Positions 1 to 64,000 of a DNA stretch of 64,000 nucleotides are shown here, one piece after another; position 1 is the first letter of the stretch; each line of letters opens with the position of its first letter. The position numbers were made by a program, and so were the translations under genes. Origin of the DNA: Cercospora beticola (Eukaryota > Ascomycota > Dothideomycetes > Mycosphaerellales > Mycosphaerellaceae); NCBI RefSeq assembly GCF_033473495.1, contig NC_088939.1, forward strand, positions 124,001 to 188,000, given 5' to 3'. The notes beneath the pieces are model-generated. The model was not told the DNA's origin. It did no database searches and worked only from the letters and a program-made list of their open reading frames with translations.

Positions 1-762
1 ACCGTCCACCGGTACCAAGCGACCTTCGATGTTGAAGTCCAGCTGGCCAGGACTCGGATCGCTGCCTCCTTGGAGATAGAACTTGTATTCATTGTTGTCT
101 GTCGTGGCTAGTTTCTGGTGGATGTTCTGATCGCGCTCGTAATAGATAGTGGCGCTGAATGGGGCACTTGCGCGCCAGCGAACACCGATGACCTGGTCCG
201 GGTAGCTCGCAAAGACCTCGCGAGTGAAGTCAATTCCTTGATACGTGTAGTTGATGTTGACCCTTCCAGTGGAGATGTCGAGGATACGGTTATAGTCCTG
301 CATCTGCGAACCATCCCCATTTGTGAAGATGTTCAGATGTCCGGCTGGCTGGTAATGTCTGACAAGGTCTGTTCCACAATGTTAGATTCAAAGCAGGACA
401 GGTCCGTGTGCGAAAAGAGGTAATCTACCTGGGTCTGGGGTCATGTTGGCTAGCGCATCATTGCCGGCGGAGGCAAACTTGTTCTGAACCAAGTCGTCGC
501 GGACTCGTGGCCATGCTTCCTTTGCATTTGGATTGACGCGTCTCTGGTACAGACCTGACCAGATGGTGTCCTCGTTCAGCCAGAGTTGCTCATTAATATC
601 GCCAAAAACGTTGCCTCCTAAACGCCCGTTGCCCACGACGAGCACCGACTGACCATCAGCAGGCGTGCCGAAGCGAAGAGTTTGCGATGGATCATATTGA
701 GCAGACACCAACTGTGTCGTCAGAAGCGTCGAGATGTGTAGAACAGAAGTAAGGGGCCTCAT
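1..762 (-). CDS. Secreted alpha-L-fucosidase, GH95 family, N-terminal part (runs off left edge)
   Basis: Predicted to release L-fucose from the non-reducing end of glycans outside the cell. Exons are 762-429 and 368-<1, joined over a 60-bp GT-AG intron (428-369); 234 codons are visible out of about 750-900 usual for the family. The ATG at 762 is followed by a hydrophobic signal peptide ending near residue 21, so I prefer it to an in-frame ATG further upstream. GH95 N-terminal hallmarks are VGNGRLGGNVFG (about 43-54), LNEDTIWSG (62-70), then YQPAGHL and SYPDQVIGV after the intron. The catalytic domain lies outside the window. A FucU-type mutarotase (8282-8719) and a wrecked GH95 copy (9343-10136) lie nearby, which suggests fucose use. 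Family assignment is firm; exact substrate linkage is not visible. Confidence 0.88.
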
Positions 763-1430
763 GATGTCCTGCCAGGTGCTGATTGTGATCGCGTCGGTCT
801 CAGGTAGCTGCCATTCTTCAAGGAGATGTACGGCCGTCTTCTGCCCTTGAATGCTATGATCCAAGTCGGATAAATAGACTGCACGTGTGACCGCGTGGCT
901 ATCCTGTGAGAACGTGGGGAAGCGAGGCTAGAGCAAATGCAGCATCGTCTCTTGCGGAGAACAAACTTTAGGGGACTGATGAGGTCTTTAATTTCCCGGC
1001 CTTTTTTCCTTCCTCCGATACACAGCCATGTTTTCCCGGACGATATCGTGGCCTGCCTCAGTCTGGAATTTGCTCTGAGCATCTCCGTGTACGACGTGGG
1101 CGCGATCAATCCGTAGCTTCGCTGCTTAGTGTTCCCTAGCGGCGATGTTGCAGCAATCCGCAAACACGTGTAGGGCCCTTATCAGTGTCAGGACGACGTC
1201 TTTGCAGCATGCCAGCTTGCCTCCTTAAACGCCATGAATCGACAGAGAGGCAGGGTACGACGTCACGCAATGAAAATAGCCTCGTGTTCTTGACATTAGA
1301 ACGACCCGCGCCAACTCTGCACTACAAGCGCACCAATGCTCGATATCAATCTACTAGTGACTGTTCTCTGTCGGAAAGTTTCTCAAGAGTGCAAGAAAGC
1401 TTTCCCCAGATCGCCGCTAACGCCATGGCA
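763..1430. other. Gene-free stretch, presumed promoter of the GH95 gene
   Basis: Short overlapping open frames on both strands show no conserved motif, no signal peptide and no splice-supported continuation. It contains the upstream region of the fucosidase gene that starts at 762. Confidence 0.5.
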
Positions 1431-1892
1431 AAGCTTCAGGTCGCGCTTGTTCGGGCGACCTAAAGCTTCGGGCCGCCCAGAATCGGCTTTAGCAAGAAAC
1501 ACGATAGGAAGCCCATTTAAGCGCTACAAACTGCACGATTTTGAGACAAACTTTAACTTTACGCGATTCCTAGTAAGTCGCGAAGTAACGAATTATCGTC
1601 GACTGTTAGCTATGCCTCTGTTTATAGAGTACGCGACTAAAATATGCTTCGCTATCGCTATATCCATACTAGTTGTCGAGGTTCTCGACGGAAAGGCAGC
1701 CGAAGGCCGATTCCTCGGCGTTACGTAACGAAGTTGGTATTTACGAAAGTAACTTTGTCGACCTATACTATATTATAAAGGACGACGAGAAAGACATAGT
1801 TACGACGAGGATTCGAGCGACAGGAGCTTAGTTTGTCGTTGCGTTTCGTTGTTAGAGGCGGTTGCAGGCTAGCCTGAAGCTTTAGGTCGCGG
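1431..1892. mobile_element. MITE-like / RIP-decayed inverted-repeat element
   Basis: An 18-bp arm at 1455-1472 (gcgacctaaagcttcggg) is matched in inverted orientation at 1873-1890 with one mismatch. A further copy of the arm at 1431-1444 faces 1455-1468 and could fold into a hairpin with a 10-base loop. The interior is rich in TA and CG steps and carries no long ORF. By hand I count about 28 TpA against 18 ApT in 1561-1800, the bias left by repeat-induced point mutation. No target-site duplication could be identified and no transposase is encoded, so a non-autonomous DNA element or a decayed fragment are both possible. Confidence 0.45.
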
Positions 1893-2039
1893 CTAGCCTC
1901 GCTACGAACATGGCGAGCCAAGTCCCCGAATATGAGATCGCGAGCCCACTTTCACAGGGACCTATATTTTCAGTGCTGCAGCCCTTTTCCCCGTCATCCT
2001 CGCTCGAGCAGGACCATCTTCAGGTGTTAGCGACTCATC

Positions 2040-3152
2040 ATGAAGTACAAACGCATGCCAATAGAGATCGAATCGCCAGAAGAGTACGGCTACGGGAACA
2101 TCAAATTCAACCTCTCAGAAAGCTCTATCACGGATCGCACCTTGAAGTCTCTCGGCCTGGAAATACCGGATCTTACGCTCCTATACAATGAGCATCGCGG
2201 AAACGAAAGCCTGAGGAAGCTTGTAGTCCAAGACTTCCCAAATTTGAACAGCCAGAATGTTTTAATCACAGCCGGAGCTGCGGGGGCGCTCTTTATCATT
2301 TCGACATCACAGCTGGCGCCGACAGATCATCTTGTTGTCGTCCGCCCAAATTACGCTACCAACCTCGAAACACCAGAGACAATAGGATGCAAAATCACGT
2401 ACGTCGATCTCGACTTTGACAATTCATTCCAAATCGATCTCCATGCGCTGCAGTCGGCGATAAAGGGCAACACGAAGATGGTATCGATTACTTCGCCGCA
2501 CAATCCGAGCGGAACAACCTTGTCCAAGTCTGATCTAAACGAGATCGTTTCCATGACAAGGTCACGGGGTTGTCTGCTGCTAGTCGACGAGACGTATCGG
2601 GATATCCACCACGGGACTCAAATTCCTCTGGCGGCTTCGCTAGATACTCATGTGATAAGCGTATCTTCCATGTCCAAGTCCTTTGGCATGCCGGGACTTC
2701 GAATCGGATGGATCATTACGCAAAACAATACCCTGCTTGAGAACTTTCTCGCCGCGAAGGAACAGACCTCAATCAGTGGAAGCGTGATTGACGAATTCAT
2801 CGCAGAACAGATCCTATTCCGGCGTCATGAAATCCTGGCTTCCACTATCGCGGAACAGAAAGAGCGCTTGCAAATGGTCCAAGACTGGATGCAAACGGAA
2901 GATCTTCTTGAGTGGGTGAAGCCCAGCGGGGGAGTCGTCTGCTTTCCTCGCATGAAGAGCGAACCACCGGGTGGGTATGATGCCTTCTACGAACGGCTCC
3001 TGGTGAAGCACCACACCTATGTAGGCCGTGGCCGCTGGTTCTCGGTATCAGATCGATATTTCAGGCTTGGATATGGCTGGCCTTCTAAGGAGGAGCTGAA
3101 ACAGGGTCTTGAATGTATCTCTAGGGCATTGCGGGAAGGGTCCGGGGTTTGA
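2040..3152 (+). CDS. PLP-dependent aminotransferase, class I/II (fold type I)
   Basis: Single-exon gene of 370 residues. It should move an amino group between an amino acid and a 2-oxo acid in the cytosol. The fold-type I landmarks are in order: TAGA near 77-80 (phosphate loop), TSPHNPSG at 151-158 with Asn155, LVDETY at 181-186 with Asp183 for the pyridine nitrogen, and SMSKSFGMPGLRIGW at 210-224 with Lys213 as the Schiff-base lysine. Length is close to short members of the aspartate-aminotransferase superfamily, many of which serve specialised metabolism. The substrate cannot be told. The start is the first ATG of the frame, about 150 bp downstream of the inverted-repeat element. The gene reads towards the convergent amidase. 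Confidence 0.88.
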   Translation: MKYKRMPIEIESPEEYGYGNIKFNLSESSITDRTLKSLGLEIPDLTLLYNEHRGNESLRKLVVQDFPNLNSQNVLITAGAAGALFIISTSQLAPTDHLVVVRPNYATNLETPETIGCKITYVDLDFDNSFQIDLHALQSAIKGNTKMVSITSPHNPSGTTLSKSDLNEIVSMTRSRGCLLLVDETYRDIHHGTQIPLAASLDTHVISVSSMSKSFGMPGLRIGWIITQNNTLLENFLAAKEQTSISGSVIDEFIAEQILFRRHEILASTIAEQKERLQMVQDWMQTEDLLEWVKPSGGVVCFPRMKSEPPGGYDAFYERLLVKHHTYVGRGRWFSVSDRYFRLGYGWPSKEELKQGLECISRALREGSGV

Positions 3153-3521
3153 GGGGGAGACGCAGAGTCAGATTGCGACTTATCCGCCGTGCTTGTTGTT
3201 ACAGTCCTCTACTTGCATACGCGAAACACATGGGTATCAGCCCAGAAATGAACAAGGCATTTGTTAGTTGATGTCGCTCAATATCGACCCAATTAAGAGA
3301 CGCCATAGGGCTTTTCGGAGTTGTCCTACCAATTAGAAATTGTGATTGAGGCAAAAGCGCACTGGATCGTCGGCCAAAGAGGGAGCGAGTGCCCAGAATT
3401 CGAGATGTTCCTTGCTATTGGTTCCCCGTCTCAAGTGTAGAACTGTACTTGTGATACGTTCCAAAATGGAACAACAGACGCGCCTTGATTCGTTCGTGCC
3501 TCGTCGTCTACCGAAATAAGT
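3153..3521. other. Convergent intergenic region
   Basis: Lies between the 3' ends of the aminotransferase and the amidase. No gene, RNA or repeat recognised; presumably the two 3' UTRs. Confidence 0.5.
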
Positions 3522-5446
3522 TCAAGCTCGGGCCAGATCCAACTGTCCATATTTACAGCCGGCCAAGGCACGATCGACTATCTCCAAAGCTCGTAATAAT
3601 TCCTCTTCCCTGAGCCGCCTACCAACCAACTGCAAAGATACAGGGGCATTGACGTACTTCTCTGGGCCATACTCGTCGTACATCTGACGATAGTATGCAT
3701 CGATTGAACTCATGGCATGTTTCTGCTCTGCCGGGTACGAGGCCCAGGTATCAGCACTGTTGATGACGCCGGTAGGGAATGCGACTGCCGGTAAATCAAG
3801 TAAATTGTACACCGAAGAATACCCCCAATACCTGGATTCATCGTGTCCGCTTGCCAACGAGGCGTTAACTGGAGTGAGCAAAACATCAACATCGCTAGAA
3901 ATCCAGCGAGAGAGGTGGCTCGATCGCAGTTTATCGACAATCGTGTTGATCTGAATAACGTCAGCAAAGGCGAAGTGTCATGGACTTCACGACTCAATGG
4001 TTTCGCTGCGTTTCGTCATATTGACTGGGGCAGCGAAGGAGAGAAGTGATTGTCCTCCATGATCTACATACATACCTTCCACGTTTCCTGGACTTTATAA
4101 GTCTTTGACGCCTTGGAGTCGAGCAACCACTGCATGATGGGCACAGCATTCTCCTTCCCCGACTTCAGAATCTCGAAGTACTCCTCGCCTCCGTCCAGGA
4201 AATAGAGCTCGTCGATCAAGCCTACGAGCTGTTTGTTCTCGACGGGATCCCATTCGAAGGTAGAATGTCCTGCTCTCTGGAGTGCCTGCTGGACACGTAG
4301 CATTTCTCGCCGGATTGGAGGGTGTGGGGCGACCACGCCATCATGCCATAAAATTCCCACTCTCAAACGCCCTGGCATGTGTACATCGAGCTTCCACGGC
4401 AATTCAATCAGGCTGGGCTCGATATCCCAAGGTTGGCAGGCGAGAATGCTGTCACATATCAGTTGCAAATCTGCAACGCATGTAGCCATGGGCCCCACGC
4501 AGCCAATTATGTTTTCCATGCCGGCATGGAGACCACGCAGACCGCCATGTGGAAGACGCGCAACACTCGGTTTGAGTCCATATAGACCACAGAAGCCGCT
4601 CGGCACACGGATCGATCCACCTCTATCAGCGGCCCTTGTTAGCTGGTCGGTACTCAATGAAGAGCTCGGATCCCCGCGAGGCGGACTTACATGTCTGCGC
4701 CTATTCCTACGACGCTACCGCGCAGACAGATCAAGGCGGCTTCACCACCGGAGCTTCCTCCACACGTCAAAGTGGTGTTATGAGGATTTAGCGTTCTGCC
4801 AAAAAGGTTGCTGTCGGTTTCCAGTGCCATGATCAATTGAGGGTTGGTCGTTTTGACGTGGAAGATGGCGCCCTGCCGCCGCAACATATGGACGACGACC
4901 GAGTCTTCCTGCGAGCGGAAGTCGGCCCAAGCCCAAAGTCCAGCTGTGGCCCTGCTACCTTTGAGCTCTATGTGTTCTTTGATGGATATAGGCAAGCCAT
5001 GCAGAGGTCCGATGGTCTTGTTGTGCTCTGCCATGTAGTCATCGAGCGCATGAGCCGTGCGCAGAGCTTCGTCGAACATGAACTCGGAGACACAATTCAC
5101 CTAAAACAAGGCTCTGTCAGTTGTCGCTCGTGCACACCAGGATCGTCCGACTCACAGCTTGATGAGCGATCGCTGCCCTTTTGCAGAAGGCCAGAGTGAC
5201 CTGAGTCGCGCTCCATCGCCTGCAACGAATTTTGCCCAGAATATTTGTAGTGCTTGATTCAGTTATCTCCAACTCCAGCACGCTTAAGATGCCACTTCTC
5301 TCCGGCAAACTCATTGGATCTCGCTCCGACCAGGGCAGCGACGCGTTGATCCGCCATTCTGCCGGTATTTGTTCGATGATTTCACGCTGTCTTTCGTTCA
5401 GCTGCACGGCAGCAGAAAAGCCTCGGCGAGACTCCCTGTTTCTCAT
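3522..5446 (-). CDS. Amidase, amidase-signature family (fungal acetamidase/AmdS type)
   Basis: Hydrolyses a carboxamide to acid and ammonia, probably in the cytosol. Four exons, 5446-5156, 5100-4691, 4622-4076 and 3950-3522, joined over GT-AG introns, give 558 residues, close to Aspergillus AmdS. The Ser-cisSer-Lys triad is complete: Lys138 in PISIKEH, Ser213 in GGSSGG and nucleophile Ser237 in GADIGGSIR, with the same 75- and 24-residue spacing as fatty-acid amide hydrolase. The DIGGS motif is assembled across intron 2. Intron 3 (4075-3951) is long at 125 bp and carries several stops; a cryptic mini-exon there cannot be excluded. Only 210 bp separate it from the divergent C6 regulator, so shared control is plausible. 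The substrate is not visible. Confidence 0.88.
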
Positions 5447-5656
5447 GATGCTTACTGCATTTCTGGGTGGTGCGAAAGGTGGCTCGTTTCATATACTCAT
5501 CAGGTCTGGACGAGCTTAAGATCCGACATGCGGAGTTGGACTGTGTGTGCATGCTCCGACCTTCCTATTCCGTCCATCTTCGGGACGCCATGTCTTCGGG
5601 TCCGTCCGATCTTGACTCTTTCATCTTCGGTCTCATGTTCGGGTTCCAGCCACGAG

Positions 5657-7361
5657 ATGTCAAGCCCAGTACCGGTGCCCGAAGACTGCGCTCCTACTGC
5701 CTCCAATCATGCGAGAAGATCCGCATGCTGGACGTGTCGCATCCGCCATGTGAAGTGCGACGCTTCCGCCGCCAGCTGTCATCAATGCACGGACCGCGGC
5801 ATAGAGTGCTACGGTTTCGGGCAACAACCAGACTGGATGGATGGCGGTACCGAGGAGCTTCTCAAGCGAAAAGAGATCAAGCTGGCCGTAAAGAGAAGTT
5901 TCTCTGCGTTGCGATCATGCCAGAATCGCGCGCGTAAAATCGGTCGCACGGCGCCGGAAAGAGCAGACTGCCCACCGAAGACCGTGGACAACCCATCACT
6001 GATCGCTGAAACCCTGCTGTATTCAGCCTTGAATACACATCCGCTCGACTCGGCTTTGCCTGGTACCAATGGACAAGACTCCACAGCGGTAGCGGCTCTG
6101 AGCTCACGGTGGGAAGACCGGGACGAGCTGCAGGTGCCTTTCCAAACACGCGAAGCCGCCCTTCTGATGCACTATCTTGACGACGTCTTCCAATGGCAAT
6201 TCCCTTATTGTAACAGTAGCGATGAACATGGCAATCGTGGATGGCTCCTCATGCTTCTTAGCAGGAGAGGTCCGTCGTTTTACGCCGCCATCAGCATTGC
6301 AGCGTTGCACAAGGCTGGCCGCGATCAATCGCGTAGAGAAATCAACGCGACTCAGGAAGCGCTTGGTTACCGTGCCAGGGCCCTGAAAGAGTTGCACAAG
6401 CTCCTGACTTCGAACAACGTAGACCATCTCATGCAGAACAAAGACCATCTTGCAGAGTTCTTTGCATGTAGCATATTGCTTGTTGGGTTCGAGGTGAGTG
6501 AAGTTGCGCGACTCATAAATGTCACCTGTCTGACCAGGTCGAGATCAGGTCTTGAATGGTGGCACGGAAGACTGGCGTCTCCATGTAGACGCCATCACTT
6601 CGTTGGCCTCGTCCATGGAATTGGGTATCGTCAATCCTCGGCTGGCCGCTGACAGCGCAGGTTTACAATTTTTGATCACTGCTGTTCTGTGGCTCGACCT
6701 GATATCATGTATCTCTGTTGACAGGGTACCACGCCTGCCCTACGTATCATGGCTGACAAGCCCAGACCTGCGGATGGAGGATATTACAGGATGTCGGGAT
6801 TGGGTAATGCAAGCCATTGGCGACATTGCTACCCTCAGGGACTGGAAAGAGAAGCAAAAGCTTACTGGACGATTGAGCGTGCTGCAGCTCGCGACCAAAG
6901 CGCGTCCCATCGAAGAATCCCTCAATGTCGGCCTTGACACGTCAGAGGTTCGTCGTGCAGCTTTAGCAGTCCGAAGCCGTCAAATCGTGCTAACATCTCA
7001 CTAGCCACAGAAGGGCTCGACTCGCGGGACAATAACAAAGCTCTTTGCACTGGCGGCGCTGGTATGGCTGCACGCCGTGGTCTCAGAGCCACTGCCATCA
7101 CTGCCCGAAATACGACATGCCGTGTCGCAAAGCGTGACCCTCATCTCTGAGAGCAATAAATTGTCTTTGTCAGGTGCTGTCTGGGCGTTGTGTGTGACAG
7201 CCAGCATGGCTGAAGAATCAATTCAGCCATTCTTTCATAGTGTGTTCGAGGACTTGATACGAGACTCTGGTCAACTGGGAAACGCCTCTACGGCTTTCAG
7301 CATCATTGAAGAGGTCTGGGCCCGACAACGCAGAGGAGATGGAGAGAGTCTCGCAATCTAG
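5657..7361 (+). CDS. Zn(II)2Cys6 transcription factor, Fungal_trans_2-like
   Basis: Nuclear DNA-binding regulator of 530 residues. Exons 5657-6493, 6549-6947 and 7005-7361 keep phase. The binuclear zinc cluster is at residues 24-51 with spacing CX2CX6CX6CX2CX6C. A basic segment follows, then a helical middle and C-terminal part whose EDWRLH and LFALAALVWLH motifs match the Fungal_trans_2 regulatory domain. The ATG at 5657 is chosen because the zinc cluster begins 23 residues later; the frame is open further upstream but looks non-coding. Intron 2 has a weak GTTCGT donor and two possible acceptors (7004 or 7010), both in frame. It is divergent from the amidase and upstream of the mutarotase, so it may control either; that is inference from position. 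Confidence 0.87.
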
Positions 7362-7384
7362 GACTGCTCGTTTCGTGCGCTTTT

Positions 7385-7812
7385 GATTTAGATCTCGTCG
7401 GTGTTGGCAACCTTGGAATTGACCTAGCGCTGGCTTGTGAGACCCTGATACGTGCTCATGAGATGTGTGCTGCAACACTAAACACCCAGTACCAGGTGAG
7501 TATGTTCCGTCAATCCTGGTGAACACTTGCTTATTGCCACAACAGATTGATTTTTGCCAGGCCCTACGGTACACCATGTATCGCGTGCGAGGGCCGAATG
7601 CAGATGACTTTGATCATGCACGTAGAGAGCTCTGTGAAGCCCACAGGCGTCCTCAAGTGCAAAAGCTGACGAGAGCACTGGGAGTTCAGGGTCGAAGCCA
7701 CTTGCGATCTCCCACTGTATATGGTCAGTGCGACCGAAGATTCAGACGGCTTCCTACCCACGTTACCAGCGGGCAAACAAGAGTCGTGGTAGTCGAAATC
7801 CAGCGTCAATAG
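7385..7812 (+). pseudogene. Probable relic of an aromatic amino-acid ammonia-lyase C-terminal region
   Basis: Two open segments, 7385-7495 and 7546-7812, join across a good 50-bp intron (GTGAGT...AACAG) into one frame. The joined text carries the spacing of the helical PAL/HAL-family core: a VGNLGIDLAL segment, then TL, EM, and FCQALR about 25 residues later, like the NQAVNSLAL...CQALDLR stretch of fungal phenylalanine ammonia-lyases. No start codon, MIO tripeptide (Ala-Ser-Gly) or N-terminal domain lies upstream, where the C6 regulator ends, and the tail loses similarity after about 60 residues. If the assignment is right, this is a gene remnant. It could also be a short unrelated coding exon. 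Confidence 0.3.
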
Positions 7813-8281
7813 CATCGGCTACAGCACTGTTGCTATGACTCCGATGTGTCGCTATAAGGTCTGGCAGTGGGTCACTTGTAGTCGGACCCGGGCCAAAGGC
7901 AAGCATTTGCGGGCTGAAGATGGCACGGAAATACTATTTCGATCAAGCATTGTTCGTTAAGGATCGACGCACCTTATGTCAGCGAAACAGGTACGGAAGG
8001 CTAGCATTGCGCTCGGTAGCTGCTATGGTAGCTGCTAGGCCAGCAAGGGAAGGATCAGCATTGCTCCGGATCGGATAAAAAGAGCGGAAAATCCCTTTGG
8101 CCTGCGAATCGAACAAAGCCTTTTGTGGCGTATGTATGGATCAGAGACTCTGGCGAAGTGACATAAGTATCTGACTCCTCTAACAAAGCAGTGCGAACGC
8201 CCCCGAGGGCAAGCACGCGCTCTCGACGTTGCTTTTGATTGGAATCTGCAGTGAAGGCTTTGCACGTCAATTTTCGACATC
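7813..8281. other. Gene-free stretch, presumed mutarotase promoter
   Basis: No ORF with family features; short frames on the minus strand overlap each other without support. It provides the upstream region of the FucU-type gene at 8282. Confidence 0.45.
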
Positions 8282-8719
8282 ATGTTAAAGGGAATAGACC
8301 CTATTCTGACGCCAGACTTGCTGCGAGCACTGGCGTCAATGGGCCATGGCGACTCGCTTGCGATTGTGGATGCGAACTACCCGGCCGCCTCGATAGGACC
8401 CCCAGTACTTCACCTTGCGGGTGTTGATGCTGTCCAAGCTGCAAACGCCATGCTATCCTTAGTTCCTCTTGATCAGTACGCGCCAGAAGCCGCGTGGTGT
8501 ATGGACTCTGGGTCCAGCACCGAACTGCCTATCATGCAACAGCTTCGGTCGACAATCCAGAACCACGAAGGCGACAAGTTCAAGCTCGCCAAATTGGAGC
8601 GATTCTCATTCTATCAACAAACCAAGACAGCATTTGTCATCATCTCAACTAGCGAACGAAGACTATATGGGAATTTGATATTGATGAAGGGAGTCATCGA
8701 AGCCGACTCGCATCAATGA
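8282..8719 (+). CDS. RbsD/FucU-family sugar mutarotase (L-fucose mutarotase-like)
   Basis: Single exon, 145 residues, the size of bacterial FucU (about 140). FucU interconverts the alpha and beta anomers of L-fucose. Family hallmarks are MGHGD at 20-24 with the conserved His22, IVDANYPA at 28-35 with Asp30, a middle DQYAPEA, the FSFYQQ-KTAF helix near 109-118 and a C-terminal YGNLILMKGV (129-138) that supplies the active-site tyrosine and asparagine. The whole length is colinear with the family, so the gene looks functional. RbsD (D-ribose pyranase) shares the fold, but the GHGD...YGN(L/I)ILKKG pattern favours FucU. The GH95 fucosidase and its relic on either side support a fucose role. Confidence 0.85.
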   Translation: MLKGIDPILTPDLLRALASMGHGDSLAIVDANYPAASIGPPVLHLAGVDAVQAANAMLSLVPLDQYAPEAAWCMDSGSSTELPIMQQLRSTIQNHEGDKFKLAKLERFSFYQQTKTAFVIISTSERRLYGNLILMKGVIEADSHQ

Positions 8720-9342
8720 TACAATTGTATCCTATCGATGCAACATGCGAGCCACGAAGGAGAGCTACCGGACACTCTTCTCATTTACCAGCGAGTATCC
8801 ACGGTTCTTGTCCGCCGTCCAGAAGATCTTCCGATGGACCTTGCGACGGTGCTGGGCTCGGAAAGCGAACACTCTCACGACATCTCGCTCACACGCAAAA
8901 CTCTACAGGCCCGCCAATCTACCGACACAGTGCGCAGGATCTTGAAAGGTCGTTGTGATTGTGCGCCAGTCTAAAATTGCAACTCTCGTCACGGATGCTA
9001 GCTATAATTTGTGTAATGCATTCGGCAGATGCCGCAACAAGCAAGGTGCAATGTCGCTCACTTTGTTGGCACTTTCCTGTTAATTTTCTTGACTCAGCTC
9101 AGTGTCTATTCTAATACTGCGATGAGCTGCTTTTCTCCGCTCATCCTGAGCCCATTCGTACCAAACGGCCACATGTTCGGGCTTCAAAGAGGCGGATCTA
9201 AAAGTGTTAATCTTGACCCACAGGATGGCCATACTCGGTGCGAGTCGCTGTAAGAATAATGGTTGCGTTGCATCGGAAGATCGTCCGGGAACGTGGAACC
9301 AATTTGGCAGCGAGACATGGATGAGTCTGAACGACTCTGTCT
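8720..9342. other. Gene-poor stretch after the mutarotase gene
   Basis: At 8738-8974 three overlapping plus-strand frames of 66-80 codons occur in the same DNA, but none has a recognisable motif; this may be mutarotase 3' UTR. From 9000 to 9342 nothing is seen except the end of the GH95 relic. Confidence 0.4.
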
Positions 9343-10136
9343 CTAGAATGATACAGTATATGTCTGCCCTGAGGTGGCCATAATCGGCCCGCTGTACACC
9401 TCTCCATTGACACGAAACACTCGGCCATCTTGCACTCGAATTTTGATTGGACCATCTACACCAGCGGTGATGATCGCACCAACGATTTGCTGATTGTTCT
9501 TGGGCCATGTTAGAAGACCCCACGGCGTTGCTGAGCTCTATGAAGCTTCTGTACAGATCCCAGAGGATCGCCTTATCCATCTCTGTAGTGCGGTCGAGGC
9601 CTGTCCATGTGCCAGCCGTCTTCTGACCTTCCGGGATGTAGTGGGCATTTTCCGGGCTGAGGGATGGGTAGATGTCCCAGCGACCATCTTTCTCGACAGC
9701 AAATTGATTGTAAAAGGTGATTGCATCTGCCATGAGAGGTAAGGCAGTGTTGGTCACAAAAGCCTTATCGCGAGTGAATCGATAATGCTCAGAGGCATGA
9801 GACAAAAGCCAGTTCATTCCTGTGCAGCAGATATTAGGGACGCATCGCCAGAGGCTTTCATATTTTCGATTCGTTCGGTGGTTGGTAGGGTTGCTCCGGG
9901 CCCTGCACTGCCAAGATCCAACGATACGCGATCAAAGTATTTGGCGTGGTCTGCTACAGCATCGGCAAGGATGGCACTGAAGCCGCGCGATGCTGCAATG
10001 TCTAACTTCTCCTGTAGTATCGGCTCATAGTCAATGGGACCAGCCGAATGGTAGAAGAGAGTCTCGGCATCCCAGAAAAGTGTCACCGTATCTGCCCCCT
10101 GCATATACACTCCATTACTATCGGAAGTTTGTGTAC
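9343..10136 (-). pseudogene. GH95 alpha-L-fucosidase relic with large internal deletions
   Basis: Three blocks of a GH95 protein are read in order. Block 1 (10136 to about 9815) follows a 3' splice site (CTTACTACAG) and has MQGADTVTLFWDAETLF and DRVSLDLG. Block 2 (about 9817-9500) starts NWLLSHASEHYRFTRD and has PSLSPENAHYIP, the region of the proposed general acid. Block 3 (about 9481-9343) is the C-terminal beta-domain ending GQTYTVSF and a TAG stop. A stop and frame change sit at the block 1/2 join, and about 170 residues expected there are missing. At the block 2/3 join most of the C-terminal catalytic half is gone and the frame changes again. No N-terminal exon was found upstream. It cannot encode an active enzyme. 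The parent may be the fucosidase at the left edge or a lost paralogue. Confidence 0.82.
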
Positions 10137-10785
10137 CTGTAGTAAGTCAGAATAGATGGCAGGGAAGATGGAGTCTTGAAAGATGATCAAATGTTTTGTT
10201 CATCTCAGCGCAATCCAGGAACTCTGATATGTATAAAATCCGGCAATTCTTGAGGGGCTTCCATAGCACGAAACCCTAAATCCACACCCTTCGGCGCGTC
10301 TCTATCGAGATTTCTCACTTCCTCTCTCGAACCCCTCTTGCACCAGTTCTGAATTGTCGTCGCTGAGAGACCGAGTCGCCGTGAATGACAGCAAACAACT
10401 GTGAAAGGCTTCTTAGTGACTATTAAGGGTCTCAATGCATAACGTTGCACTACGGGATGTGCCAGACTTCGTCGGCCAAACAGAGTTCTGACTACGCAAA
10501 AATCGGAAATCCCGAACCTCACGTGTATTCCCCAGCGGTTCATCCCCAGATCGTCGAAAGCCTCTCGGACTTCTAAAAATCACCTTCTCTGACCTGACGC
10601 GCCTAACATTGGCCAAATTGTCAAGCTGGGGTAACGGGAACTACGCCATGGCTGCGGAAGCGATCTGGTACTCAGGTACCAGTTCTAGCCGGGGTACCAT
10701 ATAGCCTGCAACAATGCCTACCTAGCAAACGTAAATCCGACCACATTCCATTCGCTTTACTCTGGGATCGAGCAGGAAACTCAAC
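10137..10785. other. Gene-free stretch, presumed promoter of the alpha/beta hydrolase
   Basis: A 112-codon minus frame (10205-10543) has no family features and does not continue the GH95 reading frame. Two GGTACC palindromes about 20 bp apart lie near 10675-10700, about 100 bp upstream of the hydrolase ATG; no factor is assigned to them. Confidence 0.4.
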
Positions 10786-11663
10786 ATGTCGGAAAAACCG
10801 CCGCATTTCGTACTCATCCACGGCGCCTGTCATCGAGCCTGGCATTGGCATCTCCTTGAAGCAAAATTGAAAGCATCAGGCTGTTCTGTCTCGACCATCG
10901 ATCTCCCATCATGTAATGCCGACAAAGAGAAACTTGTTGTCTCCGGAGCTTTGCGATTAGACATCGAAGCCATCAAGACATTTCTCGAGAACCTCGCCTC
11001 AACATCCGATAGGATAATCCCGGTCTTCCACAGCTACAGTGGCGCACCAGGAGGCGACGCAGTCGCAGAAATGAGCTCAGCAGCGAAGTCAAAAATTGAG
11101 AGGTTGGTCTATCTGACTGCCATTGCTGCACAGCCAGGTGGGACTGTTGCGGGGATTCCGAATGGAGAAGGGATGAACATCAACGTCGAAGTAAGCACTA
11201 CCACCTCCGCTGCACAAAGTCTGCCTTGTGCATCTAACTTATTCCAACAGGGCCACATCGCCGACCTCCTCCTCTGTACGTCCTGTCTCTACGATCCAGA
11301 CGTCACAGACCAGAAGCTGGTTGACGACGCCGTGAGCCATCTCGTTCCAATGTCAATTGCCGCGGCGATAGAGCCTACTCAGCACGCGCCTTGGAAGCAA
11401 TTCCCTTGCACGTATATTTTCACGACCGAGGACTTGTGTCTTCCATATGCTTCGCAAAAAGGCATGCTAGAGGTGATGAGCGACGAGGAGAGGAAAGGAT
11501 GGAAGGTGAGTTCTTACTGTGCTTTGTGAGATTCAAGGAGTATTTGGAGCTGACGATTGATGTTCAGACCGTGACGATGAAGGCCGGCCACAGTCCGATG
11601 TTGGCGAACCCAGACGAGTTGGCGAAAGTGTTGCTGGAGATTGCGGTGTCCAGTGTTTCTTGA
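10786..11663 (+). CDS. Alpha/beta hydrolase (AB_hydrolase_6 / small esterase type)
   Basis: Cytosolic hydrolase of 251 residues, similar in size and layout to fungal and plant small esterases. Exons are 10786-11190, 11251-11505 and 11568-11663. Visible landmarks are FVLIHGACHRAWHW at 8-21 (oxyanion loop), the nucleophile elbow FHSYSG around Ser83, where the usual glycines on each side of HSY are Phe and Ser, the acid region TEDLCLP, and the catalytic histidine in KAGHSP in the last exon. Intron 1 is 60 bp and has no in-frame stop, so an unspliced form would add 20 residues. The last exon is overlapped on the other strand by the membrane-protein gene 11533-11994. The substrate is unknown. Confidence 0.85.
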
Positions 11664-11994
11664 GCACGTCGTCGATAGCCTCCCGAATCTCATCAAGTCC
11701 AGATTTCTCTGGTCGACGCGCAAACAGCGGAAATTTCTCGAGGAACTCGTCGTTGGCTTGGTTGAAGTCGTTGATCTGAGTCATGATGACGTGAACCATG
11801 TACTCGATGCTCAGGTTGGCCAGATACACAAATGTCTCCAGAGCCCAAATCCACAAAAATGCGATGAGATGGAAAATTGCCACGGGGAACCACAGCAGCT
11901 CCGAAATCCAACTGCTGCCAGAGACAACGCAAAACAAGCGACGAACCGCGGACCGACAGACCGAAAAGAGGGTGGAGATGAGCTCGGCGAGCAT
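11533..11994 (-). CDS. Small membrane-associated protein of a local multicopy family
   Basis: Single-exon ORF of 153 residues; no known domain recognised. Residues 1-60 are hydrophobic, with one or two likely membrane segments (SELLWFPVAIFHLIAFLWIWALETF), then a polar helical stretch (MTQINDFNQANDEFLEKF), a conserved RRPEKSGLDEIREAI motif and a Ser/Pro-rich tail. Support for coding comes from broken homologues at 39980-40600 and 40650-41044, which keep the same hydrophobic block and, in one copy, the P-E-x-S-G-x-x-(D/E)-I-R-E-A motif. The ORF ends inside the last exon of the hydrolase on the opposite strand, giving a convergent overlap of about 130 bp. It may be the surviving source copy of the 40-kb pseudogenes. 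Confidence 0.6.
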   Translation of the reverse strand: MLAELISTLFSVCRSAVRRLFCVVSGSSWISELLWFPVAIFHLIAFLWIWALETFVYLANLSIEYMVHVIMTQINDFNQANDEFLEKFPLFARRPEKSGLDEIREAIDDVLKKHWTPQSPATLSPTRLGSPTSDCGRPSSSRSEHQSSAPNTP

Positions 11995-12096
11995 TTTGAC
12001 TTGCAGTTTTGGTGGTGTCTTTTGTATGTGAGTCGTTAAAGAACAGAACAGAAAGCCACGGTCGCAACATAGCAGGATTGCATGCCTGCGGCTTCC

Positions 12097-14315
12097 TCAG
12101 ACCTCCCCAACGACCCTTCCCATCAACAACGCCTCGCACTTGTCCCCCTTCCTCAATACCTCCTCCCTCATCGGCAAACAAAGCAGAGCATTCGCCCCCT
12201 TGAAACTCCCAATCGCGCTACTTCTCTGAAATCCCGTGCTCGTCGCCCACAACTGCCCATCGTCCTTCCTCGCCCTCACCACAACACGATGATACTCCGC
12301 TCTCTTCGGATCAGGTCTAACATCCTGCTCCAATGAAACCATAACAGTCGGCAACCCCACGGGAGAAATCCCGCTCATTTTATGCAAAGCCGGCAATACG
12401 AAAAGATGGAACGTGACAACCGCGCTTGCAGGATTTCCAGGAAGGGAGAAGACGACCTTTGTTTGGTCTTCTCCGGTGTTGGATTTGAATGGTACAGTGG
12501 CGAAAGTAGTTGGTTTTCCAGGTTTCATGCTTACACGACCAAAGTGGATCGTGCCTCCGAGTTGACGTTCGATGGTCGGTTTGAGAAGGTCGAGTTCGCC
12601 CATGCTGACGCCGCCGCTGGTGATGATGACGTCGCAGTTTCGCATTGCAGAGCCGAGAGATTCCTCTAAGGAGCCGGGTTGATCAGATGCGATGCCGAGA
12701 TCGATTGCTTCGTAGCCTTGACCTCGGATTGCTGTGAGAAGAGTGGGACGATTCGTGTCGCGGACTTCGCCGAGTCGCAATTCACGTGGTGTGTCGTGCG
12801 GGATGATCTCGTCGCCCGTGCTGAGTACTCCGACGATGGGACGAGTGTAGATGGAGACTTCGCGCGTGCCGACAGAGGCGAGGAGACCGAATTCGCCACC
12901 GATTGCAGTAATGGCTTCACCCTTGCGCAATATCGTCGCTCCGGCTTTGACATCTGATCCAGGCTCGCGCACATTCTCCCCAGGTTTGATCGCGTCAGTG
13001 AGGATTTCAATTTCAGCTTCTTCCCTTCCATCATCCGTCATTTTGCGTAGGACGGTATCTTCGACCATGACGACAGCTGTTGCACCGGGGGGAAGGGGAG
13101 CGCCAGTGGTGATGCGGGCGACCTCTCCCATTTCCAACTTCGGCATCTCCTTGCCTGCTTGGGCATGCGAGATGCTGACAACGGGAAAGACGCCTTTGGA
13201 AGATGGCACGAGAGGATGGTCCGAAGCGAGAATTGCGTAGCCGTCGACGATACTCGCGCGGAAGGCGGGGACAGATTCTGATGCCACCACATCTTCAGCA
13301 AGAACAGAGCCGATCAGCGACTCGTTGACGGGTGCTTTGATGGCCTTGGGTCCTGGTGTGTTGGTCGCGATTTGGGTGAGAGCTTCCGAGACCGGCAGCA
13401 TAGGGTAAGGGGACTCTCGGTATCTACGAGACGCTCCTGCGTTCGGGTCATTGGTGACTGGGCGGTTTTCGGGTTTTGTGTGAGCTCGAGGGCCATGATG
13501 GTGTCCATGTCCGTGGCCGTGACCATGGGTGTGCGAGTGCGAGTGCGAGTGCGAATGGGAGTGATCGTGCTGACCAGCTGTGTTTGGAGTTGCACTGCTG
13601 ACACCAGCTTCCTCCTCCAGCTTCTTCACGCCTCCGACATGTAGTGTCCGTGAGTCAGCTCCAGCCGCTTGCTGGCACGCATGTGGCAAGAGTTTCAGCA
13701 CGGCTTCGAGATTCTCCTTGGCACCTTTCGGCGATCCGGGTAGTGTGAGTATCAAGGTCTTGTTCCGCACACCTGCCACTGGACGGGCCATAGAGGCGAC
13801 TACATGGTCAGCAATGCATCGGCATATTTGTCTCTTTGAAGACTCACAAGGAGTGATGGCCAGAGAGGAAGCAAGCATGGTATGCACGAGCCCCGAGGCA
13901 TGCTTGTGTATCAGCGGGGAGATAGCCTGCTCGTCTGTCAACTATCGTGAAACAATGCTTGTCGCCGCAGCTATAACGAGCTGCGGGACAATCAAGAAAT
14001 CTGTAACAATGCGGAGTCGCACGTGGGAAGTGATGATTTGACTCGACTGACCTCTGGGGTAACGTCTTTCTGCGCAAAGCCCGTACCACCACTGGTCAGG
14101 ATAAGATTGACGGGTTCCGGTCCATCTGTCCATCCGGTGATAACACGCTGAATGTCGAGGACACTGTCCGTCACGATTCTGGTGTCATTGGCCGTCCATT
14201 GGTCGCCGCCATTCTGGGCGAAGACTTCTTGCAAAGCGGGAATGCCTTTGTCGGTACTTGCATCTCGGTTGGCGGTCTCAGAAACGATGAGAATGGCAGC
14301 GCGAAGAGGCGACAT
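12097..14315 (-). CDS. cnxE: Molybdopterin adenylyl-/molybdenum-transferase, MogA-MoeA fusion (CnxE/gephyrin type)
   Basis: Performs the last two steps of molybdenum-cofactor synthesis, adenylating molybdopterin (MogA/G domain) and inserting molybdate (MoeA/E domain). Exons 14315-14052, 13926-13848 and 13799-12097 give 681 residues, normal for fungal CnxE. The G domain holds LTSGGTGFAQKDVTPE, then the fungal PVAGVRNKTLILTLPGSPKGAKENL block near 121-146. The E domain has DGYA, TTGAPLPPGA and ITSGGVSMGELD, and ends RVVGEV. Residues 192-216 of the linker form an almost pure His-Ser/His-Gly run coded by a short repeat. Intron 2 (13847-13800, 48 bp) is free of in-frame stops; splicing is preferred because it restores the TPFASMARPVAG junction. 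Nitrate reductase and other Mo enzymes depend on this product. Confidence 0.95.
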
Positions 14316-15278
14316 GGTGGAAAGTGACTTTGTCCTCGAGTGCCATGAGAGGAAGTTGGGTGGAGGGGCGATATCGGCGAGGATGTAGCCGGCAGCACGG
14401 CCCGCGTAGGTCTGAGTCTGTGACGCTGCGACTCGAAACTCATCTCTCCCACCAGGCTGATTCCGCGGCGACGAACGACATTTGGGCCCCTTCCATGACC
14501 ACTGGGTGACGCCTTGATATCACGACAAATGGCCTCCTGGTGCGACTGCGGCCAGGTGTTGATCGTCTTTGAGAGATCGACCGAGCGGACGATGACTCGC
14601 ATCCCGATAACCCAAAGACTGCGACAACGGGGACATGCGCTTGCGACGACGCATTTGTTCTGCACGGCACTATTTCTGTCCACAACCAGGCTGAGGAACT
14701 CCAGAACCAGGTTTTCGCGGAGCAGAGCAATTCCAAAAAGAAGCCACAGGTACCCGTTGATCCGGAGGAAACCGAAACATCTCTTGCTCGCAGTCTCCTC
14801 GCGCGAGGACGCGCGCTGAAGTGTTACAGACTTGCAGATCTGCCGCATATGATCTGCAGCTGCTCGAGTCAGGACCAGAGCACGCCAGGCACTCAGCGTA
14901 ATCGAAATGAAGAACTCATCGCCGTTCGCCGCTTGTCCTTCCCCGTGGCCACTCGAAACTCGAGCTGCACTCACCGCTACCACGGACAATAGCCACCACG
15001 TGCTTGACAGTTCCAATCTCGTCGGGCACCGGCAGACATACCGCCGCTCATGCCCAACCAGCGCAATGCAACACTCTGCTCCATGTACTCGCCACCGAAC
15101 CCTACGCCAGACCCTTGGGGCTGCACGGTGTGGCGGTAGCTTTGAACTTGGTCACTGGACCTAGCCGTTGGAAGGCACGACTATAGCCTGAAGCCGATCA
15201 CTAGCTCCAAAAGCGATGGCCTTGCCGTTGCCCTAGAATAGTTGTGCATTTTACTTGACCATTTGTGCGACATCCATC
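14316..15278. other. Divergent promoter region between cnxE and the CFEM receptor
   Basis: 963 bp without a supported gene. Several overlapping frames of 60-100 codons on both strands have no conserved features or sensible splice continuation. Confidence 0.5.
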
Positions 15279-17510
15279 ATGGTCCGGAATAGATTGGTGA
15301 TTCTCTTTCTTCTCCTCCTGCCATTTGGTCTGGGGAGCCCCTTGGACGAGAATACCGAAATCGGGGCGCAAAATCGCAACAAACTCAACGACTTCCTCTC
15401 CAAACGACAGCAGGCTGGCTCGTGCACGCTCAATTGCTTCACGAAAGTCTTACCGCAGTTCAATTGCCCGGATCTACTTCAATGCATATGCAACGACAAG
15501 GCAGTGGCCGCTGCTCTACAGCAATGCGCCGTCGAGAGCGGATGCTCGATCAAGGAAGCTCTGCAAGGGCAGAAAGCCCAGGCGGAAACGTGTGGTTTTC
15601 CCAAGCGTAATCGCGTCATGGTCTTTACTGTCACCCAGACTGCTCTATTCACGCTTGCGAGCGTGTGCGCAATACTACGCCTACTCGCCAGAGGCAAGAC
15701 CTTCGGGGGAGCTGGATATGGCTGGGATGATGCGATGCTATTCGCGTCATGCCTTCCCATGCTCGGTCTGACTGTGGTCGGATACATGGAGCAGATGGCT
15801 GGGTTGGGCAGAGACATATGGGAACTGGAGTTCGAGCAGATTGAGAATGTGCTCAAGGTGCGTCGTTGTGCATCCTGCGATGACAAGGTGATGAACTGAC
15901 CCATGCAGCTCTTCTACATTGGAAATACGTTCTACTCGCCAGTGGTATTTGGCACGAAGATGGCGTTCGTCCTCCTCTATCTCCGAATCTGGAAGGACTC
16001 ATCAATTGTATTTCGCCGCATATGCCAGGTCATCCTCGTTTTACTGGCAATGGCTACCATTGGCTTCACATTCTCAACAATCTTCCTATGCCAGCCTGTG
16101 TCGTACACCTGGAAAGCCTTATCTGGACTCAAAGGCACGTGTGTCAATCGCAACGCTCAGCTGTACTCAAACTCTGCGGTCAACATCGCAATGGACGTAA
16201 TAGTGTTGCTCTTGCCCGTGCTCAAAATCCTTCAGTTACGCATGACCTGGCCAAAGAAGATCGGGCTTCTTTTCACCTTCTTGGTCGGCTTTGTCACCAC
16301 CGCGACAAGTGTCATCCAGTTCTACTACCTCATTACCAGGCTCAACAGCACCCAGAATCCAACATGGGACTATTTCGACATCGGAGTCTGGCGCATCACG
16401 GAGATGTACCTTGGCGTAGTCTGCTGCTGCATGCCGATGATCGCGGGCTTGGTCAAGCGCAGCGTACAACGTGCATCACAAGCTGTGAGCTTCCCAAGCA
16501 CTGTCAGCGAAATGTGGAGTAAGACGAAGAATCTCATGACGACGACGACAACGTCTTCAAAGAGCAGAATGGACCCGAAACTCACTGCCAATGTCACGCT
16601 TACCGGCAGTCTGGGATTGAATAGCTCATGGTTGCACTTGAAAGCCGACAATACACCTGCATCGGAACAGAGCGTGGAGTTGAGAAACTTCACTACCAGG
16701 AACATTGGAGACAGCATCGGAGATCATCCTGAAGGTTCTCAACCAACTAGGGACGGCCACGTCTCCGCCATGAGCGATGCAACAACAGCAGTGACATCAA
16801 ATGGTCCACTCTCGCTGTCCACGACCCGCAATCGCGATAGCGCGGTACGTCAACAGCAGTGGGAACTTTACCAAAAGGAGCATCCCGTCAGATCAAAGTC
16901 GCGTACGCGGCGACGAGGATACTCTCTTCCGTACAGAGAGCAAAATATCATGTCCTTGTCTTCGCCGTATGAGGACATGAAATCTCGAATATCCAGGATA
17001 GAGCCTGGCGAGCCCTCTTTCCCGGCGACAGTGGCTCGCCAGGGCGCATTCTCCAATTATGTCGACCGGGCTGCAGGAGCGGATCATCCGAGCCGTCCTC
17101 CCAGACCTGGCCGTCCAAGGGCTGAGACGATGCCCTCCCCTTCTCCAGTTCCCTCGTCATCTCACAGCCACCGAGGGAGCAGGATTGCCTTACAGATACC
17201 AAGCGCAAGCCATCGTTACGGCGGGCTTGAGTCGAACAATGGTGTCTGGACTGCCTTACCTCCCGTCATGCCCTCGCCAATGTCTGACGACAGTCAAGAG
17301 ATGTCTGTAACATCTGACGAGATCATGTCATGGGCGAGGCGTTCGCAGCAGCAGGTTTTGCAACGATATCAGCCGTCTGTGTTACAGGAAGCGAACGCAC
17401 GACGTCCTCCGGATTGGGAAGAACGCAGACGGCTAGAAGTTCGCAGTTACAGTGATCGTGCTTTGCCTTCGCCTCCGAGCTCTTGGGCCAGCGGAGGGCG
17501 AAGAGGATGA
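15279..17510 (+). CDS. CFEM-domain, seven-transmembrane Pth11-like receptor
   Basis: Plasma-membrane protein of 726 residues, exons 15279-15857 and 15909-17510. The ATG at 15279 starts a clear signal peptide (LVILFLLLLPFGLGS). Residues about 49-107 hold eight cysteines in the CFEM order, including LQCICND. From about 115 to 390 there are seven hydrophobic segments with the fungal rhodopsin-like family motifs GYGWDDAM, FGTKMAFVLLYLRIW and GVWRITEMYLGVVCCCMP. The cytoplasmic tail of about 330 residues is Ser/Pro/Arg-rich with many possible phosphorylation sites. CFEM-Pth11 proteins are known in pathogenic ascomycetes as surface sensors; the ligand here is unknown. The 51-bp intron carries a stop, so it must be spliced. 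Confidence 0.92.
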
Positions 17511-18368
17511 TATGCGCGACCTTCGCAGCGTTGACTTCCTTCTATCACAACGAATATACACGATTGCATGACAATGTCTCCGGACCTTCAGCATATCTCC
17601 ATTCATTGGTGTGGGAGCTGCGTATCTCATGCGCCGAATCGATGCGTATAGATGTCGTGGCTGATCGATATCACAGCAATGATGGCGCCCACGTCTGATC
17701 GAGCAAGGCAGGAAGCGTTGAGCGTACGCAGCGGCACTTCAAGCCCAGCGTCAGTCTGCAGCGAAAACACTCCAGATCGATCGTGAGCACAGATCTGCTC
17801 CAGAGTACCTTGCAGAATTCTCCGAATCGCTCGCATATGCATATGGCGGCGCTGAACTATAGTCATGGGATCCCAGCCCAGTCGGAGGACGAGCCGGTAT
17901 CTCTGACTCGCATACCAACCTGGTGTGCTTGCAAGCTCAGACTAGTGAAACATGTGGAGAGCTTAAGTCGTAGCCACCGGCCACAGGTCCGTCAGCTTCA
18001 CAAGGTTCGACTTCACATCTTCTTGTTGATGGCCTTTCCGTTCCGGCCGCATTGGGAGACGATCTTCAATTTCCTTCTATGCTGATCTCGACTCGAAGGG
18101 ACATGACCATGAATCGGCCACCTGCAGTATATGGAGAGCCACGTACCTCATCTCGCGACGACTCCTATGCATCTAGCGAGTTGTGGGAGAAGCAGGACTT
18201 TCGTTGTTTGAAGAAAAACGTCATTCTTCACTTTGTCCTCCGTTACCTGTGGATATATATCGTCAACACAAGCACACCGCAAGACACTTCGGCAGACGAC
18301 AGCTTCAATCAGCAATTTCACTTGCTCGCATTCGATTCATCCAATTGACCACGGAACTTTGGCCAACA
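17511..18368. other. Gene-free stretch, presumed promoter of the secreted protein
   Basis: No supported gene. A pyrimidine-rich stretch and TATA-like tatatat near 18250 lie about 110 bp before the next ATG. Confidence 0.45.
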
Positions 18369-19037
18369 ATGCCTTCTTCTCTCCTCCTCGCACTTGCTTT
18401 TTCCAGCCTCGCGCTCGCTTTTCCCCAAAACAAAGTCCAAGAACCACTCCAATGCACCGACGGCGGCCAACTCCACTGCTGCGAAGCAACTTTCACCGGC
18501 GCAGCACTCCCCGTCGCTCTCGCCGCTGATTTGCTCTGCTACGATTTGACTCCAGCAGTCGTCAACTGCATTATCAGTAAGTCCTGTCCCACTTTCCCAA
18601 CAGCACTTCTTCCAGATGCCCTTGCTAACATGGTGAATCGCACAGCCGAAGCCCCCTCCGACCCGGACACAGGCTGCTACGGCACCCCCCTCTGCTGCCA
18701 AGTCAACGCCTTATCCCCCGCTTTGGGCCTCTTCTGCTCCAAACCTCCCGGAAACTGCGTCGGAAAAGAATCCGATGGAAGGTGTTTGGAGACTTTGACT
18801 GATAGGTTTGGGAATTGTACGGAGAGTGATATCAATCGTCAGCGAGGAGATCTTGGGTTGGGTGTTGTTGGGGATATTGGAGAGGAGGTTGCTGGTGGGC
18901 CGGTGGGAGGAGTGGTGAAGGGTGTTACCGGGCCGGTTTTGGGTGGTGTGGGAGATGCGACGAAGCCTGTGGGGAGTGTGGTTGATGGGGTTGTGGGGAG
19001 TCTGAGGGATGGGGGGAGGCGGAATAAGGGGAACTGA
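18369..19037 (+). CDS. Secreted hydrophobin-like cysteine-rich protein with Gly/Val tail
   Basis: Exons 18369-18576 and 18646-19037 give 199 residues. A signal peptide (LLLALAFSSLALA) is followed by a hydrophobin-like cysteine order: C, seven residues, CC, 18 residues, C; later C, five residues, CC, about 12 residues, C. Extra cysteines (VVNC and PPGNC) depart from the classical eight. The C-terminal 60 residues are a Gly/Val repeat (GGPVGGVV, GPVLGGVG, PVGSVVDGVVGS) ending in a basic RRNKGN. Hydrophobins coat aerial hyphae and spores; this protein could be a hydrophobin relative or another small surface protein. The 69-bp intron has no in-frame stop, so a 222-residue form is also possible. 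The ATG at 18369 is the only one giving a signal peptide. Confidence 0.72.
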   Translation: MPSSLLLALAFSSLALAFPQNKVQEPLQCTDGGQLHCCEATFTGAALPVALAADLLCYDLTPAVVNCIISKSCPTFPTALLPDALANMVNRTAEAPSDPDTGCYGTPLCCQVNALSPALGLFCSKPPGNCVGKESDGRCLETLTDRFGNCTESDINRQRGDLGLGVVGDIGEEVAGGPVGGVVKGVTGPVLGGVGDATKPVGSVVDGVVGSLRDGGRRNKGN

Positions 19038-20116
19038 GGGGATATTGGGAGATTGAATGGGAAGCCTGCGAGGGCAGAGGGCTGTAGATGGTGTTGTTGA
19101 CTTCGATGTACTACTATACGTTGAGAATGATCACATAGCAAAACTGCGATCTGTACTAATTTCCACAAATACCTCTCGATTCTGGTGTGCACTGTGAACA
19201 CCGCAGCTGACAAAATTTAAACGCAATCTCGTGTACCTGGTTCGACAGGCATACCTTTAGGGCTCCGGATTGTAAATCAAGATTGTACTACGTACACAGC
19301 AGCGCTGTAGCTCTGGATATAATGGGATTCGCATGGAAGAACTCTTATCAGTTTTGTAGCTTTGGAACGGTGAGGCCATGACAAGATTTTACTTTCTCCC
19401 CTCACATCTCTTGAGGGTCACGGATGGACCTTTCGTGGCCTGACAGTGTGCGTGATCTTTACGCTTGCCTTAATATACGATCAAACAGAACCGACAACCA
19501 ATGATCGTACTTGGCTTGGTAGCTCGATCAGTAAGTCGTCAGCCTATATGATGCTTGATTACGGTTCGTGTGATTTCCTGGTCGAACTTCGAATGATAGT
19601 TCACCAAGAACTTGACCGCAAAGTTCGACTTCCTTGCCATGTGCTATTGTTTTGCACTTTGTTATCGACTTTGAGCTAAGGGTGAGCAGTACATGTCATT
19701 TAGGGAAACACTTCGGTCTTGCTTAGGTGGCCAGATAGGAGATTGACTAAAATGGTTTGGGTGGAGCGGGAGAACACCAGTGATGGAAAATCAAGCGCTG
19801 TCTCGGTTTGTCTGCATACTGGGACGAAATGCCAGGAATCATCGTTCGTACTTACACACTTAATCAATATTTTAATATACCATGATATAAGGGTCACAAG
19901 AAGGGCGAGACCTTGATGGTCCTTACGCTGCCTCGGGTCCGGCTTCGTCTACTGATAACGTTGCTCTCAGTGCACTTACTATTGAGTTTCATCGCATGCA
20001 CTCGAAGCTCGGGTTTTTGGAAGGTCGTCATCGTTCACATCGCTGATAAACAAGCCGCAATGGCTGGAGAGAGTTGCGAATGGCATTTGTATAAAATTGC
20101 GAATGCTGATATGATT
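19038..20116. other. AT-richer gene-free region
   Basis: 1.1 kb between convergent units. Short frames of 60-80 codons only. I looked for tRNA T-loops around the ttcga strings near 19239 and 19581 and found no matching stems. Confidence 0.45.
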
Positions 20117-21620
20117 CTAGGTGCTGAGTATCGTGCCGTCGGATGCGCCTCCAAGAGTCACGCTCGTGAACAGAATGTTGGACGCCTTCAGCTCATCCTG
20201 ATTCACGACAAGCGCTGTTCCACCATCTCCAGTCGCGGCAATTGAATATCCCACCGGTGCCTGTGCAAGAGCTTTCAGTCTCGACGCAAAATTCAGGCAA
20301 GAAGCTCCTGGTGGACAAAGCGCTCCGACTGCGGTTCCGTCCGCCGCGTGGTAGAAGATAAAGTCTGGTCCTTCACCCACGGATGTAGCGGCGATGCTAC
20401 CTCCCTCAATAACTCGGTCAGTCTCTGAAGCATCAACTCCGTCGTCCCACTTTGTGCTGTTCTCGGCGTAGCTCCACACATACTGTAGCAAACTTCCAGT
20501 TGAATGGCTCCTCATCTAGACATGATTCTCGCCATTGACCAAGACAGATGCTACTCCAGATTTGGGATCAGTCCCACTGAATGTGTTCCACTTATACCAT
20601 TGCCCGACCAAGTTTTCGCCTATGGCCTCTCCGAAGTATATCCCTACCTCTTGTATGGTACCATTGCTGGAGCCAAAGTATACTCGAATCCCAGACAGGG
20701 CGTCATTGCCACAACTGCCTGCAATTGCTGAGAGTGCTCGCGTATTAGGCTCGGCAATCATGTCCTCGAATACGATGTAAGGTTCGGACCTGCAATACAT
20801 CAGCCGCCTACCTTCTACCACCTGAAGAGAGACGCAAGACAACTCACCAATCACTGTTGAGTGTCGTGTTGACGAAGTTCAAAAGGTTGTCATTGTCGAA
20901 ATAGAAGACAGTCCGGTACAATGACAACCCAGGAGGCCCCCCCACTGCAGCGATTGGAGAAGTCGGCTTCGCATTGTTTGCAATCTTTACTGGGGTGGCA
21001 GAAGCGTTGGCGGAGAGCCCCGTCTTGTACTGGGACTCTACAAGTCCATATTCAGTGGAATAGTACACGAACGTGGATTTTCCAACAGCAGACGTAAGCA
21101 GTGCAACGCCAGTCTTGTCGACAGGTGAGCGGCTCTTCTGCGAGAGCTCATTGGTACTGTCGGCATGCTGGCTGATATTCTCCGCCGGCTGGGTAGTGTT
21201 AGGCTGATTGCTGTTGTCTCAATTGCGCTCATCGCTGTTCTTCTTCAGAACAGTACCCAAGACACCCCCCAATACGGCTGCCAATACGACCACCGCGACG
21301 CTCCCAAGTGCGACAATGAATGTTCTCTTTGACAGACCGCATACTCTTCCCCGTGATCGTGCATGCTGACTGAGTTCCAGAGGCGTAGGATCATTATGCG
21401 GTGCATCAGCAGCATAAGCAGCTTGGTGATCACTGCGTAGCATTTTCGAAGATTGGACGTACGCCGAGTGCTTTTCGCCTTTGCGACTGAGATCGTGTGC
21501 CAGAGGCTCAGGGTTGCCGAAAGAGTTGCTCCATTGATGGTCAATCGAGTCGGCGACTCTCGGGTGCTACTCAATCTGCACGGTCTGCAGGCTTTTCATG
21601 TCACGATTGGGTTTGTCCAT
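20117..21620 (-). pseudogene. Membrane-anchored lectin-like protein (fungal fucose-lectin-like type), disabled by three nonsense codons
   Basis: Exons 21620-20848 and 20789-20117 splice over a GTGAGT...GCAG intron into one frame of exactly 482 codons, interrupted only by TAG (21569-21567), TGA (21221-21219) and TAG (20518-20516). Layout is a cytoplasmic N-terminus of about 85 residues, VCGLSKRTF, one membrane helix (VALGSVAVVVLAAVLGGVLGTV), a linker, then an ectodomain with repeated blade-like motifs (VYYSTEYG, IRVYFGSSNGTIQEV, DFIFYHAADG). This architecture resembles dothideomycete membrane proteins annotated as fucose-specific-lectin-like; the lectin label is tentative. Each stop fits one C-to-T change on the sense strand (CAG, CGA, CAG), two in CpA context as in repeat-induced point mutation. 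Sequencing error or readthrough are less likely. Confidence 0.75.
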
Positions 21621-23078
21621 CAGCGTGGTTCCCGCCCAGGTAGCGGAGGCTCCGGATCTAGGAGAGAGCGGATGATGAGCAAAGTACGAGGTCGAAGAAA
21701 TGTCCGCCGTAGAACGACTGCTTCTGAACGCGGTTGTGTAGTGCGTCTCAGCCTTGCGCTCACGCCACCTCAGCCTTGTCCCACGCCACGGATGCCCATG
21801 ATTGGTGTCTGTCAGCTCCCGGCGGCTTACATCCTTCGTATTCAATCATCAATGAAGACTCCTGATATGTTGTGCACCCGAGGAAACTTTCGCCTGATAT
21901 CTGAGCACTGTCCTCCTCGGCGGATACTGCTCGGATCGCGTGGTTGCAATGAGATGCGCGTGGTGGACGCATCCAGCCAAGCTCTTTGAGGCTAGACATG
22001 ATAATTGAAGTATGCTCCTATGATGAGGTCGTGTTTTTTGATCAGAAGATGCTGTGGTTGAGCCTCTGTTGCTGGGATCAAGAAGAAGTTACGACTGCTC
22101 CTGCTAGCGCGGTGCCAAGGAGACTGTTGGGAAAGGGTGCTGGAGTGCTGCAGCAACTGGAAGGCTCGCGCCCACAACAGGTTCCATGTTCCATATCAAA
22201 CTCACCGGCACGATCGTCTTCAACATGCATAGCTTCTGTCTCCCTTCAATCCCACCGCCGAAATTTGTCAGAACACGACGTCCCCCTACCTCTCTTGGCA
22301 TACGGACCACAAGTGATGTGTCTCATGCAGAAATGCTTCGAAGTCGTCGTTTAGATATGGCTCAGAGGATCGGGGACGAAGAACAGAAGCATCACGATCA
22401 TATCGTCGTAAGTAGCGTTGAAAGTCCTATGCCAAGCGCCTGTCGTATGGAATGTCGCTGAATGATAACCCCTTCCTGGCGGTGTTCAATATGTTACAGC
22501 GATTCCAACGCGACGATGCTCCGAGACAGGAAACAATATGCTCATAATTATGCTGGCACATCACGCCTGAATTACTTCAGCACACATTGCCTCCAACTCT
22601 GTTTGCGTCAGGTCGATAACACCCCATAATCTTGATATTTCTGCACACCGGCATCGACACTGAACTTTTGAATGTGATAGAGCTTTCACCTGCCGCGAGG
22701 CATCGCTTGAATAATGATCGACGGCCGAAGACGACAGATCTGCGCCGCTTGCCAGAAACACGATCGTTGTATATTCGAGGCTTAACCATACTACTTCCTG
22801 CAAATGCATCGCATACTCAGCCATAACAAGTTCCATGCGCTGTAGTCATGCGACCGGTCTCAATCATGATGTTGCCCACGCCCCGACCGACACAGCTCTG
22901 CATGCCCGTCTTCCTCCCTTTCTCTGACGAGACCGTGCTGTTGAACCACCTTGTCTGCACACATCGTGTCCTTGCACCCGCCGCAGCCACCTCTTTCACA
23001 GCTCGACATCAAGTTGGCGACGCCAGTGCGTCTCGAGCCGTTGTTGAAAGCATTCTTCTGTTTGTTGGAGACACTGTA
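21621..23078. other. Gene-poor region
   Basis: Nothing supported. Plus frames at 21986-22354 and 22186-22461 and a minus frame at 22561-22836 overlap other frames of equal length and show no motif, so I treat them as chance. The first part is presumably the promoter of the lectin-like pseudogene. Confidence 0.4.
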
Positions 23079-24047
23079 TCACAGACTTTCCTCACTTGTA
23101 GAAATTTGTGCTGAAAGCATGCTGTATGATCTCAAGCGAACACATGTGCTCTCCCACCGAGCTAGCAATGATCGCCTCGAGGCTATGGAAGAGCCCAGGC
23201 CAAGAGCATCGATTCGCTGTTGAGTCTCTCCCAGAGCAGCGGAGATGCGTTCAGACGTGGTCGCAAGGACACGCTGGTGGAAAGCAAGTGCTTGGTCCCA
23301 TACCGGATTGGGTTCTTCCTGGAGAGTGTTGCCGACGTCGAGAGGCGTTTCAACTGCACGTTGGTAGAGGTCTGCAAGTATTGACGCTGAAGCCAGGGCC
23401 CTAGCAAGGATGTTGAAAAATTGTTCGTATTGACTCGCTTCTTCGAATAGGCGTGCTAGCTCTTCGTTGCAGCGCTCCAATGTGACGTCCGACACGACAT
23501 CGCTGTCATCGTAGGATTGCAGTGAATTGTGCCCATCGCATGAGTCGAGCCACGGCACAATCGTCGGCGGGACCCTGCTTTACTGCGAATGGCTCTCAAG
23601 CTGCGTCAACCAAGCCGCAGTTTCAGCGTGGAGAACCTTCTCCAGATTGACGAATTCGTCGGTTGTCGTGCGCGTGGTGAGAAGTTCTTTGCATGAGGGT
23701 AAATGAGGTCCAGATACCTCAACGCCTGGAGATTGTGAAGGGTCGACACTTGTTCAAAAGACGCTCGCCGCCCACCAAGCGAGTAACAAAACGCACAGCA
23801 GCTTGCTTGCCTGCTTGCACATTCTCCAGTAGCGTGCCATACGCAAGATGAGTTGTTGGTCCTCCACCAGAGCGGGGTGTCGGAGGGTGATCTAGTCCAG
23901 GGGTTGAGGCGTCGACATCGGTGCGTTGTTGAAGCGGCGGCTGTCGTCTTGCGAAGTGAAGTTGCGCGACATGGTAATTGCCGGCGGCATCGTGTGATGG
24001 CGAGTTCTGTTTAAAACGGACGGTGAGTCTGAGGCAGGTTCGTCCAT
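23079..24047 (-). pseudogene. Decayed ORF of unknown function (helical protein)
   Basis: A protein-like text can be followed over about 320 codons only by changing frame twice (near 23895 and 23760) and passing one TAA (23582-23580). The first segment begins with an ATG at 24047 and is Ser/Pro-rich; the second has GTLLENVQAGKQAAVRFVTRL; the third has TDEFVNLEKVLHAETAAWLTQLE, the TAA, then a 155-residue helical segment with ERCNEELARLFEEA and RISAALGETQQRIDALGL. I do not recognise the family. The TAA could come from CAA by a CpA-to-TpA change. An unusual intron pattern is the alternative, but no splice sites fit the frame changes. The last segment alone lacks an ATG near its start. Confidence 0.35.
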
Positions 24048-24370
24048 TGCTGCGCGGAACTTACGGTGGTACACGATTGCCAGCAGTGGAAGTCTCCAAT
24101 GGGAGGATGATCTGGCGGGAGAGCCTGTGAGCGGTGTTGGTCGATGTAGTGGTACTGCAAAGAATCAGAACGCGAGTGGGAAGTCAAGTGCAGCGGTGGC
24201 TCCGAGATGTCACGCGCTCCTACCTCTCAAGTGAGGCGCGCGCCTTCGCTCAATCGCAGTAGTGTTGGGTGTTCTTGCCTTCAGTGAGTTGGTGCCTCAG
24301 GTCTTGGTTTCTGTCAAACTGAGCTGCTTTGGCATCACTCCACCAATCGACCAATTACACATGTTCTTCC
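24048..24370. other. Spacer upstream of the decayed ORF
   Basis: 323 bp with no gene seen; GC-rich (gaggcgcgcgcc) in the middle and abutting the minisatellite. Confidence 0.4.
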
Positions 24371-24872
24371 TTGTCTACCTCCGTTAGCTCTCACTTTCCA
24401 TTGAGATCAGAGCTATGGAACCCCATCAGCTTCGCTTCAACAATTGGATCTTCCAAGATCTCGACCAGTTCCACCTCCGTTGGCTTTCAACCCCTTCAAA
24501 ATCCGGAGAAACCGACCTGTTCCAGCATCTCCCCATCGACCGACGAACGTTACAACCTCTCTCTTCTCTACCCCCGTTGGCATTTAACAGCCCTGAAATC
24601 GGAGCGATGGAGCACTTTGGGTCTCGCTCCATCACACCACTATCCCAAAATCTCAACCACGTTTACCTCCGTTGGCTCTCAAGCTCTCAGAGAAATGAAC
24701 TATTTCAGCATCGCTCCATCAACCCGCGAGTTCCACAATCTAACCCTTCTTTACCCCTGTTAGCTCTCAGCAGGTCTAAAATGTAGAGCCATGGAGCTCT
24801 TTTCCTCTCGCTCCATCGAATTCGCCATTCCAGTCCCTCGGCCATATTCACCTCTATTGGCTCTCAAGCGTT
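24371..24872. repeat. Minisatellite, about 95-bp monomers in 190-bp dimers
   Basis: The anchor (acctccgttggctctcaa and variants) recurs near 24381, 24477, 24572, 24668, 24757 and 24852, a spacing of 90-97 bp. Units 1 and 3 resemble each other more than they resemble units 2 and 4, and the reverse holds for 2 and 4, so the higher-order period is about 190 bp. One plus frame stays open across four units (24329-24763), translating to alternating blocks ending KISTxxTSVG and NL(S/T)LLYP. I find no start context, domain or signal peptide, and regard the open frame as a by-product of near-multiple-of-three units. Confidence 0.7.
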
Positions 24873-25200
24873 CCGATAATCAGAGAAGTGCTGAGGGAAC
24901 AACACATCTCAGTGACTCCGACACTGGGTCAATCCTCAGGAAAGGTACCCACAATGGCACACAAGCACTCAATAAGGCAGAGAAAGCCAACATTTGAAGT
25001 CACACAAAGTCATTATCATTCACTCATTCTATCATTATCGTGGCCGTCTACGCTGAAGCAAAACAGGCTCGCCCCGCGCGGGCGAGCGAATGGGGGTATC
25101 TCAATGCATGACAGCACCACCCAAGCCCAAAAAGCCAAACAAAAAACGCCATTTCCCATGCAAATGCACCCAGAAGCAAAACCCATTGAGCGAGCATCGC
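24873..25200. other. Spacer before the SUMO protease gene
   Basis: 328 bp without a supported feature; presumably contains the 3' UTR of the minus-strand Ulp1 gene. Confidence 0.45.
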
Positions 25201-27903
25201 TCACAGCTCAAAACTTTTCCCAAACCCGCCATCCAGCAAAACGCACGTGATATACTCCCGTGCCCGCTTCATATCTCTAACAGGCTTGACAGCCTCAAAC
25301 TCCAATCCCTTCGCGCTAGCCAGCGCGTTCATGCATGTAAAAACACCGCAGTCGTCCATGTTCATCTGCTGTTGGCTCTTTGATTCGAGCTCTCTCCATT
25401 CGTCTTCGACATATTTGGTCCCCAGCTCCATGGCGAGCCACTCACGGGCAAGTCTGAAAAAGGAGCGACCGCTTCCTCCAGCGCTGTCGAGGAATTCCAG
25501 CGTGCGGTCTTTGGGAGAAATGATGAGGAGGACCCAATGTGCTCCGGTGTTAACGGGAAAGAATATCTTCTCGCACTCGAGAAGCTTTTGGTCGCCGATT
25601 TGTTGGCGACGAGCCCATCTGCTGATGGACTTGATTGTGCCCTTTTTGACAGTTGTGTACCAGGCACAGCCGAAGGCAGCGTAACTGGGAGTCCCCTTTC
25701 CCTTGACGTAGCCTTCTTGCTCGCGCTTGCGGTCGACGATGGCGCCAATAAAACCATCGACGCCCTCGTCGTTGAGCCAACCGGAAGGTCCTCGGCGGAC
25801 ACTTGGGTCTTGAGCAGCCTTGATTTGGTGCTCGTTCTGTTGTGGTAAAATACAGCCGAATGTCTTGCGTGTCAATTCGACTCCTCGTGTGCTGTGAGCC
25901 ACGGTTTTAGCTGGGTCTGTCGTAGCCAATTCTCTAGCAATCGTCTGTTGCCAGTCTTCCGAGATTGTTGGCACAAAGTTCTCTAGCGCTTCCTTGCGTC
26001 GTGCTGCTTCAGCTGCGGCAGCTTCCTCTGCTTGTTTGCGTTCCTCTTCGGCCTTCTGCTTGGCCTCTTCAGCTTCGCGTTCTGCCTGCAGTCGTGCCTC
26101 CTCTTCGGCCTGGCGGACCTTGGCGATTTGCTGCTGGCGAGCATCTTCCTGCTCCTGGCGATGCTTGCGTGCACGCACACTCTCGCGCAATGATTTCTGT
26201 TCTGGAGGTTCAATGGTTATGCGCTGCGCCTTTTCCACGAGCGCATCGACTCTCTCATTCGCCTCCTTGTTGTGTGTAGCCCGATCTGGTGGGTTGCGTG
26301 GTGGTAGTAGCCCGAGTTCCGCCTTCGTCTTCATTGGCGGGAACTTCGCTTTTGAGTAATTCGCGCCTCGCATGCGGAAAGGAACATTCAATTTCGGTTT
26401 CTGCGGCTTCTCTTCTGCTTTGCGGGCTGCAATGGTCGCAGGGTGTGTCGATGGCTGCAATGGCTGTTTCATGCTAGCAGCTCTGCGGAGAGTCTGATGT
26501 TGTAACTGTGATGAAGCTGTGAAGTTCTGCCTCAGGTCGATCAGGTCGGCTGTCGGTGCACCGCTCCTGTTCATGCTGCCAGGCTCTTCTTTTGGAGATG
26601 GCAGTTGTGTTTGTATATTGGTGTATTCTTGTAACATATTCGGCATACTGCGCGATTGCGAGGCGGTGCGCGTGGGCACAGGGGATGACTTCTCCATACT
26701 GCCTGGCCGTGAATCTGGTGGAGTTGCAAGTGTGCTGGCATTTGGTGCCGATCTGTGGGCGGGCGCAATCATGTCCTGCATCTGCCCTGCACTGCCGGGG
26801 TAGTAGCCCGGCATTGGATCCGCCTCAATATCCTCCTTTCTAATAGCGCGTCTCTTGTTGCTTTCGCGCGATGACAGGCGCAATGCGAAAATCTCTTGCT
26901 CTTGTGTAGTGCGCTTTGGCTTTCGGCTCGGGATGACGCGCGAGAGCCAGCCGACCACTGTTGACACGACTGTTCTCACAACACCGAAGAAGCAACCAGC
27001 CACCGTCTGTGGTCTGTCGTCATCCTCCTCATACACGTCTTTGATGGCGTCTTCAAACCGGCGCTTCTGCCCCGCAATCTGTGGTGGGCTGCGCCCCGCA
27101 ACCTGTAGGCTAGGGTATAGGACTTCTGGCGAGAGGGTGGTTTGCTGACGCGGTGGTGACGTCGAGGTGGTGGACTCTCTGGGAGACACTGGCGACAATA
27201 TGGGCCGTCCTTCGGGTGTCACGCGTTGCTTGGGAGGAGAAATGCGCCACGATTTCGCCTGTCTCGCCGAGAATGGGAATGGGGTGGACGCGTGCTCTGG
27301 CGACAATTCACTGAAGGAGGAGTCGTCGGGGACGGAGAAGGTGTTGCTGGCGCGGACCTTCGTCGCCGGAGGTGTCTTGCCCGCAGTGTTGGCATGCAAT
27401 GGCTTGACGGGAGGGGTATCGCTGAGGGTCTTCTCATATATTGACGGATGGGAGATGTCGACGTCGAGGTTGAGTGGATACGGCTCCTTGGGCACGTACG
27501 TCTCGAGGTGGTTGATGAGGTGGATGCGCTTGGAGAGGGCGGTGCGTGGCAGCATATTGCCAATGGCAGCGCGCGAGGAGGGCCGGCTGTAGTCTGCTGG
27601 CGGGGTCCACTGTACTCGGCGCACTGCTGGCGCGTCTTCCATGTCAATGTCGCTGGTTTCTGCCTGGGCAATCTGCGGTGCCGGCGCGGAGTCAATCTCC
27701 ATAGGCTCAGGCACAGTAGGCGACGGGAAGTCGGCGACGCGGGGGAAGCCGAGAGAGGTGGTATGGAAGATTTGGTGATAGACATAGCGCGCGGGCGACC
27801 TGTCTGCTTGCGGCGCCCAGGCGTAGTGTTGGTAGACGCGTCTCTCGTTCTTGTCAAGCGGCCCGTTAGGGCCGTGTCCGGCGCTCTCACATGACAAGAC
27901 CAT
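25201..27903 (-). CDS. Ulp1-type SUMO-specific cysteine protease (peptidase C48)
   Basis: Removes SUMO from proteins and matures the SUMO precursor; Ulp1 acts at the nuclear envelope. Single exon, 900 residues. The first 580 residues are low-complexity, Ser/Pro-rich with basic patches (KRRFED, KPKRTTQ). A charged coiled coil (EARLQAEREAEEAKQKAEEE) lies around 600-660. The C-terminal catalytic domain has SGWLNDEGVDGFI (the substrate-entry WLND motif), His789 in GAHWVLL, Asp806 in LEFLDSAG, Gln846 in SQQQMNMDD and Cys852 in DDCGVFTC, all in normal spacing. The minus-strand ATG at 27903 begins the frame; a later start would not affect the domain. It is the only visible SUMO-pathway gene here. 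Confidence 0.92.
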   Translation of the reverse strand: MVLSCESAGHGPNGPLDKNERRVYQHYAWAPQADRSPARYVYHQIFHTTSLGFPRVADFPSPTVPEPMEIDSAPAPQIAQAETSDIDMEDAPAVRRVQWTPPADYSRPSSRAAIGNMLPRTALSKRIHLINHLETYVPKEPYPLNLDVDISHPSIYEKTLSDTPPVKPLHANTAGKTPPATKVRASNTFSVPDDSSFSELSPEHASTPFPFSARQAKSWRISPPKQRVTPEGRPILSPVSPRESTTSTSPPRQQTTLSPEVLYPSLQVAGRSPPQIAGQKRRFEDAIKDVYEEDDDRPQTVAGCFFGVVRTVVSTVVGWLSRVIPSRKPKRTTQEQEIFALRLSSRESNKRRAIRKEDIEADPMPGYYPGSAGQMQDMIAPAHRSAPNASTLATPPDSRPGSMEKSSPVPTRTASQSRSMPNMLQEYTNIQTQLPSPKEEPGSMNRSGAPTADLIDLRQNFTASSQLQHQTLRRAASMKQPLQPSTHPATIAARKAEEKPQKPKLNVPFRMRGANYSKAKFPPMKTKAELGLLPPRNPPDRATHNKEANERVDALVEKAQRITIEPPEQKSLRESVRARKHRQEQEDARQQQIAKVRQAEEEARLQAEREAEEAKQKAEEERKQAEEAAAAEAARRKEALENFVPTISEDWQQTIARELATTDPAKTVAHSTRGVELTRKTFGCILPQQNEHQIKAAQDPSVRRGPSGWLNDEGVDGFIGAIVDRKREQEGYVKGKGTPSYAAFGCAWYTTVKKGTIKSISRWARRQQIGDQKLLECEKIFFPVNTGAHWVLLIISPKDRTLEFLDSAGGSGRSFFRLAREWLAMELGTKYVEDEWRELESKSQQQMNMDDCGVFTCMNALASAKGLEFEAVKPVRDMKRAREYITCVLLDGGFGKSFEL

Positions 27904-28442
27904 AAGTGGCCAAGGGCGATTCGTGCGCAGCTGGAATGCGGTCGTGCGTCGATGGAACTTGCTGTTTTCGGATGCGCGGTGATGGTCTCAAGTTCGGGAT
28001 GCAAGGGCGAAAACAAGAAACAGCCAGCCCAAACATGCCGAGTCATGTGCGACGGCTGCTCCCGCGTCACGAGTCGTGCCCTCCTTCCACCCTTCACAAT
28101 CTCGTCCATTCTTACTGAGAACAACCACAACCTCTTCACTTGCTGTGGTGCTACACTTGTCATGGCTCTCGCTGGGATACCCTCGAAATCGCGCAAGTCA
28201 CCATTCCGCAAGACCTGGGTAGCAGTCATCTGCTGCGAGGCGAAGTCTTGACCGACGCGTCTCGAGGATGTGAAAGGCACGCGTCGACATCGACAAAACT
28301 TCTCAATTTCAACTGAAGATAGCTAAACTACAGCTCGCGAAGCGTATCCTACCAAGGACTTCCTCTAAGAATGAATGATTGACCTGTACAAAACCAATGG
28401 CGAAGAATGCCGAGCACTGCGGAAAGTATCGCACCAGGAACA
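27904..28442. other. Promoter region of the Ulp1 gene
   Basis: 539 bp with only fragments of overlapping frames. Holds the upstream region of the SUMO protease and the 3' UTR of the A1-like gene. Confidence 0.45.
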
Positions 28443-30594
28443 CTAATCGATCACTCGCCTCTCTTCCGGAGACACTGGACTTCTCACCTCCGCTGGCGAG
28501 CTGAGTGTCGCTGAGACGCCCGCTGCGGCAGGTACTAGCGGTGCTGGAATAGGACTCGCTTCTCTTGCAGGCGCTACACCAACTGATTCTCCAGAGATCG
28601 GACGTCCAGAGTGCGGTTGCTCCCCTCGCATGGCCATCTCGTTTGCATGCAACTCATGAAATGGCCCGGAGCCGCCAAACCACGCGTTGCTCGCATGGTT
28701 CGAGGCAGGCGATGCGTGCCCAGGTGAAGGCGAGTGCTCCAAACTCGGACTCGGCTGGCTCAGAGAACTTCCATACGACATGCTGCGCGTATGACGATTC
28801 GAAACTGGCGAGATGGCTGATCGAGAGATGCCAGTCTGCTGCGAAGTCTTTCGTACACTTCCTGCTGAAAGCTCGTGGCGGTGGTACGCGTTAGTTCCTC
28901 GAGCGGTTCCGGTTGCATCGAGTTCGGGCTTGTGCTCTGCCATCCCTGGTTGCGCATCCGCTTTGTAGAACTCCATGTTATTCGGCGTCGGCGTGTCGTT
29001 AATGGTCGTTCCTGCAATCGAGTTGCGCGAGAAGACGCCGGATGCAGCGTACTGCAGCTCCCGCTCCTCTCGCTGCGCACGACGGCGACGACGCCAGAAC
29101 CAGAAAGCTACTGCGAGCAAGATGATGACAACAGCAGCGGCACCCACTGCGATACCGACTATCGCGCCAACGCTGAGACCATCTGAGCCACCATCGCCGA
29201 CTCCGCTTGGGGATACAAGCTTGGTATCTGATGGTGTCTCCGGGAATCGGGCCTGCGAAAGGTAGAACTCGCGCTTGTCATAATCTACGGCAAGATATCT
29301 GTTCCTAGATCAGCAGGGTTCCGTGTCGTGTCTGTACACTCTGTAAGGCACGAGCCATGAGTGTTACAACATCTCATTATGGCCACACGCAGCACCATCA
29401 TGCCCACGTTGTTCTTGAAACCGGCCTACTTACGCTTCTTGCAGGAACACTCGCCCCAGGACATTGGATCTGCCATCGTCAGGCGCACGCCTCAGCGGAA
29501 AGTATCGCCGCCTCGTGCTGGTGTCGGTGATGTTCGCCAGCGGCCACTGGAGCTCCAAGTCGAATGCTGCGTATGGCAATACTATCGGAACATCTTTCGA
29601 GGTGTCGTTCGCTGCCAACAGGAAAGTGACTGATCGGTTGAATTGGAGCATGCGTTGATGCTGCTCCTCGCTGACCAGGTAATAGTTCAAAGTACTGTTC
29701 CACTCCAGTCCGAACGCATCTTCGAAGATGTTGCAGGCGGACGTTGGCAACCAGATCTCCGGAACCAGCGAGTTGACTTGAGCTGGAATTCGTGCATTGT
29801 TTACCAAGCCATCACCGACGTCTATTTCGCGAATTCTGAGGATCAAGTCGGACGAACTATCGCTACTCAGAGTGACGGCAAGCCTATCATCGGGGTCGTT
29901 GCCACGTAATTGATCGTAGCCGCCAAGGGTCAGACTGGCCCACTGCGAAGGTTCGCCACGATAATATGCACCTGCGGTGTATGCGAAATATTGGCTTCCG
30001 ATCACATTATTCGTACGCAGCGTCTGCAGCATAGAGGGCCGCCCGTCGTCCAAGGAAGTGCCATTGACATACACCGGGTATGCACTCAGGCCAAAGGAGC
30101 CTACAAAAGGTCGATAATTCGCGTCCGCGTAGGCAGCAACGACTTGTTGTTCGATTCTTGGTGACTCAGCTCCAGTGCCCAGAACGACCGTGTCGAGCGC
30201 AACTGCTGCTGCTCCCACGTAGCCGAGCGCCTTCTCCGCAGCGTTATACGGAAGCTCGCAGAATGGGCCATCTTCGCAGGGCAGGACGGACTTGCTGGTT
30301 GAGACTGAGGGATCTAACAGTCCTCCTCTGAGTTCCGGACACTCCTCTGGATCAGACCCGATGCCGGTAGGGGGATAATAGCATCCTTGGATGTTGACCG
30401 GCCAGAATGATGTTCCAATTGTTGCTGGGAGTAAATTGACCACGCGATCCGGATCTCCTATCTGCGAGACGTTGTTAGCAAGAACGACTGTTCTACGCAT
30501 AGTCCCAAGGCCTTACCCGGAATGCGAAAGTGGACCAGTTGCCATCATTCCCATGCCAGGAACGACTCGGTTGTATCGATATAGCGCCCGACAT
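28443..30594 (-). CDS. Membrane-anchored A1 aspartic-peptidase-like protein, probably inactive
   Basis: 653 residues from exons 30594-30517, 30461-29434 and 29298-28443, phase kept. The pepsin-like fold is recognisable: STFAFRIGDPDRVVNLLP at the start, SVYFLxGGYD-type strand (LTLGGYDQLR), PEIWLPTSACNIFEDAFGL, and RSNVLGRVFLQEAYLAVDYDKREFYL near the end. The usual catalytic DTG is absent from the first lobe (PATIGTSFW), and the second site reads VNSLVPEIWLP, Asn where Asp is expected. A membrane helix (VGAIVGIAVGAAAVVIILLAVAFWFW) and a stop-transfer RRRRR precede a cytoplasmic Ser/Pro tail of about 190 residues. No signal peptide follows the ATG at 30594; an upstream 5' exon may exist. A surface sensor or scaffold is more likely than an enzyme. 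Confidence 0.75.
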
Positions 30595-32029
30595 CGCGTC
30601 AAAGACTCCCCAAAAGCTCTGTCCAACTTCGAAAAGCGAAAGTAACACAAAGACTCAAGATACCATGGATAGCAGGGTGGCAGCCTGTGAGGCATGCGGC
30701 TCTTGAGCAGCTTATTGTCTGGACCGACCTGTCGCGAGAGGGCACACACATGGCGCACAGCTCGGTCGACCTAGAACACCACATGCCCAGTACATGCACC
30801 TCGCCTGCCCGCCTGTCGTGCCGAGATCATGCATGGCGACAGGCTGAGCGATCGTGGGTAGCGTTCGGCAGGACCTCACTACTCGCCAGACGCAGCGCTG
30901 CGATGTGCCTACGGCGCGAGGTCTTTACCACGCAGCAATTGTTTCTTCCCTTACGCAATGCAGACTGGCCTGCTTGCACTTCACGATCACTCTTAAATGT
31001 CAAGAAAAGGCCGCGCAAATCGCATCGTGGCGCAAGCGGGTATACTGTGCGCACGAGCCTGGCTTGCATATGCCACAGCAGCCAGACGCGTGGGAGGCAG
31101 GATTCTGCGCCAGTGACAAGCAACTTTGGACCCCGCAACAGCCTGCTCAACAACACTCCGCAAGGCTGAGCGCGATTTCTTACGTTTCTCTATCGTCCGC
31201 ACCATTTCGGCACACAACTGCACCTCAGGTGAGTCCATTGAAGACAGCTGTATCCGCATGTCGAATCTCGCGCTCACAGCACTGCGAGAATGCTCTGTAA
31301 AGGCGAAAAACAGTTATCGCTAGAATCGGAGCAAAAGCCTCGTAGGATCAGCAAACTCTCGTCTTCCACGAATCCGAGAGGCCCGTCGACCCGAAGCATG
31401 CAGCCGCACGGCATGAACCAATAACACGAGCATCGCTGCGGACAATACGCTATATTCCACATACGGGCCTTCTTGGCATTGCTCAGCCTGGAAAGCCCAA
31501 TGGAATTACACCCATCGACAGGCTGTATGCAGACTTGCAGCATGACAACGCACTGTGCCGCCATAAGCAGCTCTGACTGGCAGGCCATCGCCCGGCCAGC
31601 CGTCTCCATGTCCACGATTGGCAATCGAGCTCGAGCAGAAGCAAAGGCAGACCTATCCCAACATGAGGAATCGAGCCACAATCCCGCGCTTGCGCGCACG
31701 ATGTAGCTCTCATGCCATGTCTGGACTGTATGAATCAGGCGTCTTCCACATCTGCCGTAGTTTGCACGGCCCCGAATGTGGTGCGCAGTCGGTTGCCAAA
31801 CCCAATGCTCTGGAGGCATGACGAGGCTTCATACTCAGCCTGTTCTCACTCCGCTTTAAGAGTTCCCCTCGTGCCTGGACGCACCGCTTTCCGCTGTCCT
31901 CTTCTGCGTCCAGATTGCTGTCAAGCCTGGACCAGGGTATTCTGCGGCGTGACTGCACGTGAAGCTGTTGCTGGGTGTTGAACGCTCTTCTCTTATCGAG
32001 TTGCTTTGCCTCATCGCGGACAAGCAGCT
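30595..32029. other. Gene-free region between divergent genes
   Basis: 1.4 kb, promoters of the A1-like and wall-protein genes. Frames up to 181 codons exist on the minus strand (31274-31819), but another frame of the same DNA is also open and none shows a motif. A missing 5' exon of the A1-like gene may lie near 30650-30760. Confidence 0.4.
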
Positions 32030-34321
32030 ATGAAGCTCACGTCGAGAGCTCTCATTATTGCTGCTGCGGTCTTGGATGGCAGCTTGCTTGTCGCTGCCAA
32101 CGACTATGTGGTCAGAACATACACCACGGAGGAGCCGTCGGTGGTAGAGTATACCACCGCGTACGAGACCCCATGCACCACGGAGCTCGAATACCCTGAC
32201 CCACCTAAATATGAGACGGAAACTGTCACCGAGACCTACACCGAGCCTGGCAAAACGATCAAGAAATACAAGTGAGTAGACAAACATTTTCAACCAAGTG
32301 CTTCACTGACATGGTGCCACAGAACGGTGACCAAAACGAAGACTCTGCCAGCCAAGACGCGTACAGAAACCTCGACTTACATCACTACAACGACCGAGGT
32401 GTACAAGAAGACTATTTACAAGCCTGTGACATACACAGCAACGGCGACAGTTACGAACAACGTCACGGATACTATCATTAGTCGTACCACGGATATTGTC
32501 ATCAGTCGTACCACCGACTTCGACACCGTTATTTCGACAAGCACCATAGTCTCCGAGGTCACAACTACGGTTAATGGAACGCCAATCGTCGTCCCCACAA
32601 CCATCTTCATCACTCAGGATGCTCCTCCCGCGTCCACGATAGTCTCCGAGGTCACATTGCCTGCTCCTCCGCCTCAGATAATCACGGAAGAGAGCACGGT
32701 CACTTTACCAGCAAGCACGATCACGACAACAATCGTCCAGAGCGGCACAACAATCACGTCGGAGATCATACTACCACCAAGCATCATTGTGCAGACCGTG
32801 ACACAGATCCCCGACCCAGTCACTGTCAGTCAGGGACCGCCTCCACCGCAGACCATCATCGAGCCCGCACAGACGGTGACAATTACGGTCCCAGGTCCAC
32901 AACAGCTGATTACTGTCGCTCCGCCTGCTCCCTTATGCTCGGCGACTGGTGTTGTGCCTGTCTCGGACACAGCTGGATGTGAAGGACGTAACTGTCAGAT
33001 CGAGTTTGGTGAAGAGGCAGCCGTCTGGTGGTCAGATTACCCCAGCGAACAAGCGCCGCCATTGCTTACTGCGATCACATTCATCAACACCGCGAGACGA
33101 CAGACATGCATCACAACATCATGTAATACGGAACTCTTCACTCTGTCATATTCCAGCAGTCGGGCAGCATGTGTTCGGCCACCTTGTCCGTCCAACTCGA
33201 TCAACCACGAATGTCAAATTGTAGTTGGTCCCCTCGTCCTACCAGACAACTCCACCACCTCTGTGACTCAGGTCGGCCAATCTGGCTGGAACTTGAGGTT
33301 GGGACCAACAGCCACAGCCAACGACGTCGGCTTGTGCGGCGGCGGAGTACCGCAGTGTGTCACCGCCACATCGCGCTCTCTCGAAACACCTTTGATCTAC
33401 ATCGGAGATGTGATACCTGTCAATAACACTGGGGCTACACCGACAAACTACATTTTGCCGCAAATCGGAGAGTACTTCCCACCAGGAGATCCTTTCGGTG
33501 CATGCGAGACCGCGACACTCAATTCGCTTGGCGGCTTTGGCGTCCCAACTAGACTTCGTGCACGACAAGCGGCCATTGACCCAAAGGTCTCGGCTTGGAA
33601 AGGAGTACCTGATCTTGTTGTCCGTGAAGTCCAATATGCCGAGCCTGAAGCCGCGGAAACTGGTTCTCCAACGTCGCCGGCTGAAACCTCTGCTACTGCC
33701 ACGCCACCAACTGTCGTCGTGCCAGATTCGTCACCATCGCCTGTCCCTCCGCCGAGCAATGCTGTGCCTTCGCCAACAGATACTTCGGCTGAACCGCCCA
33801 CACCTTCAGCAGACATCTCTGACTATATCTCTCCGACTTCCGCGAGTCCTCCAACCCAGAACACCGATGTCGTTGATTCCACTTCCTCAGATGATGGGCC
33901 TGACGCCACTGTCCCAGGCACCGTGACCGAAAACATCTCCGGCACAATGGTCGTCACCAACACAGTCTACTACAGCATGATCGCTCCACCAAATCAACAA
34001 CGTATTCTCGAAGGGATCTCGTCCTTGCAAACAGAAGATATCGCCGCGCTACCATCGGAGTCACTGGCTGCGGTCCTCTCCAGCCTCGTAAGCCTGGGAG
34101 GCGAAGAAGCTACTGTTACGCCTGAGCCAGCGCGCAGGCCTAGCGGCGGAAGTAGTGGCAGCGATAGTGACGACAGCAGTGGTGGCAGCAGCAGCAGTGG
34201 CAGCAACAGTGGTAATGGAATCACGACTCAGACTGGAGCAGGTGAAGGATTGGCGCAGTGGAGGACATCGGCATTTGGCTGGTGGCTTGTGGTTGTTGCT
34301 CTGATTTTTGTGATGGCATAA
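32030..34321 (+). CDS. GPI-anchored-type cell-wall protein, Thr/Ser/Pro-rich
   Basis: 746 residues, exons 32030-32271 and 32323-34321. Signal peptide at residues 1-23 (LIIAAAVLDGSLLVAA). A Thr/Val-rich stalk of about 250 residues has repeated beta-type motifs (TSTIVSEVT occurs twice, TDxxISRTTD twice), probably heavily O-glycosylated. The central region (about 295-440) has ten or more cysteines (CEGRNCQIEF, TCITTSCNTELF, CVRPPCPSNS, CGGGVPQC) and is the likely folded domain. A Pro/Ser/Thr segment and a Gly/Ser repeat (SGGSSGSDSDD) follow, and a hydrophobic tail (WWLVVVALIFVMA) looks like a GPI signal. Likely roles are adhesion or wall structure; I recognise no named family. The long frame starts before the acceptor, so the short signal-peptide exon is easy to miss. 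Confidence 0.8.
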
Positions 34322-34542
34322 TTCTCCCTCACTCTTACTGAAGTTATGATTTGATGATTTGATGAATTGCATAGCTGGGTCACTCATTACTATTGTGTAG
34401 CTTGCTTGGCAGCTTAATTTTAGATGAAATTAAAAGAACCCAAAAGAACAATATAATTGAATGTGGTTACTGGCCAGCAGTATTCTTACTTACTTGTCCT
34501 CTTCACGCTCGCAGCACAAAATTATCCACAACCAGGGACTTC

Positions 34543-36033
34543 TCATTTCCTGTTCTTGAGCAGCCACCCATCACAAAACAACACAACAGGAACAGCCGTG
34601 ACCCCGCAAAGTACTCCCAACGCCAAAGTCCCCATCGCCCAACCTCGTGCCTCAACCACGAACCCGCATAGAATTGGTCCGAGAGTATCGCCGAGGGCCC
34701 AAGCCATGTTGAAAAAGCCATAAGCCTGTCCGTAGTATCCCGTTCTAGACTCGATCCCCGCATCACGATCCTCCTGCGAAAGTTCTCGAGATCGATGCGC
34801 GATTTCTCCGAACAGAGGCTCCAGGATTATGGCCAGACAGCATCCGATGATCAGCAACAGAACTATCAGCACTGCTTTCTGGCTTGAGCTGTTGCGCTCA
34901 ACGAGTCTCAGTAGGATGAGAGCAGGACATAATGCCAGGTAAGCTCCGGCAATGAACCAGCGTCCGCCGTACTTGTCGGTAAGCTTCCCGATCAGTGGTC
35001 CTGCTATTGCTGGCAATGAGAGAGGCAAGAAGACTGCTCCGGAGCCCTCGGCATCCCAGCCAAAGAGCTCGTTGACAGTGATCGGAAGGACTGTCTCAAA
35101 GCCGGCGAATACTGCTGCCAGAGTGAAGACGCCCCATAGAGCGACCAGGAAGCGGCCTGAGCAAAGAATCCTAAGCATGGCGGGTTTGTTGGAGTGTGCA
35201 GGCAGTGAGTACATTGTCGAAGGTACCTCGGCTGAGGAGGTTTCATCAAGTTGCGGCTCTGTGATGTGAGGGTACGACTTGCGTTCAACGTCCAATAGCG
35301 CGTTTTCCCCAGTTTGTTGTGAGTTGACGCGCACAAGGTGCAGACTATGGTCCCGTTCCTTCATGATCAGGAGAAACATCATGCTCAAGCCAATTACAGC
35401 AAGGATGACTGCAAAGACGGCGTTGTAGCCCCGATGCTTGAAGACAGTTCCGCCCAGTGACGGCGCCGCCACACTTCCAGCGTTCAAGGAGATGCCCAGA
35501 TAGCCAGCAGCCTAGATCTCAAGGTCAGCTTCAACAGGAGCAGGAAAACGGAATGATCTAACCTCTCCAATGTGCTCAGGTAATACACTTTCCGCCAGCA
35601 GAGCCAGGCCCGTAGTCCACACAACCGTACTCGACATACCCTGAAACACGCGCCCACAGATTTGTGCCGCCATGTTCGGAGCGAGCCACAGCAGCACCGT
35701 CGCTCCCAGCATCACCGTCATTCCGAAGAGGAATGGTATTCGCCGATTCTGCGTACGATCGGTGTACCAAGCCCACAGAGGTGAGCTGACAAAGCATCCT
35801 GCTCCAGAAACAGCCAACAGTATGGTCGTCCACTTCTGGGTTTCATCTTCGTCAATGTGTCCACGTTCCTTGAGCGTGAAGGGCACGACGGGAACGATCG
35901 CCGCGTACACAAATTGCTCGGTGAAGACGGCGAAGGCGATGACGAAGGTAAGATAGAGGGTGGAGGAGCGAAAGGGTCTCGGTATGGTTGTCACTTTCTT
36001 CCAGGCGCATCGCATGCAGTCCATTATGGGCAT
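34543..36033 (-). CDS. MFS transporter, 12-TM (DHA1 / vesicular-amine-transporter-like)
   Basis: 479 residues from exons 36033-35563 and 35511-34543, with a 51-bp intron that has a GTTAGA donor. Twelve hydrophobic segments are visible, six on each side of a polar loop of about 65 residues. Motif A is present as WAWYTDRTQNRRIP between TM2 and TM3, and GKLTDKYGGRW is its counterpart in the second half. Motif C-like glycines (LGISLNAGSVAAPSLGG) follow the intron. The family exports drugs or amines by proton antiport, or carries small metabolites; the substrate is not visible. Two start codons (36033, 36024) would both work. No biosynthetic gene flanks it. Confidence 0.88.
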
Positions 36034-37680
36034 CCTTTAGATGTCGCAATCTTGCTGGCGGGGTGCCTTGCGAGACTTCTGAAGGGAGGACCTGATGGAG
36101 TGCTGGGACTTAGACCGATGCAGCCTGTGAACGTGGTAGGTTTTGGGGGTATTTCGGTCTCCTTCATCGCCAACATGCGCAGTAGCGACCAATGTCGAAG
36201 GCCCTTGGCTCGCGGGTGCGTCAAGTGTAGCAGCAGCGCGGTAGGGTGTCTTTCGCGGAAGCTGGTCACGCAGCGCCGTTATTCGCAACGCACGAGATTC
36301 AGAGTGCGAGCCGAAGGATGGTCGGAGTTGTAATATGATCAGGCAATCAGGGTCCCGGTGAAGACGTTCGCGAGGGCGAAGATGTGGCAACGTTCGCAGT
36401 GGTGAAGCACGTCTTCGGTAAATTTCTCGGACGGGAAGGTACGATAGCATATATCGGCACGTGGTGGATCGGTATAGGTGCAAAGTGTAGTCCGAGGAGA
36501 GAAGCTCGTTCGTAGGAGATTGGTATATCGTAGCTGGCGTTCGTCAGACGATGATGTGAAGTCTGCGGAGTCAGCTGCCTGTTTGCCTGGGAAGCGACTA
36601 TGAGGGTTGGGCGAGAAGGAGCTTTTTGAAAGGCAAGTGCTGCCGTGCAGGAACACATCGACCCTTCTCCGTCCACACATCTCTCTTCGCCAACACAACT
36701 TGCAACGACGCTCATCGCAATCACGAATTGTTCCCTCGACCTCTCGCTGTGTCCATCCTCAAGGCATCGTGTCCAGCCGCAGGGGGAACAGACCACTCCG
36801 CGCCGGAATTGCTCAAATTCGAGCAGAAAATAAGGAAACGAGCCGAGCGAAGCATATCGAAGAGCTTCCAGGTTTACGCAAGGAGTACGGAGGAGTGATC
36901 CTGGAGAAAGAACGAGGAACAACACAGCACAATCTTCTGGGGATCGCCCAGTGTGGGGACTTTCTGCTTGACAAACTGGTGGACCTGGCGCAAACTGCCA
37001 TTCACGATGCGTTTGGCCTCCAATCGGTGCCAGGTAGAGCTGAAGGCTTGCATAAAGAGGTGAAATCTGCTCGAGGTGAGTGATATCTGGCTCTCGGTCA
37101 ATATCTAGCACAGCAACTTTGCTGTCTTGAGATGGCGAAGAGTGCTATGGACTGCGACTGCAGTGTTCGCGCAGCCTCATCTTGGAGACTTGATGCCATT
37201 GTCGGAACTGATTCTAGGCTCTGCCGAACGAGCTGTCCTACTTCTCCACGGGCAGCCACCGAGCGAGGCGGTTGTTTCAGCTCCGATCTGAGTGCTGCGC
37301 AAGCAAGTCGACGCAAACTGTGGGCAACGCACGCCGTCTTCCGTTCACAAATGAACCGCAGCGCGCCAATAGCCTGTCCAACCGCGCTACTGTATTTCGT
37401 GGAGTGCAGACTACACGTGTCTGCGATGGAAGTACAACATGCTCGGCTGGCTGGGTGCTCGATCCGTGGACAGCATCGGTCGACGAGGGACACATTCTGT
37501 CGCTCCGTGGACAGTCCATGTCAACGAAGGCAGTAGACCCGCTGCATGACGTGCAGCATTGTCGCTCGACTCCGGCGAGGACGCGAAGACATACATATGC
37601 TGATACAGTCCGCCCATCGGCATTACACCACAAACGGCTTTGCCGACGCCACTCAGTGCCAAGTTGACGCCCAGCCAGCG
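36034..37680. other. Gene-poor region
   Basis: 1.6 kb. Overlapping frames up to 254 codons appear on the minus strand (36347-37111) and 158 codons on the plus strand (36607-37083), but they lie opposite each other, have skewed composition and carry no motif. I see no supported gene. Confidence 0.4.
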
Positions 37681-37703
37681 GATCTGATAAGTTTTATCAG
37701 ATC
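37681..37703. promoter_or_regulatory. Perfect inverted pair of GATA sites
   Basis: gatctgataa at 37681-37690 and ttatcagatc at 37694-37703 are exact reverse complements around a 3-bp spacer. Each arm carries GATAA, the core for fungal GATA factors (AreA/NIT2, SreA, WC-type). It sits about 196 bp before the ATG of the oxidase-like gene at 37899, a normal promoter distance. Which factor binds is inference. Confidence 0.5.
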
Positions 37704-37898
37704 AACTCCGCATGCGACATGGTGCATCCTTCGCGTTACTCGAAACCTACTCTTCTACGCGACCCGAACTGTCCCCACCAGATTCGCATACCGCGTGTTA
37801 GTCACGCCCGCGAAGGGCGTGCGGGATGTATATGTACTCATTCCTCCCTCAAGCGGTAGGCCTTCGATCTCCACTTCTTTCTTACTGACACCGCAGCA

Positions 37899-38720
37899 AT
37901 GGTCAAGTTCTGGGACCACATCTCGAAGGACCACCAAGAATGGGCACTTCGACAGTCGCTATTCTTCATTGCCTCTGCTCCTCTTACGGGCAAGCATATC
38001 AATTGCTCGCCGAAAGGACGGCCTTCGGCGACTCTGACCATATTCGATGAGAATCTCGTAGGGTACATGGACGCGACAGGATCCGGAGTCGAAACGATCA
38101 GCCATGTGTACGAGAATGGCAGAGCAACGATCATGTTTTGCAGTTTCGAGAGCTCACCTCGGATCATGAGATGGTTCTGCACAGGAAAGGTGTACGAGAC
38201 AGATCATCCAGAGTATGAGTACTGGTTGAAGAGGATGGGCAAGGAGGAATACCCTGCCATGCGTGCGATCATCGTGCTGAAGGTGTTCAAAGGTTGGCGA
38301 ATTTTCCCCTGGTCATGATTCAGATAAGGTTCAGCTGACATTCCTCTCATAGTCCAAACCTCATGCGGCTTCGCAGTACCGCTCCTCTCACATTACGTCG
38401 ACGGAGAAAAGGGACCTCGAGGGAAATTCGTGGACCGAAAGACATTGGACAATTTCGCGATCAAGAGCGCAGCAGTTCCGGAAATCATGGCGAATTACAG
38501 GGCGAAGATGAATCCCAAGAGCTTGGACGGGCTGCCAGGTTTACGGCGAGCAATGAAGACGAATGGGCAAAATGTATTCCTGCAAGAGCTGATATGGTGG
38601 GCGAAGAGTACAACTTCACAATGGCAGGCTATGGTGCTGGGTGCTGCAATCGGTATATGGCTCATGCTGGCGTTGCAGATGGCTGCGAGGACCTTGGACT
38701 TGGGTCGATTGACGATGTGA
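37899..38720 (+). CDS. Pyridoxamine 5'-phosphate oxidase-like FMN-binding split-barrel protein
   Basis: 253 residues from exons 37899-38292 and 38353-38720. The N-terminal 130 residues follow the fungal PNPOx-like family: FWDHISKDHQEWALRQSLFFIASAPLTGKHINCSPKG, then VGYMDATGSGVETISHVYENGRATIMFCSF and RIMRWFCTGKVYE. This is a six-stranded barrel that usually binds FMN or a related flavin, but members of this branch have no proven reaction. After the intron there is QTSCGFAVP and a variable tail with a C-terminal membrane helix (MVLGAAIGIWLMLALQMAA), unusual for a soluble family and suggesting tail anchoring. The GATA palindrome upstream hints at nitrogen, iron or light control. Confidence 0.82.
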
Positions 38721-39979
38721 AGCAATTGGGGAAAGGAGTTGGGAGTGTCTAAAAGGAAGGCAATGCCGCGAAATGATATCATGATATGGACAACAAGATC
38801 TGATCGATCTATCTTCTCGGTGGGGTTGAACACTTGACTGTTTCTCAGGAATCAAGATATGCGGTCCTCGCCATTGGAGAAGTTCCCTTCAAGCAGCGTT
38901 GCTCTGCTACAGCCTGTTACATCGACGGTATCCTCACCTCAAGTAATGGCAACATCTCATCAGAACAAGTCCGGTCCAGCTGCCTGCTTTCAAGAGATCC
39001 CTGCCGAGGCGCTGTCATCGCATGCGTGCCTAATCCATTGATCCATCGTTCACAATTCTCCGAAGCAGCAACTTGGCCCTACTTGCGTTCACGAAAACCG
39101 TCCGGCTCAACCTAGTCTGTTGCAATACAGGCATGCCTTTGTCAAGATACTCCGGCGTTACTCTCCATTTTTGATATCGATACGTGGTATCTGAGCCCTA
39201 CGCCACAGAAGGCGAACTCTATTCTCTGCACAAGCATGTTGGGGTGCCTGGCGATCTTACGGAATGCCTTCCCTGCAGACTAACGGGGGGTCCAGTCATG
39301 AAGATATGGCGCAAGATACGAGCTGCGTACGAAGACAAGCAGCGGAAACGGAGCCTCGATTGCACAAGGACTTGACCCCTAGCAGTTGGAAGGCATCTTG
39401 CCTGGAAAGTCTGCCTTGCGGAGAATGTCCGAATTGGAGAGCCAGCAGCTCTTCCCAAGGAAGCCCTTGATTGTCGTTGATGGTGGGTAGCTTGCATTGA
39501 GTACCCTCGCTCAACGATAGTCGGTGATATTCGGCGAAGACGTGATCATTGCGGGCCTTCGAACACCTCCCTGACCAGGAGAAAGTTTGAGCTCGAGAGA
39601 ACGAGAGACTCCACGCCGCTGAAACAGTCCCCGACTTCTCTGTCTGTGCTTTCAAACCAGACTCCGGAGGCTGAGACGCAAGGCTCTCTGTGATGCACAG
39701 AGACAGGAATATGGCATCTGCTCACAGGAGCTCGGTAGAGCACAGGAGTGTGTATTCCTCCCATACCTGCTCGTCAGATTTTGCGCATGGCTCTCCGATG
39801 AAGAGTTTGGCGACGATCTTGCGACAGCTGGCTAACCGGTGGCATGCAGAGTGCGCCAAGATCAGAGTCAAGCAATACTTATCTCCTTGTCTCTGAATTC
39901 GAATTCTCTCGAATGAGTGCTTCATCCGCTGCTCCGATTGCATACAATGATTGAGGTGGACGGAGCGAAACGGACGCGA
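38721..39979. other. Gene-free region
   Basis: 1.3 kb with no supported coding frame. It borders the pseudogene cluster and may contain older, unrecognisable copies. Confidence 0.4.
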
Positions 39980-40600
39980 CTAGATTGACATGATAAGACA
40001 CCTCCCTTGAGTGATGTTTCTCTCATCAGAGCCTTCAGCGTTTCCTGAGCTCATCGAAAACTTCTCGAATTTCTCCTCCAACAACAAAAAGCCTGCCTCA
40101 TGAGCGGTACCATCAAACCCCCAGGGTACCTCTCGTTCCAGAGTCCTGAGGCCTTGCAAGGCTTCCCGAATGTCTTCTGGACCAGACATCTCTGGTTTAT
40201 GCGGGGGCAAGTGAGGTTATCTTACCAAAAGTTTGTTCGCTGGTATTCTTCAAGATCTTGTGCTGGCCAACGATTTCGTGCTTCATGCGCTCGACGCTGA
40301 CCTTCACCAGCCACCCCACCCCCCCTGGCCCACGCAGAAGCAACGAAGTGATATATGGCCACGTAAAACCACATGAGTTCGCAGTCGTAGTTTCCAAGAG
40401 TCAAAGCAGGTCCCAGTCCCAGTTTCCGCGAAACACAAGCAACAAAAAGCGATTGAATGCGAACCAACAGACTAGAGACATCGTAGCGAGCAGAGTTCAC
40501 CATTGCGTCGAGCAACTCCAGGCTCTCCAGCTCCACAACTGCCGAGAGCGGATGCACGGGCAATGGCGGCGACGATCGAGAGAAGAAATCTGGTGGGATC
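39980..40600 (-). pseudogene. Frameshifted copy of the 11.5-kb membrane-protein family
   Basis: Reading right to left, RIQSLFVACVSRKLG and MWFYVAIYHFVASAWA match the hydrophobic part of the protein at 11533-11994. A run of seven G (near 40321-40327 on the opposite strand as C) shifts the frame; the next frame gives VKVSVERMKHEIVGQHK and stops soon after TFGKIT. A third frame then gives HKPEMSGPEDIREAL, matching the RRPEKSGLDEIREAI motif of the intact copy. Two frameshifts break the gene. A GTAAGA near the second break could be a splice donor, so one break might be an intron. Confidence 0.6.
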
Positions 40601-40649
40601 CGTAAGCATGTTCACATTTTCGTACCCCTAAGAACTCAGAAAAATGATG

Positions 40650-41044
40650 CTATCATGATAGTGCACCATGTGGAGCTTGAGCAGCATTCCAAGTCGCATG
40701 CAGTCGGAGAGATGGAAAGTTGTTGCTTATCTCATCGAATGCATCGTGCTGAGTGGAAATGACACGCTCCATATGTTCGATGCGGCGGCTCACCGGATAC
40801 CCAAATGTCTTCAGAGCCCAAGCCCATGGAAATCTCATGTAATTCATGTCCACGTGGAGCCCTCAAAGCCGTCCCAGTCCCATCTTCTGCGAGAGACGTG
40901 CCAAAAGAAGCGATTGAAGGCGAACCGTAAGTCCCGAGCGAAAGCATCGAGAAGGAAGAGGCAGAACAAGACAGACTTGACCAAGGAGATTGCAGAAATG
41001 GAGCCGCCTCGAGGCGGTGAGCTGAGTCCAAGAGCCAAATGCAA
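40650..41044 (-). pseudogene. Second broken copy of the membrane-protein family
   Basis: One frame gives FNRFFWHVSRRRWDWDGFEG up to about 40850, then the frame changes and MRFPWAWALKTFGYPVSRRI and HDAFDEISNNFPSLRLHA follow to a TGA at 40653. DNA identity to the 11.5-kb gene is obvious at the WALETF/WALKTF site (aaatgtctccagagccca versus aaatgtcttcagagccca). Copies at 40.0-40.6 and 40.65-41.0 are closer to each other (cccagtccca, aagcgattga blocks) than to the distant copy. Confidence 0.55.
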
Positions 41045-41384
41045 GCGTAATGGCAGCCGTGATGGAGAGGAGGATTGACGTTAGGTTTGTCCATCTTGAC
41101 TTGATCGTCTCATCTACGTCTCTGACGAAGACGAACAGTCCGATTGCGTATCATCTTGAGCTTGAGCAGCATTTGATGGAGAAGAATCCCGGAGAAGTCC
41201 AGTTTTCAGTTTTCATTCTCTCCGTACTCAGCATTCGAGCGGATGCTGCACCGTATTTGCACGGAGTGGCTCTGGCGTCCATCTGATTGTGGAGAATGGA
41301 TGAGGGTGTCGATGTGTCAATTTTTCTTTCGCTATCCTCTCTCGAACGTAACCATGAGCTCGAGTAGCACAATCTTGAGATTAG

Positions 41385-41594
41385 GTGGCTTGGCGAAGTT
41401 GTCGTGGTGCAGAGAGCCCCTATCGACTTCTCGAACGTCGTTCGGCAGCAGATTTGCAGCTTGTCTGGAGCTCGAGTGGCATTCAATTTTGCATGATATT
41501 GGAGAAAGAACTCCTTCGTGTCGGTCTCTCCGGACGTGGTGGATGTCTGATTGCTGCAGAGCTTGGACAACAGGCACCACTGATGTGTCGATGA
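41385..41594 (+). pseudogene. Duplicated gene fragment, copy 1
   Basis: An open plus frame holds LERRSAADLQLVWSSSGIQF, LLRVGLSGRGGCLIAAELGQ and ends PLMCR plus TGA. It aligns along its length with the fragment at 41887-42042. No family recognised; no start codon or upstream exon is evident, so it is a fragment. Confidence 0.4.
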
Positions 41595-41886
41595 TTGCAG
41601 AGAAATGGCCAGGAAATCTAGGCAATGTACTCTTTCTCCATGAGGAATGGGAGGCAACATCTTGGACGCGGGCGTGAAATGTGCTGAATCCGGGATATAC
41701 GAAAGTGAGGAAAGTAAGAAGACCCACGGGTACAACGGTCCATGTGTTGATGCGCTGCATTACATCGTCAGCGGATGACGGCTGTAATGCTTCGGCCATA
41801 TTGTCGTTGAGTAGTATCCCGAGCTGTGGTGCAGAGACCATGGAAGGCACTGTACCACGAGAATGGCAGTATTGTAAGGCCTCTGA

Positions 41887-42042
41887 AATCGTTCGACGGC
41901 AGATTCGTGGCTGGTGTGGAGCTTGGCTGGCATTCGATCTCGTATGTTACTGGGGACAAGCATCCTTCGCTGCGGTTCCTCTGGATATATTGAGTGCCTG
42001 GTTGCTACAGCATTTGAACATGAGGTGCCGTTGATGTATTGA
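41887..42042 (+). pseudogene. Duplicated gene fragment, copy 2
   Basis: Plus frame with STADSWLVWSLAGIRSRMLL, ILRCGSSGYIECLVA and PLMY plus TGA. Shared pattern with copy 1: VWSxxGIxxxMxL, LRxGxSGxxxCLxA, PLM. The in-frame TGA at 41884-41886 truncates it upstream. The two copies lie about 450 bp apart in direct orientation. Confidence 0.4.
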
Positions 42043-42301
42043 TAACCGCAGAGAAGCCACCATGAAGACGAGGCAGCGAGCTCTTTCTCACTGCGGAGTA
42101 TAGCTTCCAGACTGGCAAGATCCGGAGATCTGGTGGCTCGAGAAGGCGTCAAGAGGCAGAGAGGAAAGGAAGGAAAGAGCATCCAAAGCGAAGCAAGAAC
42201 TTTTGTACTCCACACCTGCTACTCAAGAGAAACCAACACACAATACAACACAATACAGAAAGACCCCAGACAAGCAAATCAAACACACAGCCCCAACCGC
42301 T

Positions 42302-44224
42302 CTACTGCTTCCGCCCCTTGCCCTTTCCCTTCGCCTTCTTCACCTCCTGTCCCGGCCACTTCATTGGCCCCATCTCCACCGGAGTCTTCCTCGTCTCGCT
42401 AGGCCCACGACTGCCCGGCCGGCCAACCTCCTCGCCACCCTTCCTCACCTTCGCCTTCCCCTGCTCGCCTCTACCAAACGCACCCAGCGCTCCGTCAATC
42501 GCCTCATCTGCTGGTCGCTTCTTCTGCTTCTGCTCCGAGAGTTTGTCAGCCGCGAGCAGCATGATCTCCTTCGTCTTGGGCTCCGCAGTGTAGAAAGCGG
42601 CAGCCCGACGAGCCGCTTCCTCACCAGTTGGGGCTGGGCTACGATCACGTGGCGGGGAGTCTGGGAGAGCGTAAGAGTCTTCATTACGCTCTAAGAGAGA
42701 GCGCATGAACTCACTCTTGCCTCTGGTTCCCGGGGTCCTTGAAGGTCGGCGTGGAGGTGGAGCGACACCAGAGGCAGCAGGTGAAGACTCCTTGGCCATC
42801 TTCTGGCTCGGCTTCGTCGTGAGGGATTTTCTCTTCTTGTGTGAGGTGACGAAGAGGCCAGAGGATGATGAGCTGCCACTCTCTTGAGACGTGGCATTGG
42901 AAGCGCGACGGCGAGGGGAGCCCGGGTGGCTTGGATGCTGCTCGGCGTCATGGAGAGGCTCGCCTGCCTCAACATCTCCAACGTCTTGCATGTCAACATC
43001 GTCGCCTGTCTCCTTTGGCCAGGCACCAGGCTTCAACCACTCGGATGGTATACCAGCGCCTTCGTCTTCGGATGCTGAGAAGAGACTGTGGAGTGATGAT
43101 TTGCCATCATCGCTTGAAGACTGCCTCGAGATGGCAGCAGTCGCAGTCCGACTTGCATCGACTTGCTGTGGAGCAAACTGCTTCTTTCGAGGGTCTGGCA
43201 AGAGCGCTCCGCGAAGTAAGCCTGCAGACTCGGACTGGGATAAGAGGCGCTTCGACTTCGTCTGCTCGGATTTGCGCTTCGCCTTGCCCGCCTTCTCCTG
43301 CACTGGTTGTAAAGCGCCTTTGCCGTCGACCTTTGAATTCTCATTCTGATCAGCCTTTGTTGACGCTGCTACTTTCTCAGTCTGATGAACCTCGATGATC
43401 TCTTCGGGCGAGTTGTTGCGCTTCTTCATCTCATCTTTGGTCTTCTTGGCCAATCTGGCTGCGTACGAGCTTGCATTGCTCGGCGCCTTGCCAGAGCTCT
43501 CGTCACTGTCTTCGCCCTGCTCATCTGCTTCATCGTCGTGTTCCTCCAACACCTTCTGCTTTGTGGCCTCAGAGACTCGAACCTTATCGACATCGAACAT
43601 TGGTCCCTTTTCCATGCGCCGTTGGGACTTGGTGGGTCCGGCTTCAGTCATTTTCTTGACTTCGACCCTCCTCTCCGCATTTTCCTTTGCTGAAGCCTGC
43701 ATCGTCTTGTCTTGCCTGCCATTGCTTGACCGCGCCTTCTTGCCACTAATGGTTCCATCAGAGACTTGCAGGTCATCAACCAACACTTTCAGATCATCAT
43801 TGGTCCAGCTACGAGTCTCGCCGTCCAAAATCTTCTCCAGTGTCGGTCGGCCAGTCTTTGGATGCACGCCAGCAACGACCTTGCCCAACTTTCTGTAGCG
43901 CTCCTCGATGAGCTCGATGTCGTCCTCCAAGGTTTCCATCAGTACGATCTCCTGGTCGGTTGCGACTCCCCCTTGATCGAACACCACATTAAGATCAGTT
44001 GACATCTTATCAAGTCTTGCCTTTTTCGATTGGCGGATTTGGTCGAGGATAGTTCGGAAGTCTTGAACGAACTGGCGCGGGTCGAGGCGATTTGGTGCTG
44101 CGCTTGGCTCGCGCGCCCGATGGCCAGGTTCGGGGAAACCGGAGAGGGCAGGCATGGTGGTCAGGAGGGTTTTGGAAGCCGACGAGTTTCCTGGAGGTGG
44201 TCGCGCCTGGTCTGGAATCACCAT
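42302..44224 (-). CDS. Charged, low-complexity, probably nuclear protein of unknown function
   Basis: Single exon of 640 residues from the ATG at 44224; the open frame continues upstream but has no earlier ATG. A conserved-looking N-terminal block at about residues 30-150 is helical (RLDPRQFVQDFRTILDQIRQ, DDIELIEERYRKLGKVVAGV, GETRSWTNDDLKVLVDDLQV). The rest is disordered, rich in Lys, Glu, Ser and Asp with many basic clusters (KRRPADE, KKRKSL, KAKGKGKGRKQ at the C-terminus), typical of nuclear or nucleolar proteins. I recognise no named domain. It is the only intact gene between two pseudogene clusters, and frame length and composition support coding. Confidence 0.72.
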   Translation of the reverse strand: MVIPDQARPPPGNSSASKTLLTTMPALSGFPEPGHRAREPSAAPNRLDPRQFVQDFRTILDQIRQSKKARLDKMSTDLNVVFDQGGVATDQEIVLMETLEDDIELIEERYRKLGKVVAGVHPKTGRPTLEKILDGETRSWTNDDLKVLVDDLQVSDGTISGKKARSSNGRQDKTMQASAKENAERRVEVKKMTEAGPTKSQRRMEKGPMFDVDKVRVSEATKQKVLEEHDDEADEQGEDSDESSGKAPSNASSYAARLAKKTKDEMKKRNNSPEEIIEVHQTEKVAASTKADQNENSKVDGKGALQPVQEKAGKAKRKSEQTKSKRLLSQSESAGLLRGALLPDPRKKQFAPQQVDASRTATAAISRQSSSDDGKSSLHSLFSASEDEGAGIPSEWLKPGAWPKETGDDVDMQDVGDVEAGEPLHDAEQHPSHPGSPRRRASNATSQESGSSSSSGLFVTSHKKRKSLTTKPSQKMAKESSPAASGVAPPPRRPSRTPGTRGKSEFMRSLLERNEDSYALPDSPPRDRSPAPTGEEAARRAAAFYTAEPKTKEIMLLAADKLSEQKQKKRPADEAIDGALGAFGRGEQGKAKVRKGGEEVGRPGSRGPSETRKTPVEMGPMKWPGQEVKKAKGKGKGRKQ

Positions 44225-45169
44225 ATCGCGGATGCTGCTTGATGAGGGAGTCGAGTGGGTGAGATATTGGTTGTTCTTGGCAGGTGAATCAAAGTCGGCG
44301 GGAAGTGGCGCAGGTTTTGAGACTGGGTGACAGTGAGCGAGCGGCAGGTGCGTGCGCGGCTTGCGCGTGACTGAGGCAGGTCTGCTGGCGGTGCGGTCGG
44401 CGTGGACAAAGTTGCAGAAGAAGGTAGGTGGCAAGTCAGGAGAGAAGAGTTGCCTAGAGCAGGAACTAAGTGAGGGACTTCAGGCAATGGCTTTTTGTGC
44501 TGAAAATGCAACTAACGAGCTAAGTAGGCGGCAAACGTCTTGCGGTCATCCTTTCTCCAGCCAGCGGCCCAGCAGCATCATCCCGTCACGGCAAACTTCC
44601 GATCAAAGATTTTCTCGACGACCACGACGATCATACGCACAACGAGTACAGACCCGAGAGAGCAACCTCGACCTTCCCAGCTGCATGGCTTTTCAGCTGC
44701 CAATCGGCCGTCTGAATTTCACATGCGTCGGTCCACGGCCTCAGGAGAGCGTTTGGCAACACTCTGGGACCATGGAGAGATGCTACATACAAACATTCCC
44801 ACTGACGACAATACCGAACATCACAACGAAAAGCTAGCGCGCTGGTCCTTGGTAAGTAGAGCATGCTGATGTGCCCTCTTCTCCACGACCGTGTCCTCCC
44901 CTGAGCTACGACTCTTGCACCGATCGAACGACAAGTTCGACCTTCATCTCTGCGCGAGTTCGTCGAGCCTCAGCGTGCCTTTGCATGTCACTTCGAAGAT
45001 ACAGCCTTCGTGTTGCTGAAGGTCAGCGTCATCAAATTGAGCCTTATGACTCACACTATCTTCGCGGTATGAAACACCTTGAGGGAGGTCAAGAGGGGGA
45101 CATCACAATACAGTGGGTCAACACGATATCCGCAGCCTATGTTTGACCTTATAGCGACACATCAGACTC
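44225..45169. other. Promoter region and possible exon fragments
   Basis: Plus strand 44540-44834 reads WDHGEMLHTNIPTDD... up to TGGTCCTTG followed by a good GTAAGTAG donor at 44850, and 44985-45146 reads YSLRVAEGQRHQIEPYDSHY through EGGQEGDITIQWVNTI to a TGA. These may be two exons of one small gene or the decayed head of the array that follows. No family recognised. Confidence 0.25.
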
Positions 45170-46960
45170 TCTGGGTAAGTCTCCAACGCTCTTCAATTGC
45201 ATCACGAGAACATGATGACTACTGCACGACCCGAACGACATCACGACATTGCTCGTCGCGAAGCCTGTAACCTCAAGAGGCAGGAATACAAACCATGAGA
45301 GTGATCCGATTCTTCGACATTGTCGCAATAATAACACAGGCTTCGAAGGGCTGTCCGTCAAGAGGAGAGCAGTCGAGTGTGTTGTACGAATGGGAACCCG
45401 GGCATGCGATCAGCATGCTCCATTTGAACACACATCATGCCTCGACTCGACTCTGTAACTTGATGCTGCGAGACTGAATTGTCTGATTTCAAGAGAACTC
45501 CACTGGCGACAAGTGGATCGTGAGAGCTAAGAGAGATGGCTGACTATCTACATACTAGGCTCCGCGACGGATCCCTTCCCGTCACCGGGCGAACACCAAG
45601 TACGAAAGTAATATGCAAGACCATTCTTCAGTCTGCGACACACCGAGCGGTAAGCACCAGTCCATAGAGCCCCTTGCCACCCATCCATCATGATGAAGCC
45701 GCACCACCCTACGCGAAAAAAGGCATTGCTCGTCGCGGAACTTAAGGAAAATCAGAGGCATTGGAATATCACAAACACTGCAATGTCGGTCGTCGCTCGT
45801 AACAAGCCGCTGTCAGCGCACATTACGCTCTGCCAGTAGTCATATGCTACCCGGGTTTCGAAGAGCTGTCCGCGAAAGAGGAGGGAAGCCACGGGTCTTG
45901 TCTCAAGACTGCCTCGACGTGGCTCTGCATTGGTCACTGGCTACGGGAGCCAATGGCTCTGGAATGGAGACAACTGTCTCGTGTTCGATCGTCGAGAGAA
46001 TAGAAGAGGTTTTGCTGACCAGATGACTTTGCAGATGAGCCTCGCAGCCGCCGCCGTCTCTCCTTCCGTCATATTCCTCGACGGATGATCTGTTGACAAG
46101 GTAAGCACCAGTCCAGTCCCACCCCCTACATCATGATGAAGCTGCACCACCTTATGCGAATCACGGCATCGCCCGTCGCGGAGCTCGAGGCTCAACGAGA
46201 GGCATTAGCGAACATATGTCGACTTTCCAAACCATGAAAGTGCTCTGAAACACGGAGCGTAGCTGGCGCGTCAAATGTCAGCCGTCCCTGCTCACCACAA
46301 GGACGTAAAACCGAGTTTCGAAGGGCTGTCCGCAATAGAGGAGAGAAGTCGTGTGTCTTACCCAGGCTGCCTCGACACGACTCTGCATTTGTTACTGGCT
46401 ATGGGAGCTGGTGGCACTGAATCTATGCTACATTTCCCACTTTCGCTCTGGAAGACTGCAGATACTCTTCGCTGACCATGATCATTTCACAGATACGCCT
46501 CAAAGCATCTTACAATATCTTTCAGGACAGTTTTCGCATTCTCTTCACAATCCAGAAGGTAAGCAGCTCCCATCCACGTCCCCATCCTCGTCATGATGAA
46601 CCTTGCAACATCCTAAGCGATAACACGACATTGCCAGTTGCGGAACTGGTGAATAGAGAAAGAGACATTTCCAAACCATGGAACGGGCAGTAAAACGCTC
46701 GATATGGGCAAGTCAATGTGCCACGCAGCCGTAATCAATACCGCAAGGTATGCAAACACGAGTTTCCGAAGGGCTGTCCGCATCAGAGGAGAGAAGTCAC
46801 GTGTCTTCCCAAAAGGAAGACTTGTCTCGACATGGCTCTGCATTTTGTCATTGGCTATGGGAGCTGGTGATCTGATATTGATGACTTGGTCCTTCTGTCT
46901 ATTTTTCGCGTGCTGAGGATGTCATTCGCTAACCTGGAGACTATGCAGAGAACTTCCTGG
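45170..46960. repeat. Four-unit direct tandem array, units about 450-515 bp
   Basis: The anchor cgaagggctgtccg (with small changes) occurs at about 45345, 45859, 46319 and 46767. Each of the last three units then has gaggagagaag, cctcgac, gctctgcatt and ggctatgggagc in order. Upstream of each anchor lie catgatgaa-type and cgtcgcggaac-type blocks. Units 2-4 translate in part to FRRAVRxRGxKxRV..., but frames change between units. Conserved ggtaagcaccagtcc or ggtaagcagctcc donor-like sites suggest tandem copies of an intron-containing gene that are now decayed. No family recognised. Confidence 0.6.
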
Positions 46961-47422
46961 CCGGGAGGTGCCATCGGAAGTCGAAGGACTCTGAACAGAT
47001 GGTCGACGCGTCGATCGACGGAGGCGAAAAGAGAGAAGGAGAGACCTGCCGGTATCTATTGCAGATGGTCCTTTGAGTGACATGTGCAATGTTCGGGCTG
47101 GAATACAAACGCAACAGCAAGGAGATGAGGGTGCGTTGCCTAGACTTCCAGCCCCCATCGCGTATCGCCGAAGTGGCTTCATGCGGGCGTTTAGGCTAGA
47201 AAGCTCTCTGCAAAAGAGCTTCAGAGACCCTCCAGCAATGGCCTGATCTTGCGTTGAGACAGCTATAACAGTAGTCAAGCCCCGTAGCTCGGCTGTCTGT
47301 TCCAGATTGAAGTGCCTACTTACGATCAATCTGGGAGTAGTCAATCTCTTGTTAGAACAGCGGCATAGCACACACCAAAACCAAAAATTCACCTTTGAAC
47401 CTCTCTCATCCAGATCACCACG
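46961..47422. other. Gene-free stretch, promoter of the dsRNA-binding-like gene
   Basis: A 183-codon minus frame (46922-47473) crosses the start of the next gene and lacks motifs; treated as chance. Confidence 0.4.
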
Positions 47423-47764
47423 ATGAGCGACGAAGGAGAACTCGGACGCGACAAGCGAGAGCAAGAACTCCAAGAATCACGGCAGAAACGCGATCGCGAC
47501 GCGAAAATGGCAACGAAATGGCAAGACTTGTTGGAAAGTTATTGCCGCGAGCAGAAGCTGGAGAAGCCTGTGTATAGCATTGCTTCGGATCGGAGAGGAG
47601 GGCGTACGGCTTGGAGCGCGGTTGTGAATCTGGGAGGAGGTCAAGGGTCGTATAATGCGAGATATTGGTATGATGGACAGTTCATCACGAATGCGAAAGA
47701 GGATGCGGCGGAGGTGGCGTTGATTGCGCTTGGACAGGTTGTGGGTGAAGGGGGAAAGCGTTAG
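47423..47764 (+). CDS. Small dsRNA-binding-motif protein
   Basis: 113 residues, single exon. A charged N-terminal helix (DKREQELQESRQKRDRD) leads into a single dsRBD-like fold: KWQDLLESYCREQKLEKPVY (helix 1 and loop), WSAVVNLGGGQG and RYWYDGQFITNAKEDAAEVA, where the beta-strands and the second helix are in the order of the double-stranded RNA-binding motif. The usual KKxAK signature of helix 2 is reduced to NAKEDAAEVAL. Small stand-alone dsRBD proteins occur in many ascomycetes without known function. The ATG at 47423 is the first of the frame, about 12 bp after a CAG that could end a 5' UTR intron. Confidence 0.72.
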   Translation: MSDEGELGRDKREQELQESRQKRDRDAKMATKWQDLLESYCREQKLEKPVYSIASDRRGGRTAWSAVVNLGGGQGSYNARYWYDGQFITNAKEDAAEVALIALGQVVGEGGKR

Positions 47765-50700
47765 CAGTTGGTGGCAGTGGATAGTGAATGGAGTATTTGA
47801 GCAACTGCAAGCAACGGTCGCATTGGTTCGCATGTTCTCTGCAAGGTGCAAGGTTGAAATTAGGGTGTCGAGTGTGGTTCACTTAGAGAGACTGCTTGGT
47901 ATTTTGTTGTGGAAGGAGCAGTCGGAGTGTGATGTTCGGCATCGAGCAGTCATGTCTGGTCCAGCATGCGGTATGATGCTACGATGTGTACTTGAACCTC
48001 GCACGTGCATGAAGCACAGAAGGCAGGTAAAGTTCGGTAACGCACGATGCAGTTGAGATGGATCATCATAGATCGTCGAACGTCTGCGGACGATGAGGCT
48101 GAGACAGGTGTCGAACTCCAGCCTCAAATGCACGTGGAATGCACTTGATGCAGCAAGAATGTCAGGTGTCAGGTGTTCCGAAGTGACATGTATCCGTGGT
48201 GAACTCAAATCGGGTTTGGGTTTCCGTTTCAACCGCGCAGGCTGTTGGCGGAGGGCTTGTCGCTACAGTTGCTGTCAGCCCTGTGTGAAGATCCGGGATC
48301 ATGTTGTACTTGATCAGTAGCGATGTGTAGCGAAGCGCTTCGGCGCCGGGATATCAAACAGTCGGACCTGGGAGGAGCTGCTGAGAGTCATGGGCTGGAG
48401 CTGTACCTGCAGAAAGGCATGTCGTCTCATCAGGCCGGAGAGAAATGCGTTCGTCATTGATGACAGTCTGTTGGCAGATGTTGTCGGTTGTCTGTTGTCT
48501 CGTTTTGGAGTCAAATGCGAGAGCGTGTCCCGTGGCGAGGACGTTGAATGCGGAATAGGCAGATTGGCAATTTGGTATTATCGCTGCACGCTGGCCCATT
48601 TGGTACGTCACACAGCTTCGCCGGGAATATGAGTGACCGCAAGCGACGACTGCTTGGAGAAAGTGGCCCAATGCAGTGGACTTGCGATATTGTTGTGCAG
48701 CTCTAGTCGTGGCGGTGACTGGGTCGCTTTTGAGCTGCGCCACAACAGCAAAAACGATTGCCCTTGTTGGAACAGAGGGCTCGTATTTGGCAATCCTACG
48801 CAGGTGTTGGAAATTGCCCGCAAAGGCCCTTCGGAGCATTGTTTCTGGGATGAGGTCGATGGAGATTTCTCCGAAATGTGGTGGGATCGTTGTTCAGCCC
48901 TGCTGTGGTAGAGTTCCGCACTCGTTACGTGGTCGCTTCCGACGACGTTTGTGATCGCGGCTTCATTTCGTTTCCTGCTGGACGTGTGCCGCTCTGGCGA
49001 GGTGCTGCTCATCTGCGAGCGGGCCGTTTGCCGTTGGCGATATTCGCCATCTCTGCATCCGAACGCGTCGTAGATCCCGCCGTGTCAGTCCAGACGAGGT
49101 GTGAAAGATGCAAGAGAACGAAGTGGCAGGAGAGGGCACGGGCACGGATGGGAAAACAAGGTTGCCGATCACGTTCGCTGTCCGCATAGAGTTTAGCTTC
49201 CTGGTCCGGCGTGGGACAAGCCCTAGCCGCCATCCACCACTTCACCTCTACCACTCGACATTCATCGCCGCGGACCCAGCATTGCGAGAGCGCGTTCATG
49301 TTGTCATTGCAGTAGTGCGCGTTGGCCTGCTCGAATTCTCTCCGCGTGAGTCGTTAGCTGCCCGCGGCGCCATCATCGCCGGCGCTGCTCTTCGGCCTTG
49401 TCAGCCTTCGGCTCCTCTCCCGCTGCGCCATGTCCCTCCCATCTCCGTAGCGCGCTCGGAGATCTGAGTTGACGCAACACGCATATGGTAACGCCGGCCG
49501 GAGCGTGCTAAAGTCGGCGCTCTCCATACTTGGCTCTGGTCCAGCGGAGTGGCATGTACGCCTTAGACTCATCTGGAAGGCGGGAACCCTGCAGCAGCTG
49601 CCCTCCAACGCCGCAGGGTGTTCCTCGATGATGCCTGAGCTTGCAAACGGCTACTGGGCAGCGACTTTCATGGTCCATTGACGGTTTTCACGCCCGTACG
49701 GACTGCCAACCTGGACCACAGATGGACTGAGTACGAGTGCTCGCGGGATGTCATGGCTAGCGACGGCTTCGCTCGCGAACCGCTGCCACAGCCGACTTCG
49801 CGGTAATATTCCCATTAGGATCAAACGGTGAACGGGTTGAGTCAGGAAAGTCCCTGTCACCTCATCGGCTGCGAACGCCATCTGATCTTTGCGAGCCAAG
49901 TAGCCCTTCTGCGGCTCGCTGGTCGTCGGCACATGGCATTGCTTCCAATCAAGGTTCGATGCAGTCCGGATGGTGGAGGAGCAGACGACGTTGCAGTCTC
50001 TACCTTCGCTCGTTTCAGCATGCGCGCATCGTCAGATCCACGAGCAGCGACGCCCAGTCAGCGCGCCTGCACCAGTAGCCACACTGCACTGCGGAAGGTG
50101 TTTTTTCAAATTGTTGCAGTCGAATCGCAGGTCCAATGAATGTGTTCAGCGGATGTGTCTCGCTAAACGCACAGCTCACCAACAATGGTGCATGCACGGA
50201 GATCCAAGCACTAACACTTTTCCTGGATCGCAGGGATTCCGATGACCCAACGTCAAGGTCTCAAAGCACGTGCCGTAGCATAGACTCTTTGATCGCAACC
50301 TTGCGCTCCCACACCAGATCTCGCACCGCATGACGAGGGGGAATTTCCTTTTGCCGCCTGTCTCTGGCGATGCCCATGTCATTCGCATCGCTCGGCCACA
50401 CCGCGTGACACCCGAGCCTCGATTACGAACGCTTTGATCATGACCACTTGCGACAGGACTCGGAACATATTGGAACCTCGAGGGCCCTTCCTGCCAGGGT
50501 GGCTTACAGAAAGCTTAAAAAAGGCTATGCAACCATTCCCGTCCGCCTGAACACTGTGGGGATATGGATGGAGCCCCCTCCCGCCATGTTTCGGACTGTT
50601 CTCTTTCTACCGCCTCGTCACAGACTCGAGTGTCATCGGCCCAAGACACTTCACGCCGGATGAGGCTGTCGCACAGACAGCGATACACTGTCGACGACTA

Positions 50701-51012
50701 CACGCACTGTGTAGACTGCGACCGCCTGCGCAACTATTGCGGGCCGTTTGGTATTGGGAAAGCCGACAGGATCTCCGGCCAGACAAATCGCAAAACCACC
50801 ACACAGCTTACCTTTGAACCCACCTGAGCTCGCACCCATTCATCTCTTGCATCCCCAAACTCTATCCTGCGGTGTCTTCCCGCTCCGCGAGACATTTCCA
50901 TTGTTCACGCGCGAGGCTCCGGGCCAAATGGGCTCATCAACCACTCGGCGAAAAGATCTGAGCAGAAGGGCTCCTTCCGCTAGCATCACCTCCACCTAGT
51001 GCCAGAACAGCA
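47765..51012. other. Long gene-free region upstream of the PAS-like C6 regulator
   Basis: 3.25 kb without a supported gene. Minus frames such as 48354-48839 (161 codons) and 48608-49012 overlap plus frames of similar length and have no motifs. The region may hold a long 5' leader or distal regulatory sites of the regulator at 51013, or decayed genes. I found no tRNA or repeat. Confidence 0.4.
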
Positions 51013-52999
51013 ATGAGCGACGAAGGCAGATCGATCTGCCTTTCGAGCCCGTCCCCAGGACCATCACTGTTGTCTTTGGCTACCGAGGGTCCTGCACGCA
51101 AAGTCCGGCTGCTGTCTCAGTCGGATCAGCGCAGCGCCATAGGTTATCCCTCACCGCCGATGTCCAATCCGCCCTCGCCGCAGAGGCTTCCTCAAGATCA
51201 ACCTGCATCACCTTCCAATGAGCCACGGATCACTGCTGCAACGCAGACACCTTCGACCACTTCACCTTCGATGCCCATTGCGGCTGCCCTCAGCCCTGCA
51301 TACGGCCAATCTCCATATGCATCCCGGGAATCTGCTCTGTTCCAACACGCGCATACAACTGCAACCATTACGCAGCCTCCCCGACCGTTCTCATCCTACA
51401 GTACGACACACTCGCAGCAATCGTTCGGTGGACAGCCGGCATCCTTTGCCAGCGTCGCAAGCTCGTCGACAGATGCGCCCTCCAGCCAGAGAGGTGGGCG
51501 TAAATCCAAAGCTCACGTTGCGTCGGCATGCATCAATTGTAAAAGAGCGCACTTGAGCTGTGATGTGAATCGGCCATGCACAAGATGCGTGTCCACTGGC
51601 AAACAGGTGTGGCCTTCGCTTCCACGTCTCATGAAAGTGCGACAGCTAACGTAGGGTTCAGGACACTTGCTTCGATGTTCAGCACAAAAAGCGAGGACGA
51701 CCACGTCTACGAGATGAGAGCAATTTCAAAGTTGAGCGAATGGTGCCAGACAGTGCACTTCCCACTCCAATGCACTACGCAGGCTTTGAACCGGGACTTC
51801 GAACGATAGCCACTCCACGCTCTCGGCGCGCCGAATCATTTCGTTCTTTACGATTCGAAGATGGCAATCGCCCTGGGACAAGCGAGAATTTGTCTCTGCA
51901 GTACCCGGGCTCAGGAATAGCGACTGCGGCTGCGTTCCAGCATCAGTTTCCTCCGCTGCCTCCGGATTACGAGGTGCCCACTGCCTTCCTTGACATGGAC
52001 TTGATCATCCTGAAGGCCAATGATCCGTTCTGTCAAATTATGTCAATTGCTGAAGCAGAAGCAATTGGTCGCGCGCTTAGCGAGATCGCCAGACCGCTGG
52101 ACGGAGAAAGCTTTCAAGCAATCAGAGCAGCGATGAGGATCGAACGTGAGCGACGTGATCCATCCTACATGCCTCCGATTGTACGTGCTGGTCACGATCC
52201 TCTGGACGGTGCGAGACTCGTCGACGTGGATCGGTACACAGAGGGATCTGTTGAGCGCGTGCATACTTGGACTCAGACAAAAGCAGGGCATAGAACTCAG
52301 AGCTTTCCTGCACGCGTGCGGCTTGCGAAAACGAACGCATATTTCATTGCAATCACGCTGCCCAGCTTTCGTCCCGCGCTCGATCCTCCGCCTCCTCCTT
52401 TGCTGCCACCACATCCGCCGCCTTCCTTCGATCTGTCTCAACAGCCTCGAGATCGCGACCCCGCACCCCGGCGTTATGCATCACTATCGGCACCTGCAGC
52501 ACCGTTTTTGCAACAGTCGATGACTGCACCGTTGTTGGCCCCGCTTCGGACGACGGGGCATCAACCGACGCGCTCCTACCCGCCACCTCAACCGCCGCTT
52601 CCGTATCAGCGAGAAACGCAGCAACCCGCTCTACCGCCCTCGAGTTATCCTTCCTCAAGTCACCTCCCTCCGATACCTCCATCTCGACCATCACCTGCAG
52701 AAGCCATTCCCGAAACACAATCGTACGCGCCACAACGAACACCGCAAGAGCTGCCGCCTCCCAGGCGAGACTTACGTGGTGTGATACAGCTTCCGCCAAT
52801 CCTGACTGGTGCAGCACCACCCATGAGCCACCCACCGACCACAGGCAGTGAGCCAACAGCATCTGGCCCTCCGAGCTTCGGTGCTGGCGACACGGGACGA
52901 TCTGGCGAGGTTTCAGGCGAAGAAGGCGCAGGCGCATCACGGTCGCCTGGCAGGAAGCGACGGAAGTTGGACTTGGGCGATGTCTTACATAAGGACTGA
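51013..52999 (+). CDS. Zn(II)2Cys6 transcription factor with PAS-like domain
   Basis: 643 residues from exons 51013-51606 and 51662-52999; the intron splits the zinc cluster before its last cysteine. Residues 1-165 are Ser/Pro/Gln-rich. The cluster is CX2CX6CX5CX2CX8C at 173-201, immediately followed by KKRGRPRLRDE, an AT-hook-like basic arm as in Rds2/AcuK-type regulators. About residues 285-420 form a PAS-like segment (PTAFLDMDLIILKANDPFCQ ... HRTQSFPARVRLAKTNAYFI). The rest is Pro-rich disorder ending in a basic RKRRKLDLGDVLHKD. This architecture resembles regulators of carbon metabolism and gluconeogenesis, but the target is inference. It has an unusually long gene-free upstream region. 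Confidence 0.87.
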
Positions 53000-55046
53000 G
53001 CGGACTTCCACACTGGTATTGAAATGATGCTGCACGGCGCAGGGAACATAAATGGTGACCTTGGAACAAAAATCATCGGCGAGGCGTTTGGGAAGGGAAC
53101 AGGTGGAACAAAAGCGGTTGGCCGCGCAGGTGCCTGGCGCATCTTTGGATTGCAATACGGAGTCACATACATGGAGCCGAATACCTATTACTAATCTGTA
53201 CAATAGCGAACGACGAGAACTACGACGTGAAGAAGAAACAACTATCGGCATATGTATCATTATCACAATACCCAAGTTCACACGAGATTCCCCTCCAGCA
53301 TGGGAGTACCAATGACAAACGGACTGCAGTATACAAGTCACCCGGCACTGGTGCCAATCTGCAGAATGGCATTGTTTTGTCGCTTGTACCGAGACAGATG
53401 CTCAGCTGATGAGATTTTCAAGCCACAAATCCAGAGCTCAAGACTCCAAATCGCTGCAGACTCCAGCCAGCGAGCCTCAGAAGTCGAAACACCGCTATCA
53501 CACGGCAAGTCGGGTCGAAAGCCGAGAGACGAAGCGAAGCCGTGAGCGATCCAGACGAATCGAAACAACCGGTGACGAGAGCACGTGAACATTTGGAGGC
53601 GTTCCCCGGGCCCGAAGCTGTAGAGGCAAAGGATCGAAGAGTGGAAAGCTGCAAGCCTCGAACTCGGCAATCCTCTCCTTTCGCTTATGACAACCACACA
53701 GATATCCTTGTCCACGCACCGTACAGTCAGCCACCGAAGAACCCGAATCGACAGATGGGAACCGTGGTTCGCGAGCTTGATCTGCGGATACTCGAGCGTA
53801 AGTATCTAGACGTAAGCTTCGAATATGCTCGGGCGCGGACGAGGAAAGCATAGGGTATCTGAAACGGATGTGGGACGTGCGTTGCCTTTCTTTGTGCATT
53901 ACAGCAGAGTAAGTCCTTTGGAGGTTTTGCCGGAGTTTGAACAGGTCGATCAGCGTGCGGCTCACGATTGGAGCGGCAGACTACCTTGATGCCCAATCAC
54001 AGGCCTCGTTTTGCTGGTTGTCCATGAAGCGAGCCACTGAATCGTCTTGCTGGCTGTGAACGCCGGCAGGTTCGATACAAGCTGATTTTGCATCTGGGGC
54101 CGCGCAAGCCTGCTTATGCTGACATAATTCTGGTTGTTCTACTTTCTCCTGCTCATGCTGCAGTTCATCGGTTGAGGCGTAGGACGCAAGTAGATGGCGT
54201 AAGTGCAGCTCTTGGCATGCTTGTCTCTGATCAAATGGGATCTCGTCGATTCTGCCGGCCTGGTCATCTTCACGGCTGTCACCATACTATCATTTATTCG
54301 ATCGCCAAGTAGGCGTGCGGCTCCCAAGACGGCAAATTTGTCGTCTGATCTTCGTGGCAATCAATTTTCGCGGAAGTCTAGTTCTTGCCTTGAGTCAAGG
54401 ACATCGAGCCTTAAAACCGGGAGAACCGGTTCATTGAAGAAGATGGAATTGGGTTGTTGCGTTTGAACTCTGAAGCACGTCACTCTTTAGTTGGCGTCTG
54501 CCATAAAGTTGTAGCTTTTGCGTGAGTCAACAGGTGTGGTTGAGCTGGTGACTTCACCTCCTGATCTCGCCAAGAGGGCTCCGTGCCTCTTGAGCGGAAG
54601 GGGTTGTGGCAATAACTTGCCTTGATTAAGTTTGAGGATATGCTTCAATATGTATGATTTCAACTGCATTTATAGTATGCGGCTCCCTTGTGCTGAGATC
54701 TGTAGAACTTATGGAGCAGCAATACAGATCGCGCAGAACGCAGATTCGTGGCTGGGGAAACCCTCGAGAGTGGTTGTCTTGACAGTCGATCAACCAGTGC
54801 GAAAGCTCGTCATGGTATTGCGTAAAAGAGAGGATTAAATATTGTATTGGAAGCGGTGAGCACGCGTTTGAAAGATGCAATTTGATCGAGTAAAGCAGAA
54901 AACTCCCATTCCAGTACATATTTGCACAATGACAATCATCTATCGTACATTATTATTCTCCACCCAAAGCAGTTTGTTGTCATTTCCCCCTTCCATTGCG
55001 CCGAGAAAATGCATCTAATCAAAAACGACTCATCGTGTCTTGTTTT
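53000..55046. other. Gene-free region
   Basis: 2 kb between convergent 3' ends. Minus frames at 53338-53996 (three overlapping frames) have no motif. The last 600 bp become AT-rich (aaaatgcatctaatc, tattattctc), typical of 3' flanks. Confidence 0.4.
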
Positions 55047-55892
55047 CTAGCAAGTATAAGTCTTACCCTCGAACTTGCAACTTCCGTAGTAGCCAACCTG
55101 CGAAGCAATCAGCACCGTCCAAAATCATTCCAGAGGTCAGCAAGACTTACATTCATATACCCTCCATCACCATGATTCACAACACTGCTGCCAGGATACA
55201 TCTCCATACAATCATAACTATCAATCTCACAGTCAGCATTGAATCTTCAAATATAAAAGCTCACCCACGAGATGTAGCTCAGACTCAGAGAACTTACTCA
55301 GTATTATACATATCCCACTTAAACTCCAACTTGAAAGCAACAGCACACTTGGCATTGTCGTTGAGGGTATAAGGGCCATTGATACAAGCGATACCAACGA
55401 CACCATCGGCTCTCTTGTCGAAGAGGTCTTTGGGGGCGTTGCGCATGAAGTAGTCGCGGGCCTGGATTGAATAATGACATGATCAGCAAGCGAATGTTTT
55501 GCTACTGGAGTACCATGGTGACTGGACTTACAGAATCAAAATCATCATGATCATTCTCAGGTATCATTCCGTCTTCAAGATGAGCTTTTGCGGCGTCGAC
55601 ACCTGCTTTCGCTACGCCGGCGAGGGCTTGGCCGAGGAGGATTTTTCCGAGGGCGATGGCTGGGAGGATGCGTTTTTGGAGGGCGGGCTGTTGTTTCATC
55701 GATTAGCTTGATCTTTCGTGAATGTCTTTGCAGCAAGTCGTGTGCATGTTAACTCACTTCAGCTTCAGCTGATCGCTCGACTACAGCCATTGGATCGCGA
55801 GCGATGAGGTCCATCTTTTCTGCTGTAGGGAGGGAAACGGCCGTGTTGGCGAGAGCGAGGATGCTCACGATGCAGGTTTGAGAGAACTTCAT
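55047..55892 (-). CDS. Small secreted cysteine-containing protein, effector candidate
   Basis: 190 residues from five exons: 55892-55758, 55687-55532, 55461-55298, 55217-55151 and 55097-55047; all introns are GT-AG and phases close exactly. Signal peptide about 1-20 (CIVSILALANTAVS), a short acidic propeptide, an amphipathic helix segment (GKILLGQALAGVAKAGVDAAKAHLE), then a compact C-terminal domain of about 80 residues with five cysteines: GIACINGPY, AKCAV, YDCMEMY, GSCKFEG and terminal YTC. HGDGGYMNVGYYG is the best-conserved motif. A paralogue at 60820-61602 keeps the same exon structure. I recognise no named family. Host or antagonist function is inference from size and secretion only. 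Confidence 0.78.
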
Positions 55893-56639
55893 GGTGGAAG
55901 GGAAAGTGAACGTGAGAAAGCGTGGGAGCGAATTCGAATTAGTGTGTGGCAAGAAAGATTTCAAGAAGTGTCTTGGTCGGACTGTCGATGTGGTTGATGA
56001 TGTTGGGCAATCAGCGGGCTGAACGCTCATACTTATATCACCAGCAGATGTTTTCGCTTCGCTCTCGATGTTGTCGGTTGCCTTGCCTCGTCTTCCGTCC
56101 TCGTATAGCTCTCTGGCCATGATCGCTGCTCCGGACAGGGCGATGCTGCGCAGAGGGCCTCTCAGCTTTCTTGGGCTCACAAGCAACAAAACACTCCAGG
56201 GGCAGCATTGCCGGCTCCACTCAGCCGAGCAAGAATCTTAAGCATATCTGAAGCTTCGAACCTCAGTGGAGGGTGGCCAACATTGCCGCGCTGGAGGACT
56301 GGTGATGTTACGCCCGAGAGATCTCCAAGGGACGCCTGACATTGAAGCACGCCAGTACCAATAGTTCCCACGGCTCGCAACTTGGCAACAGTGCTAAGCA
56401 CGTCCGACGCTACGAATACCAAGATCTCGAAGAACGACGTTGCGAGTCCGTAATGTGACCGACGTTAGCTGTGAAGGTTGCCTGTGAGCTGACAGGCAAG
56501 TATCAACACCAATGACAATAGTGTCGCGTCCATGTCAAGTCGCTATTGCTGCGCTATGTGGACCCAATGCTACAAGGCCAGGTTCTTCGGTGCACAAGAT
56601 CGTTCATCCGTAATGAGGACGTCGTTAAAGTGCCTGCAA
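55893..56639. other. Promoter of the secreted protein and a degenerate duplication
   Basis: The first 200 bp are upstream of the gene at 55892. At 56177-56422 an 81-codon minus frame contains two similar blocks (VASDVLSTVAKLRAVG and EASDMLKILARLSGAG, each with GV(L/F)xC about 10 residues later), an old duplication of about 140 bp. No start context or family. Confidence 0.35.
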
Positions 56640-56900
56640 ACGGTACAAGCGTCAGGGACATCCAATAGTGGCAGCGGCCCAAGGCTGCTCGACCGATGAC
56701 AGGCTGTCACGCTCGTTCGTGAGCAAAGACGGCGGCATTGTGCCACTGACTATCGGTGCAAGCGTCAGGAGGAAGTAGACGGACGACAAAACACGCCGGT
56801 CTGAGACCAACGATGGCGTTGTAGCAGTGACTGTTGGTGCAAGCATTAGAACTCTGCGGTCTGTCAAAGCCTCAGATTTCCACGCTGAAAGCGTTTTGCT
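56640..56900. repeat. Short degenerate tandem repeat
   Basis: ggt(a/g)caagcgtcagg or a close variant recurs near 56641, 56755 and 56839, each followed by related text (cggtctg, gacgg, gtgccactgact/gtagcagtgactgt). The reverse frame reads DRRVL...LAP(T/I)V(T/S)(A/G)T(T/M)P twice. Spacing is uneven (about 115 and 84 bp). Confidence 0.4.
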
Positions 56901-59371
56901 GCCCGAAGAACAATCAGACTCTTTCACTGCTGCCACTTAGTCATTGACATGCCTTCCACGCAACATCGCCTTCGTCCTGACCCGGTGATAAATTCTACCG
57001 GGGACCTTGGACATGCAGCAAGTTCCAAGCTGCATGGGGCCGCAGAGTCGCCACTGGCGTACCCCATTGCCTGCCACTCCTTGATGATCATTGTGGCATA
57101 ATGCCGTCCTTATTGCGGATTGTGCACTGAATCGCGTGAAGTCTGCAAACATCAGGTGTTCAAAGTAGGGTGCCAAGTCGCTCCAAGTGGACATCATCGC
57201 CACCGGCGGGCTCTTTGGTCGCTCATTTACGTGCAGGTGCTTGGGAAACGCCGCTTCTCGACTGGGATCCAGGTTGACGGTATTGTTTACTGATCATTGT
57301 TGATTGGAGACTCTTCTTACATCTTCTCTGCATGTTTTATAATTCTGTTTGCAAGTAGCAAACCTATGCAGCAGATACTTAATATCTGCTGCTGGTTAGA
57401 TAGAATCATCAAGCCATTGAGTATCTCATCAGCGTGTTTCAACAATCATTTGCAGCTTTCCGCAACTTTGGTCGCGCCTTGTACTCCGCGGAATCGAGGG
57501 AGTCGATGCCATTGCCAACCGTTGTTTGCGATCACATGGAAATCATGCAGCATTGGCCCCAGGTGAGACACCCCAGCTGGATGAGTGTCGTTGCCAATCA
57601 GTCTTTCACAAAGTGGGCATTGCTCCACCGGCGTCGTTATTGAAAACATCTGCCCGCCACCAGGAATACGGTAGTATGTCGTCCACAGTGCGAGACAATT
57701 GCTGGACATCGCTCGAGCGCCTGGCCGAGATTCTGCATGCTGAGTTCTTGAGCATCGGGTATATACAGCAGTAGATACTTTTTAGAGTTTGTCAATAGTT
57801 TGCTTGGATAGATTCTGCCGAACTTGAACCTAAGCATGCCAACAGGTAACAAACTTCAATCGGTTCTTCACACTAAGGAAGACGCGGTCTGGACTCCGGG
57901 GCTTCTCAGTGCCAGAGTGACAAATTTACCGCATTTGGATGTCGATCATCAGGTGGCCAACCCGTCAGGAGTTTATGGTATTGCCTAGGAGGAGCCAGCT
58001 GTGCGACTAAGCTAGAATAGGCCGATTTATTGATCGTGGGTCAAGGTGACGCTGTGCAAAGGCCCATTACAGTGCACGTCTTAGTCCCGGCGCGGCCCCG
58101 TTTGCAGGGCCACCATGACTCTTGATCGAAAGATTGCTTGGTCGAACAGAGAAGTAAGAGCTTGCCGGGAAGAAGTCGTCGACTTGTGACTGTTGGCAGA
58201 TTTGGCAAATCCATGTTTAGTGCAGAGAAAAGTAGGACATTCGTCGTAAGACTCGGGTCTGGTACAACGTTGGATAACGCCTTCGCTCGGATCTCCAATA
58301 CCAGTGTACAGTCCAGCCACTGAATCGACCTCGCGAATATTATCGTTAATGTGCTGCCACCGCGATCGTCTAGTCGCCTTTTCTGGACCACCGTCACGTT
58401 GTGCTCTGGTCTGTTGCTTCATCGCTCCAACAACGCCGTGCAATTGGCTGCATCCTTGAACGCGGGTGCACGCTTGCGATCAGGCCTCAGAGCTTGTCGA
58501 TCGCCCGTGCATGCGCGTAGTCTGCCTAGCAGATGAGGCTTCCTCAGCTGCGAACGGCAAGCATTCGCTAGGTGAGGCACGCGGATCTCCCAGTTGGGCA
58601 GGCCGGTCGTACCGGGCGGAGGAGTACTTCAGTCCGGGTAAAATAGGTAGTCAATCGCAATGATCCTGGTCCTTGATCTCTCTCACTGGCCTTGGCAACC
58701 ACCACAGGGTCTCGGATTGATCGCGGTTGACTCGTCCGATCATGCCGATGCCTACTACACTGTCTCCTTGAAAGTTTCTTTGACTGCCATTGCCGCCATG
58801 ACTGCCACTCCAGCACAAGTCGCTAGAGTTGTTGCGACTGCCTTGCAATGAGACCGCTTTTCTGGCGTTATCTCGGTTCTAGAGGGCGAGTAGTGTGGTG
58901 ACTGCTTGCTATGTATTAGCGTCCTATACTTGAACAAGAACGCTCCAGAAGGGGAAATCCGTGTTGGGGCTGGCAATTCGATGCCCCAATGCCATTCAAT
59001 GACGATAAAAGAGGGGACCATCTCCGGTATAGCGCAGAAGCGACTCTGATACTGGACGTTGTCGTTGATGCAGGTCCATGAAGGATCTGGGAGTGTGTGT
59101 TGATGGCATGAAGTGTGTGAGCCGTGAGTGGTGAGACTTCGGAAGGCATGTACGCCAAGCTTTATGCATGAGTGCATAAAACACAGTACACAGCACAAAT
59201 CCACGACGTCCATCCACATCTCCACGCGCCTTAGGCAGCCGCGCCGCAAACCAACAAATGCAGTAAACAGCTTCACTTCGCCCTCTACTTTCACGAAAAC
59301 AACAATGTCGCGCGGCTGAGCGCACCATATTCACTCCTTCGTTCACCCAGAACATTCACGATCACAACAAC
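56901..59371. other. Gene-poor region upstream of the H4 variant
   Basis: 2.5 kb. cagcagata/tatctgctg form a 9-bp inverted repeat near 57369-57391. On the minus strand near 57630-57480, CPLCERLIGNDTH...SHLGPMLHDFH resembles the CxxC...H...H finger found near the C-terminus of some fungal ankyrin/STAND proteins, but the flanks do not support a gene. The last 300 bp are the promoter of the H4 variant, with a pyrimidine-rich leader (cttcactttcgaac-like) before the ATG. Confidence 0.35.
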
Positions 59372-60017
59372 ATGGCGCGCTTTCGGGAGTCCAACGCGCC
59401 CGTTCATTTCCGCTCCGATCTCCCAAGCGCATCGGCCCCATCGAGCGGCAAAGCCAGAATGCCTCCCACACCCGCAACCACGGCCTTCAACCGCACTCCT
59501 GCGGCAGCATCAAGCAGTGGCCACATCAACCGCACTCCGGCTTCAACAGGTAGCAGCAAGACAGCAGGGCAACCCACTCCCGCCCGCGGCGGCAAACAAT
59601 TCTTCGGCGGCAAAACCACTGCCTCATCTGCTGCTGGTGGATCACGAGGACTTGGCTTAGGAGGCAAAGGTTTGAAGCGGCATCGGTTCGTTACTCTTCG
59701 CTTGATTTCTCCAGATTTCCTCTCACTGACTTTCTCACAGCAAAATCCTCCGCGACAATATCCTTGGCATCACGAAGGGCTCGATCCGCCGTCTCGCTCG
59801 TCGTGGCGGGGTCAAGCGAATCTCTGCCACGATCTATCAAGAAACTCGAACCGTCCTACGCAAGCGACTGGAGACTCTGTTGAAGGACATTTGTGCAGTC
59901 GTCGAAGTTTCTGGACGCAAGACGGTCTGCACGAGCGATGTGGTGTTTGTGTTGAATCGCCACGGAACTCCGATCTATGGCTTTGGGCAGGCACAGCGAG
60001 GTGGAATCGCCGGATGA
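59372..60017 (+). CDS. Divergent histone H4 variant with long N-terminal tail
   Basis: 196 residues from exons 59372-59685 and 59741-60017; the intron interrupts the codon of the arginine equal to H4 Arg19. The C-terminal half is an H4 histone fold: [41 protein letters not shown], then [19 protein letters not shown] and IYGFGQ. Canonical K16-R17-H18-R19-K20 corresponds to K102-R103-H104-R105-K106. Differences from conserved H4 are many after helix 2 ([21 protein letters not shown]), far more than canonical H4 tolerates. In place of the 20-residue tail there is a Ser/Thr/Pro/Ala-rich extension of about 100 residues with two NRTPA motifs. It should enter nucleosomes with H3 or form a specialised particle; location and timing are unknown. 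The exon join restores a full fold, so I regard the gene as functional. Confidence 0.9.
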
Positions 60018-60819
60018 GTCGAGGTGAAGCAAGAGTCATGGAGATGCTTCGACTCAGTGCGGGTGACTTGTTTTGCACGTTTCGTGAACGATTTTGTAAG
60101 GCGTTTGACGGCGAGATGACTTGACGAATTGCATCAAAGGATGTAACGTGGGACAGGAATTACTGTCCGGCAATCCGTGAAAGGGTTCGCAGCGAATTGA
60201 GGTGATTGTTTAACAGCGTAGCAAGTGCTAGAGATACCCAGTGGCGTTTGGCAATGCATGACTTGTACAGTTCTGGAAGCAGCATGTCTTACAGGTTAAC
60301 AACAGACACAAGTGAGTTGACTAACCACATTGACTTCCGAGTGACTTCCGAGGACCTTGACAAGATTCGAGACTGCCACTACTGTCCAATGAGCGAACAC
60401 TCGACCAACGGCAATTCTCATGAGATCCATCGGTGCAGTACTCCCGTCATTATTGCACGAATCATTTCGGGATCAAATTTACCAGCACAATTGATTAACC
60501 CAGCTATCGTGAACAATCGCCGTAATTGTCACCTTTACCAAACTTGCGATACTGACTACATCTGCCTAACTAAGTATTCGCAACGCGTAGCCAAATTTTC
60601 TCCTGGAACCATACTGAACTGCCGAAGTCGCCTATGCAGGGCTGGGTGTGCTTTTCGTCTTCGCTCAGGCACAGCATCTGCTGACAATCCACCCATTGAA
60701 GCTCATATGATTGATTGTAGCGACGGTCTTGGTACTGTCTTGAACCCCTGACAGCTGGCAAGCTAGTGTCACACACAACCGGAATACTGCCACGTCTTGA
60801 ATTCCCGAACCACTCATGC
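60018..60819. other. Spacer between the H4 variant and the secreted-protein pseudogene
   Basis: A 181-codon plus frame (60206-60751) opens with TTG and has no ATG until 60254; it shows scattered cysteines but no signal peptide or motif. I do not annotate it as a gene. Confidence 0.35.
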
Positions 60820-61602
60820 CTAGCAACGATATGTTCCCTTGTTATAGGCGCAAAAGCCATGAAAGGCAACCTTGGAGATGTCAGTCTCGGGGTTCAGTGT
60901 CAAGGTCGAATGAGAACCTTACATTTTCGTAGCCTCCATCACCCTTGTTCTCCACGTAGCCGCTGTAAATCTCGAAGCAATCATAGCTGTAAAGTATTGT
61001 CAGCAGGTATTTTCGCCCGATCGATGTACAACCTGAAGGCCTTAGTCGGTGTGATAGATGTCCCATTTGAAATTGATATCAATGGGGCCTTCGTAGCGGC
61101 TGCCGGGAGCCCAAGAATACGGGCCATTGAAACAAGCGACGCCTTTGATACCGGAGCTAACCTTCTTCAGATAGAGGTCTTTGGCCATTTCCGGCGTGAA
61201 AGCTCTGCGGGCCTACGGTCGACTCTATTAGCAATGACTTCACGATTGGAGAGTGTGCGGGTAGTCGTACCTGGTCGAAGTCCTTGAACTTAGGCCCCTC
61301 GGGCTCGAGATGGGCCTTTGCAACATCGATGGCCGCTTTTGCAGATGCGGCTACAAGCTGCCCTCCGATCACTTTGATCAGCAGGATGGCGATAGGGCCG
61401 AAGCGCTTATCCAACTGCTATAAGTCAGCGTTTGTGTTACATTGACCTCCGACTGTATTGATGTAACTCACCTCCGCGGATCTCTCGACAACATCGTTCT
61501 CGGGGGCCAGTACAGGCACAGCAACGTCTAGAGCCGCAGGGCTGCGCTGCCCGAAGTCACGAGCGCCACGAGGCTCAGGAGGCAAGTCACGGAGAACTTC
61601 AT
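60820..61602 (-). pseudogene. Broken paralogue of the 55-kb small secreted protein
   Basis: The same five-exon layout as 55047-55892 can be followed. Exon 1 begins at 61602 with a signal peptide (MKFSVTCLLSLVALV), but the frame hits TAG soon after, while the propeptide text ending NDVVERSAE lies in another frame: a net 1-bp shift inside exon 1. Exon 2 has IGGQLVAASAKAAIDVAKAH; exon 3 has GVACFNGPY and FKWDIYHTD; exon 4 has YDCFEIY and GDGGYEN; exon 5 ends TYRC and TAG at 60822-60820. The donor after exon 3 reads GA/CTAAGG where the intact paralogue has GA/GTAAGT, so the GT is lost. The cysteine equal to AKCAV is also absent. Two independent lesions make it a pseudogene. A different start or a GC/CT-type intron would have to be invoked otherwise. 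Confidence 0.72.
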
Positions 61603-62433
61603 GGTGAAGGTTCTTAATCGAAGGCTTGGTAAGAGAAGTTGTTTGTGTACTTCGGGAAGTATTGATTGTAGATGCTGATGCTGATGCTGATGTGGATAGA
61701 ATGGATTGAAATTTGCTGTGCTTGATGGTCATACTTATACCTGCTCATGACGGTCAATCGACCTCCTTGATCTCGCTGATGTGCCTTCCGATCAAGCACG
61801 GTCGAGCAACAGCCCGTCGTGCTCGCGGCCATTGGCATCCGTAGGCGAGCAGTTACATCGGCAATCTCATGATCTATTGATCTCTGTTCGTGTTCGTCTA
61901 TGCACACTCGTTGTTCGTGTCCGTCTATGCACATGCGCCACTTGCCCAGACAGCGGCACAGTGTTAGACTACGCAGCAGTGCACGACGGCACAAGATACG
62001 GCGAGGCTCAACGGCTGCCTACTCGGCCTGGCAAGGAATCCAGAAGACTGTTGGCAATACGAGATGATTCGTGGGACAGATGGTGGACGTAGTTCTGTGA
62101 CTTTAGCATAGGATCATAGTATCTGGCCCGGTGCTCCTTTCTTCTCGAGCTTTTCGAGGTAGCTGCCTTCCGTTTGCCGTTCCGCACCATTGCAACTCCC
62201 ACCACTCTGAGCCAACGAGAGCCGTGACGGCCTACACTACAGCTCGAAATCACCACTACGCGGAGATATCCGACGGCCAATGCGTCGATTCGAGACGTAG
62301 GCCAATGGATTGTCACCATAAGTTGCATCCTTCAGCCCTGGCACCCCAATCTAAGCCGGTTCAGGGAATTGTTATACAGCTGTTTGAGTTTCACTTCTCA
62401 GCCATTGAGTTTCGCCTTTGGGCCACGGCGTAG
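61603..62433. other. Upstream region with small repeats
   Basis: tgatgc triplet repeats at about 61676-61692 lie in the leader of the pseudogene. At about 61887-61940 a 28-bp unit (gttcgtgttcgtctatgcac with flanks) is repeated once directly with few changes. No gene supported. Confidence 0.45.
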
Positions 62434-63300
62434 AACTCCACGCTAGACTCGTATCCCCGCTTTCTGAAAGGACGACATCTTCTAAAATACAACCCTAGCA
62501 GTCTTCGAGTTCATGCGAAGAGGCCAACTCTCTAGCCAAATGGTACAAGCTCAATACTTTGTGCCGCCAAGCAGCGCCCACGCGTGTACAAGCGGTTACA
62601 CCTCATTCGCTACTAAGGCATAAGATCAACGCTATCGTAGCCAAGGCTCTGAAGCGAAAGGGAGTGTAGCATTAAGCATGGCGTCGAAACTTAACTACCG
62701 TCTAGACGGCTTCACTCGTGTTCGACTGAGGTTGCTCTGCAGCAAGTATTAATCTAGACTCTATCACTCCTTCACCACGTGTGTAGAGGACCTCCGTCCT
62801 AATTCACTGCAGACCTAGAACTATAAGATCGGCAACACTATAGATCAGACCACCTCTGCGAACGGTGCGAGACTTCGTGACTTGCTTCGTGTTCCATGGT
62901 AGTTCATGAGCCGCACTCATGCAATCTCGATCAGGCGTCGGCGAGAGTCAGAACGATGGCACTTAGGAAGAATCGGATCTGCAGATGCGTGAACTGAAGA
63001 AGCACAAGTCAACCTCTAACCCAAGCCACTCTATTCGGTGTGACCGGAGCTACAAGTCTGGAAGGAAGGTCACATTCGCTAAGCCATTAGTCTTCTTGAC
63101 CGCAAGCTTGTTCGATCAACAAGAGGAGTGAGAGATTGCTAAGAATAGGACGGTCTCCATTTGTTCCCCGGATTGGCCACTGAGGTTCTTCGATGCATCG
63201 TCGGCTTGTGAGGCCTGAAGAAAGAATTCAATGGGATTGATGGGATCGTCGCTGTATGTATACAAGATCTGCAAACCACCCCTGCCTATCTATCCCCAAA
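62434..63300. repeat. ORF-poor decayed stretch, possible repeat relic
   Basis: No frame of 60 or more codons begins or runs through about 900 bp in any of the six frames, in contrast to the rest of the window, and stops are frequent in all frames. The text is rich in ctag and tag strings. This is what a heavily mutated transposon or gene would look like, but I find no terminal repeats and no recognisable protein, so the origin is open. Confidence 0.3.
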
Positions 63301-63335
63301 CGCCATGCTGTCTATGATTCCGTTCTGCTGCGAGC

Positions 63336-64000
63336 CTACTGGGTAGACAGTGCTTCTGCCTTCCATCCCTCTCCATATCCTCGCTGATAAGGATCCTCTC
63401 CATATTCTTCATGTTCACCTCCATGACTCCTCGCCATCCTCGACGCACTCGTCTTCAACAATCCCTTACTGGCATCCACCACCGGACTCGCCCACCTCTC
63501 TTCTCCAGTCTCCTTATCAACCACCTTGGTCGTCGTGCTCGTAATTCCAGAAGCATAACTATTAATATAGATATTCTCCCAATGTCCTTTGGGAACATGA
63601 TACGTCTCATGATAAATCGAAAGATGCGGATATTTCTTCGTCGATGTGTTCCACCAATTCCACGCTTCTCGATGATAACTCGAATGCGCGAAAGCGTGGA
63701 GTCCTTCGACAGTGCGGAAATAGCACACGTAGAGGGAATCGGATTTGGTGCTGCGTTGAGTATAATTGAACCAGGATGTCATTCCCAAGAAACCGAATTC
63801 GTCAGCGTGGTCTTCGAGAACGCCGGCGAGGTTTTCGAAATGTTTTGCTGAAGTTGGCATGCCTGGGGCAAGGACGCCGAGGGGATGGTTGGAGCGGGCG
63901 CCGATGAGGAAGACAACGATATCTGTGTCTGCGGGCTTGGAGCCGTAGTTTCCTGACGCATCGGGGATTTGGGCGGAGAACTTTTTGGGGATGACGCCTT
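63336..64000 (-). CDS. DUF4188 / monooxygenase-like family protein, C-terminal part (runs off right edge)
   Basis: 221 codons are visible, open from the right edge to a TAG at 63338-63336. The visible part begins KKFSAQIPD and has DTDIVVFLIGARSNHPLGVLAPG, the characteristic entry strand of the family, then LEDHADEFGFLGMTSWFNYT, YVCYFRTVEGLHAFAHS, HREAWNWWN and LSIYHETYHVPKGHWENIYINS. These match fungal DUF4188 proteins, ferredoxin-like barrels related to small monooxygenases encoded in some secondary-metabolite clusters. A variable tail of about 50 residues follows. Its reaction here is unknown. The ATG lies beyond the window. Confidence 0.82.
   Translation of the reverse strand, partial: GVIPKKFSAQIPDASGNYGSKPADTDIVVFLIGARSNHPLGVLAPGMPTSAKHFENLAGVLEDHADEFGFLGMTSWFNYTQRSTKSDSLYVCYFRTVEGLHAFAHSSYHREAWNWWNTSTKKYPHLSIYHETYHVPKGHWENIYINSYASGITSTTTKVVDKETGEERWASPVVDASKGLLKTSASRMARSHGGEHEEYGEDPYQRGYGEGWKAEALSTQ

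Follow-up and report, generated by a model that had tools for sequence, protein, structure and literature searches.

A long-tailed histone H4 variant in Cercospora beticola, very probably of the H4E type

How far can histone H4 be altered and still be built as a histone, and what would such an altered form be used for? The question is raised by a gene of the leaf-spot ascomycete Cercospora beticola, which lies in the window analysed here, i.e., a stretch of 64,000 nucleotides (NCBI RefSeq assembly GCF_033473495.1, contig NC_088939.1, positions 124,001 to 188,000 of the forward strand). A preliminary description, made from the letters of the window, took one interval for a histone H4 variant with a tail of about 100 residues and a rewritten fold. 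Its product has neither the near-invariant fold nor the short acetylatable tail of canonical H4. The gene is intact, its product has a predicted H4 histone fold with the basic patch kept, and it groups with fungal variants apart from canonical H4.

The gene and its product

In window coordinates, the gene consists of the following parts.

59372-60017, + strand: H4 variant gene, two exons, stop included; spliced product of 196 amino acids
59372..59685, + strand: exon 1, beginning with ATG at 59372; the N-terminal tail up to residue 104, plus two bases of codon 105 (canonical R19)
59686..59740, + strand: intron of 55 nt, GT-AG, phase 2, within the R19 codon of KRHRK
59741..60017, + strand: exon 2, with the third base of the R19 codon, then K20, the histone fold, the C-terminal 12 residues and the stop
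59372..59425, + strand: distal tail tip, 18 residues, the tail part best common to Mycosphaerellaceae relatives
59675..59744, + strand: basic patch KRHRK (H4 K16-K20), interrupted by the intron
59305..59319, + strand: possible upstream open reading frame MSRG (four codons plus stop), separated by 52 nt from the H4 variant ATG, with A at -3

Start, end and strand had been given correctly, and chance is excluded as the source of the likeness to H4 (phmmer E 5e-31 to solved H4). When GT/AG pairs are tested over 59641-59780, a single model stays in the H4 frame from KRHRK through to the end. Its reading frame and splice sites are intact, and along its entire length the spliced product shows 100% identity with P0001, which is annotated as 'Histone H4 [Cercospora beticola]'. 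The MSRG frame could be part of the transcript only if transcription starts 5' of it. Third-position C fractions are 0.38 for this gene, 0.40 for a second variant described below and 0.46 for canonical H4; these values are too close among the three genes, and codon bias was dropped as an argument about expression level.

The tail, counted up to R19 of KRHRK, has 105 residues, compared with 19 in canonical H4, and it is rich in Ser, Thr and Pro as had been described: S, T, P, G and A make up 63%, and there are four S/TP sites. Six of the 105 residues are lysines. K5, K8 and K12 are replaced by G, R and G; the alignment has gaps in this region, with a lysine at the following position, 13. The KRHRK patch is kept with both K16 and K20. 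Beyond GFG the protein continues for nine residues, as against one in canonical H4.

Over residues 24-100 the protein is identical to human H4 at 45 of 77 positions, divided into 21 of 25 for residues 24-48 and 24 of 52 for residues 49-100. AlphaFold2, run on a 52-row alignment, predicts three histone helices at the expected places (117-126, 136-162 and 169-178), with block means of pLDDT at 76-96 over residues 121-190 and at 48-58 over residues 1-110; the low scores of the whole model (mean pLDDT 65.4, pTM 0.41) are due to the disordered tail. The 50 Foldseek matches listed among solved structures, all at 58-62% identity, belong to nucleosome entries or to entries whose titles point to work on nucleosomes or histone modifiers; the top matches among those listed are nucleosomal chains of about 60% identity, e.g., 1kx5_B. 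The 60 phmmer matches listed are all named H4. From the predicted helices and the nucleosomal matches it follows that helices 2-3 are rewritten in sequence but the fold is not, and in this form, for sequence and not for shape, the claim of a rewritten fold stands.

Pfam returns a single match for the window protein, CENP-T_C (E 0.0097, 16.4 bits against a cut-off of 28.1), and the label TAF for two of the svf1-linked proteins introduced below, P0121 and P0122 (22 bits against a cut-off of 21). Both labels were set aside as sub-threshold or borderline histone-fold cross-matches.

Relation to H4E and to a second variant beside svf1

A protein search with the window product gave 1747 matches, and the family set was taken from the 120 listed. 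When 19 canonical or tandem canonical H4 rows are dropped, 101 of those 120 are fungal-type variants similar to the window protein. This set is redundant (15 Aureobasidium rows, nine nearly identical rows), and counts over 42 species rows are preferred. On our own assignment of fungal orders and classes, used throughout, the named variants presumably come from Dothideomycetes, Leotiomycetes, Xylariales and lichen fungi. A phylogeny was built from 47 rows and 87 columns, with 45 variants (the 42 and three svf1-linked rows) and two canonical rows. It sets the variants apart from the canonical rows with support 100/99, the bootstrap not having settled and most deep forks being open, and it pairs the window row with that of C. 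zeina (98/88).

A diverged H4 of Neurospora crassa, hH4v, was reportedly described by Hays et al. in 2002. Both it and the window protein are diverged H4 variants that occur beside canonical H4 genes, and the two are likened by description only. The N. crassa variant is called an orthologue of H4E, the product of hheA in Aspergillus nidulans, in a study that reports H4E throughout Pezizomycotina with function unknown, and that names P. fijiensis, C. zeae-maydis ('H4E1') and Mycosphaerella sp. Ston1 among its Dothideomycete members (Flipphi et al. 2024, PMC10878826). Among the papers listed by the literature search there was no other study of H4E, with subscription journals mostly outside its reach; what it returned for 'Cercospora beticola' together with 'histone H4' concerned, by title, maize drought only. 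No protein named as hheA of A. nidulans or hH4v of N. crassa is among the matches listed (120 per search). Trypanosome H4.V and rice H4.V are H4 variants too, but of other lineages, and can be likened by name only.

The window protein shares with H4E, as published, the conserved H4 core, divergent and longer ends, the basic patch and the loss of tail lysines. The preliminary description of an H4 with a long tail, a kept basic patch and changed helices 2-3 is correct, but the variant is less exceptional than implied, as it groups with many fungal variants of a type published as H4E. There are also differences. The tail of 105 residues has a lineage-specific tip, whereas the N-tail in A. nidulans is reported to be only five amino acids longer than canonical. 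The published H4E gene model has up to seven introns, with an exon 2 of 29-32 nt and intron losses allowed, while the window gene has one intron. In Eurotiomycetes and Dothideomycetes, H4E is reported to lie between nudA and svf1, a position that is diagnostic there but not defining (PMC10878826); the window gene is beside neither. The genes that bear on this comparison are listed below.

C8:431108-431462: canonical H4 gene, whose introns, both of phase 1, interrupt the codons for residues 3 and 49
C5:644518-645206 (L007 4519-5207; P0122): second H4 variant, adjoining svf1, with a long S/P/R-rich tail
C5:642415-642953: svf1, profile match

On C5 the window gene lies at 183 kb, svf1 at 642 kb and the dynein heavy chain at 872 kb, and it is another H4 variant that adjoins svf1. 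Because the window gene is away from svf1, and a second variant is there instead, we take it for a relocated or separate H4E-type copy. Elsewhere in the genome, C4:3006008-3006258 (L008 about 5009-5259) resembles H4 but is decayed: its frame is broken and it contains a stop.

The phase-2 intron in codon 19 is common to the window gene and the svf1-linked variant, and the canonical H4 gene does not have it. The svf1-linked variant has an extra phase-0 intron after codon 64, preceded by an exon of 136 nt, a length matched in the published H4E model by the 32+16+88 nt that separate i1 from i4. The window gene has none of the published introns other than the codon-19 one, which is consistent with i1, and we infer from phase and position that it is i1. 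The same intron is probably common to Aureobasidium and Pseudocercospora, as suggested by apparent read-through in three proteins: in P0098, additional residues separate R19 from K20, and in P0081 and P0061 the sequence ceases to follow the family immediately ahead of K20. By description, tree and intron, the window gene is very probably of the H4E type.

The svf1-linked variant (P0122; alleles or orthologues P0121 and P0123) resembles the window gene in its same-codon, same-phase intron, its long S/P-rich tail and its changed helices 2-3; it differs in tail sequence and has 46 of 77 fold positions in common with the window protein. Searches with this variant or with a mixed alignment returned mostly canonical, largely tandem H4 proteins, and among the matches listed the useful rows were three (P0121-P0123) from the svf1-linked query and none from the mixed alignment. 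When the three svf1-linked rows are held together in the tree, the likelihood lies above that of the free tree by 7.64 (p 0.756). Since the constrained tree scores higher, the free search missed a better tree, and the position that it gives to P0121 cannot be relied on. Holding the Cercospora rows of both variants together gives AU p 0.134 with four rows and 0.421 with five, values that are compatible with a Cercospora-specific origin of both variants but do not demonstrate it.

P0121, taken to be from another C. beticola assembly, represents the svf1-linked locus as well: it is identical to this genome at 100% over its first 44 residues and at 88% over its tail, with 89 of 98 aligned tail positions in agreement and eight further residues inserted. 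Helix 1-loop 1 agrees at 26 of 28 positions, and the rest of the fold at 23 of 53 (30 of 53 differ). The C. berteroae sequence, compared with the copy in this genome, agrees at 44 of 53 positions in the rest of the fold and at 48 of 79 in the tail. A search of this genome found no second copy of the P0121-type fold. The divergence of P0121 rests on a single annotated protein, and error or introgression are possible causes. An improbable reading is that one Cercospora chromosome carries two H4E-type loci, the conserved long-tailed window gene and an svf1-linked locus whose H2B-facing helix 2-3 region occurs as hyperdivergent alleles in a single species, the interface of the latter being under diversifying or balancing selection, as in genetic conflict.

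Kept and replaced residues

The counts in this section refer to the 42 species rows, except where the larger redundant set of 101 rows is named. The assignment of H4 residues to DNA contact is general background, apart from a few residues named in the H4E study. R35, R36, R39, R40, K44, R45, T80, D85, Y98, G99 and F100 are present in all 42 rows, K79 and R92 in 41, I46 in 39 and R78 in 38, and the window protein keeps all ten of the loop-1 and loop-2 residues examined (35, 36, 39, 40, 44-46 and 78-80). The sites that face H2B are mostly replaced: Y72 is kept in three rows, H75 in five, Y88 in three and K91 in none, with F for Y88 in 34 rows and N or R for K91 in 25 and 11 rows, respectively. 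The window protein has Y72V, H75V, Y88F and K91N. It also has G for K77, a residue kept in 7 of 101 rows of the redundant set. Among the sites of the four-helix bundle, E74 is retained in 37 of 42 rows, D85 in all, R92 in 41 and D68 in 34, and the window protein retains all four. Mean pairwise identity is 84% for residues 24-48 and 57% for residues 49-100.

H2B has one match in the genome, which we take to keep the partner residues E76, E93, R99 and L100, in what we assume to be the usual numbering. In published work, H4 Y72, E74, H75 and R92 contact H2B E76, R99, E93 and L100 (PMC9659345). H4K91 is reported to form a salt bridge with H2B, its glutarylation to promote dissociation of H2A-H2B, the K91E change to destabilise yeast chromatin, and succinylation of K77 to promote release of the dimer (PMC9081332). 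With H2B-facing residues replaced in H4 and their partners in H2B unchanged, it follows that the dimer-tetramer joint would be retuned and probably weaker; since E74, D85, R92 and mostly D68 are retained, it would be retuned rather than lost. What is new here is that loop-1 residues R35, R36, R39, R40, K44 and R45 are invariant while the H2B-facing Y72, H75, Y88 and K91 are mostly replaced, that the tail tip has a motif, RSD followed by V, I or L, and that the window gene is distinct from the svf1-linked copy on the same chromosome.

The motif occurs in 20 of 101 tails, all of them within a 27-row set of Mycosphaerellales and allies (one Polychaeton included); this set, and a set of seven Mycosphaerellaceae, were chosen after the motif had been seen. 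When the tails of the 27-row set are shuffled, RSD(V/I/L) is matched on average 0.03 times, and at most twice, in 2000 trials. In the seven Mycosphaerellaceae, mean identity over the first 20 residues is 58%, compared with 20% after shuffling; beyond the tip it is 46% compared with 31%, i.e., the tails are there only modestly alike. Tail length among the 27 rows ranges from 29 to 115 in the gene models as deposited. A different tip, approximately MVNERPxQF in a pattern chosen by eye, is found in 15 mostly Pleosporalean rows (e.g., P0066, P0068, P0084, P0091, P0096 and P0101). This suggests that the tails consist of lineage-specific conserved tips on variable linkers.

Proposed role and its alternatives

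Our preferred reading, to which we give an even chance, is that the window gene encodes an H4E-type replacement H4, which would pair with H3, wrap DNA, hold H2A-H2B differently and carry a disordered tail for recruitment. The mechanism is read from residue patterns and may be set out as follows. The variant would pair with ordinary H3, by analogy with A. nidulans, where H4E is reported to be nuclear and to meet H3 in BiFC (PMC10878826), and would enter some nucleosomes. The altered surface of Y72V, H75V, Y88F and K91N against an unaltered H2B, together with the lost K77, would make the dimer-tetramer joint looser or differently tuned, and such a joint would ease the release or exchange of H2A-H2B. 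The S/T/P tail, which is disordered and has a conserved RSDLP-like tip, may act as an arm for recruitment or phosphorylation, in place of the acetylatable tail with K5, K8 and K12. The variant would probably be used at a low level or conditionally. Several points count against this model: in A. nidulans neither deletion nor overexpression of H4E is reported to give a phenotype (PMC10878826), the tail beyond its tip is only modestly alike, the gene has at most one of seven published introns, and it lies away from svf1.

The lack of a phenotype on deletion would also suit a dispensable paralogue, an old H4 duplicate drifting under relaxed selection, with a tail grown by low-complexity expansion. 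Change is indeed fast, the folds of C. beticola and C. zeina being identical at 60 of 77 positions, and tail length varies widely in the 27 rows. This change is, however, patterned, with eleven of the named sites invariant in 42 rows and mean identity unequal between residues 24-48 and 49-100; the frame and splice sites are intact, the intron position is apparently common to relatives, and the tail tip is conserved. The conservation pattern argues against simple decay, and we consider such a paralogue unlikely.

It is similarly doubtful that the gene encodes an H4 specific to one stage, be it sporulation, mating or infection, when chromatin would be compacted or remodelled. When nitrogen is lacking at 37 C, the A. 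nidulans gene is reported to rise in comparison with canonical H4.1, and the window gene has its one possible upstream reading frame, but the H4E-GFP signal is reported absent from A. nidulans conidiophores and ascospores (PMC10878826). That the protein works outside the nucleosome, like TAF or CENP-T, is very improbable, since its sole Pfam match, CENP-T_C, is also given to canonical H4 fusion proteins and so appears to be a general cross-match, while the contacts of loop 1 and loop 2 are kept, as is YGF at the C-terminus, and the listed phmmer matches bear the name H4.

The genome has canonical H3 on C8 and a separate H3 at C7:1511831-1512276, which is CENP-A-like by sequence reading. A third H3-type gene is found at C2:3771606-3771905 (L022), 48% identical to H3 over the match, and is a possible partner for an H4 variant. 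A special chromatin state, as had been proposed, is possible for the window variant, while centromere-like particles find no support here.

H4 is held to be nearly unchangeable, and yet a variant of it, without known function, is reported to be kept throughout a subphylum. The svf1-linked locus, if borne out, would be unusual in that a histone fold has diverged strongly within one species. For the window gene, the combination of frozen loop-1 DNA contacts with replaced Y72, H75, Y88 and K91 makes the function of such variants accessible to a simple biochemical experiment on the stability of the dimer-tetramer joint, and the tail tip, being conserved, may serve as bait for finding a partner.
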